A stretch of 64,000 nt of DNA from Rhodococcus xishaensis (lineage in GTDB: Bacteria; Actinomycetota; Actinomycetes; Mycobacteriales; Mycobacteriaceae). The stretch spans positions 62,001 to 126,000 of the forward strand of contig NZ_RKLO01000002.1 of assembly GCF_004011825.1 (NCBI RefSeq), given 5' to 3'. Shown here piece after piece: positions 1 to 64,000 of this stretch. The notes beneath the pieces were generated by a model. The model was not told the origin of the DNA and did no database searches. It saw only the letters and a program-made list of their open reading frames with translations. Positions within the stretch are counted from its first letter, which is position 1. Every line of letters starts with the position of its first letter. A program made the translations under genes and the position numbers.

Positions 1-77
1 TGCGGGGCCTTTGCCGAAAGTATCGGCGTCGGACGTATGGGCGGTGTCGGCGCCGGATCTGTCGGTTGCCGGATCGA

Positions 78-347
78 CTACCGGGGCTTGCGCCGCAGAA
101 TCATGTCGCGCACCAGGGCCAAGACCATCAGGCCGGCGAAGCCGATGAGGAACCAGTCCTCGACCCGTCCCTCATGGTTGCCGATGATCATCAGCAGCAG
201 GAAGCCCGCGAAGAACCAGCCGGCGAAACGGAACAGCCGCGGGGCCTCACCGCTCCAGCCCCATGCGGCCGAGGGCACCTCGGCGGTGTCGACGTGCCCG
301 GCGACGACGGGGTCGTGCGAGGTGGGGTCCAGCTCCGTACCGGCCAC
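78..347 (-). CDS. DUF2631 small membrane protein
   Basis: An 89-residue protein of unknown function. The GTG start at 347 is chosen because AGGAGG lies 8 bases upstream; an upstream in-frame extension exists but has no such site. The N-terminal third is polar and acidic. Two closely spaced hydrophobic helices follow (about residues 42-58 and 64-80), and the protein ends in a basic tail rich in Arg and Lys, giving a hairpin membrane topology. The pattern matches the actinobacterial DUF2631 family (M. tuberculosis Rv2876, from memory), which also lies near dxr. It is divergent from dxr and shares a promoter region of about 140 bp with it. No function can be assigned. Confidence 0.8.
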   Translation of the reverse strand: MAGTELDPTSHDPVVAGHVDTAEVPSAAWGWSGEAPRLFRFAGWFFAGFLLLMIIGNHEGRVEDWFLIGFAGLMVLALVRDMILRRKPR

Positions 348-489
348 GGTTCGATCCTCCTGATCTTGCGAATGCGCTATCTCCGCATATCGTGGCATAC
401 GACCGCGCGTCGTACGAAGCGGGGTCCCAGCGGCGTCGCGTACCCGCTCTGCTGTGATTCTCTCAGGTTCCATCAGGAACAATAGGAGC

Positions 490-1647
490 GTGGCAGACAC
501 TCAACCGACTCGCGTCCTGCTCTTGGGCAGTACCGGTTCCATCGGCACCCAGGCCCTCGAGATCATCGCCGCCAATCCCGACAGGTTCGAAGTAGTCGGG
601 CTTGCGGCGGGTGGGAGGAACGTCGACCTGCTCGCTCGCCAGATCTGCGAGACCGGGGTGACCCGGGTCGCCGTGTCCGATGCGGTCGCCGCCGCCCAGC
701 TGGATCTGCCGGGCGTGCTGTCCGGTTCCGGCGCGGTCACCGAACTGGTTCGGGAGACCGAGGCCGACGTCGTGCTGAACGCGCTCGTTGGCTCGCTCGG
801 TCTCGAACCAACGCTCGCCGCACTCGCGTCGGGTGCCCGACTCGCGCTGGCGAACAAGGAGTCACTCGTCGCGGGTGGTCCGTTGGTGACTGCGGCCGCC
901 GCACCGGGCCAGATCGTGCCGGTGGATTCCGAGCACTCGGCGCTCGCGCAGTGCTTGCTCGGCGGACGCGCGGAGGAGGTCGAACGGCTGATCCTCACCG
1001 CGTCCGGTGGGCCGTTCCGGGGTTGGACGGCAGAAGCGCTCGAGGACGTCACGCCTGAACAGGCCGGCGCGCATCCGACATGGTCCATGGGCCCGATGAA
1101 CACTCTGAACTCGGCGTCGCTGGTGAACAAGGGCCTCGAGCTGATCGAGGCACATCTGCTGTACGGGATCGACTACGACCGGATCGACGTGACGGTTCAT
1201 CCGCAGTCGATCGTGCACTCGATGGTCACCTTCGTCGACGGCTCGACGCTCGCGCAGGCCAGCCCGCCGGACATGAAGCTGCCGATCGCGCTCGCGCTCG
1301 GGTGGCCGAACCGGGTCCCGGGTGCGGCCCTCGCATGTGACTTCTCCACGGCGTCGACGTGGACGTTTGAACCACTGGACGCAACCGTGTTCCCGGCAGT
1401 AGACCTGGCCCGGCAGGCAGGCAAGGCGGGCGGCTGCATGACCGCGGTCTACAACGCCGCCAACGAGGTCGCCGCCGAGGCGTTCCTCGATGGGACGCTG
1501 CGGTTTCCCTCGATCGTCCGTACCGTCGAACGGGTTCTCGCGACAGGCGGGGAATGGTCGGCCCCTCCCGCCAACGTGGACGACGTCCTGGCAGCCGACG
1601 GATGGGCTCGAGCACGGGCGCGTGAACTTGTGAAGCAGGAGGGCTAG
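490..1647 (+). CDS. dxr: 1-deoxy-D-xylulose 5-phosphate reductoisomerase
   Basis: This cytoplasmic enzyme converts DXP to 2-C-methyl-D-erythritol 4-phosphate with NADPH, the committed step of the MEP isoprenoid pathway. Visible motifs are the NADPH loop GSTGSIG (residues 13-19), [13 protein letters not shown], the metal site around [13 protein letters not shown], the flexible loop after [12 protein letters not shown], and [18 protein letters not shown]. Length of 385 residues is normal. The GTG at 490 gives the usual N-terminus, but AGGAG lies only one base from it; a GTG at 454 would add 12 residues, so the start is uncertain. It is followed after 6 bases by the site-2 protease gene, and ispG follows in the same operon. 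Confidence 0.96.
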
Positions 1648-1653
1648 AACGCG

Positions 1654-2886
1654 ATGGTTTTCGCTCTCGGGGTCACGCTGTTCGCCCTCGGCATCGGCTT
1701 GTCGATCGCGCTGCACGAGGCCGGTCACATGTGGAGCGCCAAGGCGCTCGGCATGAAGGTGCGCCGCTACTACATCGGGTTCGGCCCGAAGATCTTCTCG
1801 TTCCGTCGCGGCGAGACCGAGTACGGCCTCAAGGCCATCCCGGCGGGTGGCTTCTGCGATATCGCCGGCATGACCGCGATCGACGAACTCGCTCCCGACG
1901 AGGTCGACCGTGCGATGTACAAGCAGAAGGCGTGGAAGCGGATCGTCGTGATGTCGGCCGGCATCGCGATGAACTTCGCCCTCGGATTCGTGCTGATCAT
2001 GGTGTTGGCCGTCGGCTGGGGTTTGCCGAACCCGGAGACCCGCGCCGTGGTGGAGAACACGGCGTGTGTGTCGCCGGCGCAGGCGGGCAAGGACGACGGC
2101 TACGCGCTCTCCGAGTGCTCGGGGGTCGGCCCGGCCGCTGAGGCCGGCATCCGCGCCGGCGACGTGATCACCGCGGTCAACGGCGAGGAGACGGCGACGT
2201 TCGGCGACCTCGTGGACGCGACACAGCCGCTGTCGGGGACGGCCGACTTCACCGTCGACCGGGACGGGCAGACGCTGGTGATCCCGGTGCAGATCCAGCA
2301 GGCGCAGCGCTGGGTGAATCCTCCGGGGTCCACCATGGAGGATCAGCTGCCGCCGGTGTCTGCGGAGGTGGGCGCAATCGGAGTCGGGGGGCCGCCGCGG
2401 ACCGTGCAGTACGCGTTCTTGCCGGCTGTCCCGGCGAGTCTTTCCTTTACCGGTGACCTCTTCGTCCAGACCGCCCACGCGCTGACCCAGATGCCGGCCA
2501 AGGTTGCCGATCTGTGGACCGCGGTGACCGGTGGCGAGCGCGGGGTCGACACGCCGGTCAGCGTGGTGGGTGCCTCCGTCATCGGTGGCGAGTTTGCCGA
2601 ACGAGGGATCTGGGAAGCGTTCGTCCTCCTGCTGGCGGTCCTGAACTTCTTCCTCGGCATGTTCAATCTGCTGCCGCTGTTGCCGCTCGACGGCGGCCAC
2701 ATCGCGGTCACGGTCTACGAGAAGATCCGCAACTCGATCCGGAAGGTGCGAGGCCTGGCGGCCGGTGCACCTGTCGACTACATGAAGCTGATGCCGCTCA
2801 CCTATGTGTTCGTCGTCCTCGGTGGTGCGTACATGATCCTCGCCCTCACTGCCGACATCGTGAACCCGATCCAGCTGTTCCCGTGA
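1654..2886 (+). CDS. rip1: Site-2 intramembrane metalloprotease (Rip1/RseP type)
   Basis: This zinc protease cuts transmembrane anti-sigma factors inside the membrane. The zinc motif HEAGH sits in the first helix (His21, Glu22, His25), a PDZ domain occupies roughly residues 130-215, and the third ligand motif LLPLDGGH lies near residue 346, followed by a final membrane helix. The length of 410 residues fits the actinobacterial family; M. tuberculosis Rip1 (Rv2869c) also lies between dxr and ispG. The ATG start is 6 bases after dxr, so the genes are almost certainly cotranscribed. Substrates cannot be read from the sequence; anti-sigma factors are inferred from the family. Confidence 0.93.
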
Positions 2887-2947
2887 CCCATTTCCGGGAA
2901 GTGCCCGAACGATAGACTTGCTCCGAACCAACGAAAGAAGGCGAAAC

Positions 2948-4102
2948 GTGACCAGCCCCGTCGGTTTGGGCATGCCCGAAGTTCCCGCCGTTCTTGCGCC
3001 CCGACGCAAGACGCGCCAGTTGATGGTCGGGGGCGTCGGCGTCGGCAGCGACTACCCGGTATCGGTGCAGTCGATGTGCACCACCAAGACGCACGACGTG
3101 AACGCGACACTGCAACAGATCGCCGAGCTGACGGCATCCGGATGCGACATCGTCCGGGTCGCCTGCCCGCGTCAAGAGGACGCGGACGCGCTCGCGACTA
3201 TTGCGAAGAAGAGTCAGATCCCGGTGATCGCCGACATCCACTTCCAGCCGCGGTACATATTCGCTGCGATCGACGCCGGGTGCGCTGCGGTCCGCGTAAA
3301 CCCCGGCAATATCAAGGAGTTCGACGGCCGCGTCAAGGAGGTCGCGAAAGCGGCCGGTGACGCCGGTATCCCGATCCGCATCGGCGTCAACGCCGGTTCG
3401 CTCGATCCACGCCTGATGCAGAAGTACGGCAAGGCCACACCGGAGGCGCTCGTCGAATCCGCGCTCTGGGAAGCGAGCCTGTTCGAGGAACACGGCTTCG
3501 GCGACATCAAGATCTCGGTCAAGCACAACGATCCCGTCGTCATGGTCGAGGCGTACCGGCAGCTCGCGGCGCAGTGCGACTACCCCTTGCATCTCGGTGT
3601 GACCGAGGCCGGCCCGGCATTCCAGGGGACGATCAAGTCGGCAGTCGCGTTCGGAGCGCTGCTGTCCGAGGGTATCGGCGACACGATCCGGGTCTCACTG
3701 TCGGCGCCGCCGGCCGAGGAGATCAAGGTCGGGACGCAGATCCTGCAATCGCTGAACCTGCGCCCACGAAAGCTCGAGATCGTCTCGTGCCCGTCGTGCG
3801 GGCGCGCGCAGGTCGATGTCTACACGCTCGCGAACGAGGTCACCGCGGGCCTCGAGGGCATGGAGGTCCCGCTGCGGGTTGCCGTCATGGGCTGCGTCGT
3901 CAACGGTCCCGGCGAAGCGCGTGAGGCGGACCTCGGTGTGGCGTCCGGCAACGGCAAGGGCCAGATCTTCGTCAAGGGCAAGGTCATCAAGACCGTTCCG
4001 GAGGCTCAGATCGTCGAGACGCTCATCGAGGAGGCAATGCGGATAGCGGAGGAAATGGAAGGTGGGGATGCGAGCGGAGAACCGGTTGTCACCGTCAGCT
4101 GA
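2948..4102 (+). CDS. ispG: 4-hydroxy-3-methylbut-2-enyl diphosphate synthase
   Basis: IspG (GcpE) reduces MEcPP to HMBPP, the penultimate MEP step, using a [4Fe-4S] cluster. The cluster cysteines are in CPSCGRAQ and [11 protein letters not shown] near the C-terminus. The N-terminal TIM-barrel signature region around [13 protein letters not shown] and [11 protein letters not shown] is intact. The 384-residue product closely follows the mycobacterial protein. The GTG at 2948 is preceded by a GAAGG-like site and gives the usual N-terminus; a longer version from 2918 is less likely. It lies 61 bases behind rip1, so dxr, rip1 and ispG probably form one unit. Confidence 0.95.
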
Positions 4103-4227
4103 AATCTCCCCACCTCGGGGCCCTTCGTGGCAGTGTGGTTCCCGGATCGGGCGTGGCTAGGATCCGCTGACGGACCAGCGCGCAGAGCGGTCTCAACGAA
4201 CGGGCACGGGGCGAAAGGGGTGCGTAA

Positions 4228-5064
4228 GTGCTCAAACTCCTCGGAGCGAGGCAGCTGGGAGGTCGGGACACCTCCCAGGTCTTGCGGGTGCTCGAAACCG
4301 ATCCCGTCGCGGCGTGCATGGTCGCCGCCCGTGTCCAGCAGTCTGGTCTGGACCCGCGTGTGCTGCAGGGCGAGATGTGGAGCCGCGGAGGACCGGCGGA
4401 GTCGCTGTGTTTCGCTGGGGCAAACCTGATTCCACTGCTCGGTGACGTCGACGATCTTCGTGCGTTCGCCGACCGTGCCAGCCGGTTCCCTCGGATGTGC
4501 TCGTCCCTCGTAGGACGCGCCGAGTTGACGCTGCCGCTGTGGGACGTGCTCGAATCGGAGTGGGGTTCGGCGCGCGAGATCCGTTCGGAGCAACCGCTGC
4601 TCGCGCTCGATGTCCGCCCCAAGGTGCGGCCCGATCCGCATGTGCGTCAGGTCCGGATGGGGGAGATCGACATGTACCTGCCCGCCGCGATCGCAATGTT
4701 CATCGAAGAGGTCGGGATCGATCCGCAAGCCAGCGACGGTGGACGCAGCTACCGGCGGCGGGTGGCGAACCTCATCTCGTCCGGACGGGCGTGGGCCCGG
4801 TTCGAGGACGGCCAGGTGGTCTACAAGGCCGAGGTCGGTTCCATGTCCGCTGCTGTCGGGCAGATCCAGGGGGTATGGGTCGATCCAGCCCGTCGGGGTG
4901 AGGGATTGGGCGCTGCCGGAACGGCGGCCGTGGCGCAGGCCGTCATGGCACGAGGGCGGGTGGCGAGCCTCTATGTCAACAGCTACAACGAGCGGGCGCG
5001 ACGAGCCTATGCACGGGTGGGATTCTCTCAGGTCGCGACGTTCGCCACCGTCCTGCTCGACTGA
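4228..5064 (+). CDS. DUF4081/GNAT acetyltransferase family protein
   Basis: A 278-residue protein with an N-terminal DUF4081-like region (about 1-130) and a C-terminal GNAT fold. The acetyl-CoA loop is visible as RRGEGLGAAG near residues 224-233, followed by the typical SLYVNSYNERARRAYARVGF segment. M. tuberculosis Rv2867c occupies the same place after ispG. The GTG start has AAAGGGG about 8 bases upstream. A TAGGAT hexamer near 4155 could be its own promoter. The acetyl acceptor is unknown. The gene ends 6 bases from the convergent prepilin peptidase gene. Confidence 0.85.
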   Translation: MLKLLGARQLGGRDTSQVLRVLETDPVAACMVAARVQQSGLDPRVLQGEMWSRGGPAESLCFAGANLIPLLGDVDDLRAFADRASRFPRMCSSLVGRAELTLPLWDVLESEWGSAREIRSEQPLLALDVRPKVRPDPHVRQVRMGEIDMYLPAAIAMFIEEVGIDPQASDGGRSYRRRVANLISSGRAWARFEDGQVVYKAEVGSMSAAVGQIQGVWVDPARRGEGLGAAGTAAVAQAVMARGRVASLYVNSYNERARRAYARVGFSQVATFATVLLD

Positions 5065-5070
5065 CTCGTT

Positions 5071-5868
5071 TCAGGACCCCGTCCGCCAACTGAGATATGC
5101 ACGCCCGAGTGGTTCCGCTGCGACCACGCCGACGAGTGCTGCGGCGATCATGTAGGGCCCGAACGGGATCGTCGTCCCGACGAGCGCGCGTCGGGTGATC
5201 AACAGCACGGCTCCTGCGACCGCCGCGAACACGAAGGCGAGTAGCGCCCCGAGCACGAAGGCGCCGTACGAAACGAAGGCGAGAACGGCGCCGACGACAC
5301 CGGCGAGCTTGACGTCGCCCAAGCCCATGCCGGCCGGGTGGACGAGCGCGAGGGCGAGGTAGAACCCGAAGAGCGCTATCGCCCCGACCGCGGCCCGCAG
5401 TAGTGCCGGCCAGTCGTCCAGCACGGCCGCCGCGAGCGCCAGGAGAGCGAAGACGGCAGGATATGACGGCAGCACAAGGAAATTCGGCAGCCGTTTGCAG
5501 TCGATGTCGATCACGGTGAGTGCGACAGCGACGGTAGCGAAGTACCAGTAGGCCGGCAGCGCGGGGAGCAGGTCGAGAGACACCAAACGCACTGTCAGGA
5601 CGACGAACAATGCCGCAGTGGATAATTCCACCGCCAACGGACGCAGGAGCTGGCGTCGCCCGCAGCGCGCGCATGTCCCGCGGTTCAGGAGGGTGTCGAC
5701 GAAGGCGATGGGGAAGGGTGGACCCACCTGGCATCGGCAGCGCGGGTGGGAATCCGGTTGTGCTGTCTCGCGTTGCACCCGATCGATCGCACGGTTGGCG
5801 AGGGCGCCGGCGACGATGCCTGCCGCGGCGACCGCGATCAGAGGGGCGATGGTTGTCACCATCGTCAA
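5071..5868 (-). CDS. A24 prepilin peptidase-like membrane protein
   Basis: An aspartic intramembrane peptidase of the type IV prepilin/Flp family. The two catalytic aspartates are visible in VIDIDCKRLPN (near residue 120) and GMGLGDVKLAG (near residue 185). About seven membrane helices are present. The N-terminus has a CRC plus CARCGR cysteine group like the zinc-binding loop of PilD-type enzymes, so this is a fuller version than the short Flp peptidases, although without a clear methyltransferase signature. No pilin gene is nearby, so the substrate lies elsewhere. The start may be the ATG at 5868 or the one at 5862. Confidence 0.85.
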   Translation of the reverse strand: MTMVTTIAPLIAVAAAGIVAGALANRAIDRVQRETAQPDSHPRCRCQVGPPFPIAFVDTLLNRGTCARCGRRQLLRPLAVELSTAALFVVLTVRLVSLDLLPALPAYWYFATVAVALTVIDIDCKRLPNFLVLPSYPAVFALLALAAAVLDDWPALLRAAVGAIALFGFYLALALVHPAGMGLGDVKLAGVVGAVLAFVSYGAFVLGALLAFVFAAVAGAVLLITRRALVGTTIPFGPYMIAAALVGVVAAEPLGRAYLSWRTGS

Positions 5869-5915
5869 GCTACCGGCAGGTTTTCGGTCGCGGGAAGATC
5901 GGGGTCAAGCGTCGG

Positions 5916-5983
5916 CCTGACCACCCATTCCGTGCCAGCGATGGCGGAATCCCGGGCACCGAAGCGAGGAATGGGTGCTCAGG
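5916..5983. repeat. Palindromic repeat, copy 1
   Basis: A 68-bp imperfect palindrome. The left arm CCTGACCACCCATTCC pairs with the right arm GGAATGGGTGCTCAGG with one mismatch over 16 bp. The core contains GGAATCCCGGG. A second, similar copy lies at 6652-6720. This copy overlaps the last codons and stop of the decayed gene on the minus strand. Confidence 0.85.
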
Positions 5984-6648
5984 CCCGGGTATGCAGCTGG
6001 GTCTCGAGTCGCGGATCTGCGTGAGCGACCTCGAGTCTCGCGAGATCCGCGGACACCACGAGGGTATACAGGTCGTCGATCCCGGTCGCGGCACACCACG
6101 ATTGGTCGGTAGGCCACCAGAAGTTCGGTGTCCGCGAACGCACAGCACGCGGCTCGGCAGGCCGGGTCGCCCTGACAACCTGGTAGGAGAACCCTCGCGG
6201 ATGTTCCTCCACTCGGGCGCATCCGCGGATTGGCCGGTCGAGGAATCCTCCCCACCCGGACCAGAACAGGCACCGTGGGCGGCGTCGTCGAAGTGTGAGT
6301 ACACCGCGTCGATCAGCTCAACCGGTATCGACCCATCTCGGGAGATGCGTCGAACAGTCCGTCGTCGACGGGTGCGCACGGATCGTCGATCGTTTCGAAG
6401 GTCTCGCCGATAGTGAGGACGGTCCCCCGAGCCGCGGCAACTTTGGCCCAGGTGACCGGCTGCGCTGCGTCGTCGGGGCCGAGGTACGCCGGGTGCAGGA
6501 TCTGCAGGACGTGCGGAAATAGATCTGCCAGCCACCCGCTTTCTGGCCAGGGATCAGGGTACGGGTAGGGCGCGAGCCACGTCGGGGAGTCGGCTGACGG
6601 GTCGCCCACCCATCCGATGGAACCGGGCACGGGTTCATTGTGCAGCAT
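5979..6648 (-). pseudogene. Frameshifted conserved hypothetical gene
   Basis: Reading from ATG 6648 gives a good actinobacterial protein start ([17 protein letters not shown] and following) until a stop at 6313. The same protein continues in a second frame (VELIDAVYSHFDD) from about 6320 and in a third frame (DRPIRGCARVEEHPRGF to TPNFWWPTDQSWCAATGIDD) from about 6240 to the stop at 5979. Both shifts fit loss of one base. Reconstructed length is about 223 residues. The C-terminal WWPTDQSWC...GIDD pattern resembles uncharacterised actinobacterial proteins with a SPNLWWPADRAWC-like segment; function is unknown. The two palindromic repeats lie exactly at its two ends. Sequencing error is possible, but two shifts in one gene favour decay. 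Confidence 0.75.
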
Positions 6649-6651
6649 CGG

Positions 6652-6720
6652 CCTGAGCGCCCATTCCTTGCCAGTTGTCGCGGAATCCCGGGTATCGGAG
6701 CGAGGAATGGGGCGCTCGGG
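6652..6720. repeat. Palindromic repeat, copy 2
   Basis: A 69-bp imperfect palindrome with arms CCTGAGCGCCCATTCC and GGAATGGGGCGCTCGGG; the right arm has one extra base and one G-T pair. The core CGGAATCCCGGG and the flank TCGGCCTGA are shared with copy 1 at 5916-5983. It begins 3 bases upstream of the start codon of the minus-strand pseudogene. Confidence 0.85.
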
Positions 6721-6863
6721 TCGGGAACGGTGCGGCACGTGCGATCTCAGGTCGTGTCCGAACTGCGTTGAACCTCCGCATTATCGGCCGTCCGGAAGGC
6801 GAGCGAATCTGAGCCGACCCTACGGGTCGACGCCCGTTCAGAGTGCCGGTCTACCCTGGTCTC

Positions 6864-7721
6864 ATGTCTGTTCGCACTGCCCTCGTTCCCGGTACCGTCT
6901 CTCCTACCCTCGCGGTGCCCAAGGAGATCGAGCGGCCCGAGTACGCATGGAAGGCGACGGCCCGCGAGGGCAACGAGCCGTGGGTTCAGACGCCCGAGAC
7001 CATCGAGAAGATGCAGGTGGCCGGCAAGATCGCCGCGCAGGCGCTCCAGGAGGCCGGCAAGGCGGTCGCGCCCGGCGTGACCACCGACGAACTGGACCGC
7101 ACAGCGCACGAGTACATGTGCGACCACGGCGCCTACCCGTCGACGCTCGGCTATCGCGGCTTCCCGAAATCATGCTGCACGTCGCTCAACGAGGTCATCT
7201 GCCACGGTATCCCCGACTCGACCGTGATCCAGGACGGCGACATCGTCAACATCGACGTCACCGCCTACATCGGCGGCGTGCACGGCGATACCAACGCGAC
7301 CTTCCTCGCGGGCGACGTCGCCGAGGAGAACCGCCTGCTGGTCGAGCGCACACGCGAGGCCACGCAGCGTGCAATCAAGGCGGTCAAACCGGGCCGCGAA
7401 CTCAACGTGATCGGCCGCGTCATCGAGTCTTATGCCAACCGTTTCGGCTACGGCGTCGTGCGGGATTTCACCGGCCACGGCATCGGCGAGACCTTCCACA
7501 ACGGCCTGGTGATCCTTCATTACGACCAGCCCAACGTCGACACCGTCATCGAACCGGGCATGGTCTTCACGATCGAACCGATGATCAATCTCGGCACGGT
7601 CGACTACGACATCTGGGAGGACGGCTGGACGGTCGTGACCAAGGACCGCAAGTGGACCGCCCAGTTCGAGCACACCATCGTCGTCACCGACGAGGGCGCC
7701 GAGATCCTCACGCTCCCGTAA
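6864..7721 (+). CDS. map: Type I methionine aminopeptidase
   Basis: It removes the initiator methionine from nascent proteins in the cytoplasm. All five dinuclear-metal ligands are present: Asp131, Asp142, His205 (in GHGIGETFH), Glu238 (TIEPM) and Glu269 (QFEHT). The N-terminal extension with a PWVQTPE segment is typical of actinobacterial MapB, and the length of 285 residues equals that of M. tuberculosis MapB. No Shine-Dalgarno site is seen; TACCCT at 6852 lies a few bases upstream of the ATG, so a leaderless transcript is likely. The stop codon overlaps the cobQ start by one base. Confidence 0.96.
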
Positions 7722-9334
7722 TGCCGGGGCCCGCCGCTGCCGTGACGCCGGGATCCTCCCCGGCCGTCAGCGGCGCCCTGCTGGTCGCGGGCACCACGTC
7801 CGACGCCGGCAAGAGCGTCCTCGTCGCGGGGCTGTGCCGGATGCTGGCCCGAAGGGGCGTGCGGGTAGCGCCGTTCAAGGCGCAGAACATGTCGAACAAC
7901 TCCGTCGTAACCCTCGACGGCGGGGAGATCGGCCGGGCCCAGGCGTTGCAGGCGCGGGCATGCGGGCTCGAGCCGAGCGTGCGGTTCAACCCGGTGCTCC
8001 TCAAGCCTGGTGGTGACCGGACATCGCAACTGGTGGTCCGGGGCAAGGCGGTCACCACGGTCGGTGCCCGCGACTACATCACCCACCGCGAATGGCTGCG
8101 CGGGGTGGTCACCGACGAGCTCGCGGCGTTGCGCGACGAATTCGATGTCGTGATCTGCGAGGGAGCAGGCTCGCCCGCCGAGATCAACCTTCGGGCCACC
8201 GACCTGGCGAACATGGGTCTCGCGGAGGCCGCGCGGGTGCCGGTGATCATCGTCGGAGACATCGACCGTGGGGGAGTCCTGGCGCACCTGTTCGGCACCG
8301 TCGCAGTTCTCTCGCCGCGGGATCAGGCACTGATCGCCGGATTTGTAATCAACAAGTTCCGCGGCGACGTGAGTCTCCTCGGGCCGGGACTCGACCAACT
8401 GGAGGCGCTCACTGGTCGCCCTACCCTCGGGGTGATCCCGTTCGCCGATGGCTTGTGGCTCGACGCCGAGGACTCGCTGGGCGTCGTCAGCGACGCCCCC
8501 GTCGGCCGGCCCGAGCCGCCGGTCGGCGAGGAGTGGCTGCGGGTCGCCGCGATCCGGTTACCGCGCATCTCCAACTCCACCGACGTCGAGGCGCTCGCGT
8601 GCGAGCCGGGCGTCTCGGTGCACTGGGTCAGTGAGCCGTCGCGCCTGGCCGACGTCGACCTCGTCGTAGTTCCTGGTAGCAAGTCCACCGTCACCGACCT
8701 GGAGTGGTTGCGGCGCAGTGGAATCGCCGATGCGCTCGTCCGCCGCGCCGCGAAGGGAGGCGCCATCCTCGGCATCTGTGGCGGCTACCAGATGCTCGGA
8801 ACGATGATTGACGACACTGTCGAATCCGACGCGGGTGCGGTGCCGGGGCTGGGTCTGCTCGACCTCGAGATCGAGTTCGCGGCCGATAAGGTGCTCGGAC
8901 GGGTCGACGGCGACTCCGACGGAATCCCGCTGCACGGCTACGAGATCCACCACGGGCGCGTCCGACGCAACGGTGACGCCCCGCTGCTGTGTGCCGCCGA
9001 TGGCAGCAAGGAGGGCAGCGTCCGGGGCAGTGTCCGGGGAACGCACTGGCACGGGTTGCTCGACAACGACCGCTACCGCCGCCGCTTCCTCGCCGAGGTG
9101 GCGGCGGACGCCGGCCGGGCCGGTTTCGTCGTCGCCTCCGACACCGACGTCAGGCGGGTCCGGGAGGCCCAGCTGGACCTGTTGGCTGACCTCGTCGAAC
9201 AGCACCTCGACGTCGCCGCCGTCCTCTCGATTCTCGAGACTGGGGCACGTACAGGCCTGCCGACGATCGCGTCCTCGCTGGGCTCTACGCGCGAGACGAT
9301 CAAGCGCGGGTTAACGGAAAGCAATGGTCAGTAG
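7721..9334 (+). CDS. cobQ: Cobyric acid synthase
   Basis: CobQ (CbiP) amidates adenosyl-cobyrinic acid a,c-diamide at four side chains with glutamine and ATP. The N-terminal dethiobiotin-synthetase-like domain has the P-loop [10 protein letters not shown] (about residues 23-32) and [11 protein letters not shown]. The C-terminal class I glutamine amidotransferase domain carries the nucleophile Cys353 in [10 protein letters not shown] and a His in HGYEIHHG. The length of 537 residues includes a C-terminal extension. TAATG overlap with map means coupled translation, an odd pairing of protein maturation and cobalamin synthesis. Other cob genes lie at 23.5-29.1 kb. Confidence 0.94.
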
Positions 9335-9423
9335 GGTGTTTCGCGGCTTTGGCGCGTGGCGGAGGTGTCCGGCCCTAGGATTCCTTACGTCACCGGCGAC
9401 CGCGCCGACATGGAGGAAGCGAC

Positions 9424-10653
9424 ATGCGTGCTGCCTTGAGGAGAGCTTCGACGGTCCGACTGATCAGCGGAGTGGCGCTGTCCGCGCTCGTGATCGCGGG
9501 ATGTACGTCGAGTGAGGAGACCGCGCCCGCGGATGCGACGTCCCCGACGGCCGCTATAGAGGACATCGACACCGATGCCCTGAACGGGCTCGTTGAAGAC
9601 GTGGCTCGAGAGTTTCAGGTGCCCGGTGCCGTCGTGATCCTCAGGACCCCCGATGGCGCCCATACTGTGCAGTACGGCACCGGAACCCGAGATGAGGACG
9701 TCCCGGTGGACACCGTCGACCACATCCGCATCGGCTCCAACACCAAGACCATGACCGGCACGGTGATTCTGCAGCTTGTCCAGGAAGGCAAGATCGCGTT
9801 GACGGATCCGGTGTCGAAGTACCGCACGGACGTCCCGAACGGTGACAACATTACGATCGAGCAACTGCTCGACATGCGCAGCGGGCTCTTCAACTACACG
9901 GAGACCCCACAACTGAACGAGGCGCTCGACGACGACCCGCAGAGGCAGTGGCAGCCGGACGAACTCTTGGAGCTCGCGTTCGCGAATCCACCGTACTTTC
10001 CGCCGGGGCAGGGCTATCGGTACTCCAACACCAACACCGTGCTCCTCGGCCTCATCGCCGAGAGCCTGGACGACAAGCCGCTGCCGCAGATCTTCCAGTC
10101 GCGACTGTTCGGCCCGCTGGGATTGAGCCAAACCTCGTTTCCCGACATCGTCGACAGTTCACTCCCGGCGCCCCACCCGCAGGGCTACATGTATGGGACG
10201 AATATGCAGACTCTGACGAATCCGGCGCTACCCGAGGACATGCAGGCCGCTGCCGAGGCCGGCACGCTTGCTCCCAACGACGTCACCGACGTCAACCCGT
10301 CGTGGGGGTGGGCAGCCGGCGCCGCCATCTCCACCGCGAACGACCTTGTCACGTGGGTGCAGGACTTGGTGGGCGGTCAGCTGCTCAACGCGGACTTGCA
10401 GGCTGATCGTCTGGGCAGCGTGCAGCCCACCAGCGCGGATAGCGATGCTGCCGAATATGGTTGGGGCATTGCCAAACTCGGCCCGATGTACGGGCACGCC
10501 GGCGAGATTTCGGGATTCAATTCGTTCATGGGGCACGATCCCGACAACAACGTGACGCTGGTGGTGTGGACCAACCTGGCGGTCGCCGCGAACGGCCAGG
10601 GCCCGGCGACCACCATGGCGCGCGCGATCATCGACAGTATCTATCCCTCCTAA
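9424..10653 (+). CDS. Serine beta-lactamase-like hydrolase, lipoprotein
   Basis: A secreted lipoprotein of the class C beta-lactamase/DD-carboxypeptidase (Pfam Beta-lactamase) family. The signal peptide ends in a lipobox with Cys27 (VIAGC). The catalytic motifs are S105-x-x-K108 (SNTK), Y200-S-N202, and H358-x-G (GHAGE). Length 409 residues. The GGAGGAAG site sits just before the ATG. The substrate is unknown: peptidoglycan peptides, esters or amides are all possible for this family, and there is no evidence of antibiotic resistance. It stands alone after cobQ with its own 89-bp upstream gap. Confidence 0.85.
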   Translation: MRAALRRASTVRLISGVALSALVIAGCTSSEETAPADATSPTAAIEDIDTDALNGLVEDVAREFQVPGAVVILRTPDGAHTVQYGTGTRDEDVPVDTVDHIRIGSNTKTMTGTVILQLVQEGKIALTDPVSKYRTDVPNGDNITIEQLLDMRSGLFNYTETPQLNEALDDDPQRQWQPDELLELAFANPPYFPPGQGYRYSNTNTVLLGLIAESLDDKPLPQIFQSRLFGPLGLSQTSFPDIVDSSLPAPHPQGYMYGTNMQTLTNPALPEDMQAAAEAGTLAPNDVTDVNPSWGWAAGAAISTANDLVTWVQDLVGGQLLNADLQADRLGSVQPTSADSDAAEYGWGIAKLGPMYGHAGEISGFNSFMGHDPDNNVTLVVWTNLAVAANGQGPATTMARAIIDSIYPS

Positions 10654-10694
10654 CGGGCCGATTTCGTGACATGGGGCGCGTACCGTCTTCAGGC

Positions 10695-11261
10695 ATGGAG
10701 TCGACGAGCGTTGCCGTGGGGAGCGGGACCGTGACGGTCCGTATCGGGGGTCCCGAGAGTCGGCACGCGGTGTTGCTGTTGCCCGACGCCGGCGACCCGG
10801 TAGACGTGTTCGACGCCGTCTGTGCACGATTGCACGATTCGGACCTGCGGACCGTCGCCGTCGAGAACATCTACGGACTCGATGAGGCGTCGGTGATCGC
10901 GCTACTCGACAAGCTGAAGTTGCCGTGGGTCAATCTCGTCGGTGCCGGCGCGGGGGCGGAACTCGCATGGCGGCTGGCAGCGAAGACGTTTGGACGGTTC
11001 GCGAGCCTCATCGTCGCCGACCGTGGTCATCCGGCCGTTCCCGATGTCGAGGGGGCCGTGCTCGACGCGGTGTGCCCCGCGGTCGAGTTGCCGACCACCG
11101 TCGTCGTAGGCAACGCCCTCGGACGCCCGAGCGCCGAGGCCAGCGGCCGGTACGCCTACTCGGAGTTCCGGATCGTCCAACTCGACGGCATCGAGAACGT
11201 CCCGGCGAAGGCGGCTGCGGAGTTGGCCAGCGAGATCGTGCTGCGGACCGGCTCCTGGTGA
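10695..11261 (+). CDS. Small alpha/beta-hydrolase-fold protein
   Basis: A 188-residue protein with the strand-turn pattern of an alpha/beta hydrolase (AVLLLPDAGDP near residue 25; a nucleophile-elbow-like segment WVNLVGAGAGAELAWRLA). The elbow reads GAGAG rather than G-x-S-x-G, so the usual nucleophile serine is missing and the protein may be non-catalytic. The ATG at 10695 is the best start, following a TACCGTCTTCAGGC stretch that could hold a leaderless -10. It ends 2 bases from the convergent SulP gene. The role is unknown. Confidence 0.6.
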   Translation: MESTSVAVGSGTVTVRIGGPESRHAVLLLPDAGDPVDVFDAVCARLHDSDLRTVAVENIYGLDEASVIALLDKLKLPWVNLVGAGAGAELAWRLAAKTFGRFASLIVADRGHPAVPDVEGAVLDAVCPAVELPTTVVVGNALGRPSAEASGRYAYSEFRIVQLDGIENVPAKAAAELASEIVLRTGSW

Positions 11262-11263
11262 CT

Positions 11264-12787
11264 TCAGTGGCCCTCGCCGAGGTGACCGGAGAGCCGCGCG
11301 TGGCGGTCTGCCGAGCCCACGTTTAGTCCGGTGAACTCGACGGATTTGCCGTGGGTCGCGTACTTCGCCTCTATGGCATCGAGAGTGGCGACCGTGGATG
11401 CGTCCCAGATGTGGGCTTCGGAGAAGTCGACAATCACGTGGGCTGGGTCACCGACATAGTCGAACTGGTAGATCAGATCGTTGCTCGAGGCGAAGAACAA
11501 TTCGCCGCGCACGCGGTAGGTCCGGCTGTCGATCGTTCCGTCGTCGTCGATGTCGATCTCGGTGATTCGCTCGACCGCGGTGACGTGGGCGACACGGCGT
11601 GCAAACAGCACCATGGCGGTGATCACGCCGACGATCACTCCATATGCGAGGTTGTGGGTGACCACCGTGACGGCGACGGTCGCCAGCATGACGCCGGTCT
11701 CGCTGCGGGGCATACGCCGCAACGTCTTCGGGGAGATCGAATGCCAGTTCATGGTGCCGACGGACACCATGATCATGACCGCGACGAGCGCCGCCATCGG
11801 GATGAGTGCGACGATATCGCCGAGACCGACCACGAGGATCAGCAAGAAGACGCCGGCCAGGAAGGTAGAGATACGTGTTCGGGCGCCGGAGACCTTGACG
11901 TTGATCATGGTCTGCCCGATCATCGCGCATCCGCCCATGCCGCCGAAGAATCCGGTGACGAGGTTCGCCACACCCTGACCCCAGCCCTCACGGGTCTTGT
12001 CGGAGTGGGTGTCGGTGATGTCGTCGACGAGCTTGGCGGTCATCAACGATTCCAGCAGCCCCACCAGCGCTACGGCCAGTGCGTACGGGGCGATGATGCG
12101 CAGCGTTTCGAGGGTCAGGGGCACGTCGGGAATGAGCAGGGTGGGCAGGCTCGACGGAAGCTCACCCTCGTCGCCGACATTCGGGACGCCGAGTCCGAGG
12201 ACGACCGTCGCCGCGGTCATCAGCACGATCGCGACCAGCGGTCCAGGAACCGCGGCGGTGATTTTGGGCAGGAACACCATGATGGCCAGACCGACCGCGA
12301 CCATGGGATACACCAGCCATGGAACATCGATCAGATACGGCAGCTGCGCCGTGAAGATCAAGATCGCGAGTGCGTTGACGAACCCGACCATCACACTGCG
12401 GGGTATGAACCGCATCAGCCGCGCCACGCCTAGCACGGAGAGGACGATCTGGAGCACCCCGGCCAGGATCACCGTGGCGATCAGATAGTCGAGTCCGTGA
12501 TCGCGCACAACAGGGGCAACCACCAGCGCGACGGCTCCGGTGGCGGCGGAAATCATCGCCCGGCGGCCGCCCACTATCGCGATCGTCACCGCCATCGTGA
12601 ACGATGCGAACAGACCCACCCGGGGATCGACCCCGGCGATGATCGAGAAGGAGATCGCCTCCGGGATCAGTGCCAGTGCCACGACCAGGCCCGCGAGCAC
12701 CTCGGTCCTGAGACGTTGAGGACTCCGCAGCGCCGCTAGCGTCGACCCGTCACGGGTACGACCCGCCTCGATTGCGACGTCCGTCAT
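11264..12787 (-). CDS. SulP family anion transporter with STAS domain
   Basis: A 507-residue inner-membrane anion transporter. The SulP signature region VVALALIPEAISFSIIAGVDP lies near the N-terminus, about 11-12 membrane helices follow, with GGMGGCAMIGQTMINVKVSG in the middle, and a C-terminal STAS domain covers about residues 415-500 (VIVDFSEAHIWDASTVATLD). Substrate could be sulfate or bicarbonate; no carbonic anhydrase or sulfate-assimilation gene is adjacent, so it is left open. The ATG at 12787 has GGAG 5 bases upstream; a start at 12844 is less likely. Its 5' region contains a tandem repeat and faces the metQ leader. Confidence 0.88.
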   Translation of the reverse strand: MTDVAIEAGRTRDGSTLAALRSPQRLRTEVLAGLVVALALIPEAISFSIIAGVDPRVGLFASFTMAVTIAIVGGRRAMISAATGAVALVVAPVVRDHGLDYLIATVILAGVLQIVLSVLGVARLMRFIPRSVMVGFVNALAILIFTAQLPYLIDVPWLVYPMVAVGLAIMVFLPKITAAVPGPLVAIVLMTAATVVLGLGVPNVGDEGELPSSLPTLLIPDVPLTLETLRIIAPYALAVALVGLLESLMTAKLVDDITDTHSDKTREGWGQGVANLVTGFFGGMGGCAMIGQTMINVKVSGARTRISTFLAGVFLLILVVGLGDIVALIPMAALVAVMIMVSVGTMNWHSISPKTLRRMPRSETGVMLATVAVTVVTHNLAYGVIVGVITAMVLFARRVAHVTAVERITEIDIDDDGTIDSRTYRVRGELFFASSNDLIYQFDYVGDPAHVIVDFSEAHIWDASTVATLDAIEAKYATHGKSVEFTGLNVGSADRHARLSGHLGEGH

Positions 12788-12830
12788 CGAACTCCATTCC
12801 AGTGAGGCAGAACACCTCGATCGTGTGTGT

Positions 12831-12898
12831 TCGGGTATCGGCACCGGGCAGAGGGCGTGTGTATTCGGTCATCGGTACCGGGCAGAGGGCATACGCCA
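12831..12898. repeat. 34-bp tandem duplication
   Basis: Two adjacent copies of a 34-bp unit starting TCGG and containing ATCGGYACCGGGCAGAGGGC. The copies differ at a few positions. The repeat lies 44 bp upstream of the SulP start codon, where its promoter should be. Confidence 0.8.
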
Positions 12899-13023
12899 CC
12901 GAGCGGTGCACGCTACCTTCACGCCGGGCTGGGCGCAAAACGCCCTTCGTCGATCGTCGCCGGAAATGAATCTGCGACTTGAACTCTCCGTGCCCTCGCG
13001 CTAACCTGCATCGCCGACATGCC

Positions 13024-13039
13024 ACACCCCCTGGGGTGT
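13024..13039. promoter_or_regulatory. 16-bp palindrome, possible operator
   Basis: ACACCCCCTGGGGTGT has perfect 7-bp arms around a CT centre. Its C-tract/G-tract form recalls operators of the CsoR/CstR family, but no such regulator gene is in the window, so the binding protein is unknown. Confidence 0.4.
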
Positions 13040-13049
13040 CGGTACATGA

Positions 13050-13149
13050 TCTCGTCCGGGAAGGACTTCAATGCGCAGCCCTGCAACACCTGACGCCACG
13101 ACGCTCATGCGTGGTCGCTGTTGTTGCATGCGTTGGCGCTGAGACGAGA
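13050..13149 (+). ncRNA. Structured leader upstream of metQ
   Basis: Four pairings can be drawn in 100 nt: TCTCGTC (13050-13056) with GACGAGA (13143-13149); TGCAACA (13082-13088) with TGTTGCA (13122-13128); CCACG (13096-13100) with CGTGG (13110-13114); and GTCC (13054-13057) with GGAC (13063-13066). The last pairing competes with the outer helix, as in a two-state switch. The position before a methionine transporter suggests a riboswitch or attenuator, but the conserved SAM-I and SAM-IV cores could not be found. A 24-codon ORF from ATG 13019 runs into the structure. Confidence 0.4.
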
Positions 13150-13269
13150 CAGCTTCGCGCGGCGGCACCTCAACGGCCGTCCCGCATCCTCCTGTGAACT
13201 TTCTCCCATCGGGCATCCAAATGTCGCAGCGCCTGTTGTCCTTCGTGCCCGGAGGGAAAGGACCCGCTC

Positions 13270-14127
13270 ATGTCCACCGGAAGGTATCTCTCGATGTTTC
13301 TACGCCGCACCGCCGCACTCTCTGCCGCAGCACTGCTCAGCGTCGGCCTGGCCGCATGCTCGACCGGCAGCGACGGGGAGACGCTGATGATCTCCGCGTC
13401 GAGCACCCCGCACGTCGAGATCCTCGAGCACATCGTCGACTCCGGTGTTCTCGGTGACGTCAAGCTCGACATCAAGCCGGTCACCGGCGAGATCGACCCG
13501 AACGAGCTGCTCGTCGCCGGCGACGTTCAGGCCAACTTCTTCCAGCACGCCCCCTACCTGGAGGACTGGCAGAAGCAGAAGGGTGTGAGCGACCTCGTCT
13601 CCGTCGCCGACGTTCACCTCGAGCCGATGGGTCTGTACTCGGAGAAGGTCACGGCCGTCGACCAGATCGGCGACGGGGCGAGTATCGCGCTGCCGAAGGA
13701 CACCACCAACTTCGCCCGCGGCCTATACCTGCTCGAGTCCGCCGGCCTGATCGAGATGGACAAGCCGTTCGATGACGCCGACCTGTCCGTCATCACCCAG
13801 GCGAACGTCAAGGCGAACCCGAAGAATCTGAAGTTCGTCGAGATCGAGCGCCCGCAGTTGGCCCGCAACCTGGACGACCCGCAGATCACCGCCGCGATCA
13901 TCAACTCCAACTACGCGATCGAGGCCGGACTGATCCCCGCGGAGGACGCGCTGTTCTCGGAGGACGTCGAGGGCAACCCGTTCTCGAACCTGTTCGTCGT
14001 CCGTTCCGCCGACGCGAACGATCCTGGCGTGCAGGCGCTCGCCGAGGCGCTCGTCTCCCCGGAGACCGCTGCCTGGATCGAGGAGAACTACTCCGGTTCC
14101 GTGGTCCCGGTCCACCCAACCAACTGA
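13270..14127 (+). CDS. metQ: Methionine ABC transporter, binding lipoprotein
   Basis: MetQ/NlpA family substrate-binding lipoprotein. The signal peptide ends with lipobox Cys30 (GLAAC). The mature part has the family pattern around ANFFQHAPYLEDW, ALPKDTTNFARGLYLLE and NSNYAIEAGL, typical of D/L-methionine binding proteins. Length 285 residues. The ATG at 13270 follows GGGAAAGGA; ATG 13294 is an alternative that would shorten the signal peptide. The gene is first in the metQ-metN-metI order, whereas many bacteria have metN first. It is likely controlled by the long leader ahead of it. Confidence 0.93.
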   Translation: MSTGRYLSMFLRRTAALSAAALLSVGLAACSTGSDGETLMISASSTPHVEILEHIVDSGVLGDVKLDIKPVTGEIDPNELLVAGDVQANFFQHAPYLEDWQKQKGVSDLVSVADVHLEPMGLYSEKVTAVDQIGDGASIALPKDTTNFARGLYLLESAGLIEMDKPFDDADLSVITQANVKANPKNLKFVEIERPQLARNLDDPQITAAIINSNYAIEAGLIPAEDALFSEDVEGNPFSNLFVVRSADANDPGVQALAEALVSPETAAWIEENYSGSVVPVHPTN

Positions 14128-14149
14128 TGATCGCCACCAACTGATGATC
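14120..14149. repeat. Duplicated metQ-metN junction
   Basis: The 13-mer CCAACTGATGATC occurs at 14120-14132 and again at 14137-14149. The first copy holds the metQ stop codon, the second the metN ATG, so the junction was probably duplicated. Confidence 0.8.
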
Positions 14150-15193
14150 AGTATCGAGAACCTGGTCAAGACCTTCCCCGCCGCTGGCGGAGTGGGGGAG
14201 GTCTCGGCTCTACGAGGGATCGATCTCGAGGTCGCCGAGGGGGAGATCTTCGGGATCGTAGGGCCGTCGGGTGCGGGCAAGTCCACCCTGCTGCGGTGTC
14301 TGAACCTGCTCGAGCGGCCCACCAGCGGCCGCATCGTGTTGCGGGGTGACGACCTCTCGCAGCTGACCGGGGCGGGTCTTCGTGCCGCGCGCCGCCGCAT
14401 CGGCACCGTGTTCCAGCAGTTCAACCTGCTGCACGCGCGGAGTGTGCGCGCCAACATCGAGTTCCCGCTCGAGCTGGCCGGGCTCGACCGCAAGCAGCGG
14501 CGGGCACGCGCCGACGAGCTGATCGAACTCGTCGGCCTCGGAGGCAAAGAGAAGGCCTTCCCATCGCAGCTGTCCGGCGGACAGCAACAGCGAGTAGGCA
14601 TCGCCCGCGCTCTCGCGTCCCAGCCGGACGTGTTGCTGTGCGACGAGGCGACCAGTGCTCTCGACCCTACGACCACCGACCAGGTGCTGGACCTGCTGGC
14701 CGAGCTCAACCGATCGATCGGCGTCACCGTCGTGCTCATCACACACGAACTCGGTGTGCTGCGTCGCATCTGCACCTCGGCGGCCCGGTTGGCGGACGGC
14801 CGGATCGCTGAAGCCGGCAGGATTCTCGACCTGGTGGGCGAACCCGGATCGGTGCTGGGAGACGCGATAGTTCCGGTCGGTGTCGGCCCGTCCGAGGGGG
14901 ACGGCGCCGACACCGCTGTCGTCACAACGATCGGTGACGAGGCCCGCGGGCCATGGCTCGCGCAACTCGTCCGCAAGCTCGACGCCGACATCTCCGTCGA
15001 CGGTGGGCGGGTCGAGCAGGTCGCCGGGGTCACCGTCGGCCGGCTGCGCCTGCGGTTCGGGCCCGGCGTGTCCCGTGCGGACGTCGACGCGTTCGTCGAC
15101 GCCCAGCCGAATGTCACGCTGTCCTGGGGCGTCGGGGCCGGGGTCGACGGGTCGAGCTGGGCAGGCGCAGCAACCGGGGGTGTTGTCACATGA
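14144..15193 (+). CDS. metN: Methionine ABC transporter ATP-binding protein
   Basis: ATPase of the methionine importer. Walker A is GPSGAGKST (residues 40-48), the ABC signature LSGGQQQR lies near residue 144, and Walker B with the catalytic Glu is VLLCDEATSALD. A C-terminal NIL (ACT-like) domain from about residue 265 carries the regulatory methionine site in known MetN proteins, which mediates trans-inhibition by intracellular methionine. Length 349 residues. The ATG overlaps a duplicated metQ-metN junction, and the stop overlaps metI (ATGA). Confidence 0.95.
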   Translation: MISIENLVKTFPAAGGVGEVSALRGIDLEVAEGEIFGIVGPSGAGKSTLLRCLNLLERPTSGRIVLRGDDLSQLTGAGLRAARRRIGTVFQQFNLLHARSVRANIEFPLELAGLDRKQRRARADELIELVGLGGKEKAFPSQLSGGQQQRVGIARALASQPDVLLCDEATSALDPTTTDQVLDLLAELNRSIGVTVVLITHELGVLRRICTSAARLADGRIAEAGRILDLVGEPGSVLGDAIVPVGVGPSEGDGADTAVVTTIGDEARGPWLAQLVRKLDADISVDGGRVEQVAGVTVGRLRLRFGPGVSRADVDAFVDAQPNVTLSWGVGAGVDGSSWAGAATGGVVT

Positions 15194-15858
15194 ACAAGAT
15201 GTCCTGGTACGACTCGCTCCCCGAGGTGTGGGAGGCGACGCAAGAGACCCTGTACATGGTGGGAATCTCGTTCGTGCTCACCGTCATCGGTGGTGTGCTC
15301 CTCGGCGTGGTGCTGCACGTGACCTCACCCAGCGGGTTGTGGCCGCAGCGCGTAGTCAACGCCGTACTCGGCGCGATCGTCAACGTCTTCCGCTCGCTGC
15401 CCTTCCTGATCCTGATGATCGCGCTGATCGGCGTAACCCGGTTGATCGTCGGCACCGCAATCGGCCCGGACGCGGCGATCGTGCCGTTGACCATCGGTGC
15501 GATCCCGTTCTACGCGCGTGTCGTCGAGGCTGCGCTGCGCGAGGTTCCCGTCGGACGCGTCGAGGCCGCCCAGGCGATGGGTGCGACCAACGGTCAGATC
15601 GTGCGGAAAGTGCTTCTGCCGGAATCGGTTTCTGCGCTGGTCGCCGGAGCGACACTGACAGTGGTGCTGCTCGTCGGCTATTCGGCAATGGCCGGCGTCA
15701 TCGGTGGTGGCGGGCTCGGTGACTTCGCCATCGTCTACGGCTACCAGCGGTTCAACACGCCGGTGCTGCTGGTCGCGGTCGTCGTGCTCATCGTGATCGT
15801 GCAGGTCCTGCAGTCGATCGGCGACGGCATCGTGCGGGCGCTGGCGCACCGGAAGTAG
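15190..15858 (+). CDS. metI: Methionine ABC transporter permease
   Basis: A 222-residue inner-membrane permease with five predicted helices. The EAA loop that contacts the ATPase is visible as EAAQAMGATNGQIVRKV near residues 133-149. It overlaps metN by four bases. Together metQ, metN and metI are sufficient for a complete MetNI2-Q importer. About 200 bp without a gene follows. Confidence 0.95.
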   Translation: MNKMSWYDSLPEVWEATQETLYMVGISFVLTVIGGVLLGVVLHVTSPSGLWPQRVVNAVLGAIVNVFRSLPFLILMIALIGVTRLIVGTAIGPDAAIVPLTIGAIPFYARVVEAALREVPVGRVEAAQAMGATNGQIVRKVLLPESVSALVAGATLTVVLLVGYSAMAGVIGGGGLGDFAIVYGYQRFNTPVLLVAVVVLIVIVQVLQSIGDGIVRALAHRK

Positions 15859-16059
15859 GTTGCGAAGCACATTCCCTCGGTTGCGTCGCTACGGGCCGCC
15901 CGATCGTCGCGGCGTTGGCGGGCCTGTCGTTGCAGTATTTGCGCTCCGCGGTGGTTCAGGTCGGATGGCAGCGCAGCTGCCCGACCGCCAAGGTGGCTTT
16001 GGTAATACACGAGCCGCCGCGCCTGGTACGGTAGCCGACATGACTCGGCAGAAAGGCGC

Positions 16060-17391
16060 ATGAGCGCCGATTCTCAGCGCAGATTCCTGCGCCCACACAG
16101 TGTGTTCTTCTCTTCCGGCTACGTATGGGTGGTCGATGCGACGCAACCGGTCGCGGCGTTGTTCGACCCATACACCGAGCGGTTCGCGCGCCTTGTGTCG
16201 TGGACCGACCTTCCTCCAGGCCCACAGGGTGCGAGGCAACGAGAGATCGTGGCCGACGCAGACGGTGTATGGGTGCAGAACCATCGAGACGGGCCGCTGG
16301 TGCGGGTCGGTGTCGATGGCATCCTCCATGCGGAGTTCACCCAAGGCCACAAACTGATCTGCGCCGGGCAGACCGGCGCATGGTGCTCCAGTAGTACGCG
16401 ACGGCGTCGCGACATTGCATCCACACCCGACGTTCCACCGCGCCGCTCCCCGCGACCACCAACGTTGCTTGTTGCACGGCCCGAGGGCGGTACCCGCCGT
16501 GTCGTCATTGACGCTGCGGCGACGGTGTCGTTCGAGTTCGACGAGTCGTCGCTGTTCGTCGGGGTCGAGCACGATCCGTGGGAGCGGGTTCCGACGTCCG
16601 CGATGACAAGTCGTCTCGACGGAGCCGGCTTCGAGGTTCGGTACAGCTCCTCGGTGCTGCAGGTGCCGCTGGACGGAACGATCCCGGAGCGGATCGGACC
16701 CGACACGCATCCATGCCTGCAGGATCGCGCGGTCGAGTACACCAGCGAGTACGCCGACGTCACATACAACGAGGCGCACCGGCGTAAACGCGCCATGGAC
16801 GCTGCGCTTCGTTGGCACTGGGGCACCGTCACGGCTCGCCGCGGCATCTCGATCGTGCGGGCGTACCGGCCCGACGCCTCGGTGCCCACGGCGGAAATCG
16901 ATCTGCCCGGGATGCGAGTGACCGACGGCGCGACAGCGGCCGGACGGCTCTGGATGATCACCATGCCGGAAACCCGCACCGGGCCAAAGGATTCGGTGCT
17001 CACCGTAGGGGTGGACGGCAGGGTGCATCCGGTGCAGGCCGAGGGCATCGACATCACCGACCGGTGCTGGCCGGTAGGGCCCGAGCCGCTCGATCACGGC
17101 TCTTACGTGGCGCACTGCCTGCGCGGTCTGGACGGAGTGCGGTTCTCGGACGGTGTGGACGAGGTGTCCGCCACCTACGTCGGGCGGTGGCCCAACGGCC
17201 ATGTCCAAGTCCGGTTCCGGCACGTCGACTACCCCGGCCTGACCCTGGTTGCGCGCCTGAGACTCTACGACGAGCAAGGCACTCGGCTGGACAACTTCCT
17301 CACCTACGTGCGGGCGGAACTGATGGAGCAGGCCGGCACCCGCGCGTATCCGCCGGCGTCGGATGCCGTCGGCGGAGTGCTGTACGTCTGA
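16060..17391 (+). CDS. Unrecognised 443-residue protein, propeller-like repeats
   Basis: No family was recognised. The protein lacks a signal peptide and membrane helices. It shows several spaced segments of the type VWVVDATQPVAALFD, EIVADADGVWVQNH and GRLWMITMPETRTGP, which look like beta-propeller blades reporting variables against a display value. A short Arg/Pro-rich, likely disordered stretch lies near residues 112-135. The ATG at 16060 follows AGAAAGG; a TACGGT hexamer near 16027 could be the -10. It is followed after 77 bp by another unrecognised gene and may be cotranscribed with it. Confidence 0.7.
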   Translation: MSADSQRRFLRPHSVFFSSGYVWVVDATQPVAALFDPYTERFARLVSWTDLPPGPQGARQREIVADADGVWVQNHRDGPLVRVGVDGILHAEFTQGHKLICAGQTGAWCSSSTRRRRDIASTPDVPPRRSPRPPTLLVARPEGGTRRVVIDAAATVSFEFDESSLFVGVEHDPWERVPTSAMTSRLDGAGFEVRYSSSVLQVPLDGTIPERIGPDTHPCLQDRAVEYTSEYADVTYNEAHRRKRAMDAALRWHWGTVTARRGISIVRAYRPDASVPTAEIDLPGMRVTDGATAAGRLWMITMPETRTGPKDSVLTVGVDGRVHPVQAEGIDITDRCWPVGPEPLDHGSYVAHCLRGLDGVRFSDGVDEVSATYVGRWPNGHVQVRFRHVDYPGLTLVARLRLYDEQGTRLDNFLTYVRAELMEQAGTRAYPPASDAVGGVLYV

Positions 17392-17468
17392 GCCCAGGCA
17401 ACGTCTGGGTCCTCGCGCAGTCCCGGGGCCGATGTGTCCCCGAAAACGAACACGAACCGGAGGTATCA

Positions 17469-18497
17469 ATGACCGAATGGGTGCAGATGCTGGTGGGCAT
17501 GGCCGACGGGCCGACACACCCGGTCCACGGCGTCGTCCTTCCGTATCGGAACTCCGACAAGCCATTCCACTTCTACTACGCGACCTACGGCGAGGAACCT
17601 ACCTTCCTGCCGATGCGCCGCGGCGGGGTGCGCCTTTACCGGTGGGGCCGCCGATCCCGAATCGAATCGATCGACGGCGAAGTGTGGTTCGTCAGCGATG
17701 GCACCACAGCATGGGACTTCACCGCTGATCCGGCCCAGCCACGTTGTACGGAGGTGCGGAACGTGAGATCCCCCGGCCCCGGCCGCCACTTGGCCATCAC
17801 CCCGCCGGTCACCCACTGGGTCGGTCGCCATCATGCTCGACCGACCGGGCCCGTGACCGACCTAGAGTTCCTCGGCCGCCGTTGCTGGTCGGTGGATCTG
17901 GCCCCACGTGAGAGCCGCAACATGCCGAAACCCTCGCTGCGTCTGATCGTCGATGCCGACAGCGGCGCTGTTCTCGGACAGCATTCCGGGGACGGCATCG
18001 ACGGCGCTGCCTACACCGACGTCACAGTGGGTGAGCCTCTGGACCCATCGCTGTTTACCTGGGATGGCCCGATCGTCACCGACTACGAATCCCGTGGCGA
18101 CGCCGGACGCGGGGACACACCTGATATGGAGGGGGCGATGCAGTGGTTCCGCGAGAACATCACGGCAGAGCCGATCCAACTGCCGGTCATGACTGACTTC
18201 GCTCCACGCTTCGTCGATTCCCTCGACCGGCAGACCGGCGCCTTCTCGGCCATCCTCGGTCCGGATCGGTCCGCCGGCTGGCTCATCCGACGGCCACGCT
18301 CGGCCGAACCATGGGCGGTGAAGACGTATGGTGGCCAAATCGCCTGGTCTACTAGAAGATTCGACTGGGCGTGCCAGATCCACGGTGGTGGCACCTTGGA
18401 CGCTGCCGGGATCTCGGCCTTGCAGCAGCAACTACACCCCGAAGAACCGGCCACGGGGACACCACAGCTCGTCTTCGGCGGCTCGGATGAGCCGTGA
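17469..18497 (+). CDS. Unrecognised 342-residue protein
   Basis: No family is assigned with confidence. It has no signal peptide. The central part (about residues 70-205) alternates in a way that resembles LolA/outer-membrane-lipoprotein-sorting-like barrels (WSVDLAPRE, SLRLIVDADSGAVLGQ), common in actinobacterial unknowns; this is a loose resemblance only. The C-terminal third has WAVKTYGGQIAWSTRRFDW. The ATG is well supported by GGAGG 6 bases upstream. It probably shares a transcript with the gene at 16060. Confidence 0.7.
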   Translation: MTEWVQMLVGMADGPTHPVHGVVLPYRNSDKPFHFYYATYGEEPTFLPMRRGGVRLYRWGRRSRIESIDGEVWFVSDGTTAWDFTADPAQPRCTEVRNVRSPGPGRHLAITPPVTHWVGRHHARPTGPVTDLEFLGRRCWSVDLAPRESRNMPKPSLRLIVDADSGAVLGQHSGDGIDGAAYTDVTVGEPLDPSLFTWDGPIVTDYESRGDAGRGDTPDMEGAMQWFRENITAEPIQLPVMTDFAPRFVDSLDRQTGAFSAILGPDRSAGWLIRRPRSAEPWAVKTYGGQIAWSTRRFDWACQIHGGGTLDAAGISALQQQLHPEEPATGTPQLVFGGSDEP

Positions 18498-18709
18498 CAA
18501 TGCGACTCGATCGGCCAGCCCGGAGCAACCAAGCCTGAAGCCGCTCGGGGAGGGGTCCGCAAAGGGATTCGCACCGATCATCCAACAGTGGGCGAGAACG
18601 GGCGCGCCGCTTGGCGTGCTGCTCTCGGCATGGCCCGCTGCTTCGGGCTACCCCGGCACTACTGACTTGCCCTGCATCCGATGAGTTGTCGCTGTGCTTA
18701 GCTACAGCT

Positions 18710-19135
18710 ATGGGGTGGCCTACACGCGAGGTCGGAATTGCTGCCGGTGTCGGTGCTGCAGCGGCTGCGGTCGCGAGTGTGCCTGGGGACCTGGGGGGCC
18801 TGATGCCGGTGGCCTTGGTTGTCGGTGTGTTCGTCGGGGTTGTGGTCGGATCGGTGTCGGTGGTGGGTGGCACCCTGGCCGTGCAATCGGCGCAAGTGTG
18901 GCCGCCACGGTCGGAGTGGTGCTGGCGACAGAGATTCGCGGCCTGCTCGGCCGCTGCCGTGTTCTTGCTGTCGGCCTTGTTTGCGGCCTGGACTGTGCTG
19001 GTTTCAGCGATGCCTGTGAGCGCGGATTCGACAGGGCGCGCAGGGTTTCTGATGGTCTCGATAGCCTGCGCAGTGGTGGCGTACGCGTGCACGCTCCTTC
19101 TTGCGCCTGCCACTGATTCCTCTGGGGTGAGTTGA
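18710..19135 (+). CDS. Small four-helix membrane protein, unknown
   Basis: A 141-residue hydrophobic protein with four predicted membrane helices (about residues 8-24, 30-53, 75-97, 110-131) and no recognised family. The ATG at 18710 is the likeliest start; no clear ribosome site is seen, and TAGCTACAGCT just upstream could hold a leaderless -10. About 210 bp before it hold no recognised gene. It converges on mtr with a 153-bp gap containing only weak hairpins. Confidence 0.5.
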   Translation: MGWPTREVGIAAGVGAAAAAVASVPGDLGGLMPVALVVGVFVGVVVGSVSVVGGTLAVQSAQVWPPRSEWCWRQRFAACSAAAVFLLSALFAAWTVLVSAMPVSADSTGRAGFLMVSIACAVVAYACTLLLAPATDSSGVS

Positions 19136-19288
19136 TCGGGGGCAGTCATGAGGTCAGCGTGCTGGCGGGATGTGGCGTCGAATCCGGAGGTGTGGTCCGA
19201 ACGGCGGTCGCTCCTGACCGTCGATCGGTTCCCGATTCCGAGTTCACGCGGATTCTCACCCGTTTCTCGGGTTTCAGTGGTCAGCCGC

Positions 19289-20707
19289 TCAGATGTCTAG
19301 ACCGAGCAGCGCATTCTCGACGACTTCGGGCAGCGCAGGGTGGATCCAATACTGGCCGGTGGCCATGTCCTGCGCCGACAACCCGAAGCTCATCGCCTGG
19401 ATCAGTGGCTGAATCACGGTGGGGGCCTGGGCGCCAATGACGTGCGCGCCGAGGAGGCGGCCGGTGCCTCGCTCGGCGATCACCTTGCAGAAGCCTTCGT
19501 CGTCCTCCATCGCCCACCCATATGCGACATCGCTGTAGTTCTGCACCTTGACTGTGATGTCGAGGCCGGCCTCGCGGGCCTGGTCCTCGGTCATCCCGAC
19601 CTCGGCGATCTGCGGGTCGGTGAACACCGCAGCGGGAACGAACCGGTGATCGGTGCGGCGCAAGCGTGGAACCGAGTCGACTGCAGTGTTGTTCCAGGCG
19701 TCAGTGTTGTTCCAGGCGTCGTGCAACAGGTTGTGCTGGACCACCCGCATCTCGTGGTTCGCAACGTGTTTGAGTTGGTACGGCGACGAGACGTCACCGA
19801 GGGCGAACACCCCCTCGGCAGTGGTGCGCTGGTACTCGTCCACGATCACCCGGCAGGACTCGTCGACCGCGACACCGCCGAGCGCGGCGTCGAGACGGTC
19901 GCCGTTCGGGGTCCGGCCCACCGCGACCAGCAGTTCGTCGCCGGCGACGACGGTGCCGTCGGATAGTTCGATCTGGATGCCGGCACCGTCGCGACCAGCC
20001 GCCCGGGCCGCGACCATCGGGTTGCCCAGGTGTACGTCCCACTTGCGATGTGCGAGTTCGGTGAACCAATCCGCGATGTCGCGGTCCAGGTGGCGCAGCA
20101 GTCGCTCGCTGCGACCGAGGATTGACACCTGGACGCCCAGCGCGGAGAACACGTGCGCGAATTCGGCCGCGATGAACCCGGATCCGAGGATCACCAGCCG
20201 CTCCGGCAGCGCCGGCAGCCGCATGATGTCGTCGTTGGTGTGATAGCGGACGCCGGCGTCGAGGATCTCCGCCGGGATGGTGGGCCGCGAGCCCGCGGCG
20301 ATGACGACCTGGTCGGCTGTGATGACCTCGCCGGTGCCGGTGTCGATGGTCCGTGCTCCCACGAACCGGGCGTGTCCGCGGTACACCGTCACGTTCGCGC
20401 AGTCGTTGGTGCGGTACCGCTCGCCGCCCGCCGAGATCGGGTCGATCCGGCCGAACACTCGCTTGACGATGTCGTGCCAACGCACTTCGTCGAGGGTCGC
20501 GTCGACGCCGAGCTTCGACGACTCGGTGATCGTCCGCGCCACTTCTGCGGCGTAGACGTACATCTTGGTGGGGATGCACCCGACATTGAGGCAGGTGCCG
20601 CCGAAGGTTCCTTCTTCGAGAATCGCGACCTTCTTGCCGTCGAAACGTTCGTCGAGGATCGAGTTGCCGGATCCGGTGCCGATGATCGCGATGTCGAAGT
20701 GGGTCAC
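19289..20707 (-). CDS. mtr: Mycothione reductase
   Basis: A cytoplasmic FAD enzyme that reduces mycothiol disulfide with NADPH, the actinobacterial counterpart of glutathione reductase. The FAD loop GTGSGN is at residues 10-15, the redox cysteines Cys39 and Cys44 in GTCLNVGC, and the His456/Glu461 pair in HPALPE at the C-terminus. Length 472 residues. The GTG start overlaps the upstream hydrolase stop (GTGA), as with Rv2855/Rv2854 neighbours. An exact 18-bp tandem duplication at 19685-19720 repeats six residues (AWNNTD) before the interface domain. Confidence 0.94.
19685..19720. repeat. 18-bp tandem duplication inside mtr
   Basis: The unit AGTGTTGTTCCAGGCGTC occurs twice in a row without mismatch. 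It is in frame and gives the repeated peptide [11 protein letters not shown] in mycothione reductase. Confidence 0.95.
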
Positions 20708-21735
20708 GCGGAAGCCCCCGTCTCCCGGGTCTCGGTGTCCGTGAGGTGGTGCGCGTGGAGCCAGGCCAGCCACAGGTCCACTTCGTGAAACGCGTCGGCC
20801 AACGGCTTCGCGGTGGACAGGAACACGTCGTGCCTTGCGCCTTCGATCGGCACGATCGTCGTGCGGTTGCCGAGGCAGCCGGCCCAGCGCGCGATCTGAT
20901 CAACGTCGAGGATGGCGTCGGCCTCGTCGACGGTCGGATGGTAGCTGGGCGCGCGCACCGTCTGCTTCGACCGCAGGATCAGCGACGGCACCCCTACATC
21001 GAGGCCCTGGTGTAGTCGTGCATGGCCACGGCGGATCGCACGAAGCCAGCCGAAGGTGATCGGGAAGCCCGTCAGCGGTTTCCAGTCGAGGTCGTATTCC
21101 CATTCGCCGTTCGCGTCGACATGCAGGCTCGAGCCGTACGTGTCGAGCCTCTGCAGGGGGACGGGCCTCTTGCTCGATACCCGGCCGAGCGCGTCGATCG
21201 CCGCGGAGGTACCCGCGCTGCGGAGGACGGCGGGGCCGTGCAGGTCGAACCAGGGGCTGTTGAGGATGACTCCAGCCACACCCGCGCCCGCGGATCCGCC
21301 GTGCCTGCGCTCGAGCCGGTCCAGCCACAACGGCAAGATCAGGCCGCCGGTCGAGTGCGCGACCAGCAGCACATGGCCACCGCTGATCTGTTCACGTACC
21401 AGGCGCAGCGCCTCGTTCAGCTCGAAGTCGTACATCCTCAGGTCGGTGACGAAGTGCGGGGTTTGCCCGGGGCGTAGGGCACGTCCGCATTTGCGCAGGT
21501 CGAGAGCGAAAAATGAGTACCCCTGCTCGGCGAAGTGCTCGGCCAGATGCTGTTGGAAGAAGTAGTCGGTGAAACCGTGGACGTACAGCACTGCGTGGGT
21601 ACCGGTGATCTCGGTGGGCTGGTACCGGACCAGGGTGGCTTCGACCTCGCCCTCCCCGTCCGGATCCTTACCCAAGGGGATTGTCAGCTGCTGGTATCCG
21701 TCACCCAGGACGTCAGGAACCCACGTAGTCACCAT
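20704..21735 (-). CDS. Alpha/beta hydrolase (Rv2854-like)
   Basis: A 343-residue serine hydrolase of the lysophospholipase/alpha-beta fold. The oxyanion region [11 protein letters not shown] and the nucleophile elbow LVAHSTGG (G-x-S-x-G variant A-H-S-T-G) are clear; the C-terminal [10 protein letters not shown] supplies the histidine. It overlaps mtr by four bases, the arrangement found in mycobacteria, which suggests a link to mycothiol or lipid stress that is not proven. The ATG at 21735 lies 7 bases after TACAGT, consistent with a leaderless transcript; a start at 21777 would add 14 residues. It is divergent from mqo. Confidence 0.85.
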
Positions 21736-21907
21736 CACACTGTATTGGTCGAACGGAGCCGTGTGCGAGGGGCACAATTAGGGGAGGTGACGCACAGGTA
21801 ACCTAAGCGCCACAAGCGCCCGAAATGCGGTGTGTTCCGACGCCCGCTGAGCGGGTGATGCGTGCGAAACAGGTCGCGTGTGAACAGACAAGGAAGTCGA
21901 TACTCCA

Positions 21908-23440
21908 GTGTCAGACCAGAACGTAGTGGCTAAGACCGATGTAGTGCTCGTGGGTGCGGGCATCATGAGTGCAACCCTCGGCGCGATTCTGCGTCAGGTG
22001 CAGCCCGACTGGTCGATCACGACATTTGAGCGCCTCGACGCCGCCGCCGCAGAGAGCAGCGACCCGTGGAACAACGCTGGTACTGGCCACTCCGCTCTGT
22101 GCGAGCTCAACTACACCCCGGTCAAGGGTGACGGTGTCGACATCAGCAAGGCGGTCACCGTCAACGAGCAGTTCCAGGTCTCTCGCCAATTCTGGGCGTA
22201 CGCCGTCGACAACGGGATCCTCACCGATCCCAAAGAGTTCATCAACCCGATTCCACACGTGAGTTTCGTGCACGGCGCCGACAACGTGAAGTACCTACGC
22301 GCCCGCTACGACGCGCTCGCCGACCACCCGCTGTTCGCCGGCATGGAGTACTCGGAGTCCGAGGAGTTCTTCTCCGAGCGACTGCCACTCATGGCCAAGG
22401 GGCGCGACTTCTCCGAGCCCGTCGCCCTCAACTGGACCGAGTCCGGCACCGACGTCGACTTCGGCGCCCTCACCAAGCAACTCCTCGGCTACGTCGGTGC
22501 GTCCGGCGGCCAGGTGTTCTTCGGCCATGAGGTCCGCAACCTCACGAAACAAGCCGACGGCAGCTGGCTCGTGAAGGTGCGGAACCTCCGCACCGGTGCC
22601 AAGAAGACCGTCAACGCCAAGTTCGTGTTCATCGGCGCCGGTGGTGGCGCCCTGCACTTGCTGCAGAAGTCGGGCATCAAGGAGGCCAAGGGCTTCGGCG
22701 GCTTCCCGGTCAGCGGTCAGTTCCTGCGCTGCACCAACCCGGAGCTCATCGCGCAGCACCGTGCCAAGGTGTACGGCAAGGCTGCCGTCGGTGCCCCTCC
22801 GATGTCGGTGCCGCACCTCGACACCCGCGTGATCGGAGGCCAAGAGGGACTGCTCTTCGGCCCCTACGCCGGCTGGTCGCCGAAGTTCCTCAAGAACGGC
22901 AAGGTCACCGACCTGCCGGGCTCGGTGAAGCCGAACAACCTCACGTCGATGCTCGGGGTCGGCATCACCGAGTTGGGTCTGACCAAGTACCTCATCGGTG
23001 AGCTCATGCAGACGCCGTTCGACCGCATCCAGACTCTGCGCGAATTCGTGCCCCGCGCCACCGGCGGCGACTGGGAGCTCATCACCGCCGGACAGCGCGT
23101 GCAGGTGATCCGCCGGAAGGGCGCCGGCGGTGTCCTCGAGTTCGGCACTGCCGTCGTCAACGCGCAGGACGGCACCGTCGCGGGTCTGCTGGGTGCATCC
23201 CCAGGTGCGTCGACTGCGGTTCCCGCAATGCTCGACGTCCTGCAGCGCTGCTTCCCACGCGAGTTCGAGACCTGGAAGCCGAAGCTCGAGCAGATGGTCC
23301 CGTCGCTGGGTGTGCAACTGTCGGACAACCCGGATCTCTTCCAGCAGGTTTGGGATTGGAGCAACCGTTCGCTCCTGCTCGGCGGTGACGACACGGCGGC
23401 GCCGGCGGCCGAGCGCGTGGTCGAGTCCGCGTCCGCCTGA
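21908..23440 (+). CDS. mqo: Malate:quinone oxidoreductase
   Basis: A membrane-associated FAD enzyme that oxidises malate to oxaloacetate and passes electrons to quinone in the TCA cycle. The N-terminal dinucleotide fold reads [13 protein letters not shown] (about residues 13-25), followed by the family segment [18 protein letters not shown]. Length 510 residues. The GTG start follows AGGAAG at 12-13 bases. It links carbon flow to the same quinone pool used by the nuo complex later in the window. The upstream gap contains a short motif CGCCACAAGCGC also seen near 47885. Confidence 0.96.
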
Positions 23441-23488
23441 CGGTCGAGCCCGCCGTCCAAGCGCGGTAGAAGTGAAGGGATTCGGTCG

Positions 23489-25399
23489 TTGCGTAACACC
23501 CCAGAGCCTGCAGAGTTCCCATTCAGTGCAGTAGTCGGACAGGATCAACTCCGGTTGGCGCTGATCCTGTGTGCCGTCCACCCAGGCATCGGCGGCGTGC
23601 TGGTCCGCGGGGAGAAGGGCACCGCGAAGTCCACGGTCGTGCGCGCGCTCACCGCGCTGCTACCCGAGGTCGAGCATGCGGGGGAGTGGCGCAGGGCTCG
23701 GCTGGTCGAACTGCCGGTGGGCGCCACCGAGGACCGCGTCGTCGGCTCCATCGATCTCGAGAAGGTGCTCCGTGACGGCGAGCACTCCTTCCAACCGGGC
23801 TTACTCGCCGACGCACATCAGGGCGTTCTGTACGTCGACGAGGTCAATCTCCTGCACGACCACCTGGTCGACGTTCTCCTCGACGCTGCCGCGATGGGCC
23901 GCGTCCACGTCGAACGCGATGGCGTCTCGCACTCGCACCCAGCACGTTTCGTTCTGGTGGGCACCATGAACCCCGAGGAGGGCGAGCTCCGGCCACAGCT
24001 GCTCGATCGCTTCGGTCTGGCCGTCGACGTCGCCGCGTCCCGAGACGTCAACGTGCGCATGGAAGTTGTCCGCCGCCGCCTCGACTACGAGCGCGACCCC
24101 GACTTGTTCGCAGCACGCTACGCCGAGCAGGACGCCGACCTGGCTCACCGGATCGCCGCCGCCCGGGCCGCCGTGGACGGTGTCGAGCTGTCCGACACCG
24201 AACTGCGGCGCATCGCCTCGGTGTGTGCGTCATTCGACGTCGAGGGTATGCGTGCCGACCTGGTCCTTGCCCGAACCGCGACCGCGCACGCCGCCTGGCG
24301 GGGCGCCGCTGCAGTGGCCGAGGAGGACGTGCGGGTGGCCGCGGAACTGACACTGCCGCACCGTCGTCGGAGGGACCCGTTCGACGAACCCGGGCTGGAC
24401 CCCGAACAGCTGGACGACGCAATGGAGAAGGCCGACAACGACGCCCGCGCCCACGAGGATCCCGAGCCCGATCCCGACGGCCCCGGTGGCGGCGAGAATC
24501 CGGCCGACTCCCAGAACGAGACCCCCAACACCACATCGAGAAACGAATCGAACGAACAGGATTCACGCGACACCGATCGGGGATCGGAACGACGAGTCGG
24601 AGCGCCGGGTCCGCAATTCAGGGCTCGGCTGCTCGAGATTCCGGGCGTCGGCGACGGGGCCCCGGGCCGTCGCTCCCGCTCCCGTTCGACCCGTGGCCGC
24701 ACCGTCCGCTCGACGACCGAGCGAGGCAGCGGTCTGCACCTGGTCGGCACGCTGTTCGCGGCCGCCGAGCACCAGGCCGCCCGCGGTCGTGTGAGGGGCC
24801 CGATGCGGCTGGCACCCAGCGACATTCGCGGTGGGGTGCGGGAGGGCCGTGAGGGCAATCTGGTGTTGTTCGTGGTGGATGCGTCAGGTTCCATGGCCGC
24901 GCGGGACCGGTTGGCCGCGGTGACCGGGGCCGTCGTGTCACTGTTGCGGGATGCGTACCAGCGCCGAGACAAGGTAGCGGTAGTCACCGTCCGGGGTCGC
25001 GACGCCGAGCTGGTGCTGCCGCCCACGTCGTCGGTGGAGGTGGCGGTGCGACGGCTTCGCGCGATGAGGACAGGTGGCCGCACCCCCCTCGCCGAGGGCT
25101 TCCTGCGAGCTCGCGGCGTCGTGCTGCGCGAGCGGGTGCGCGATCCGCGTCGTCGGGCACTGGTGGTGTCGCTGACCGACGGGCGGGCGACCGGCGGCAC
25201 GGATGCGGTGCGGCGCGCGAAGCGGGCCGCTGGCATGCTTGCCGACACGGGTGCCGCGTCGATCGTGGTGGACTGCGAGACCGGCATGGTCCGGCTCGGT
25301 CTGGCCGCCGAACTGGCACACCACCTGCGCGGCGGCTACGTGCGCCTTGCGGAACTGTCGGCGCAACAGGTGGCCGGCGTCGTCCGGGCCGCCGCCTGA
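23489..25399 (+). CDS. ChlI-ChlD fused metal-chelatase ATPase
   Basis: A 636-residue fusion of an AAA+ chelatase subunit and a VWA domain. Walker A is GEKGTAKST (residues 41-49), Walker B is [10 protein letters not shown] (near 113-122), an acidic Pro-rich linker covers about 310-385, and the MIDAS motif VVDASGSM lies near 462-469. The TTG start is supported by GAAGGGA 8 bases upstream. Annotated in relatives as magnesium chelatase (Rv2850c), but no bacteriochlorophyll genes exist here; placement before cobO and cobB suggests it powers cobalt insertion with a CobN subunit encoded elsewhere (inference). Confidence 0.9.
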
Positions 25400-25438
25400 C
25401 TCGCCGGGAGAAGTCGACTCCTAGAAAGGGGCCTGTAG

Positions 25439-26053
25439 ATGCCCAAGGGCATACCTGAGAACGTGCCCCCGGACGGGCTCACCACCCGCCAGCGCCGCAA
25501 TCAGCCGGTGCTGGCGGTCCACACCGGGCCGGGCAAGGGAAAGTCGACCGCAGCGTTCGGGATGGCGCTGCGCGCCTGGAACCAGGGCTTCGACATCGGA
25601 GTCTTCCAGTTCGTCAAGAGCGCGAAGTGGAAGGTCGGCGAGGAGGCCGCCTTCCGCGCGCTCGGCGAACTGCACGAGACCAGCGGCGTCGGCGGTGCGG
25701 TGAGCTGGCACAAGATGGGTGAGGGCTGGTCGTGGGCCCGCAAGCACGGGACCGAGGAGGACCACGCCGCTGCCGCACTCGAGGGCTGGCGCGAGATCAC
25801 CCGTCGCCTCGAGGCCGAGACGCACCGCTTCTATGTGCTCGACGAGTTCACCTACCCACTCAAATGGGGTTGGGTGGACACGGAGGAAGTTGTCGAGGTG
25901 CTCCGATCCCGCCCCGGGAACCAGCACGTCGTCGTCACCGGCCGGGACGCGCCCCAGGCGCTGATCGATGCCGCCGACCTCGTCACCGAGATGACGAAGA
26001 TCAAGCACCCCATGGACGCCGGCCGCAAGGGCCAGCGCGGCATCGAGTGGTGA
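25439..26053 (+). CDS. cobO: Cob(I)yrinic acid a,c-diamide adenosyltransferase
   Basis: CobO/BtuR-type corrinoid adenosyltransferase, which attaches the 5'-deoxyadenosyl group from ATP to cobalt. The P-loop GPGKGKST is at residues 30-37, and the family segments FQFVKSAKW, YVLDEFTYPLKWGW and VTEMTKIKHP are all present. Length 204 residues. The ATG follows AAAGGGG at a suitable distance, 39 bp after the chelatase gene. The stop overlaps the cobB GTG by three bases, so translation is coupled. Confidence 0.96.
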   Translation: MPKGIPENVPPDGLTTRQRRNQPVLAVHTGPGKGKSTAAFGMALRAWNQGFDIGVFQFVKSAKWKVGEEAAFRALGELHETSGVGGAVSWHKMGEGWSWARKHGTEEDHAAAALEGWREITRRLEAETHRFYVLDEFTYPLKWGWVDTEEVVEVLRSRPGNQHVVVTGRDAPQALIDAADLVTEMTKIKHPMDAGRKGQRGIEW

Positions 26054-27441
26054 AGTCCGCTCCCGCCGTCGTCGTCGCGGCACCATCGTCGGGCAGCGGC
26101 AAGACGACGGTCGCCACGGGCCTGATGGGTGCGCTGCGCGCTGCCGGTGACCGGGTGGCGCCGTTCAAGGTCGGCCCCGACTACATCGACCCCGGATACC
26201 ACGCACTCGCCGCCGGACGCCCGGGCCGCAACCTCGACACCGTATTGGTGGGCGCGGACCGGATCGGTCCGCTGTTCCGGCACGGCAGCGACGGCAGCGA
26301 CATCGCGGTCGTCGAGGGCGTGATGGGTCTGTTCGACGGAAAGATCGATCCCGGGTCGGCGGAGCCATCCGCGGAGGGGTCCACCGCGCAGATCGCTGCG
26401 GCTCTCGGCGCGCCGGTGGTGCTCGTGGTCGACGCCCGCGGCCACAGCCAGAGCCTCGCCGCCGTGCTGCACGGATTCTCCACGTACGACCCCACAGTCC
26501 GCATCGGTGGGGTGATCCTCAACCGCGTCGGAAGCGCCCGCCACGAGGCGGTGCTGAGGCAGGCGTGCGAGCGGGTGGGGCTGCCGGTCCTCGGGTCGGT
26601 GCCGCGTCTGGCCGAACTCGAGGTCCCGTCCCGGCACCTGGGTCTCGTTCCCGCCATCGAACACGGCCCCGCCGCCCTCGAAGCCGTCGCCGTGATGACC
26701 GAACTCGCTGCCGCGCACCTGGACCTGGCCGCGATCCGGGCGCTGGCGCGATCGTCCGTCGCCGATGCCGGATGGGACCCCGCGGCAGAGGTCGGATCGG
26801 TTCCGGACGGTCCGCGGCCGGTGATCGCTCTCGCCGGTGGTGTCGCATTCACTTTCGGCTACGCCGAACACCGGGAACTGCTCGAGGCCGCCGGTGCCGA
26901 CGTCGTGACGTTCGACCCACTCACGGACGAACTGCCCACCGGGACAGCAGGTTTGGTTCTGCCCGGCGGCTTCCCGGAGGAGCATACGGTGGCACTGTCG
27001 GCGAACACCGCTCTGCTGCAGCAGGTCCGGCAGCTCGCCGTCGACGGTGCGCCGATCCACGCCGAGTGCGCGGGGTTGCTGTACCTCATCCGCAGCCTCG
27101 ACGGTCACGCCATGGCCGGCGTCATCGATGTCGACGCGCACTTCGGGGAGCGGCTGACCCTCGGGTACCGCGAGGCCGTCGCCGTCACCGACTCCGTGCT
27201 GTTCGACGCCGGAGCCCGCGTCACCGGTCACGAGTTCCACCGCACGTCGGTCGAAGTCGACACCGCCGACGGCTACGCCTCTGCTTGGGGATGGCGCGCG
27301 TGGGATGCTGGAGCTACTCGTGAAGGCTTCGTCGGCGGACCCGAGGGCTCGATGGCGGGGGTGCACGCGTCGTACCTGCACACCCATCCGGCTGGGAACC
27401 CGCGGGCCGTTCGTCGCTTCGTGGAGGCCGCCCGTGGATAA
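26050..27441 (+). CDS. cobB: Cobyrinic acid a,c-diamide synthase
   Basis: CobB/CbiA amidates carboxylates a and c of (hydrogeno)cobyrinic acid using glutamine and ATP. The P-loop APSSGSGKTT is at residues 11-20, followed by FKVGPDYIDPGYH. The C-terminal class I glutamine amidotransferase domain has Cys340 in HAECAGLLYL. Length 463 residues. The GTG start overlaps cobO (GTGA). The stop lies inside the start region of the next small gene. Whether the substrate is the cobalt form (CbiA) or the hydrogeno form (CobB) depends on the rest of the pathway, not visible here. Confidence 0.95.
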   Translation: MKSAPAVVVAAPSSGSGKTTVATGLMGALRAAGDRVAPFKVGPDYIDPGYHALAAGRPGRNLDTVLVGADRIGPLFRHGSDGSDIAVVEGVMGLFDGKIDPGSAEPSAEGSTAQIAAALGAPVVLVVDARGHSQSLAAVLHGFSTYDPTVRIGGVILNRVGSARHEAVLRQACERVGLPVLGSVPRLAELEVPSRHLGLVPAIEHGPAALEAVAVMTELAAAHLDLAAIRALARSSVADAGWDPAAEVGSVPDGPRPVIALAGGVAFTFGYAEHRELLEAAGADVVTFDPLTDELPTGTAGLVLPGGFPEEHTVALSANTALLQQVRQLAVDGAPIHAECAGLLYLIRSLDGHAMAGVIDVDAHFGERLTLGYREAVAVTDSVLFDAGARVTGHEFHRTSVEVDTADGYASAWGWRAWDAGATREGFVGGPEGSMAGVHASYLHTHPAGNPRAVRRFVEAARG

Positions 27442-27847
27442 GCCGCCCGTGGACAAGCTCTGTGTCGGTGTGGGTGCCGGTAGCCGAGTCGCCGCCGCCG
27501 ACATCGTCGCCGCCGCCCTCGCAGTGTGCGGGGGTGCTCCGGTCGGGGTACTGGCGACACTGGACCGGAAGGTGTCCGAGCCGGCATTCGTGGACGCGGC
27601 CGAGGCGCTAGGCGCTGTGCTTGTCGGGTACCCAGCCGATCGGCTCGCTGCCGTCACGGTGCCGAACCCCGACGATGGTGTCGCGACGGCGGTCGGCACG
27701 CACAGCGTGGCAGAGGCTGCCGCGATGCTCGCCGCGAACGATGGCCAGCTGGTTGTGACCAAACGTGTGACGAATGGCGTCACCACCGCGGTCTGCATTG
27801 GCGGCACAGCCGCCGTCGCCCGTAGTGTTTCGGAATCTGTCGAGTGA
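27434..27847 (+). CDS. CobE/CbiG C-terminal-like corrin protein
   Basis: A 137-residue stand-alone domain resembling the C-terminal part of CbiG and the free protein CobE (CVGVGAGSRVAAADI start; ALGAVLVGYPADRLAAV and THSVAEAAAML in the middle). CbiG opens the ring-A lactone in the anaerobic corrin route; CobE is a small protein of unclear role in the aerobic route. The stand-alone form points to CobE. Start is GTG 27434 (overlapping cobB by 8 bases) or GTG 27449. It sits between cobB and cysG in a tight operon. Confidence 0.75.
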   Translation: MDKPPVDKLCVGVGAGSRVAAADIVAAALAVCGGAPVGVLATLDRKVSEPAFVDAAEALGAVLVGYPADRLAAVTVPNPDDGVATAVGTHSVAEAAAMLAANDGQLVVTKRVTNGVTTAVCIGGTAAVARSVSESVE

Positions 27848-27892
27848 ACATTCGATCGGACATGCGATTGGATGACGAGAACGGGGAGACGA

Positions 27893-29119
27893 GTGTCTGC
27901 TTCCGCCGGTGACGAGACCAGCTACCTGGTCGGACTCAACCTGACAGGCCGTCACGTCGTGGTCGTCGGCGGCGGCACGGTCGCGCAGCGTCGACTCGGC
28001 CTACTGGTCGCGTCAGGTGCGCGTGTGCATGTCGTCAGCCGCGAGGTGACGCCTGCTGTCGAGGGCATGGCGGCAGCCGGGGAGATCACGCTCGAGCTCC
28101 GCGACTATCGCGACGGCGACCTGGACGGGGCCTGGTACGCGATGGCGTGCACCGACGAACCCGAGACCAACGCCTCGATCGTCGCCGAGGCCGAGCGGGA
28201 GCGCATCTTCTGCGTCCGCGCCGACAACGCCCGCGAGGGCTCCGCGGTCACCCCGGCCACCGGGACCTACGACGGATTGAGCATCGGAGTCCTCGCCGGC
28301 GGCGCGCACCGTCGATCGGCCACCGTCCGCACTGCACTGCTCGAGGCCCTTCAGTCCGGGGCGGTCACCGACACCGACGACGCGCCGGCGCCGGGCGTCG
28401 CTCTCGTCGGCGCGGGGCCGGGCGACCCGGATCTGATCACCGTGCGCGGCCGTCGTCTGCTCGCCCGCGCCGACGTCGTCGTCGCAGACCGACTCGCCCC
28501 ACCGGAACTGCTCGCGGAACTCGGCTCGCACGTCGAGGTGATCGACGCCGCGAAGATTCCGTACGGCCGTGCGATGGCTCAGGAGACAATCAACGCGGCG
28601 CTGATCGACGGTGCGAAGGCCGGCAAGTTCGTCGTCCGGCTCAAGGGTGGCGACCCGTACGTCTTCGGTCGCGGCTTCGAGGAACTCGAGGCGTGTGCGG
28701 CGGCCGGTGTACCGGTGACCGTTGTGCCGGGCATCACAAGCGCGATCTCGGTGCCGTCCGCGGCCGGTATCCCGGTCACCCACCGCGGCGTCACACATGA
28801 GTTCGTAGTCGTCAGCGGGCACGTGGCGCCGGACCATCAGGACTCGCTCGTCGACTGGGCCGCACTCGCGCGGCTGCGTGGGACAATAGTGCTGCTCATG
28901 GCCGTCGAGCGGATCGAACAGTTCGCGACCGTCCTCGTCGAGGGCGGACGCCGGCCGGACACTCCTGTCACGGTCATTCAGGAGGGCACGCGACGCACCC
29001 AGCGGGTGCTGCGGGCCGACCTCGCGACCGTCGCCGCGCGGGTGCGGGAGGAGAACATCCGCCCGCCAGCGATCGTGGTCATAGGCTCGGTGGCCGGGTT
29101 CTCAGCCGACCCTCGGTAA
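27893..29119 (+). CDS. cysG: Siroheme/precorrin-2 synthase, CysG-type fusion
   Basis: A two-domain enzyme. The N-terminal domain (about residues 10-155) is a precorrin-2 dehydrogenase/ferrochelatase with NAD loop GGGTVAQRR at 26-34. The C-terminal domain (from about 172) is uroporphyrinogen-III C-methyltransferase with GAGPGDPDLIT, KIPYGRAM, LKGGDPYVFGRG and VPGITSA. It makes precorrin-2 for cobalamin and siroheme for sulfite and nitrite reductases. M. tuberculosis CysG (Rv2847c) sits in the same place. The GTG at 27893 has GGGGAG just 4 bases away; ATG 27872 would add seven residues. Confidence 0.93.
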   Translation: MSASAGDETSYLVGLNLTGRHVVVVGGGTVAQRRLGLLVASGARVHVVSREVTPAVEGMAAAGEITLELRDYRDGDLDGAWYAMACTDEPETNASIVAEAERERIFCVRADNAREGSAVTPATGTYDGLSIGVLAGGAHRRSATVRTALLEALQSGAVTDTDDAPAPGVALVGAGPGDPDLITVRGRRLLARADVVVADRLAPPELLAELGSHVEVIDAAKIPYGRAMAQETINAALIDGAKAGKFVVRLKGGDPYVFGRGFEELEACAAAGVPVTVVPGITSAISVPSAAGIPVTHRGVTHEFVVVSGHVAPDHQDSLVDWAALARLRGTIVLLMAVERIEQFATVLVEGGRRPDTPVTVIQEGTRRTQRVLRADLATVAARVREENIRPPAIVVIGSVAGFSADPR

Positions 29120-29130
29120 CGTGAACTCTC

Positions 29131-30609
29131 GTGTCTGACTCCACCGATGTGAAGTACCCAGTGACCACGCGGGCATTCGGCCTCGCGATCATCGTCCTGA
29201 GCGGCATGCAGCTGATGATGGTGCTCGACGGCACCGTCGCCTCGCTCGCACTCGCCAGGATCCAGGACGACCTCGGGCTCAGCGATGCCGGACGTAACTG
29301 GGTCATCACGTCGTACGCCCTGACTTACGGCGGTCTGATGCTGCTGGGTGGGCGCCTCGGTGATGCGCTGGGCCGCAAGCGGGTGTTCATCGGTGGAGTC
29401 GCGTTGTTCACCATTGCGTCGCTGGTTTGCGGGCTCGCGTTCAATGAGGCCACGCTGGTCGCTGCTCGTGCGCTGCAGGGTGTCGGGGCGGCGATCGCGT
29501 CGCCGACCGCGCTCGCGCTCGTGGCGACCACCTTCGCGCCCGGACCGGTCCGCAACCAGGCGATTGCGATATTCGCCGCCATGACCGGCATCGGTTCGGT
29601 CACCGGTTTGATCGTCGGTGGCGCCCTCACCCAGCTGTCGTGGCGATGGATCTTCCTCATCAACGTCCCGATCGGACTGGTGATCCTGATATTCGCGATT
29701 GCTGCGCTCGCCGAGACCAGCACCGAGCGACTCAAGCTCGACGTGCCGGGCGCGATCCTGGCAACCCTTGGCTGCACCGCTGTCGTGTTCGGTTTCACCG
29801 AGGGCCCCGAGATGGGGTGGGACAGCCCGCTGGTGCTCGCCGGGCTGATCGGCGGTCTTGCCCTGCTCGGTGCGTTCCTTGCGGTCGAGCGTCGCGCCGA
29901 GAACCCGCTGCTGCCGTTCTCGCTGTTCCGCAACCGCGACCGCGTCGCGACGTTCATCGCCATCGCCCTCGTCGGCATGGTGATGTTCTCGCTGGCTCCG
30001 TTCGTCGCGCTGTTCGTCCAGGACATCCTCGGCTACTCACCGCTGCGCGCCGGTCTCGCGTTCGTGCCGTTCGCGTTCGGACTCGGTGCAGCTGCATTCG
30101 TCGCCTCCAAGCTCGCGGTGCGGGTCCCGCCGCGCTGGCTCGTCGGCGTCGGCACCCTCATCACGTTCGTCGGCCTGCTCTACGGCTCCACTCTCGATGG
30201 GTCGGCCACGTACGTCGGGAACCTGTTCATGCTCGTCGTGGGGGTCGGATTCGGTGTTGGCCTCGCGGTGGTGCCGTTGCCGCTGTGCGCCATCGCGGGC
30301 GTCGGACCTCACGAGATCGGACCACTGGCCGCGATCGCGCAGGTCGCCCAGGTGCTGTTCGGTCCCGTCGGCCTCGCGATCGTCGGCGCGATGGCGACGT
30401 CCAGGACATTGTCCGAAGGCGGGGTGTCCGGGCCCGCTGCCGACATGACCGCATCGCAGCTCGACGCCCTGAGCCAGGGCTACACATTCGCGCTGCTGGG
30501 CTGCGCGATCTTCGCTGCTCTCGCGACGGTCACCGCGCTGTTTGTCCGGTTCACGCCGGCCCAGGTAGCGCAGGCGCAGGCTGCGGAGAAGGCGGCCCAG
30601 CAGGTGTAA
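29131..30609 (+). CDS. efpA: EfpA-type MFS drug/efflux transporter (14 TM)
   Basis: A 492-residue drug:H+ antiporter of the QacA/EfpA branch with about 14 helices. The MFS motif A is visible as GRLGDALGRKR (about residues 74-84), and the D1-type segment MMVLDGTVASLALARIQ occurs in the first helix. M. tuberculosis efpA (Rv2846c) follows cysG in the same way. The GTG start has TAACGT 8 bases upstream and no Shine-Dalgarno site, fitting a leaderless promoter. It ends 18 bp from the convergent polyketide synthase gene. Export of the polyketide is possible, but conserved synteny argues that the gene predates it. Confidence 0.88.
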   Translation: MSDSTDVKYPVTTRAFGLAIIVLSGMQLMMVLDGTVASLALARIQDDLGLSDAGRNWVITSYALTYGGLMLLGGRLGDALGRKRVFIGGVALFTIASLVCGLAFNEATLVAARALQGVGAAIASPTALALVATTFAPGPVRNQAIAIFAAMTGIGSVTGLIVGGALTQLSWRWIFLINVPIGLVILIFAIAALAETSTERLKLDVPGAILATLGCTAVVFGFTEGPEMGWDSPLVLAGLIGGLALLGAFLAVERRAENPLLPFSLFRNRDRVATFIAIALVGMVMFSLAPFVALFVQDILGYSPLRAGLAFVPFAFGLGAAAFVASKLAVRVPPRWLVGVGTLITFVGLLYGSTLDGSATYVGNLFMLVVGVGFGVGLAVVPLPLCAIAGVGPHEIGPLAAIAQVAQVLFGPVGLAIVGAMATSRTLSEGGVSGPAADMTASQLDALSQGYTFALLGCAIFAALATVTALFVRFTPAQVAQAQAAEKAAQQV

Positions 30610-30627
30610 CCAGCGGTGCCGCCGCCT

Positions 30628-33600
30628 CTACAGACCGCGATCGATCAGGTCGAGGATCTCCTCGCTGGTCGCGGCGCGAATCTTGTCGACCGCGTCGGCA
30701 TGTGCAGCGTCGACCGCACCCATCTCGGCCAGCAGGTTCTTCAACCGCTGTGCGATCTCCGACCGAGCATCGCCGTCATCGCCCAACTCGCCGATAGTTG
30801 CGTGGAGCCGGTCGACCTCGGCAAGGGCAACCGAAACCGGATCCGGAACGAGTTCGGCGCGCAGGAACTCTGCGATGGCACGTGGACTCGGGTGGTCGAA
30901 CACCACCGTGGGCGGCAGCCGCAGCCCGGTGGCGGCGTCGAGATGGTTGCGGAGGGCGACGGCGGCCAGCGAGTCGAAGCCGAGTTCCTTGAACGCCTGG
31001 TCGGGGTCGACAGAGTCCGAGGCGGTGTACCCGAGTATCGCGGCCGCTCCGGTTCGCACCAGATCGAGCATTAGGTGCCGCTGTTCGGGAATCGAACGGT
31101 CGGCAAGGCGCTCAGCCCAGTCTGCGGGCCCGTTCGAACCGGTCGCAATCGAATCTGATCCTGCGTGTGGACGCGACTGCCGGATCAAGCCACGCAAGGG
31201 GGCGGGAACATAGGGTGCGGCCGAACTCGAGTAGTCGAAACGTGCGGCCACCACGGCGGGTGCATCGGCAGTCAACGCGCTGTCGAAAAGGTCGAGCCCG
31301 TCGGCAGCGGTCAGCGGAATCATTCCGCTGCGGCGTGCTCGCACGAGATCGATCGCGCCGAGGTGGTCGGTCATCGCGCTCGGCGGCGCCCACATGCCCC
31401 ACGCAATCGAGTGTGCGGGCAGTCCGGCGGCGTGGCGGTGATGGGCCAGGGCGTCGAGGAACATGTTCGCGGCCGCGTAGTTCGCCTGCCCGGGCGCCCC
31501 GAGGATTCCGGCGAGGGACGAGAACATCACGAAGGTCTGCACCTCGCAGTTCGCGGTCAGCCGGTGCAGGTTCCAGGCCGCGTCGACCTTCGGCCGCAGC
31601 ACCGCATCGAGCCGCTCGGGGGTGAGCGAGGCCAGGGTGGCGTCGTCGATCACGCCGGCCACGTGGAACACCGCCGACAGTGGGTGCTCCGTTGGTATGC
31701 GGGCCAGCAGCCCGGCCACGGCCGACTCGTCCGAGGTGTCGCAGGCAGCGATGTCCACCTCGGCCCCCATATCGGTCAGTTCGCGGCGCAACTGGTCGCA
31801 CCCCTCGGCGTCGGGTCCGCGCCGACTGGTCAACAAGAGGTGCTGCGCCCCGTATTCGGTCAGCAAGTGGCGAGCCACCAAGGATCCCAAGGTGCCGGTG
31901 CCGCCGGTGACGAGAACGGTGCCGCGGGGATCGAACGGTGAAGCGGAACAGTCTCTCGTGTCCGGACCCCCACCCGGATCCATACGACGCAACCGAGGTG
32001 CAAGCAGCGTGCCATTCCGGGCTGCCAGTTGCGGTTCCCCGCTCGCCAACGCCGGGGCGATCACGGATTCGGCGTCCGATGCGTCGTCGAGGTCGATCAG
32101 CACGAATCGGTCCGGGTCCTCGTTTTGGGCCGAGCCCACCAGACCCCAGACGGCCGCGGCCGCAAGGTCTGTGCGATCGTCTCGTCCCGCCTCGTCGTCG
32201 GTGACCATCGCATTGTGGGTCACGATCACCAGTGGGCAGTCAGCGAAATGGTCGTCGCTCTGCCACTCCTGCAGCAGGCGCAGCGTCTGGGCGCACAGCT
32301 CGTGGGCCGCTTCCGGGCCGTCGTCGCCATCGGTGCCGCACCCGACCAGCACCGTCCAAGGTCGGCGGTCGTCTTCGCTCGGCGCGGATTTCACTGCGGT
32401 TCGTAGAGCAGCGATGTCGGGATACCTCGGGAAGGTCGAGCCCGTATCCTCCTTGCCCAACCCGTCAGCGCCCAAGACGACCATAGGGCCGACGCTTCGT
32501 TCGTCCGCTGCAACCTCGACCCCGATCCAGGCCAGCCGGTGCAGTCGCCGACCCGTCGAACTGCCGTCCGTGTCCGTCGCCCTCGGCACCACCCGTAGTG
32601 CTTCGACGGTCAATACCGGCTGGCCGTCGGGATCAGCTGCGCTGACGCGGTACCGCCCGTCCTCGCACGCTGTGAATTGAACCGATACCGACTGCGCTCC
32701 GACAGTGTGCAGACCGATTCCCGACCAGGTGCGCGGCCAGGCATCCCTTCCGAGCAGGGGCTCGAGCGCCGCCTGCAGCAGTACCGGATGAATGCCGAAG
32801 CCGTCCGTATCGGTACCTTCCTCGAGGCGCACCTCGGCGTCGGCCTCACCCGAGAACTGTTGCGGTACACCAGTGGCGGGGCTGACGACGTCGTCGATCG
32901 TCGCCGATGCGTTCCGAACCCAGCCGTCCGGGTCGTCGGCCTCGCTCAGGTTCGACGAGATGGTGACGGTGCGACCGCCGTCGTTCTCGGTCTGCGACAC
33001 GAGCACCCGAAGGGATGCCAGCCCCGACGGCGGCAAGACCAGTGGGTGGTGCAAGGTCAGCTCGTCGATGCGGTCGAGACCGACGCGATGGGCCGCGTGC
33101 AATGCGAGTTCGACCAGTACCGTCGGCAACACTGTGTGCGTGTCATCGGGCGCCGGCGGGCCGCCGTCCTCTACTGGCGGTTCCACGAGCCATGGATTCC
33201 GCTGGAGTGACAGCTGTCCGGTGAACAGCGTCGCGTCGTCGTCGAGCCTCACGGCCGCACCGAGCAGCGGATGGTCTGCCGGGCCGAGGCCGAGTTCGAC
33301 CGGGTCGCCGGTACCCAGTGTGGGCGATGAGGGCCAGAACGAACGACGTTGGAATGCGTAGGTCGGCAGCTCCACCCGGCGCCGACCGGGCAGCACCTGA
33401 TCCCAGTCGATGTTCAGGCCGTGCACATAGGCGGCGGCTACCGCTCGCATGATTCCTTGCGGCTCGCCTGCGCGTCCGGGCAAGGTAGCGATGGCGTTCG
33501 GGATGGTCTCGGCGGCGTGGGCGGCCAGGGTCGCGCCGGGACCGACCTCGACGCACCGGGTGACGCCGAGTTCGTCGAGGGCACGAATGCCGTCATGGAA

Positions 33601-36600
33601 GCGCACCGGTTGCCGGATGTGCTGAGTCCAATAGTCCGGGGACATAAGCTCATCGGCACTGGCAAGGCGGCCGGTGATGTTGGAGACGATTGGAATCGTC
33701 GGTGACTGCGGCGTCAACGTGGACACAACGTTGGTGAACCGTTCGAGGATCGGTTCCATCAGGGTGGAATGGAACGCCCGCTCTACCCGCAGGCTGGTGG
33801 TCGTCATCCCGGCGTCGGACAACTCGGCAGCGATGGCTTGCACGTCGCGTTCGCCGCCGGCGAGAACCACAGATTCGGAGCCATTGACTGCCGCGAGATC
33901 GACCCGGCCTGCGATCCGTGCCGAGACGTCGTCTGCACGGGCCCGTACGGCAACCATCCGACCCGGCTCCGTCGATTCCATCAACCGTCCGCGTTCACCA
34001 ACCAAGGCGGCGGCATCGGACAAGCTGAAGACCCCGGCGACGTGCGCCGCGGTGATCTCTCCTATGGAGTGACCGATCAGGTAGTCGGGAGTGATACCCC
34101 AATCCCGAAGCAGCCGATAGAGCGCTACCTCGACGGCGAACAGCGCCGGTTGGGTGTACTCGGTGTGGTCGAGTCTCACGCCCGAGTCCCCAGACTCCTC
34201 GGTGTCGCGAGCGTCTCCAGCATCTTCGGTTTCCTCGGGTTCGCCCCAGAGTACCTGCTGCACTGGGGTTTCCACGTGCTCGTCGAGTGCCGAGCAGACC
34301 TCGTCCAAGGCTTGGGCGAACACCGGGTAGGCGTCGTAGAGGCCGCGGCCCATCCCGATCCGCTGCGCGCCTTGGCCGGTGAACATCAGCGCCGTCTTCC
34401 CTCGCGTGCTCGTGCCTGCCACAACGTTGCCGCCCGGTCGGCCCTCGGCGATGCGGGCCAGGCCGTCACGGAGGTCCGCCAGGGTTTCTCCGATCACCGC
34501 AGCGCGATGGGCGAAATCGGATCGGGTGGTCGCCAGCGAGTACGCGAGGTCGGCGAGGTCCGGGAGGTTGGCCTCGCTCTGTCCGGAGGACTCGTCGGTG
34601 TTCAGAAACTCGGCCAGCCGTGCGGCCTGTGCGCGCAGCGCGTCGGCGGTCTTTCCGGAGATCACCCAGACCAGCGGCCCGGCCGACGGTGACTGCACCG
34701 TCGGCGCTGCCGAGGGCGGCGAGATCTGCGGTGTCGCAGGGGCAGATGATTGCTCGAGGATCATGTGCGCGTTGGTGCCGCTGATCCCGAACGACGACAC
34801 ACCCGCGCGACGGGGCCGCCCCGTCTCCGGCCACGGAACTGGTTCCGCGAGTAGCGAGACCTCGCCCGCCGTCCAATCGACGTGCCGGGTCGGAGCGTCG
34901 CCGTGCAGGCTCGGCGGCAGCACCCCGTGCCGCATCGCCATCACCATCTTGATCACTCCGGCCACCCCGGCCGCGGCCTGGGCGTGGCCGATGTTCGACT
35001 TGACCGAACCGAGCCAGAGCGGCCGTCCCTGCCGGTCCTGTCCATAGGAGGACAGCAGCGCCTGCGCCTCGATCGGGTCGCCGAGCGTAGTGCCCGTGCC
35101 GTGCGCCTCCACTGCGTCGATGTCGACGGGGCCGAGCCCGGCGTCGGCCAGCGCTTGGCGGATCACCCTCTCCTGGGACGGCCCGTTCGGGGCGGTCAAC
35201 CCGTTGGAAGCCCCGTCTTGATTGACTGCCGATCCACGGATGATCGCCAACACCTGGTGACCGTTGCGTTCCGCGTCGCTGAGGCGCTCGAGCACCACCA
35301 TGCCCGAGCCTTCGCTGAGTCCGGTGCCGTCTGCTCGGTCGGAGAACGGCTTGCACCGCCCGTCTGCAGCAAGCCCTCGTTGACGACTGAACTCGACCAG
35401 TACACCGGGCGTGGCCATCACGGTTGCGCCACCGGCCAACGCGAGGGAGCATTCGCCCTCGCGCAAAGCCCGCGCCGCCAGATGCATGGCCACCAGCGAT
35501 GACGAGCAGGCCGTGTCGACGGTGACTGCGGGACCGGTGAAGCCGAGCGAATAGGAGATCCGGCCGGACGCCACGCTGTTGCTGGTCCCGGTCATCAGAT
35601 AGCCCTCGGCGTCGACACTTCGCTCGTTCATCAACTGGAAGCCGTAATCGCCGCCCATCAGTCCGACGTACACCCCGGTGTCGGCGAGGTCGGGAGAATA
35701 CGGCCGGATCCCAGCGTGTTCCAACGCTTCCCAAGCGGTCTCGAGGAGCAGTCGGTGCTGCGGGTCCATCGCGACCGCTTCACGCGGGCTGATGCCGAAG
35801 AATGCGGCGTCGAATTCGTCTGCGTCGTAGAGGAATCCACCCTCACTCATGTATGTCGTCCCGTTGTGGTCCGGGTCGGGGTGATAAACCTCGTCGAGAT
35901 CCCAGCCACGGTTGTCGGGGTACGCGCCCACGGCATCGCGGCCGTCGTGGACGAGTCGCCACAGATCTTCTGGGCGGTACACCTTGCCCGGATACCTGCA
36001 GGCCATCCCTACGATCGCGATCGGGTCGGAGTCCCTGCGAGAAGGTGCCGGCCGGGTTGGCTGTGGAGTCGCGTCGTCACCGAGCAGGCGAGCCAAGAGC
36101 TCGTCGGTGAGCGCGTCTGCGGTGGGATGGTCGAAGACCACCGTTGCGGCCAGCCTTACCCCGGTGGCGTTCGCCAGCTGGTTCCGCAGTTGTACCGCCG
36201 TCAACGAATCGAAGCCGAGTTGCTTGAAGGCTCGTTCCGGGTCGATCGCCTCCTTTCCGTCGTGGCCGAGCACAGCGGCCACGTGGGTGGTGACGATGTC
36301 GAGCACTCGGGCGTGACGCGCTCCGGGTTCGAGCGCCCGCAGCTCGTCGGCGAGACCGGTAGGTGACTCCGCGACAGCGGCGCGGCGGCGAATGCCGAGG
36401 ACTCGGCGCAGGATCGGCGGTGACGACTCGCTGTCGGATCGAACCGAACGCATCGAGAGCCGGATCGGCACGATCAGTGGACGGTTCGCTGCAAGTGCCG
36501 CATCGAACAAGACGAACCCCGCCTCAGGGCTGATGGTGTCGATACCCGTGCGCTGCAACCGGTCGAGATCGGTTGCATTCAGATGTGAGGTCATTCCACT

Positions 36601-39600
36601 CGGGCGGTCCCACAACCCCCAGGCCATTGAAATCGCCGGCAGCCCGCGGACACGGCGGTGCTGGGCGAGCGTGTCGAGGAAGACGTTCGCAGCCGCATAG
36701 TTGGCCTGGCCGGCGCCCCCGAGCACACCAGCCGCCGAGGAAAACAGCACGAACGCCGACAGGTCTCGGTCTCGTGTGAGTTCGTGCAGGTGCCAGGCGC
36801 CGTCGACCTTCGGGCGGAGGACGGCGTGCAACTGGTCCCTACTCAACGTGGCAGCAATACCGTCATCGAGGACCCCTGCGGCGTGAATCACGCCGGACAG
36901 GTCGGGAAGGCCGGACAGCAGAGCGGCCACCGCAGCGCGGTCTGCCACGTCACAGGCGGCAGTGGTGACCTCTGCTCCGGAATCGGCGAATACTGCACCT
37001 ACTTCGGCCGCGCTTTCGGCGTCGAGTGCCCGTCGCCCGGTCAACACCAGACGGCGTACCCCGTACCTCTCCACGAGGTGACGGGCGATCAATCGCCCGA
37101 TGGTTCCTGTGCCACCGGTGATCAAGACCGTGCCGTGCGGGCCGAAGGGGGTCGCCTCCGAAGACGCGGCTCTGGGCTGGGTCATTGCGGTGAGCGTGGG
37201 AGCCAGCAGTACCCCGTCTCGGATCGCCAGTTGAGGTTCGTTGCCGGCCAACGCCATTGCCAACAGTGCAGGATCGGGGAGCCCACCGGCCTGCCCATCC
37301 AGATCCACCAGGGTAATGCGGTCGGGATGCTCGTTCTGCAGTGCCCCGATCAGTCCCCAGACCGGCGCGGCGGACACGTCGTCGATCTGATCGTCGTCGC
37401 GGACCACCATCGCGAGCCGGGTCGTGACCAGCAGCCGGGTTTCGGCCAAGCGCTCATCGCGGAGCCAGGACTGCGCCAGCCGCAACGTCGCCTCCGCGGC
37501 GGCGTGCGCCCGAGCAGGTGTGTCCGGTTCATCGCCGGGCTCGGCGGACAGCCAGAGCACACGACCCTCGTGATCACCGCCGGCGAGCGCCTCCTCGAGT
37601 GGTATCAGATCGGCCGCGCCCGTGGTTCCTGCCCCGATAGGAATCCACTCCACGCGGCAGAGCCTGTCGCCTACCTCGGCGGGCTGCACGTCGGTGTCCC
37701 CGAGTGGCCGCAGCGCCAAAGACTCCGCGGTCAATACCGGCTCACCCGCCGCGTCGTACGCGGACACCCGATACCGCTCGGGTCCGGTCGGGGTGATGAG
37801 CACGCGCAAAGCGGTTGCGCCCACTGCGTGCAGCTGCACCTTGTCCCAGCTGAACGGCAAACGGATGTTGCGTGTGCGGGCCTCCGCCGCTCCGAACGCG
37901 ATCGCGTGCAGCGCCGCGTCGAGCACCGCCGGATGGATCCCGTACCCCGCGACCGTCGCGGCCGGATCGTCGCCGCCCAGCCGTACCTCGGCGTAGAGCT
38001 CGTCACCGCGGCGCCAGGCTGCACGCAAGCCACGGAAGGTCGGGCCGTATCCGTAGCCGGCCTCGTCGAGCAGCTCATACAGCCCGCGGGCGTCGATCGG
38101 TGCGGCATCGGGCGGCGGCCACTGCTGGTCGAGGGTGGTGGCGGTGTTCGCGGCCGCTGTCAGTGAGCCGGTGGCATGCCGGGTCCACGGAGTTTCCGGC
38201 GGGACCCCGGCCGGTCGAGAATGCACTGCGACCGTGAGATCGCCGGTATCGGCGTCGGCGAGCACGCTCACCTGCACGGCGACCTCGTCCTCGGCGGGAA
38301 TCATGAGGGGCGACTCGATCGCGAGGTCTTCGAGCCTGCCGCACCCCACGCGGTTCCCGGCATGCAGTGCGAGCTCGACGAAGGCGGTTCCGGGCAGAAG
38401 CACGGTGCCGTTCACCGCGTGGTCGCCAAGCCACGGAAGACGTTGTTGCGACAACAGGCCGGTGAACACCACGCCCCGGCTGTCGCCGAGCTCCACCGAG
38501 GCGGCGAGCATCGGGTGTCCGCCCGTTTCCATGCCCGCCGAGGCGATATCTCCCTGTGGTGCAGGACTGTCCAGCCAAAAGCGACGGTGTTGGAAGGCGT
38601 AGGTAGGCAAGTCCACCCACGGCTGTCGGTCATCGTTCCGAGCCCATCGGACCCGGTCCCACTCGATCCGTGCTCCCGATACCTGCGCCTCGGCGAGTGC
38701 GGCGGTGAACTGTCGCAGGCCCGCCCGGTCGCGTCGGATGGTGCCGAGGGCTCGTCCGGCGATCCCCGCCGAATCGAGGGTTTCCTGCAACGGCACAGTC
38801 AGGACGGGGTGACTGCTCGACTCTATGAACAATCGATACCCGTCCACGGCAAGCGTTCTCGTAGCCTGCTCGAACCTGACCGGACGGCGGAGGTTCCGGT
38901 ACCAGTAGTCCGCGTTCAGGTTGGTGGTGTCCAACGCGCCACCCGTCACCGTCGAGTAGAACGGAATGCGCGACCGCCGCGGCGTGATCGAGGAAAGGGC
39001 GTCGAGAATCGGTTCGCGCAGAACGGAGACGTCAGCGCAGTGTGAGGCGTACTCGACGGCGATTCGCCTGGCCTGGACGCCGTCGGCCTGCAGCTGCGCG
39101 ACCAGGTCATCGAGAGCGTCGACGGGACCGGACAGCACCGTCGCCGATGGCCCGTTGACGACGGCCACCTCTATGGCGCCTTCCCAAGGCTGGATCTTTT
39201 CCCGCGCAACGTCTTCCGGAAGTGCCACCGAGGCCATCCCGCCACCGCGCCGTGCCGACGCGGCGATCACTTTGCTGCGTGCCGCGACGACCAGTGCCGC
39301 ATCCGCGAGGCTCAGCGCGCCGGCGACGTATGCGGCGGCGATCTCTCCCTGCGAGTGTCCGACCACGGCGGCCGGTTCGACGCCGTTTGAGCGCCATAGT
39401 TGTGTCAGGCCGACCATCACAGCGAACAGCGCCGGTTGCACTACGTCGATCCGGTCCAGTGAGTTCGGATCGCGGTCCCGGAGCACTTCGAGCAGCGAGA
39501 AGTTCGTGTACGGAGCCAGGGCGTCGGAGCATTCGAGCACACTGTCGGCGAACTCGGGCGACGAATCCAGCAGTTCGGCGGCCATCCCCACCCACTGCGA

Positions 39601-41322
39601 ACCCTGGCCCGGGAAGACGAACACCGGTCGGTCGCCGGATTCCACGGCCACCCCGGTGACCACGTCGGCGCTGGGTGAGCCGCGGCTGAGCGCGTCGAGG
39701 CCGGCCAACAGGGCCTCGGGCTCCGAGCCGATCACAGCAGCACGGTGATCGAAGGTGGCGCGGGCATCAAGCAGCGACCCGGCCACCGTCGCGGGCGGGA
39801 GTTCGGGGCGGTCGGCGACGTAGGCGCGCAGGCGATCAGCTTGGGCCCGCAGCGCGGTCTCGGTTTGGGCCGAAACGAACCACGCTACGGCTTCGCTTGA
39901 GGGAGAATCTGATTCGCGAGGTGGCGGCTCGGTCGGCGGGGATTGTTCCAGAATGACGTGAGCGTTGGTTCCGCTGATACCGAACGACGAGACGGCCGCG
40001 CGACGGGACCGATCGGCCGCCGGCCAATCCCGATTCTCGGTGAGCAGGGACACCGATCCGGAGGACCAGTCGACGTGCGGCGTCGGTTGGTCGACGTGCA
40101 GTGTCTTCGGGAGGACGCCATGCTGCATCGCCATGACCATCTTGATCACCCCGGCGACGCCGGCCGCCGCCTGGGTATGGCCGAGGTTCGACTTCACCGA
40201 GCCGAGCCATAGCGGTCGGTCGGGGAGGTGATCGCGGCCGTAGGTAGCCAGCAGGGCCGACGCCTCGATCGGATCGCCCAGCTTGGTGCCGGTGCCGTGC
40301 GCCTCGACCGCGTCGACGTCGGCCGGGCCGAGCCCGGCGTCGGCCAGCGCCTGCCGAATCACGCGCTCCTGCGCCTGCTTGTTCGGAGCGGTCAGGCCGT
40401 TGCTGGCGCCGTCCTGGTTCACCGCTCCGCCCCGGATCACGGCGAGTATTCGGCGGCCGTGGCGTTGCGCGTCGGAGAGTCGTTCCAACGCGATCATCCC
40501 CGCGCCCTCGCCCCAGGCTGTACCGTCAGCGGCGGCGGAGAATGCTTTGCAACGCCCGTCAAGGGCCAGCCCCCGCTGGCGACTGAACTCGACGAACACA
40601 GCCGGAGTGGACATGACCGTAGCCCCGCCCGCCAGTGCCAGTTCACACTCACCGGCGCGCAGCGCCTGCATCGCGAGGTGGATAGACACCAGCGACGACG
40701 AACATGCGGTGTCGACCGTGATCGCAGGTCCCGACAGGCCGAAGCTGTAGGCCACTCGCCCCGAGGCCACGCTCATTGCGTTGCCGGTGATGAAGTAGCC
40801 CTCGAGGTCTTCGGGCGGCTGCCCGCCGACTCGCGCTGCGTAGTCGATACCGGACAGCCCCGTGAACACTCCGACCTGCCTTCCGTGTACTGACCGCGGA
40901 TCGATGCCGGCGTGTTCCAAAGTCTCCCAGCTAGTTTCGAGAAGGAGTCGCTGCTGCGGATCCATCGCGAGCGCCTCGCGCGGCGAAATACCGAAGACCT
41001 CCGGATCGAACCCCGCCGGGTCGTCGAGAAAGCTGCCCTTGACGGTGTAGGTCTTGCCGGCCTGCTCGGCCTTCGGGTCGTAGAGGTCCGTGAGTCCCCA
41101 GCCTCGGTCGTCAGGGAATTCGGCGACGGTTTCCAACCCCGATTCCACCAAGGCCCACAAGTCCTGCGGCGATCGGACACCGCCAGGGAACCGGCAGCCC
41201 ATCCCAACTACAGCGATCGGTTCGTGGCCCAGGCCTTCGGCCTCGCGAAGCTCCTCCCGCGCCTGATACAGATCTGCGGTCACCCGCTTGAGATAATCTA
41301 GGAGCTTCGCCTGATCGGCCAT
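30628..41322 (-). CDS. Bimodular type I polyketide synthase
   Basis: A 3564-residue modular PKS. Domains by approximate residue: N-terminal docking coiled coil 1-33; KS1 35-460 (active Cys near 206 in DTACSSS); AT1 560-860 (GHSQGE, YASH: methylmalonyl-CoA predicted); DH1 930-1195 (GDHAVNGTVLLPG, intact His near 967); KR1 1395-1575 (LDD, B type); ACP1 near 1705 (LGFDSL); KS2 1763-2185 (Cys near 1937); AT2 2309-2600 (GHSIGE, AFHS: malonyl-CoA predicted); DH2 from 2683, catalytic His motif lost; KR2 3133-3310 (IDD, B type); ACP2 near 3449; C-terminal docking helices 3490-3564. No ER, loading module or thioesterase. The ATG at 41322 has GGAG 8 bases upstream. Partners must lie outside the window. 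Product unknown. Confidence 0.95.
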   Translation of the reverse strand: MADQAKLLDYLKRVTADLYQAREELREAEGLGHEPIAVVGMGCRFPGGVRSPQDLWALVESGLETVAEFPDDRGWGLTDLYDPKAEQAGKTYTVKGSFLDDPAGFDPEVFGISPREALAMDPQQRLLLETSWETLEHAGIDPRSVHGRQVGVFTGLSGIDYAARVGGQPPEDLEGYFITGNAMSVASGRVAYSFGLSGPAITVDTACSSSLVSIHLAMQALRAGECELALAGGATVMSTPAVFVEFSRQRGLALDGRCKAFSAAADGTAWGEGAGMIALERLSDAQRHGRRILAVIRGGAVNQDGASNGLTAPNKQAQERVIRQALADAGLGPADVDAVEAHGTGTKLGDPIEASALLATYGRDHLPDRPLWLGSVKSNLGHTQAAAGVAGVIKMVMAMQHGVLPKTLHVDQPTPHVDWSSGSVSLLTENRDWPAADRSRRAAVSSFGISGTNAHVILEQSPPTEPPPRESDSPSSEAVAWFVSAQTETALRAQADRLRAYVADRPELPPATVAGSLLDARATFDHRAAVIGSEPEALLAGLDALSRGSPSADVVTGVAVESGDRPVFVFPGQGSQWVGMAAELLDSSPEFADSVLECSDALAPYTNFSLLEVLRDRDPNSLDRIDVVQPALFAVMVGLTQLWRSNGVEPAAVVGHSQGEIAAAYVAGALSLADAALVVAARSKVIAASARRGGGMASVALPEDVAREKIQPWEGAIEVAVVNGPSATVLSGPVDALDDLVAQLQADGVQARRIAVEYASHCADVSVLREPILDALSSITPRRSRIPFYSTVTGGALDTTNLNADYWYRNLRRPVRFEQATRTLAVDGYRLFIESSSHPVLTVPLQETLDSAGIAGRALGTIRRDRAGLRQFTAALAEAQVSGARIEWDRVRWARNDDRQPWVDLPTYAFQHRRFWLDSPAPQGDIASAGMETGGHPMLAASVELGDSRGVVFTGLLSQQRLPWLGDHAVNGTVLLPGTAFVELALHAGNRVGCGRLEDLAIESPLMIPAEDEVAVQVSVLADADTGDLTVAVHSRPAGVPPETPWTRHATGSLTAAANTATTLDQQWPPPDAAPIDARGLYELLDEAGYGYGPTFRGLRAAWRRGDELYAEVRLGGDDPAATVAGYGIHPAVLDAALHAIAFGAAEARTRNIRLPFSWDKVQLHAVGATALRVLITPTGPERYRVSAYDAAGEPVLTAESLALRPLGDTDVQPAEVGDRLCRVEWIPIGAGTTGAADLIPLEEALAGGDHEGRVLWLSAEPGDEPDTPARAHAAAEATLRLAQSWLRDERLAETRLLVTTRLAMVVRDDDQIDDVSAAPVWGLIGALQNEHPDRITLVDLDGQAGGLPDPALLAMALAGNEPQLAIRDGVLLAPTLTAMTQPRAASSEATPFGPHGTVLITGGTGTIGRLIARHLVERYGVRRLVLTGRRALDAESAAEVGAVFADSGAEVTTAACDVADRAAVAALLSGLPDLSGVIHAAGVLDDGIAATLSRDQLHAVLRPKVDGAWHLHELTRDRDLSAFVLFSSAAGVLGGAGQANYAAANVFLDTLAQHRRVRGLPAISMAWGLWDRPSGMTSHLNATDLDRLQRTGIDTISPEAGFVLFDAALAANRPLIVPIRLSMRSVRSDSESSPPILRRVLGIRRRAAVAESPTGLADELRALEPGARHARVLDIVTTHVAAVLGHDGKEAIDPERAFKQLGFDSLTAVQLRNQLANATGVRLAATVVFDHPTADALTDELLARLLGDDATPQPTRPAPSRRDSDPIAIVGMACRYPGKVYRPEDLWRLVHDGRDAVGAYPDNRGWDLDEVYHPDPDHNGTTYMSEGGFLYDADEFDAAFFGISPREAVAMDPQHRLLLETAWEALEHAGIRPYSPDLADTGVYVGLMGGDYGFQLMNERSVDAEGYLMTGTSNSVASGRISYSLGFTGPAVTVDTACSSSLVAMHLAARALREGECSLALAGGATVMATPGVLVEFSRQRGLAADGRCKPFSDRADGTGLSEGSGMVVLERLSDAERNGHQVLAIIRGSAVNQDGASNGLTAPNGPSQERVIRQALADAGLGPVDIDAVEAHGTGTTLGDPIEAQALLSSYGQDRQGRPLWLGSVKSNIGHAQAAAGVAGVIKMVMAMRHGVLPPSLHGDAPTRHVDWTAGEVSLLAEPVPWPETGRPRRAGVSSFGISGTNAHMILEQSSAPATPQISPPSAAPTVQSPSAGPLVWVISGKTADALRAQAARLAEFLNTDESSGQSEANLPDLADLAYSLATTRSDFAHRAAVIGETLADLRDGLARIAEGRPGGNVVAGTSTRGKTALMFTGQGAQRIGMGRGLYDAYPVFAQALDEVCSALDEHVETPVQQVLWGEPEETEDAGDARDTEESGDSGVRLDHTEYTQPALFAVEVALYRLLRDWGITPDYLIGHSIGEITAAHVAGVFSLSDAAALVGERGRLMESTEPGRMVAVRARADDVSARIAGRVDLAAVNGSESVVLAGGERDVQAIAAELSDAGMTTTSLRVERAFHSTLMEPILERFTNVVSTLTPQSPTIPIVSNITGRLASADELMSPDYWTQHIRQPVRFHDGIRALDELGVTRCVEVGPGATLAAHAAETIPNAIATLPGRAGEPQGIMRAVAAAYVHGLNIDWDQVLPGRRRVELPTYAFQRRSFWPSSPTLGTGDPVELGLGPADHPLLGAAVRLDDDATLFTGQLSLQRNPWLVEPPVEDGGPPAPDDTHTVLPTVLVELALHAAHRVGLDRIDELTLHHPLVLPPSGLASLRVLVSQTENDGGRTVTISSNLSEADDPDGWVRNASATIDDVVSPATGVPQQFSGEADAEVRLEEGTDTDGFGIHPVLLQAALEPLLGRDAWPRTWSGIGLHTVGAQSVSVQFTACEDGRYRVSAADPDGQPVLTVEALRVVPRATDTDGSSTGRRLHRLAWIGVEVAADERSVGPMVVLGADGLGKEDTGSTFPRYPDIAALRTAVKSAPSEDDRRPWTVLVGCGTDGDDGPEAAHELCAQTLRLLQEWQSDDHFADCPLVIVTHNAMVTDDEAGRDDRTDLAAAAVWGLVGSAQNEDPDRFVLIDLDDASDAESVIAPALASGEPQLAARNGTLLAPRLRRMDPGGGPDTRDCSASPFDPRGTVLVTGGTGTLGSLVARHLLTEYGAQHLLLTSRRGPDAEGCDQLRRELTDMGAEVDIAACDTSDESAVAGLLARIPTEHPLSAVFHVAGVIDDATLASLTPERLDAVLRPKVDAAWNLHRLTANCEVQTFVMFSSLAGILGAPGQANYAAANMFLDALAHHRHAAGLPAHSIAWGMWAPPSAMTDHLGAIDLVRARRSGMIPLTAADGLDLFDSALTADAPAVVAARFDYSSSAAPYVPAPLRGLIRQSRPHAGSDSIATGSNGPADWAERLADRSIPEQRHLMLDLVRTGAAAILGYTASDSVDPDQAFKELGFDSLAAVALRNHLDAATGLRLPPTVVFDHPSPRAIAEFLRAELVPDPVSVALAEVDRLHATIGELGDDGDARSEIAQRLKNLLAEMGAVDAAHADAVDKIRAATSEEILDLIDRGL

Positions 41323-41618
41323 GAGAAAGCTCCAATCCGAACACAGCCCCAACCAGGGAGCAGCCGCGCCAAATGCGGAAACCTGATTGTATCCGCGAAC
41401 ACGGCGGGGGTGCAGAGCCGCAGGTCGGCGCCGCGGAGTGGCACACCTCGGTGGCAGCGAGGGCTATGCAGTCGGACAAGTCGCCTGGTGACGCCCGCCG
41501 TGTGACTGCGCTTGGCTGAATCGCCAAACCTCCCGGTCGCCCCTAGCGGATCGGCGCGAACTGATGCAGGCTGAAGAGGGAGTGTGGAGATTCTGCTCGG
41601 CACATTTGGGGGTTAGCC
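41323..41618. promoter_or_regulatory. Divergent promoter region, PKS / SnoaL-like
   Basis: A 296-bp gap between two divergent genes. On the minus strand TACAAT (41396-41401) is a good -10 for the PKS, about 75 bases before its start codon; the matching -35 is weak. No clear -10 for the SnoaL-like gene and no long palindrome were seen. Confidence 0.45.
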
Positions 41619-42041
41619 ATGGCTACCGATCACAAATCCACGTCGAAATACCTGCTCGAACTCTGGGGTGACAACACCCCGCACAAGCCGGACGACTACC
41701 TGGCCGCGAACTACGTCAACCATCAGTTACCCGATGTTTCGGGCGGTACGTCGACGAAGTCGCTGGCTGAGTGGCACGCCCTGCTCGACGAGTTCCACAA
41801 GTCCTTCTCGGACGTGGACCTCGAAGTCATGGGCCAGGTTCAGGAGGGAGACTTCGTTTGCTCCTTCTTTCGGTTGACAGGCAAGCAGACCGATCTCTTC
41901 CAGGGCATCGCTGCTACTGGCAATACGAGTTCATGGACCGGCGTGCATACGGATCGCTACGAAGACGGCAAGCTCGTCGAGAGCTGGGTCAATTGGGACA
42001 AGTACAGCTTCCTGGAAGGCCTCGGACTCGCACCCAACTGA
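41619..42041 (+). CDS. SnoaL-like polyketide cyclase family protein
   Basis: A 140-residue protein of the SnoaL/NTF2-like fold. The N-terminal helix pair, the FHKSFSDVDLEVMGQVQEGD segment and the WTGVHTDRYEDGKLVESW strand pattern match SnoaL ester-cyclase relatives; catalytic residues were not assigned. Such proteins cyclise or hydrolyse polyketide intermediates but many act elsewhere. The ATG follows GGGGG at five bases. It is transcribed away from the PKS across a shared 296-bp region, so joint function with the PKS is plausible but unproven. Confidence 0.75.
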   Translation: MATDHKSTSKYLLELWGDNTPHKPDDYLAANYVNHQLPDVSGGTSTKSLAEWHALLDEFHKSFSDVDLEVMGQVQEGDFVCSFFRLTGKQTDLFQGIAATGNTSSWTGVHTDRYEDGKLVESWVNWDKYSFLEGLGLAPN

Positions 42042-42088
42042 CGGTTGATTCAGCGAGCGCCTAGCCAGCCATGGAGTACACGGAGGGG

Positions 42089-42122
42089 TTTCGAGATCGC
42101 TGTGAGACAAGCGAACTCGAAA
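42089..42122. terminator. Bidirectional hairpin between convergent genes
   Basis: TTTCGAGATCGC pairs with GCGAACTCGAAA (11 of 12 positions) across a 10-base loop. It lies between the convergent SnoaL-like gene and yaaA, where it could end both transcripts. Confidence 0.6.
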
Positions 42123-42128
42123 TCTCGC

Positions 42129-42872
42129 TCAGGTCAGTATGACGAGCTCCGAGTTCGATGCGACCTCCACCCGCAGCCCCGCCTTGGCCGCGACACGGGC
42201 GATGCCCTCGACGCTGTCCGGCTCGGCGCGGGTGACTGTCAGGGCCCGTGCGAGCAGGCCTTTGTGGTGTTTGTTGAAGTGGCTCACCACCTTACGGGTT
42301 CCGTCGGGCTGCTCGGTGAGGACTGTCGCGGATACCGCGCCCGGTACGGTACCCAGTTGTCGGTAGACGCCTGACCGTAGGTCGACGACCAGGCCGCCGT
42401 CGGCCTCCCTGAGCAGTGCGTCGGTCAGTTCCGGCTTCCACAACGACTGCAGCGTGCCGAAACCGGGCAGCTTGGAGCCTCCGGACAGCCGATACGCCGG
42501 GATCGAGTCGCCAGCCCGTACGGCCCCGAACAGCGCCGAGCCCATCGCGAGCCGACGTAACGCCTTCTCCCGCTGCGTCTTCGTGAACGACCGCGCGTCG
42601 AGGGCGTCGAAGAGCACACCCGTGTACCGCTCGATTGCTGGACGGGTGGGGGATACCCACAGCTTGGCGTTGCGTTCGATTTCGTCGGCCTGCTTGGGGC
42701 CGAGTCCCAGCGCGACGTTCGACGCCTCCGCGTCGGCTGACAGTTCGACGAGCGCCGTCACGAGCATCTCGCGGGTCTCGGTCAACTGCGGCATCGACAG
42801 CTCGCCCAGGTCGAGCGGCGCACCGTCGCCGCCGTGGGACTTCGTCTCGGAAGGGGGTAGCAGCACCAGCAC
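42129..42872 (-). CDS. yaaA: Peroxide stress protein YaaA
   Basis: A 247-residue cytoplasmic UPF0246/DUF328 protein. The N-terminal signature LLPPSETK and the central LYRLSGGSKLP-like stretch (AYRLSGGSKLPGFGTLQSLW) are present, and KVVSHFNKHHKGLLAR lies near the C-terminus. In E. coli YaaA lowers free intracellular iron and protects DNA during peroxide stress. No Shine-Dalgarno site is visible; TACGGT lies 8 bases before GTG 42872, so a leaderless start is likely (GTG 42866 is an alternative). It sits next to iron-box-controlled surface proteins, which fits an iron theme. Confidence 0.88.
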   Translation of the reverse strand: MLVLLPPSETKSHGGDGAPLDLGELSMPQLTETREMLVTALVELSADAEASNVALGLGPKQADEIERNAKLWVSPTRPAIERYTGVLFDALDARSFTKTQREKALRRLAMGSALFGAVRAGDSIPAYRLSGGSKLPGFGTLQSLWKPELTDALLREADGGLVVDLRSGVYRQLGTVPGAVSATVLTEQPDGTRKVVSHFNKHHKGLLARALTVTRAEPDSVEGIARVAAKAGLRVEVASNSELVILT

Positions 42873-42929
42873 GATCGCCAACCGTACCGCGGCGCGGACT
42901 CGCGCCCGTTCCTCGCCCGAGCCGAAACA

Positions 42930-42965
42930 GGCCCGACCTCCGCTCTGTGGAGCGGAGGTCGGGCC
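42930..42965 (-). terminator. Strong hairpin terminator
   Basis: A perfect 16-bp stem (left arm GGCCCGACCTCCGCTC, right arm its complement) around a TGTG loop. On the minus strand it follows the stop of the single-domain secreted protein by about 90 bases and is followed by TGTTTC, so it should end that transcript before yaaA. Confidence 0.85.
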
Positions 42966-43053
42966 GTGGGATGACACGTGGTTCGTTCGAGGCGAAGTAG
43001 CCGGTGTCATCGCGAGTTTTCTCGACGGTCTAGGCAGCCGGAGTCGCGGGCAC

Positions 43054-43560
43054 CTAGTTCGCCACGAAGCTGACCGGCGTCTGCGTGTCCTGGGTGCGGT
43101 CGGGGGAGCCGTGCGCGGCGACGGTGTAGATCGAGCAGCTGGTCTCGAGGCAGTTGGACTCTCCCTGGATCGCGACGACGTCGAGGGTGGTGGTCCAGTT
43201 GCCGTCGACGATGTCGCCGGACCGGAGCCACTCGCTGGCCATCCAGACACTCGCGTCGGTCGGGGAGAACTTGTCGTCCGGGACCAGGCCGACGTAGATG
43301 CCGAATCCTTCGCCGGAGAACCCTGTTCCGGAGACCGTGAGCGTCTCGCCGTCGGCGGCGATGTCCGTGGACTTCGAGAGGGTGACCTGCGGCCCGGCGG
43401 GCGTGGGGTCGCCGGTGCCGGGGTCGTCGGTGATCGGGGCGCCGGAACCGAAGTTGCCCAGCGAGCCGAAGGGGCTGGCCTGCGCTGCGCCGGCGCTGAG
43501 CGGCAGCGTGCAGGCGATGGCGGCAACTGTCACAACTGCGGACTTGATGGATGTGCGCAT
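43054..43560 (-). CDS. Secreted single-domain neocarzinostatin-like protein
   Basis: A 168-residue exported protein. A signal peptide covers about residues 1-28 (cleavage after AQA), a Gly/Pro-rich linker about 30-57, and one Ig-like domain 58-166. The domain opens with LSKSTDI...GETLTVSGTGFSG and closes with a Cys137-Cys142 pair and AAHGSPDRTQDTQTPVSF, a layout like the neocarzinostatin apoprotein family. Tyr89, Tyr145 and His150 recur in all domains of the neighbouring protein. No anchor, so it should be released. The start ATG follows AAGAAGGAAC. An IdeR-like box sits 43 bases upstream. A secreted iron-related binding protein is inferred; ligand unknown. Confidence 0.8.
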   Translation of the reverse strand: MRTSIKSAVVTVAAIACTLPLSAGAAQASPFGSLGNFGSGAPITDDPGTGDPTPAGPQVTLSKSTDIAADGETLTVSGTGFSGEGFGIYVGLVPDDKFSPTDASVWMASEWLRSGDIVDGNWTTTLDVVAIQGESNCLETSCSIYTVAAHGSPDRTQDTQTPVSFVAN

Positions 43561-43602
43561 GTTCCTTCTTTCTGGTTTGGGGTTACCGCGTCGCGGCACA
43601 TG

Positions 43603-43621
43603 GTAGGTAAGCCTAGCCTTA
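43603..43621 (-). promoter_or_regulatory. IdeR/DtxR-type iron box
   Basis: Read on the minus strand, TAAGGCTAGGCTTACCTAC matches 17 of 19 positions of TWAGGTWAGSCTWACCTWA. A -35 TTGACA lies at 43628-43633 directly upstream, so a repressor bound here would cover the promoter spacer and -10. Repression in iron-rich and expression in iron-poor conditions is expected. Confidence 0.85.
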
Positions 43622-43651
43622 GCTCAATGTCAAGTTAATGGTCGGAGTCGC

Positions 43652-43674
43652 GGGATATCCAGCTGGGATATCCC
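43652..43674. repeat. Inverted repeat GGGATATCC
   Basis: GGGATATCC and GGGATATCCC flank AGCT, giving a nearly perfect 23-bp palindrome. It lies 14 bp beyond the stop of the four-domain gene and 19 bp above the -35 of the single-domain gene. It lacks a T-run, so it may be an operator rather than a terminator. Confidence 0.5.
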
Positions 43675-43687
43675 TCATCTGAGGCGC

Positions 43688-45847
43688 TCAGGCGCGGCGG
43701 CGCAGGGCGAGGGTGGCCGCTACCGCGAAGCCGGCTCCGATGACGCAGCCGATGAGCAACGGAACGATCCAGGCGGTGGTGCGGGTGACCTCATCGGAGA
43801 GATTGCGGATCGTCGAAGAGACCGCCTCCTCCGCGTTCGAGAAGGAGCCGCCATCGTTCGAGCCGTCCTCGGAGGCCGTCAGAGCTGCGGCTTCCGCCTT
43901 GTCCGCGTTGGGTGCGTTGGGATCGTCGCCGAAGCTGACCGGCGTCTGTGTGTCTTGGCTGCGGTCACTCGAACCGTGTGCGGCGATCGTGTAGATCGAA
44001 CACGCGTTCTTGGTGCAGTCGGAGTCACCCTTGACGGCTCTGACCTCCATGGTGGTCGACCACGCACCGTTGTCGATCCTCGCCGGTGTGATGTACGCCG
44101 CGGTGATCCAGGCGCTGGCGTCGGTGGTCGAGAACTTGTTCTCCTGGATGAGACCGACATAGATGCCGGGCGGAGCGCCCGAGAAGCCTGTGCCCGAGAT
44201 GGTTATCGTCTCCCCCTCGATCTCCAGCCCCTTCGCCTTGGAGAGCCTTACCGCCACCGTCTTGTCCGCGTCGGGATCGCTGGCAGCGGTCTGCGGCGGC
44301 GGCTCGGTGACCGTGCCCGGTGCGACGCCGCCGACGAAGCTCACCGGCGTCTTACTGTCCTGGCTACGGTCCGAAGAGCCGTGAGCCATGACGGTGTAGA
44401 TCGAGCAGGCGTTCTCGAGGCAGTCGAAGCTGCCCTGTACGGCGATCAGTTCCATCGAGATGGACCAGTTGCCGCCGGATATGTTCTCCGGCTTGATGAA
44501 GGCGGAGGTCATCCACGCCGATGCGTCCGTGTACGAGAAGACGTTGTCCTGGACCAGGCCGACGTAGATGCCCGGTTCTGCGCCAGAGAATCCGGAACCG
44601 GAGATCGTGACCGTCTCGCCGGACGGGGTGATGTCGCGGGACTTCGAGAGCGAGACCGAGAGGCCGCTGTTCGCGGTGAACGTCTCGCCCGGTGCGGCAT
44701 CTGCGGCGCCGTCACCTGTTTCCCCCCCGTCGTCGCCGGACGTTGCGTCGCCATCGTCCGTGACCGGGGGCGCGGTGCCGACAAAGCTGATTTGGGTCAC
44801 GGTGTCCTGACTTCGGTCGGACGAACCGTGAGCCGCAAGGGTGTAGATGGCGCACGCGTTGCTGACGCAGTCTCCGCCCGAGAACGCACCGACGGCGTTG
44901 AGTGTCGTCGAGAAGGAACCGCCGGGAATGTCGTCGGACTTGATGAACTGTGCGTCGTGGAAGACCGACGCGTCGGTGAACGAGTATCGGTCCATCTGGG
45001 CGATACCGATGTAGATGCCCGGCCCGGTGGTCGAAAAACCACTGCCGTTGACGGTGATATCTTCTCCGCCCGCGTCGAGCCCGCTCGTCTTGCTCGCGCT
45101 GATCTGCGGTCCGCTCCCGGTAGCGGGCGGTGTGGTGGTTGGCTCGGGTTCCGTGGTGGTTGGCTCGGGTTCCGTGGTGGTTGGCTCGGGTTCCGTGGTG
45201 GTTGGCTCGGGTTCCGTGGTGGTTGGCTCGGGTTCCGTGGTGGTTGGCTCGGGTTCCGTGGTGGTGGTTGGCGGGGGTGTTGTGGTGGTGGTGGTCGGGG
45301 GTGCCGCCACTGCGAAGGAAACCGGGGTCTTGGTGTCCTGGGTGCGGTCGGATGAGCCATGGGCGGCGATGGTGTAGATCGAGCAGGCGTTCTGGGTGCA
45401 GTCCGAGTCGCCGCTGACGGCCTCGACGTCTATTGAGGTGGACCAGGTTCCGGCCGTGATCAGGCTCGGTCGCACGAACTCGGCCGAGATCCAGGCGTCG
45501 GCGTTGGTGGTGGAGAACTTGTCGTCTTGGACGAGACCGACGTAGATGCCAGGGTCGGCGCCCGAGAACCCGGTCCCGGAGACGGTGACGGTTTCGCCCT
45601 CGGCCCGCAGACCTGTTGTCTTGCTGACGGTGGTGGCCGGAGTGCTGGCGGCGACTGCGAGGGCAGCGGTGCGGTCCTCGGAGGCGGTGCGGTCTTCGGA
45701 GGCGGTGCGGTGCTCGGAGGCGGTGCTGTCCTCAGAAACGGCGCTGTCGGTGGAGACGTCGGGGTCGGCCACGGCGATGCTCACTGGCGTCGTCAACGCC
45801 AAGGTGATTGCCGTGGTCACGATGGCAGCCCTGCTGAACGTGCGCAT
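43688..45847 (-). CDS. Membrane-anchored protein, four neocarzinostatin-like domains
   Basis: A 719-residue cell-surface protein. Signal peptide about 1-28; short S-E-D-R-T-A repeats at 43-61; four Ig-like domains at 73-179, 249-355, 397-504 and 533-639; Thr/Pro/Glu-rich stalk with six EPEPTTT repeats at 183-240; acidic linkers; one membrane helix 690-715 with a basic end. Each domain repeats GIYVGL or GIYIGI, a Cys-x4-Cys pair (for example CTQNAC) and AHGSSDR with an invariant His. The domain layout resembles neocarzinostatin-type chromoproteins. Two iron boxes lie upstream of ATG 45847, which follows GAAGAAGGAAG. It likely pairs with the secreted single-domain protein. Ligand unknown; heme or siderophore is a guess from regulation. 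Confidence 0.8.
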   Translation of the reverse strand: MRTFSRAAIVTTAITLALTTPVSIAVADPDVSTDSAVSEDSTASEHRTASEDRTASEDRTAALAVAASTPATTVSKTTGLRAEGETVTVSGTGFSGADPGIYVGLVQDDKFSTTNADAWISAEFVRPSLITAGTWSTSIDVEAVSGDSDCTQNACSIYTIAAHGSSDRTQDTKTPVSFAVAAPPTTTTTTPPPTTTTEPEPTTTEPEPTTTEPEPTTTEPEPTTTEPEPTTTEPEPTTTPPATGSGPQISASKTSGLDAGGEDITVNGSGFSTTGPGIYIGIAQMDRYSFTDASVFHDAQFIKSDDIPGGSFSTTLNAVGAFSGGDCVSNACAIYTLAAHGSSDRSQDTVTQISFVGTAPPVTDDGDATSGDDGGETGDGAADAAPGETFTANSGLSVSLSKSRDITPSGETVTISGSGFSGAEPGIYVGLVQDNVFSYTDASAWMTSAFIKPENISGGNWSISMELIAVQGSFDCLENACSIYTVMAHGSSDRSQDSKTPVSFVGGVAPGTVTEPPPQTAASDPDADKTVAVRLSKAKGLEIEGETITISGTGFSGAPPGIYVGLIQENKFSTTDASAWITAAYITPARIDNGAWSTTMEVRAVKGDSDCTKNACSIYTIAAHGSSDRSQDTQTPVSFGDDPNAPNADKAEAAALTASEDGSNDGGSFSNAEEAVSSTIRNLSDEVTRTTAWIVPLLIGCVIGAGFAVAATLALRRRA
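45132..45257. repeat. 21-bp tandem repeat, six units
   Basis: Six copies of GTGGTGGTTGGCTCGGGTTCC, read on the minus strand as EPEPTTT. They form the stalk between domains 1 and 2 of the anchored protein. Copy number is likely to vary between strains. Confidence 0.95.
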
Positions 45848-45914
45848 CTTCCTTCTTCCTGGTCTTCCTGGTCGCAGCCGCACTCGCGGCACATAAGGGC
45901 GAACAAAACCGAGA

Positions 45915-45953
45915 TGAGGGTAGCCTATGCAAAGGAAGGGGAGCCTAAGCTAC
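45915..45953 (-). promoter_or_regulatory. Two candidate IdeR/DtxR iron boxes
   Basis: On the minus strand, TTTGCATAGGCTACCCTCA (45915-45933) and GTAGCTTAGGCTCCCCTTC (45935-45953) each match 14 of 19 positions of TWAGGTWAGSCTWACCTWA. They lie 68-106 bases before the start of the four-domain protein. Side-by-side weak boxes are a known arrangement for DtxR-family dimers. Confidence 0.6.
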
Positions 45954-46068
45954 CTCGAATCTGAATTTGCGGAGCGCCGCAGCCAACATCGAGGACAGAG
46001 CCCCCGGGCTTGCCGCACAGCGTGTCGCACGGCGGTCCCCTGGAGCGTGTATGCGCAGGTCGACAGGC

Positions 46069-46074
46069 TAGGCT
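46069..46074 (+). promoter_or_regulatory. -10 hexamer for leaderless proS
   Basis: TAGGCT lies 8 bases before the proS GTG, with no Shine-Dalgarno site between, as expected for a leaderless actinobacterial promoter. Confidence 0.5.
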
Positions 46075-46082
46075 GATGCGTC

Positions 46083-47828
46083 GTGATCACCCGCATGTCG
46101 CACCTGTTCCTACGCACCCTGCGCGACGACCCGGCCGACGCCGAGGTCGCCAGCCACAAGCTGCTGGTTCGCGCCGGCTACGTGCGTCGCGTCGCGCCTG
46201 GCGTCTACTCGTGGCTGCCGCTCGGTCTGCGGGTGTTGCGAGAGGTGGAACGGGTGGTCCGCGAGGAGATGGACGCGATCGGCGGCCAGGAGATCCTGCT
46301 GCCGGCGCTACTGCCCCGTGACCCGTACGAGACGACCAACCGCTGGACCGAGTACGGCGACGGACTGTTCCGGTTGCAGGACCGCAAGGGCGGCGACTAC
46401 CTGCTGGGCCCGACCCACGAGGAATTGTTCGCCCTCACCGTCAAGGGTGAGTACAACTCGTACAAGGACTTCCCGGTCACCCTTTACCAGATGCAGACCA
46501 AGTACCGCGACGAGGAGCGTCCCCGCGCCGGCATCCTGCGTGGTCGCGAGTTCGTGATGAAGGATTCCTACAGCTTCGACCTCACCGACGAGGGCCTCGC
46601 AGAATCGTATCGGGCGCACCGCGATGCGTACGAGCGCATGTTCCAGCGCCTCGGCGTCAGGTACGTGATCGTTTCCGCGACGTCGGGCGCGATGGGCGGC
46701 AGTGCATCGGAAGAGTTTCTCGCCGAGAGCGAGGTCGGCGAGGACACTTACGTCCGCTGTGTCGAGTCTGGATACGCCGCGAACGTCGAGGCCGTCGAAA
46801 CCCTCGCGCCGGAGCCGACCCCGATCGACGGCTTGCCGGAGGCCAAGATCCACGACACCCCCGGAACCCCGACCATCGAAGCGCTCGTCGAGTGGGCCAA
46901 CCGGGCGGGCCTGGGCCGCACGATTACCGGCGCCGACACCCTCAAGAACATTATCGTCAAGATCCGGCAGCCGGGCGGCGAGTGGGAGTTACTGGCTATC
47001 GGCATTCCCGGCGACCGCGAAGTGGACGACAAGCGCCTCGAGGCGTCACTCGAGCCCGCAGAGGTCGCGATGCTCATGGATGAGGACTTCGAAAAGTATC
47101 CGTTCCTCGCCAAAGGTTACATCGGCCCGAAGGCGCTGCTGGACAACGATGTTCGCTACCTTGTGGACCCCCGCGTCGTGGACGGCACGGCGTGGATCAC
47201 CGGTGCCGACGTCGTCGGCAAGCACTATGTCGACCTCGTCGCCGGACGCGACTTCACGCCGGACGGCACTATCGAGGCCGCCGAAGTGCGCGACGGGGAT
47301 CCGTCGCCGGACGGTGCCGGCCCGCTTGTCTCTGCACGTGGCATCGAAATCGGTCACGTTTTCCAACTCGGCCGTAAGTACACCGACGCTTTCGCCGTCG
47401 ACGTGCTTGGCGAGAACGGCAAGCCAGTCCGTCCGACCATGGGCTCGTACGGCGTCGGGGTCTCACGCCTGGTCGCCGTCATTGCCGAGCAGCACCACGA
47501 CGACAAGGGCCTCCGTTGGCCCGCGGAGGTCACTCCGTTCGACGTGCACCTGGTGATCGCGAACAAAGACGAGGCGGCCCGCGAGGGCGCCGAGACGCTG
47601 GCCGTCGAGCTCGACAAAGTAGGTATCGAGGTCCTTATCGACGACCGGAAGGCCTCGCCTGGCGTGAAGTTCAAGGATTCCGAGCTGATCGGCGTCCCGC
47701 TCGTCGTGGTCGTCGGCCGCGGATACTCAGATGGCAAGGTGGAAGTGCGCGACCGCTTCACCGGCGAGTCGCGCGAGGTTCCCACCGACGTCGCGCTCGC
47801 CGAAATCCGCGCCGCCGTGCGGGGCTGA
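46083..47828 (+). CDS. proS: Prolyl-tRNA synthetase
   Basis: Class II aminoacyl-tRNA synthetase that charges tRNA-Pro. It is the bacterial type (581 residues) with the editing (INS) domain inserted between motifs 2 and 3 (about residues 230-400). Motif 2 is seen around [21 protein letters not shown] and motif 3 around [13 protein letters not shown]. The C-terminal anticodon-binding domain has [23 protein letters not shown]-like sequence. In M. tuberculosis proS lies directly next to efpA; here an accessory block separates them. A leaderless start at GTG 46083 is likely. Confidence 0.96.
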
Positions 47829-47884
47829 TACCCTTCCCTGCCAGCGCGGTTCGAGCATTTGAGGGCTCGGTCTCGTGACCCGGG

Positions 47885-47905
47885 CGCGACAAGCGCGGAA
47901 AATGC
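47885..47905. repeat. Short motif shared with the mqo upstream gap
   Basis: CGCGACAAGCGCGGAAAATGC here resembles CGCCACAAGCGCCCGAAATGC at 21808-21828. The surrounding gap also carries a CCCTGC/GCAGGG pair. It could be a small dispersed intergenic repeat; two copies are weak evidence. Confidence 0.3.
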
Positions 47906-47933
47906 AGGGTGATCCGGACCGATCCGGAGGACA

Positions 47934-49715
47934 GTGGAAGCTGTGACCCCGACCGGGGTCGATGTTTACGTTTGGCGAAGGGTGAGGCCGGTGGAACGAC
48001 TGCTACTGAATCCACGCGATTACGACCCAGCGCGGTTCGACCCGAACACGCGCAGATTGTTGCGTGCCACTATCGACTGGTTCGAGTCCAGAGGTAAACG
48101 TCGGCTTCTGCAGGACGATCTGCACGCGGTGTGGCCGCGGGACTTTCTGGACTTCGTCGGTAGCGAGAAGCTGTTCGCGACGTTCATGACCCCGGCCGCC
48201 AACGCCGGGGGTGATCCCAACAAGCGGTGGGACGCGGCCCGCAACGCCGCGCTCAGCGAGATCCTCGGGTTCTACGGCCTGGCGTACTGGTACGCGTGGC
48301 AGGTGACCGTGCTGGGACTGGGGCCGATCTGGATGAGTGCCAACGGATCGGCGCGTGAACGTGCCGCCGAGCAACTCGACGCGGGCGGTGTCATGGCATT
48401 CGGCCTGTCCGAGCGCGAACACGGTGCGGACGTGTACTCGACCGACATGCTGCTCACACCCGCCGAGGACGGGGCGGTGGCTTTCCGGGCGAACGGCACC
48501 AAGTACTACATCGGCAACGGCAACGTGGCGGGCATGGTGTCGGTATTCGGTCGCCGCACCGACATCGAGGGCACCGACGGGTACGTCTTCTTCGTCGCCG
48601 ACAGCCGAAACTTGCATTACCGGTTGATCGACAACGTCGTGCACGGCCAGATGTACGTCAGCACCTTTGCGCTCCGCGACTATCCGGTGCGCGAGGAGGA
48701 CATCCTGCACACCGGGGCCGACGCCTTCTCGGCGGCGCTGAACACCGTCAACGTCGGCAAGTTCAACCTGTGCACGGCGTCGATCGGGATGTGCGAGCAC
48801 GCGTTCTTCGAGGCGATCACGCACGCGCACAACAGGATTCTCTACGGCAAGCGGGTGACCGATTTCCCGCACGTGCGGGCGAACTTCGTCGACGCCTACT
48901 CCCGACTGGTGGCGATGAAGCTCTTCAGTGCCCGGGCCGTCGACTACTTCCGGAGCGCCGGGCTCGAGGACCGCCGTTACCTGCTCTTCAACCCCATGAC
49001 CAAGGCGAAGGTCACCTCCGAGGGCGAGGAGGTGATTGCGCTCCTGCACGACGTGATCGCGGCCAAGGGATACGAGAAGGACACCTACTTCCGAGAGGTC
49101 GCCGAACTGATCGGTACGCTGCCCAAGCTCGAGGGCACGGTGCACGTCAACGTGGGGCTGATCCTCAAGTTCATGCCGAACTACCTGTTCAACCCCGTCG
49201 AATATCCGGAAATCGACACCCGCGTGGACGCCGCCGACGACGCGTTCTTCTGGGCACAGGGCCCCACGCGCGGTGCTGCGAAGGTGCAGTTCCACGACTG
49301 GACCCGTGTCTACACCGAGCACTCCGACATCCCCAATGTCGCCCGCTTCCTCGAGCAGGCGCTCGCTCTGCGGGAACTGCTCGCGACCGCGGGACCGGAC
49401 GATGCTCAACGGGAGGACCTCGACTTCCTGCTGACCGTCGGTCACCTATTCGAACTCGTCGTGTACGGGCAACTGATCCTCGAACAGGCCGACATCGTCG
49501 GCCTCGACCGCGATCTCATCGAGCAGATCTTCGACTTCCAGATCCGGGACTTCTCGCGGTATGCAGTTGCGTTGCATGGAAAGACGTCGTCCACCGCGGA
49601 GCAGCAAAAGTGGGCGCTCGACGTGATCCGCAAGCCCGTCGTCGACACCGACCGGTTCGAACGAGTGTGGGAGCAAGTCGTCGCCTACGACGGTGCCTAC
49701 GAGATGGGTTCCTAG
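47934..49715 (+). CDS. Large acyl-CoA dehydrogenase family protein
   Basis: A 593-residue flavoprotein, longer than the usual 380-400 residues because of added N- and C-terminal helical regions. The central FAD-binding segment reads MAFGLSEREHGADVYST (about residues 153-169), followed by GTKYYIGNGNVAGMVSVFGR. Family members oxidise acyl-CoA thioesters and feed electrons to electron transfer flavoprotein; this subgroup is uncharacterised. GGAGG is 3 bases from GTG 47934; GTG 47943 (12 bases) is an alternative start. It is followed 9 bases later by an O-methyltransferase gene and probably cotranscribed. Confidence 0.82.
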   Translation: MEAVTPTGVDVYVWRRVRPVERLLLNPRDYDPARFDPNTRRLLRATIDWFESRGKRRLLQDDLHAVWPRDFLDFVGSEKLFATFMTPAANAGGDPNKRWDAARNAALSEILGFYGLAYWYAWQVTVLGLGPIWMSANGSARERAAEQLDAGGVMAFGLSEREHGADVYSTDMLLTPAEDGAVAFRANGTKYYIGNGNVAGMVSVFGRRTDIEGTDGYVFFVADSRNLHYRLIDNVVHGQMYVSTFALRDYPVREEDILHTGADAFSAALNTVNVGKFNLCTASIGMCEHAFFEAITHAHNRILYGKRVTDFPHVRANFVDAYSRLVAMKLFSARAVDYFRSAGLEDRRYLLFNPMTKAKVTSEGEEVIALLHDVIAAKGYEKDTYFREVAELIGTLPKLEGTVHVNVGLILKFMPNYLFNPVEYPEIDTRVDAADDAFFWAQGPTRGAAKVQFHDWTRVYTEHSDIPNVARFLEQALALRELLATAGPDDAQREDLDFLLTVGHLFELVVYGQLILEQADIVGLDRDLIEQIFDFQIRDFSRYAVALHGKTSSTAEQQKWALDVIRKPVVDTDRFERVWEQVVAYDGAYEMGS

Positions 49716-49724
49716 GCTGAAGCG

Positions 49725-50405
49725 ATGGGAGACGACATCGAACGCGCGCACTGGGCCGAGGTCGACAAGTATCTCGTCGAGACCCTGATCGGGGCCGACG
49801 ACGACCTGGCGGCGGCGCTCGAGGCGAACGGCGCGGCCAAGCTGCCGCCGGTCGATGTCTCTCCGACGCACGGTAGGTTCCTGAACCTGTTGGCGCGCAT
49901 GATCGGTGCCACTCGGGTGCTCGAAGTCGGCACCCTCGGCGGCTACAGCACCATCTGGCTCGCCCGCGCCGTCGGCGACTCCGGGCGGGTCGTGACGCTC
50001 GAATACGACCCCGAGTACGCTGCGGTCGCCCGCGCGAACCTCGACCGTGCCGGTGTCGGGAGCCGTGTCGATATCCGGATCGGAGCTGCACTCGACACGC
50101 TGCCCGGCGTCGAGGCCGACGGGATGGGGCCGTTCGATCTGGTATTCGTCGACGCCGACAAGGTGAACAACTCCAACTACGTGCGGTGGGCGTTGCGACT
50201 TTCGCGTCCAGGCACCGTGATCGTGGTCGACAACGTGGTCCGTGGCGGATCGGTCTCCAACCCCGACCTCGACGACGATGCGGTTCGAGCCAGCCGGGAG
50301 GTCCTCGGCATGCTGGCTACCGAACCACGCGTGGACGCCACCGCGCTGCAGACCGTCGGGTCCACTGGTTGGGACGGGTTCGCACTGGCGCTCGTGGTGG
50401 GTTGA
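49725..50405 (+). CDS. SAM-dependent O-methyltransferase (COMT-like)
   Basis: A 226-residue class I methyltransferase of the caffeoyl-CoA/catechol O-methyltransferase family 3. The SAM-binding motif LEVGTLGGYST lies at about residues 65-75, the acidic strand end VTLEYDPEY near 90-98, and the metal/catalytic segment FVDADKVNNSNYVRWAL near 143-159. VVDNVVRGG follows. The natural substrate is unknown. The ATG is 9 bases after the acyl-CoA dehydrogenase. Confidence 0.88.
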   Translation: MGDDIERAHWAEVDKYLVETLIGADDDLAAALEANGAAKLPPVDVSPTHGRFLNLLARMIGATRVLEVGTLGGYSTIWLARAVGDSGRVVTLEYDPEYAAVARANLDRAGVGSRVDIRIGAALDTLPGVEADGMGPFDLVFVDADKVNNSNYVRWALRLSRPGTVIVVDNVVRGGSVSNPDLDDDAVRASREVLGMLATEPRVDATALQTVGSTGWDGFALALVVG

Positions 50406-50475
50406 GTGGCCGATCCGGCCCGCACTCGGTCGCGCTTCCGGGTGTCCGAGCGCGTGCGGCCGTAGCATCGTTGTC

Positions 50476-50889
50476 GTGGTGAATCCGACCGTCCGCTCCG
50501 AAGGTTCTGGCCCGCTGCGCGTGCTCGTCTACAGCAGCGCTGCCGCGACGCGTGAGCAGGTGATGCGCGCTCTCGGTACGCACCCACACCCCGACCTGCC
50601 CCAGATCGAATACACCGAGGTCGCGACCGAGCCGATGGTGATCCGCACGATGGACGCCGGAGGTATCGACCTCGCGATTCTCGACGGCGAGGCGGCGCCC
50701 GCGGGTGGTATGGGTATCGCCAAGCAACTCAAGGACGAGCTCGACGCCTGCCCGCCTGTCGTGGTGCTCACCGGTCGCGTGGACGACCGCTGGCTCGCCG
50801 ACTGGTCGCGTGCCGAGGCCGTTGTGCAGCACCCGATCGAGCCGTTCCGGCTTGCAGAGGCAGTCGTCCCCCTGCTGCGGCGCGCGTAA
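50476..50889 (+). CDS. Receiver-like protein (Rv3143 type)
   Basis: A 137-residue single-domain protein with a CheY-like fold. The strand carrying a phospho-acceptor-like Asp is present (DLAILDGEAAPAGGMGIA), but the usual acidic pair after the first strand is replaced (LRVLVYSSAA), and the conserved Lys before the last helix is His (VVQHPIEP). It is therefore probably a pseudo-receiver that is not phosphorylated normally. M. tuberculosis Rv3143 also lies just before nuoA, so the link to complex I is conserved. TAGCAT is 7 bases before GTG 50476, suggesting a leaderless start; GTG 50479 is equally possible. Confidence 0.8.
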   Translation: MVNPTVRSEGSGPLRVLVYSSAAATREQVMRALGTHPHPDLPQIEYTEVATEPMVIRTMDAGGIDLAILDGEAAPAGGMGIAKQLKDELDACPPVVVLTGRVDDRWLADWSRAEAVVQHPIEPFRLAEAVVPLLRRA

Positions 50890-51107
50890 CGTATCTGAGT
50901 CCTCCGAGGCGTCCTCCCCGGCGCCGCGCCGGCACCCCAGCGACTCGCGGGTAAAACCGAACCCAAGTGCGAGCACTATCCCGGTACGCTGAGCCGTAGA
51001 TCACATTCGGCGGGTAGGTATTCCTGATTGCGTGATTGTGCGTCTCTCGTGGCTACCCGTCGTGCGTGCTCACTTTGTGGGCTCACGACGAGAGGAGCAG
51101 AGACGCA

Positions 51108-51479
51108 GTGAATGCGTACGTGCCGATTCTCGTGCTCGGGGCCATCGCCGTCGCCTTCGCGGTGTTCTCCGTGGTCGTCGCGACGGTGGTCGGCCCCAGG
51201 CGGGCCAACCGGGCGAAGCTCGAAGCGTATGAGTGCGGTATCGAACCGGTTCCGCAGCCTGCCACCGGGCGGGCGGGCGGGCAACGGATCCCGGTCAAGT
51301 ACTACCTGACGGCGATGCTGTTCATCATCTTCGACATCGAGATTGTGTTCCTCTACCCGTGGGCGGTGCATTTCGATGCCCTCGGATTGTTCGGTCTGGT
51401 CGCAATGGCCCTGTTCGTCTTTACCGTTTCGGTGGCCTACGTATACGAGTGGCGGCGTGGGGGATTGAGCTGGGACTGA
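51108..51479 (+). CDS. nuoA: NADH-quinone oxidoreductase subunit A
   Basis: A 123-residue membrane subunit of complex I with three helices. The conserved loop [11 protein letters not shown] and the segment [19 protein letters not shown] are intact. The GTG at 51108 follows GAGGAG at 10 bases. First gene of the nuo operon; the 218 bp before it hold no gene and contain TACGCT and TAGGTATT hexamers that could be -10 elements. Confidence 0.95.
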
Positions 51480-51510
51480 GCGGTCCCCGCAGGAGGGAGG
51501 TGAGTCTGGC

Positions 51511-52095
51511 ATGGGTCTCGAGGAGAAGGTGCCGAGTGGTTTCTTGCTCAGCACGCTCGAAACCGTCGCCGGTTACGCCCGCAAGGGTTCGCTGTGGCCG
51601 GCCACGTTCGGCCTAGCGTGCTGCGCGATCGAGATGATGGCGACCACGTCAGGGCGCTTCGACCTCGCGCGCTTCGGTATGGAGGCTTTCCGTGCGTCAC
51701 CTCGACAGGCCGACCTGATGATCGTTGCCGGACGAGTGAGCCAGAAGATGGCACCGGTCCTCCGGCAGGTGTACGACCAGATGGTCGAACCCAAGTGGGT
51801 GCTGGCTATGGGAGTCTGCGCGTCGTCGGGCGGGATGTTCAACAACTACGCGATCGTGCAGGGCGTCGACCACGTCGTCCCGGTGGACATTTACCTACCT
51901 GGCTGCCCGCCCCGACCCGAGATGTTGCTCAACGCAATCCTGGAGCTACACGAGAAGATTCAGCACATGCCCCTCGGTGTGAATCGCGAACAGGCGGTCC
52001 GGGCCGCGGAGGAGGCCGCACTAGCTGCACGACCGGCGCAGCCCGCGATCGACCTCGGGATGCCGGGTCGCGACGCCGGGACAGTGCTGCGATGA
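51511..52095 (+). CDS. nuoB: NADH-quinone oxidoreductase subunit B
   Basis: Carries the terminal [4Fe-4S] cluster N2 that reduces quinone. The ligands are visible as the adjacent pair in [10 protein letters not shown], Cys in GVCASSGG and Cys in [10 protein letters not shown]. Length 194 residues, with an actinobacterial C-terminal tail. GGAGGGAGG lies upstream of ATG 51511. The stop overlaps nuoC. Confidence 0.97.
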
Positions 52096-52853
52096 CGTCT
52101 GATCGCGACCGCAACCCGCACGGGACCGACCCCGAGGCGACCGCCGGACCGGAGGGCACGGTTCCTCCCGAACGCGTCGCCGGCGGGGAGATGATCGGCC
52201 TTCGCCAGGGGATGTTCGGGGTCTCCGGCACCGGCGACACCTCCGGCTATGGCCGTCTACTGCGTCCGGTGACGTTGCCCGGCCGCGCGTCCCGTCCGTA
52301 CGGCGGGTGGTTCGACGAGGTCGTCGACACGCTCGAGACCGCGCTGGCCGATGGTGACGACACCGGCGCCGTGCTCGACGACGCCGTCGAGAAGGTCGTG
52401 GTGTTTCGTGACGAACTGACGCTGCATGTGCGGCGGGAGTACCTGCCGCTGCTCGCACGGCTGCTGCGGGACGACCCGGGTCTGCGATTCGAGCTGTGTC
52501 TCGGGGTGAGCGGTGTGCACTATCCGCAGGACTCCGGACGGGAACTGCACGCGGTGTATCCGCTGATGTCGATCACCCACGGTCGCCGGCTGCGCCTCGA
52601 GGTGGCCGTGCCGGACGCCGATCCGCGCATTCCGTCGCTGTACCGGATCTATCCGACCACTGACTGGCACGAGCGGGAGACGTACGACTTCTTCGGGCTC
52701 GTCTTCGAGGGCCATCCAGCACTCACCCGGATCGAGATGCCCGATGACTGGGTGGGACATCCCCAGCGCAAGGACTATCCGCTCGGTGGCATACCCGTGG
52801 AGTACAAGGGGGCGACGGTCCCACCACCGGACGAGCGGAGGGGCTACCAGTGA
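52092..52853 (+). CDS. nuoC: NADH-quinone oxidoreductase subunit C
   Basis: A 253-residue peripheral-arm subunit. The first 60 residues are a variable, charged extension; the family core starts near [20 protein letters not shown] and includes [16 protein letters not shown] and RKDYPLGG. It is separate from nuoD, unlike in E. coli. Both ends overlap neighbours by four bases. Confidence 0.96.
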
Positions 52854-54184
52854 ACAATCCTCGCGAAACCCTCGATCAGGACAACAGCGACGGTGCGGTG
52901 TTCACCGTCTCGGGGCAGGACTGGGACGAGCTCGTCGACGCCGCGACCGAAGCCCAGAGGTCCGGCGCCGAGCGCATCGTCGTCAACATGGGGCCGCAAC
53001 ATCCGTCCACCCACGGGGTGCTGCGGTTGATCCTCGAGATCGAGGGCGAAACCGTCACCGAGGCCCGTTGCGGAATCGGGTACCTGCACACCGGAATCGA
53101 GAAGAATCTCGAGTATCGGAACTGGACACAGGGCGTCACTTTCGTCACCCGCATGGACTACCTGGCGCCATTCTTCAACGAGGTGGCGTACTGCCTCGGC
53201 GTGGAGAAGCTGCTCGACATCACTGACCAGATCCCCGAGCGCGCCACCGTAATCCGGGTGCTTCTGATGGAACTCAACCGGATCTCCTCGCACCTGGTCG
53301 CGCTGGCGACCGGCGGCATGGAATTGGGCGCGATCACACCGATGCTCTTCGGGTTCCGTGAACGTGAACTGGTCCTCGACATCTTCGAGATGATCACGGG
53401 CCTGCGCATGAACCACGCTTACATCCGCCCGGGTGGACTCTCTCAGGATCTGCCCGACGGTGCCGTGGAGAAGGTACGCGAGCTGCTCGACCTGATGCCG
53501 CGCCGGCTACGCGACCTGGAGAACCTCCTCAACGAGAACCCGATCTGGAAGGCGCGCACGCAGGGCATCGGCTACCTCGATCTCACGGGGTGCATCGCAC
53601 TCGGCATCACCGGTCCGATCCTGCGGGCGACCGGGCTGCCACTCGATGTGCGCCGGACCGATCCATACTGTGGCTACGAGACGTACGACTTCGACGTCGT
53701 CACCGATACCGGATCGGACTGTTACGGCCGATACCTCGTCCGCGTCCGGGAACTGGCCGAGTCGCTGAAGATCGTCGAACAGTGTCTGGACCGGTTGAGC
53801 CCCGGGCCGGTCATGTTGGCGGACAAGAAGATCGCGTGGCCCGCCGACCTGACGGTCGGCCCGGACGGACTCGGTAACTCGTTAGAGCACATCCAACGGA
53901 TCATGGGCACATCGATGGAGGGTTTGATCCACCACTTCAAACTCGTGACCGAGGGGTTCCGGGTTCCCCCCGGACAGGTGTACGTTGCGGTGGAGTCCCC
54001 GCGCGGCGAGTTGGGCGTGCACATGGTGAGCGACGGAGGCACGCGGCCGTATCGGGCACACTATCGCGATCCGTCGTTCACCAACCTTCAGGCAGTGTCG
54101 GCGATGTGCGAGGGCGGCATGGTGGCGGATGTGATCGCGGCGGTGGCCAGTATCGACCCCGTCATGGGGGGAGTGGACCGATGA
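52850..54184 (+). CDS. nuoD: NADH-quinone oxidoreductase subunit D
   Basis: The 49-kDa-type subunit that forms the quinone cavity with NuoB. It contains [28 protein letters not shown] and the C-terminal DPVMGGVDR, all family marks. Length 444 residues. GTG start overlapping nuoC (GTGA); its stop overlaps the next ATG. Confidence 0.97.
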
Positions 54185-56289
54185 GCGATCAACGCGCCTC
54201 TCCCGGACCGGTATTCGTCGACCTATCGCCGCGACCCCAGGAACGGGAGCAGTTCCCACCGGACGTAGCGGACCGGCTGGCAGCCGAAGCCGAGGAGATC
54301 ATCGCCCGCTACCGCTCCCGCGGCGGCGAACCCCGTTCCGGTGAGCCCCCCGGTACCGAGCGTTCCGCGCTGATGCCCCTCCTGCATCTCGTCCAGGCCG
54401 AGGAAGGCTACGTCTCGGCAGCCGGAATCGACTTTTGTGCAAGACAACTCGGACTGACCGCGGCAGAAGTGACCGCGGTGGTCACGTTCTACACGATGTA
54501 CCGCCGTAATCCCACGGGCACGTACCACGTGGGGGTGTGCACCAACAGCCTGTGCGCTGTGATGGGCGGCGACGCGATCTACGCGGCCCTCCGTGAGCAT
54601 CTGGAGATCGGGAACGGCGAGACCACCGCCGACGGTGCCGTGACGCTCGAGCACGTCGAGTGCAACGCGGCCTGCGACTTCGCGCCGGTCATGATGGTCA
54701 ACTGGGAGTTCTTCGACAACCAGACACCCGCCTCTGCCATCGAGGTGGTCGACGCGCTGCAGGCGGGGCAGTCCGTGACACCCACGCGTGGTGCACCACT
54801 GTGCTCCTTCCGGGACACCACGCGGATCCTGGCGGGGTTCCCGGACCCTAGGCCCGGTGCGCTCGAGGCTGGCGGCGGCGCGGGTCCGGCTACCGTAGCC
54901 GGGCTGCAGGCGTCGCGCGAGGGCACGGCCGGCGCGCCGGACGGGCCTTCGCTGACGCCGGTCCTGAGTAGCCACTGGGACGATGCCCGGTCCTGGACCC
55001 TCGAGACGTATCAGCGGCACGAGGGCTACGACGCGTTGCGCAAGACGCTGCGGATGAACCCGGACGAGGTGATCCAGACCGTCAAGGAGGCCGGGCTGCG
55101 CGGCCGTGGCGGCGCGGGATTCCCGACCGGCATGAAGTGGTCGTTCATCCCGCAGGATCCGTCCAACAGCGTCGTCACGGGAACCGTCAAGCCGCATTAC
55201 TTGGTGGTAAACGCCGACGAGTCGGAACCGGGTACCTGCAAGGACATTCCGCTGATGCTCGCGACGCCCCACGCACTCATCGAGGGCGTGATCATTGCCG
55301 CCTATGCGATCCGGGCGTCACGGGCGTTCGTGTACCTGCGTGGCGAGGTGGTTCCGGTCCTGCGCCGGTTGCAGGCTGCGGTAGCCGAGGCCTACGACGC
55401 CGGCTACCTCGGCAACGACATCCTCGGTTCCGGCTTCGACCTCGACGTCGTGATCCACGCCGGTGCAGGCGCCTACATCTGCGGGGAGGAGACTGCGCTC
55501 CTCGACTCGCTCGAGGGCCGACGTGGGCAGCCCCGCCTACGGCCACCCTTTCCGGCGGTCGAGGGGCTGTACGCGTGCCCCACGGTGGTCAACAACGTGG
55601 AGTCGATTGCCAGCGTGCCGCCGATCATCCTGCGTGGTCCGGAATGGTTCCGCAGCATGGGAAGCGAGGCGTCCCCCGGATTCACGTTGTACTCGCTCTC
55701 CGGTCACGTGAGGCGCCCCGGCCAGTACGAGGCGCCGCTGGGAATCACGTTGCGGCAGCTGCTCGAGTACGCAGGCGGCGTCCGGAAAGGGCATCGGCTC
55801 AAGTTCTGGACGCCGGGCGGCTCGTCGACGCCGATCCTCACCGACGAGCACCTGGACGTGCCGCTCGACTACGAGGCCGTCGCCGAAGCGGGATCGATGC
55901 TCGGCACCAAGGCGCTGCAGATATTCGATGAGACCACGTGCGTCGTTCGAGTGGTGTTGCGGTGGACGGAGTTCTACGCGCACGAGTCGTGCGGCAAGTG
56001 CACCCCGTGTCGGGAGGGCACGTACTGGCTGGTGCAGATCCTCGAACGGCTCGAACGTGGCGAAGGCACCGAGGAAGATCTCGGCAAGCTGCTCGACATT
56101 TCCGACACTCTCCTCGGCAAGTCGTTCTGCGCGCTCGGCGACGGCGCGGCCAGCCCGATCATGTCCTCACTGAAGTACTTTCGCGACGAGTTCGTCACGC
56201 ACTTCGAACACGGCGGTTGCCCCTTCGACCCGGAGGACTCAGCGCTCGTGGCCAGGGTCGTGGCCCGACCGGAAGGGGAGAGAACATGA
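54181..56289 (+). CDS. nuoEF: NuoE-NuoF fusion, NADH dehydrogenase module
   Basis: One uninterrupted 702-residue reading frame covers two subunits. The NuoE part (about 1-250) has the [2Fe-2S] ligands Cys120, Cys125, Cys161 and Cys165 ([14 protein letters not shown]). A Gly/Ala-rich linker (about 225-255) leads into a normal NuoF start region ([15 protein letters not shown]). The NuoF part has the FMN/NADH glycine loop [10 protein letters not shown] near 308 and the N3 cluster ligands in SCGKCTPC (604, 607, 610). No ATG, GTG or TTG codon lies in frame around the junction, so a separate NuoF start is not available. In M. tuberculosis the two genes are separate. Confidence 0.9.
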
Positions 56290-58751
56290 CCGTGACCGCG
56301 GGAGCCGACGCGTCCGGCCAGCCGGTACCGTCGGACCGGGTGACGCTTACGATCGACGGCGTCGAGGTGACGGTACCCAAGGGGACTCTCGTCATCCGCG
56401 CCGCCGAGGGGATCGGGATCCAGATCCCCCGGTTCTGCGACCATCCGCTGCTCGAGCCGGTCGGTGCCTGTCGGCAATGCCTTGTAGAGGTCGAGGGGCA
56501 GCGTAAACCACTCGCGTCTTGTACGACCGTGGCGACGGACGGCATGGTGGTCCACACGCAGGTCACCTCCGAGGCCGCGGACAAGGCGCAGAAGGGCGTG
56601 ATGGAGCTGCTGCTCATCAACCATCCGCTCGACTGCCCCGTGTGCGACAAGGGTGGCGAGTGCCCGCTGCAGAATCAGGCGATGTCGAGCGGTCGCGCGG
56701 AGTCCCGCTTCGGCGGAATCAAACGCACATTCCCCAAACCGATTCCGCTGTCCACCGAGGTACTGCTCGACCGCGAACGCTGCGTACTGTGCGCGCGCTG
56801 CACGCGGTTCTCCCAGCAGATCGCCGGCGACCCTATGATCGAACTTCTCGAGCGCGGTGCGCTGCAACAGGTCGGGATCGCAAACGGGGAGCCGTTCGAC
56901 TCCTACTTCTCCGGTAATACTGTGCAGATCTGTCCGGTCGGTGCGCTCACGGGCGCGGCGTACCGGTTCCGGGCACGGCCGTTCGACTTGGTGTCGAGCC
57001 CGAGTGTCTGCGAGCACTGCGCGAGCGGGTGCGCGCAGCGCACCGACCACCGTCGCGGAACCGTCCTGCGCCGCCTCGCGGGCGACGATCCGCAGGTCAA
57101 CGAGGAGTGGAACTGCGACAAGGGACGCTGGGCGTTCGCGTACGCAACGGAACCGGATCGGATCGAGACGCCATTGGTTCGCGACGCGTCCGGCGAGTTG
57201 AGGCAGGCTTCGTGGCCCGAAGCTCTCGCAGTCGCCGCTCGCGGTCTGGCGTCGGCATCCGGCGGCACCGGCGTCCTCGTCGGCGGCCGCGTGACCGTCG
57301 AGGATGCGTACGCCTACGCCAAGTTCGCCCGTGTCGTGCTCGGCAGCAACGCGATCGACTTCCGGTCCCGCCTGCACTCGGACGAGGAGACCGAGTTCCT
57401 CGAGTCCCGGATCGCCGGCCGCGTCATCGGCGCTGATCAGGCAGCGGTCACCTACGAGGATCTCGAGCGCGCATCTTCCGTACTGCTCGTCGCGTTCGAG
57501 CCGGAGGAGGAGTCGCCGATCGTCTTTCTCCGGTTGCGCAAAGCGGTAAGCAAGAGGCGGACCGTGGTCATGTCGATCGCTCCGTACACCACCCGCGGGC
57601 TCGAGAAGATCCCCGGGAGGCTCCTGCGTGCGGTACCGGGCGACGAACCGGCGATTCTCGACGAACTGGCCGAGTCGGACTTTCTGCGATCGCCCGGTGC
57701 GGTGATCCTGGTTGGGGAGCGGGCAGCCGGTATTCCGGGAGCGCTGTCGGCCGTCGGGCGCCTGGCGGACGCTACGGGTGCCCGGATCGCATGGATTCCG
57801 CGGCGTGCGGGTGAACGGGGTGCCCTCGAGGTCGGGGCGCTACCGACCCTGCTGCCGGGTGGGCGGCCCGTCGCCGATCTCGCTGCACGGCAAGAGGTTG
57901 CCGCCGCATGGGGAGTCGATGAACTTCCCGGCGGTGCGGGCCGGGACACGTCGAAGATCCTCGCGGATGCCGCCGCGGGTGCGCTCGGTGCTCTGCTGGT
58001 CGGCGGCGTCGAACCCGACGACCTGCCCGACCCGGACGTCGCGACGGCTGCGCTGGATGCCGCCGGATTCGTCGTGAGCCTCGAGCTTCGACGCAGTACC
58101 GTCACCGACCGCGCCGACGTGGTGTTCCCGGTGGCGCCCACGGCGGAGAAACCGGGTGCGTTCGTCGACTGGGAGGGGCGGGTGCGCCCGTTCGAAGCTG
58201 CTTTGCGCGACACCGGCGCGGTACCCGACCAGCGAGTGCTGGACGCTCTGGCCACAGAGATGGACGTCCCGCTCGGGTTGCCGGACGTCGCCGCCGCGCG
58301 CATCGAGATTGCGCGGCTGGGCACGTGGGGTGGTGCGCAGCCGCCGTCCCCCGATGTCGCTCCACGCTCTGCGCCCGAACCGGGGCCCGGCGAGGCGATC
58401 CTGACGTCCTGGCGAATGCTTCTCGACCAAGGACGCATGCAGGACGGCGAACCCTATCTCGCAGGGACGGCTCGTCCTCCCGTCGTGCGTCTGTCCGCCG
58501 ACTGCGCCGCCGAGATCGATGCACGGGAGGGCGATCCGGTGACCGTCGGAACCGACCGAGGTTCGGTCACCCTGCCGTTGGAGGTCGCCGATTTGCCGTA
58601 TCGGGTGGTGTGGCTGCCGCTGAACTCGCCCGGATCGGCGGTCTACCGGCAGCTCGGCGTCCGGCCCGGCGACATCGTCGGCATTCGCCGCGCCGAACCT
58701 GACGACGGTGCTGCCGCGGCGTCCGGAACCCGGGGGGAGGCCCAGCGATGA
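56286..58751 (+). CDS. nuoG: NADH-quinone oxidoreductase subunit G
   Basis: The 821-residue iron-sulfur subunit of the peripheral arm. The N-terminal [2Fe-2S] ferredoxin domain has [17 protein letters not shown], then a His/Cys cluster region with [13 protein letters not shown] and a ferredoxin-like [10 protein letters not shown] segment. The molybdopterin-oxidoreductase-like domain starts near [10 protein letters not shown] and extends to the C-terminus, where the cofactor is absent in known complexes. ATG overlaps the nuoEF stop. Confidence 0.96.
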
Positions 58752-60046
58752 CCGTCCTCGCCGCCGCAGACCTGTCGATGTTCGGTCGCGATCCGTGGTG
58801 GCTGGTGGTCGGGAAGGCGTTGGCCATCTTCGTTTTCCTGGTGCTGACGGTGCTGATCGCGATCTACGTCGAACGCAAGGTGCTGGCATGGATGCAGATG
58901 CGCGTCGGCCCTGACCGGGTCGGCCCGCGTGGACTCCTGCAGACCCTCGCGGACGGCATCAAACTCGCCCTCAAGGAAGGCATCGTCCCGAAGGGCGTCG
59001 ACAGACCGATCTACATCCTCGCGCCGGTCATCGCGACCGTACCGGCGTTCATGGCGTTCGCGGTGATTCCCTTCGGCCCTGAGGTGTCGATCCTCGGACA
59101 GCAGACACCGCTGCAGTTGACGGACCTACCCGTCGCTGTGTTGTACATCCTCGCCGTCACGTCCGTCGGTGTGTACGGAATCGTGCTGGCCGGCTGGGCA
59201 TCCGGATCGACGTATCCGCTTCTCGGTGGACTGCGGTCGACAGCGCAGGTGATCTCGTACGAGGTGGCGATGGGCCTGACGTTTGCGGCGGTCTTCCTCG
59301 ACGCCGGGACGATGTCGACCTCAGGCATCGTCGATGCACAGTACGGCACGTGGTACGTCTTCCTCCTGCTGCCGTCTTTCCTCATCTACGTGACATCGAT
59401 GGTCGGCGAGACCAACCGCGCGCCGTTCGACCTGCCGGAGGCCGAGGGCGAACTCGTCGGCGGCTTCCACACCGAGTACTCGTCGCTGCGTTTCGCGATG
59501 TTCATGCTCGCCGAGTACGTGAACATGGTGACGGTCTCGGCGCTGGCCGCCACGATGTTCCTGGGCGGCTGGCATGCGCCCTGGCCGCTGAACATGTGGT
59601 CGGGCGCGAACGCGGGTTGGTGGCCGCTGCTGTGGTTCGTCGCGAAGGTGTGGCTGTTCCTGTTCGTGTTCATGTGGTTGCGCGCGACCCTGCCACGGCT
59701 GCGCTACGACCAGTTCATGAACCTCGGATGGAAGATCCTGATCCCAGTCGCCCTCGGGTGGGTGATGGTGGTCGCGACCGTGCGGGGGTTCCGCAACGAG
59801 GGGTACGACGTGGGCTGGGTCATCCTGTTCGTCGGTGGAGCTCTCGTCGGACTCCTGCTCTTGGCGCTGTTGGGGCGCCGCTTCGCAACCGAGCATGCCC
59901 CGCCCGCTGAAGAATCTGCCGCCGCCGCACCATTCGATCCGATGGCCGGCGGCTTCCCCGTCCCGCCACTCCCGACCCCGTCGGCGCGCACCACAGCCGG
60001 CGTCGGGCCGTCGCGGGGTTCCCGAAAGGAGGATTTCGATGCCTGA
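58748..60046 (+). CDS. nuoH: NADH-quinone oxidoreductase subunit H
   Basis: A 432-residue membrane subunit with about eight helices that seals the quinone channel. [20 protein letters not shown] and [19 protein letters not shown] are conserved. A 50-residue cytoplasmic tail rich in Pro and Ala follows, as in actinobacterial homologues. It overlaps nuoI by 8 bases. Confidence 0.96.
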
Positions 60047-60596
60047 GTTCCTCGACTCCGTCGCAGGTTTCGGTGTGACCTTCTCAACGATGTTCAAGAA
60101 GCCGGTGACCGAGTTCTACCCCGAGGAGAAGGTGCCGACCGCGCCCCGTTACCACGGTCGGCACCAGCTCAATAGGCACCCGGACGGGCTCGAGAAGTGC
60201 ATCGGCTGTGAACTGTGTGCCTGGGCGTGCCCGGCTGACGCGATTTATGTCGAGGGCGCCGACAACACCGAGGAGGAGCGGTACTCGCCGGGGGAGCGGT
60301 ACGGCCGCATCTACCAGATCAACTATCTGAGATGCATCGGCTGCGGGCTGTGCGTCGAGGCGTGCCCGACTCGCGCGCTCACGATGACGACCGATTACGA
60401 GATGGTCGACGACAACCGCGCCGACCTGATCTACGAGAAGGATCGCCTGCTCGCTCCGCTGCAACCCGGGATGGAGGCTCCACCGCACCCCATGGCTCCC
60501 GGCACGACCGACGAGGACTACTACCGCGGAAGGGTGACCGGCGCGGCGGCCGAAGCGGCGCAAGCTGAGTCGGCGAAAGCCGAGGAGGTGAGGTAG
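60039..60596 (+). CDS. nuoI: NADH-quinone oxidoreductase subunit I
   Basis: A 185-residue ferredoxin-like subunit with two [4Fe-4S] motifs, [12 protein letters not shown] and [12 protein letters not shown], carrying clusters N6a and N6b. The start ATG has a strong AAAGGAGG site. The C-terminal tail is Ala/Glu-rich. The stop shares a base with the nuoJ GTG. Confidence 0.97.
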
Positions 60597-61453
60597 TGGA
60601 GGTTGTGACCGCCCACCCGGCTGCGTTCTTTGCCGCGGACCTGCTCACCCGGACATCCACCGGAGAGGGTGTGCAATTCTGGATACTCGGCACGGTCGCG
60701 GTGCTCGGCGCGCTCGGTGTGGTCGCCTCACCCAAGGCCGTCTACTCGGCGATATTCCTCGCGATGACCATGATTGTGCTCGCGGTGCTCTACGTCGCCC
60801 AGGGCGCGCTGTTCCTCGGTGTCGTGCAGGTGGTCGTCTACACCGGCGCGGTGATGATGCTGTTCCTGTTCGTGTTGATGCTCGTCGGCGTCGACTCGTC
60901 GGACTCCCTCGTGGAAACGCTTCGCGGACAACGCGTCGCCGTGGTGACGGCGGGCCTCGGCTTCGGCCTGCTGCTGATCGGCGGACTCGGCAACGCCGCC
61001 ATCGGCGTGTCTCGTGCGGGTGAGATCGGATTCGTCGGATTCGGCCCGTCCGGCGAGGTAGTGGAGGGGCGACCCGTCCCGAACGTCGAGGGCCTCGCCG
61101 AGATCGTCTTCCTCCGCTACGTCTGGGTATTCGAACTCACCGGAGCCCTGTTGATCACTGCGACGATCGGCGCGATGGTGCTGGCACACCGGGAACGATT
61201 CGAGCGCCGCCTGTCCCAACGGGAATTGTCGCAGCAACGCTTCCGGGACTGGGGTGCGAGTGATCCCGAGGCCACCGTCGCGACACGTGTGACCCCGCTG
61301 CCCAGCCCCGGCGTCTACGCGCGCGGCAACGCCGTCGACATTCCGGCCCGTTTGCCGGACGGATCCGTCGCACGAGAATCTGTTTCGCGTGTCCTCGATC
61401 CGCGAGAGGCGCCGCCGTCGGGCGCGCCGCCGAACGGTGAGGAGCAGCGATGA
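60596..61453 (+). CDS. nuoJ: NADH-quinone oxidoreductase subunit J
   Basis: A 285-residue membrane subunit with five helices; the third contains [19 protein letters not shown], the site of the pi-bulge known in complex I. A hydrophilic tail of about 85 residues follows the last helix, as in other actinobacteria. GTG start directly at the nuoI stop (TAGTG); overlaps nuoK by four bases. Confidence 0.95.
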
Positions 61454-61749
61454 ATCCCGAGAACTACCTATACCTGGCGGCGCTGCTGTTCACGATCGGC
61501 GCGGCCGGAGTATTGCTGCGCCGCAACGCGATCGTCGTGTTCATGTGTATCGAATTGATGCTCAACGCTTGCAACCTTGCGTTCGTCACGTTCGCGCGTA
61601 TGCACGGAAGCCTCGACGGCCAGGTGTTCGCGTTCTTCACGATGGTTGTAGCGGCGGCCGAGGTCGTCGTGGGCCTCGCGATCATCATGACCATCTTCCG
61701 TACTCGCCGTTCGGCCTCGGTCGACGACGCCGACCTGCTGAAGTACTGA
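61450..61749 (+). CDS. nuoK: NADH-quinone oxidoreductase subunit K
   Basis: A 99-residue, three-helix antiporter-like subunit. The two membrane glutamates of the proton path are visible in [14 protein letters not shown] and [13 protein letters not shown] start overlaps nuoJ; one base separates it from nuoL. Confidence 0.97.
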
Positions 61750-61750
61750 C

Positions 61751-63763
61751 ATGGACTGGGGGACGGGAATTCACGCGCTCATCTGGCTTCTACCGGTACT
61801 TCCACTCGTCGGTGCGACGATCCTGCTGTTGACCGGTCGGCGCAGCGACCGCTGGGGTCACTTGCTCGGCTGCGCGACTGCGCTCGCGTCGTTCGTGCTG
61901 GCGGCGGCCTTGTTCGTCGACATGCTCGGGCGCGACGACGCCGATCGGATCGTGCACCAGAACCTGTTCAGCTGGTTGCCTGTGGCCGGACTCCAGGTGG
62001 ACTTCGGCCTCCGCCTCGACCCCCTGTCGATGTGCTTCGTGCTCCTCATCACCGGCGTCGGCTCGCTCATCCACATCTACTCCGTCGGCTACATGAGCCA
62101 CGGTCCGGATCCGTCGGGTCGGTCCACAGGATTCGCACCCGGTCGCCGACTGTTCTTCGCCTACCTCAACCTGTTTCTCGCGGCGATGCTGCTGCTGGTG
62201 CTCGCCGACAACTACTTCGGCCTGTACGTCGGCTGGGAGGGCGTCGGTCTCGCGTCGTACTTGCTGATCGGCTTCTGGCAGTACAAGCCCACGGCGGCCA
62301 CCGCCGCGAAGAAGGCGTTCATCGTCAACCGCGTGGGTGACATGGGGTTGATCGTTGCGCTCATGATCATGTTCGCGACGTTCGGATCGGTGTCGTTCAC
62401 GGACGTGTTCGGCGGCGCCGGGTCCGCGAGTGACGGCGCACTCACCGCGATGGGCCTGGTGCTGCTCCTTGCGGCGTGCGGCAAGTCGGCGCAGGTCCCA
62501 CTCCAGTCGTGGCTCGGCGACGCGATGGAGGGCCCGACACCCGTGTCCGCCCTCATCCATGCAGCGACGATGGTCACGGCCGGCGTCTACCTGATCGTGC
62601 GATCCGGCCCGATCTTCGAGGCGGCCCCGGCGGCCCAGGTCGCGGTCCTCATCGTCGGGGCGGTGACGCTGCTCTTCGGTGCGGTCATCGGTTGCGCGAA
62701 GGACGACATCAAGAAGGCTCTCGCAGCGTCGACGATGAGCCAGATCGGGTACATGGTGATGGCCGCCGGACTCGGCCCGGCCGGGTACGCGGCCGCGATC
62801 ATGCTGCTGCTCGCGCACGGCTTCTTCAAGGCCGGCCTCTTCCTGGGCGCGGGATCGGTGATGCACGGCATGAACGACGAGACCGACATGCGCCGGTACG
62901 GCGGCCTGCGGACCCTGATGCCGATCACGTTCGTGACGTTCGGGCTCGGCTATCTCGCGATCATCGGGATCCCGCCGTTCTCTGGCTTCTTCGCCAAGGA
63001 CAAGATCATCGAGTCCGCGTTCGATTCCGGCGGCGCTGGTGGGACCGCACTTGGCGTCGTCGCGATGCTCGGGGCCGGTATCACCGCGTTCTACATGACG
63101 CGCGTGACCCTGATGACCTTCTTCGGCGAGCGGCGGTGGGCGGCAGGAGCGGAGCCTGCGGAGCGACCAGAAAACGCAGGAGCGGAGCCTGCGGAGCGAC
63201 CAGAAGACACGGTTACCGACCCGCACGAGTCGCCGGGCATCATGACGGTCCCGATGATCGTGCTTGCGGCGGGATCGGTCGCCGCGGGCGGCCTGTTGGC
63301 GATGGGAAGCGCGCTCGAGCACTGGCTCGAGCCCGTGTGGACCGAATTCGGGTCCGCTGCGGAACATGCCGAGCCGGCCGTGCCGGTCTGGGTGATCACC
63401 CTCACCACACTGGCCGTGGTCCTGGTCGGCGTCAGGATCGCGTGGCGGCAGTACGGCGCCCGGCCCGTCCCCGTCGAGGCGCCCGTGGACGTGTCGGGGC
63501 TGACGGTTGCCGCCCGCCGCGATCTGTACGGCGATGACGTCAACGAGACGATTTTCATGCGGCCCGGACGGCGGTTGGTGGCGGGGCTGAAGGTGGTCGA
63601 GGACCGAGGGATCGACGGCGTCGTGCGGATCGTTCCGGCGGTGCTCGGCTTCGCCTCGGTTGTGCTCAGACGGTTGCAGACCGGGTTCGTGCGGTCGTAC
63701 GCGTTGTACATGTTCATCGGCGCGGCCCTCGTGGTCGCGGCCGTACTGGTGGGGAGGGTGTAG
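61751..63763 (+). CDS. nuoL: NADH-quinone oxidoreductase subunit L
   Basis: The distal proton-pumping subunit, 670 residues, with about 16 helices and a long lateral helix. [15 protein letters not shown] and the discontinuous-helix segment [23 protein letters not shown]-like region are conserved. After FFGERRW (near residue 463) there is a duplicated hydrophilic insertion, ([10 protein letters not shown]) twice, encoded by a 33-bp tandem repeat; it falls in a loop before the next helix. The stop overlaps nuoM. Confidence 0.95.
63143..63208. repeat. 33-bp tandem duplication inside nuoL
   Basis: Two in-frame copies of a 33-bp unit beginning GCAGGAGCGGAGCCTGCGGA, differing at one base near the end (AAAAC versus AAGAC). 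Confidence 0.95.
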
Positions 63764-64000
63764 TGGACGGCTTTCCCTGGTTGACGGCGCTTTGGCTGCT
63801 GCCGCTCGCCGGCGCGGTTGCGACGATGGCAACGCCCGCGCACCGGCGCGGGCTGGCACGATCGGTCGCGCTCGTCGCGGCTGTCGCAGCCCTGGTCGTG
63901 GCGGTGGTGGTCGCGGTCCGGTTCGATCCGGCAGGCTCGCAGTACCAGTTCGTCGAGTCACGTTCGTGGATACCGGCGTTCGGCACTCGATACGAACTCG
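63763..64000 (+). CDS. nuoM: NADH-quinone oxidoreductase subunit M (partial)
   Basis: The first 79 codons of nuoM, cut by the window end. It begins at GTG 63763, which shares a base with the nuoL stop (TAGTG). Two hydrophobic helices (about residues 5-22 and 32-50) precede a loop with ESRSWIPAFGTRYEL, the usual NuoM segment before the third helix. nuoN is expected next. Confidence 0.9.
   Translation, partial: MDGFPWLTALWLLPLAGAVATMATPAHRRGLARSVALVAAVAALVVAVVVAVRFDPAGSQYQFVESRSWIPAFGTRYEL

Follow-up and report, generated by a model that had tools for sequence, protein, structure and literature searches.

A secreted and a membrane-anchored protein of the wider neocarzinostatin superfamily with IdeR-type boxes in Rhodococcus xishaensis: a possible heme-capture pair

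Two neighboring genes in a 64,000-nt stretch of the Rhodococcus xishaensis genome (the window) encode a secreted single-domain protein and an anchored four-domain protein. Judged by profile-level homology, their common domain is a member of the wider neocarzinostatin superfamily, and each gene is preceded by an IdeR-type box. We see about an even chance that the two are an IdeR-controlled heme-capture pair feeding the HmuTUV importer, that is, a version of the HtaA/HtaB system built on a new domain.

Both genes are real. Each was read as an open reading frame with an ATG, a purine-rich stretch upstream of it and a stop, and a signal peptide was recognized by eye on both proteins. The features, with the evidence for each, are as follows:
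43054..43560, minus strand: gene encoding the secreted single-domain protein of 168 aa (reading frame from ATG to stop, preceded by a purine-rich stretch; domain found in searches)
43477..43560, minus strand: signal peptide of the single-domain protein, ending AQA/S (sequence, by eye)
43066..43386, minus strand: sole neocarzinostatin-like domain of the secreted protein (alignments)
43603..43621, no strand: IdeR/DtxR-type box, 15/19, 42 bp before the ATG of the single-domain gene (best match in the whole window; boxes in relatives)
43688..45847, minus strand: gene encoding the anchored four-domain protein of 719 aa (reading frame from ATG to stop, preceded by a purine-rich stretch)
45767..45847, minus strand: signal peptide of the four-domain protein, ending VA/D (sequence, by eye)
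45314..45634, minus strand: four-domain protein, domain 1 (alignments)
45110..45313, minus strand: four-domain protein, T/P/E-rich linker with TTEPEP repeats (sequence)
44783..45109, minus strand: four-domain protein, domain 2 (alignments)
44336..44662, minus strand: four-domain protein, domain 3 (alignments)
43931..44257, minus strand: four-domain protein, domain 4 (alignments)
43691..43774, minus strand: predicted membrane anchor, C-terminal hydrophobic stretch with RRR tail (sequence; similar tails in relatives)
45915..45933, no strand: IdeR/DtxR-type box, 14/19, 67 bp before the ATG of the four-domain gene (second-best match in the window; boxes in relatives)
45935..45953, no strand: weaker second box, 13/19, sharing this intergenic region and lying on its tRNA-synthetase side (box scan)

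The initial annotation had described the two proteins as built from one domain of about 107 residues, and both the reading frames and the alignments bear this out. Across the five domains, identity to the single-domain copy is 46–61% and 34 alignment columns are invariant. A whole-genome search with the single-domain protein returned these five and one marginal match (E 0.076), which we rejected as a further domain because its two ORFs are unlike the domain. The window and 42 relative loci yielded 189 domain matches, of which 167, from 39 sources, are full-length and distinct. C80, C85, G21, G63 and R98 are invariant across the 167, while D97 is found in 166, Y32 in 162 and H93 in 151. The proposed C-x4-C pair thus holds throughout, but the histidine that had been called invariant is not quite so in the wider family. 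A histidine at this position (Cys+8) is also seen in all ten aligned single-domain relatives.

The superfamily assignment comes from profiles. Profile A4, made from 23 diverse domain members, matched neocarzinostatin (E 2.2e-5), macromomycin (E 0.011) and kedarcidin (E 0.044) in the PDB, and 11 of the 23 members match Pfam PF00960 at E ≤ 0.01, with some relatives above its curated cut-off. The window proteins gave no PF00960 match at E ≤ 1, the best stretch of the window genome reached 17.7 bits against the curated cut-off of 25, and a single window protein alone retrieved no neocarzinostatin-superfamily structure from the PDB. With the enediyne chromoprotein equivalog NF040680, the single-domain protein scored 9.4 bits of the 86 needed and the four-domain protein did not match. 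The earlier reading of the domain as neocarzinostatin-type is therefore correct at the superfamily level, whereas the window proteins themselves fall below the Pfam family that their relatives match.

Homology to the neocarzinostatin-type apoproteins (PF00960: neocarzinostatin, macromomycin, C-1027, actinoxanthin, kedarcidin) covers positions 2–89 of 111. The C-x4-C near the end is common to both, but the window-type domain lacks the first disulfide of neocarzinostatin, the aligned Cys being missing. It carries an AHGSxDRSQD loop at the place where the His of a related single-domain group falls, in a weak alignment, on neocarzinostatin residue 101. Unlike the apoproteins, the window family has multi-domain and anchored forms, IdeR-type boxes and no enediyne cluster. 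A neocarzinostatin-like domain is named in CwpG of Actinoplanes (PMC13251363), and among open-licence papers we found none reporting a neocarzinostatin-type domain in heme uptake.

As far as a conserved motif can show it, IdeR-type control has good support. We scored the window against the 19-bp palindromic consensus of IdeR/DtxR. As had been proposed, both genes carry such a box at the promoter, as expected of an IdeR/DtxR regulon; these are the two best matches of the 64 kb, and boxes are conserved in relatives. Twenty first-order Markov simulations gave, per 64 kb, a mean of 0.0 matches of at least 15/19 and 0.15 of at least 14/19. In the window and its relatives, a box of at least 14/19 precedes 35 of the 51 ORFs that carry the domain (the 51 include fragments) vs. 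20 of 617 other ORFs. Iron control alone would suit siderophore capture just as well.

An HmuTUV-type importer and a heme oxygenase are present in the window genome. The heme oxygenase gene (PF01126, E 4.7e-60), hmuT (SBP, PF01497), hmuU (permease, PF01032) and hmuV (ATPase, 53% to that of a relative, E 5.7e-72) stand in a row, and an IdeR-type box (14/19) ends 7 bp short of the operon's first ORF as called. A box of at least 14/19 also precedes hmuO in five relatives (G086, G049, G183, G011, G003). The pair lies ∼370 kb from hmuT, and the 20 kb around hmuT in the window genome and in G003, G011, G049 and G183 hold no domain of either kind.

Linkage is seen elsewhere. In four close species of a Corynebacterium-like genus (g3) the multi-domain gene ends 187–191 bp from hmuV; this direct linkage is confined to one lineage. 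In 11 of the sampled genomes, which represent five genera, a homologous single-domain protein is encoded 419–979 bp from hmuT (distance between the two matches). The homologous single-domain gene stands beside hmuT in G097, G424 and G494, and adjoins the multi-domain gene in two more g3 genomes. The hmuT-linked single-domain group is a subfamily separate from the window proteins; A4 aligns with it His over His (hhalign 97.4%, E 1e-11), and its own profile finds macromomycin (E 8.7e-6). For the g3 SBP the first PDB match was 5AZ3 (E 4.3e-47), which we take to be HmuT of C. glutamicum, and rows 6–10 of the matches are named heme or hemin binders.

In a sample of 301 genomes we found HmuT in 198 and HtaA in 74. 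All 28 domain-bearing genomes have HmuT, vs. 170 of the 273 others; HmuT is thus common without the domain, and three of 14 genomes of the window genus (G004, G006, G011) lack the domain and keep HmuT. HtaA and the domain were compared in 242 g3 genomes. Of the 16 genomes with strong matches to the domain, 14 lack HtaA, vs. 112 of 226 others (Fisher p 0.0035), and when four weak matches in 877–1013-aa frames are included HtaA is found in 6 of 20 vs. 110 of 222 (p 0.11, not significant); because the genomes are related, both p-values overstate the significance. Of the 17 g3 genomes in the sample that have HmuT, four lack HtaA, and exactly these four have strong domain matches. Exceptions in g3 are G361, whose HtaA is weak, and G486, where a single contig carries both systems. 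We looked for a family-wide exclusion of HtaA and it is absent: 11 of the 28 domain-bearing genomes have an HtaA match, strong in G262 and in the other ten a single match of 30.8–47.2 bits, above the Pfam cut-off. An HtaA match is also present in 5 of the 11 hmuT-linked genomes (G041, G068, G086, G098, G102), that of G098 lying ∼2.7 kb from hmuT.

A free binder together with a multi-domain anchored receptor is the logic of NEAT/Isd systems as well. The window proteins differ from these in having no NEAT match in Pfam, which was also the result for the 23-member set, and neither they nor the single domains of that set match HtaA (PF04213); a search of the window genome (G000) found no HtaA either. 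The initial description of the domain as neither HtaA nor NEAT was thus upheld. PMC8027190 names the NEAT-domain hemophores and receptors of the Isd system and describes HtaA/HtaB-HmuTUV of Corynebacterium and DtHtaA of Dietzia, the latter being the nearest related work that we found for HmuT among open-licence papers. The pair resembles HtaA/HtaB-HmuTUV in combining a multi-domain anchored protein with a smaller one, in its iron-type control, in co-occurring with HmuTUV and in a largely alternative presence in g3; the differences are the missing PF04213 match and, in the window genome, the distance of the pair from hmuTUV.

The suggestion that the pair captures an iron ligand may be narrowed to heme, for which gene neighborhoods and the missing HtaA offer indirect support. 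IdeR would release both promoters at iron shortage. The four-domain protein would be located on the cell surface and its single-domain partner would be secreted. Every domain would bind heme in the cleft that corresponds to the chromophore site of neocarzinostatin, and the iron might be ligated by the Cys+8 His or by a conserved Tyr. HmuT would receive the heme, HmuUV would import it, and the heme oxygenase of the hmu operon would open it. Such a pair would be a functional counterpart of HtaA/HtaB-HmuTUV that differs in its binding domain.

The same boxes would serve a pair that binds ferric siderophores, whether made by the cell itself or by others, and delivers them to an ABC importer for siderophores; the linkage to hmu in other genera would then belong to other paralogs. 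We consider this unlikely, though it would agree with the small-molecule chromophore carried by neocarzinostatin (PMC2694159) and with the position of the pair in the window genus, near yaaA and a tRNA-synthetase gene and not beside hmu; in the loci that were placed or tagged, the iron importer beside superfamily members is of the HmuT type (neighbors were tagged for hmu genes only), which argues against it. Less probable still is an iron-regulated envelope or respiratory-assembly factor that builds or protects cell-surface heme enzymes and captures no nutrient. Here the model would be ThiX (7QHM chain M), a lipoprotein that is one of the subunits of the bcc-aa3 supercomplex in C. glutamicum, is named for a thiamine link and has an unresolved soluble domain (PMC8795186). 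ThiX is the nearest solved relative of the hmuT-linked group (E 2.5e-42), a close homolog with its His at the same place. The window domains, however, belong to another subfamily and are related to ThiX only remotely (A4 profile E 0.0077), secreted and multi-domain forms fit capture better, and the partial exclusion of HtaA in g3 would not be expected.

We give a comparably low probability to a TIG/Ig-like surface protein that serves in adhesion or structure and binds no small ligand, although the four-domain protein does match Pfam TIG (E 8.3e-10). In a scan of the 23 single domains TIG was found in 3 and PF00960 in 11, and we set TIG identity aside as a generic Ig-like match; moreover, the near-invariant polar loop (His, DR[ST]QD) and the C-x4-C of the 167 domains resemble a binding site. 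Superfamily membership could also point to antibiotic or polyketide sequestration, the pair binding foreign drugs or the product of the adjacent PKS as a self-protection carrier like neocarzinostatin. A PKS of 3574 aa and the gene of a SnoaL-like protein do adjoin the pair, but no gene in 30 relative loci (3–20 kb each) falls into a cluster with either of them, and the boxes are of the iron type. With docking domains and two sets of KS-AT-DH-KR-ACP, the PKS is a type I enzyme of two modules, a layout unlike that of enediyne PKS. We regard such a carrier as very improbable, and the polyketide/enediyne side of the initial annotation is not supported.

If the heme-capture reading is true, the neocarzinostatin fold would have a function in nature other than carrying antibiotics, and the place of its relatives beside hmuT would be explained. 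Many sampled actinobacteria have HmuT without an HtaA match, which raises the question of what delivers heme to HmuT there; the conserved small domain would allow a direct test of such delivery. More tentatively, and in our view less likely than not, the neocarzinostatin fold might join NEAT and HtaA as a third domain for heme capture in Gram-positive bacteria. It would be widespread among mycolic-acid actinobacteria and would, in some lineages, replace HtaA as receptor and HtaB as relay. In that case the antibiotic carriers would have branched off from an older porphyrin-binding surface family.

A search of phages with a single domain found no match, and the four-domain protein gave one marginal match to plasmids (32.8% identity). 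We rejected a mobile element as the origin of the pair, since its position near the same tRNA-synthetase and YaaA genes is kept in much of the genus and of a further genus, g37.

The two genes of the pair lie on the minus strand, each with a purine-rich stretch 5′ of its ATG and a signal peptide recognized by eye, in agreement with the secreted and the membrane-anchored protein described in the initial annotation:

43560–43054, minus: single-domain protein gene, 168 aa
45847–43688, minus: four-domain protein gene, 719 aa, with a hydrophobic tail and terminal RRR

The five domains were aligned over 109 columns, of which 34 are invariant, the other domains being 46–61% identical to the single-domain copy. 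A search of the whole 3.7 Mb genome (G000) yielded these five and one more, marginal match (E 0.076). For conservation, 39 sources supplied 167 distinct full-length domains. The Cys-x4-Cys pair holds throughout: C80, C85, G21, G63 and R98 (alignment positions) are found in 167/167 domains, but the histidine, H93, is present in only 151, with Phe in 12 of the remaining 16.

The proposed neocarzinostatin-type fold is upheld at the superfamily level, although neither window protein matches PF00960 in a Pfam scan and the single-domain protein used alone returns no neocarzinostatin from the PDB. Relatives do pass PF00960, which 11 of 23 diverse domains match at E ≤ 0.01, and when a profile of these 23 is run against the PDB, neocarzinostatin chains come out on top (2.2e-5, over positions 2–89 of 111). 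Pfam detected neither HtaA nor NEAT in the window proteins or in diverse single domains, as had been predicted. Against the enediyne chromoprotein model NF040680, the single-domain protein scores 9.4 of 86 bits and the four-domain protein gives no match. Judged by these profiles, the domain falls within the wider neocarzinostatin superfamily and outside the enediyne chromoproteins. A separate single-domain subfamily (the single-domain group) is homologous to it (profile comparison, 97.4%, E 1e-11), with His aligned to His. Tyr32-Val-Gly aligns over neocarzinostatin residues 33–35 and, weakly (6.6 bits), the His of the single-domain group over residue 101, which would place the conserved loop at the edge of the ligand cleft.

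The predicted IdeR-like boxes were recovered at both genes. Scored against the IdeR/DtxR consensus, the best two matches of the 64 kb lie 42 and 67 bp upstream of the start codons; 20 Markov simulations gave on average 0.15 matches of at least 14 per 64 kb. In the window and its relatives, boxes of at least 14/19 precede 35 of 51 domain-bearing ORFs versus 20 of 617 others, and by position each of these 20 either borders the same intergenic region as a domain-bearing gene or lies in a heme importer (hmu) locus.

In G000, genes for a heme oxygenase (PF01126, 4.7e-60), a substrate-binding protein, a FecCD permease and an HmuV-type ATPase are consecutive, with a 14/19 box 7 bp 5′ of the first ORF as called; the genome search found no HtaA, a known heme receptor domain (PF04213). 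Neither kind of domain was found in the 20-kb hmu regions of G000 and four other genomes (G003, G011, G049, G183). In four close species (G178, G240, G424, G494) of genus g3, judged Corynebacterium-like from its gene content, the four-domain protein gene ends 187–191 bp from hmuV, and on the far side of hmuT is the gene of a single-domain protein of the same superfamily, a lipoprotein by eye. The g3 binding protein has as its top PDB match 5AZ3 (4.3e-47), C. glutamicum HmuT, and ranks 6–10 are named heme or hemin binders. In 11 genomes, from g3, g4, g5, g29 and g33, the matches to the single-domain group and to hmuT are 419–979 bp apart, and the group adjoins hmuT in G097, G424 and G494; in G465 and G498 it is adjacent to a window-type domain gene. 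Among those of the 50 PF00960-positive genomes in which its position was determined, it also occurs far from hmuT, e.g., by >500 kb in G021, G091, G173 and G286. Six large g38 genomes (G091, G154, G252, G280, G286, G316) each carry three clustered superfamily matches not adjacent to hmuT. G077, G093, G214 and G223 have PF00960 matches yet no HmuT match at E 1e-30, and their members perhaps have a different role. Single-domain superfamily genes beside hmuT or hmuO (heme oxygenase) are, by locus:

L100, 8357–9007
L095, 8762–9310
L060, 15098–15724
L070, 8593–9705 (G017; two tandem copies, divergent from hmuTUV)
L096, 8353–8826

The pair is most likely an IdeR-controlled heme capture system of surface receptor and secreted binder. 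Both genes would be under IdeR control, the domain would hold heme in the cleft, with the His or Tyr as a possible iron ligand, and heme would pass to HmuT for import by HmuTUV and on to the heme oxygenase. This logic resembles that of HtaA/HtaB and of the Isd system, from both of which the pair differs in its binding domain. The main rival is siderophore capture by the pair. Another is a ThiX-like role at heme enzymes: a profile of the hmuT/hmuO-side genes matches (2.5e-42) ThiX, a subunit of the respiratory supercomplex in C. glutamicum, and this suggests that ThiX, too, may be heme-related in role.

Across all 242 g3 genomes, the domain scores at least 100 bits (a strong hit) in 16 and gives weak hits in 4, and HtaA is present in 116. 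Fourteen of the 16 lack HtaA (Fisher p 0.0035; 0.11 once the 4 weak hits are counted). HtaA is weak in G361, and in G486 an HtaA-HmuTUV cluster lies ∼10 kb from the domain protein. As the 16 collapse to 7 clusters at 80% domain identity, independent events are few. Among 17 sampled HmuT-positive g3 genomes, 13 carry HtaA, one of them (G262) with a weak domain match, and the four without are exactly the strong-domain ones. Weak matches in HtaA-positive G262, G430, G472 and G489 lie in 877–1013-aa open frames. Outside g3 no alternation was seen: lower-scoring HtaA matches above the Pfam cut-off occur in 10 other domain-bearing genomes, and such matches also in 5 of the 11 hmuT-linked genomes.

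The domain was found in 28/301 genomes and 7/31 genera of the family, including 11/14 genomes of the window genus (window genome counted). A frequent arrangement in relatives is a four-domain anchored protein with a partner of one to three domains, sometimes anchored, and in much of the window genus and g37 the pair lies near a YaaA gene and a tRNA-synthetase gene. The latter reads as proS by eye, and Pfam finds in it the class II core, the anticodon domain and the editing domain. In L046 (G008, assembly 79% complete) the pair is split over several frames, reflecting sequence errors or decay. Three window-genus genomes (G004, G006, G011) keep HmuT without the pair; since the HtaA search found no match in G006 and G011 either, these may have a different heme receptor or take up heme in free form.

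Two further features adjoin the pair:

30628–41352, minus: two-module type I PKS, 3574 aa, docking followed by KS-AT-DH-KR-ACP twice
41619–42041, plus: SnoaL-like protein gene

As neither has a clustering counterpart among the genes of 30 relative loci, they probably represent a strain- or species-specific insertion.
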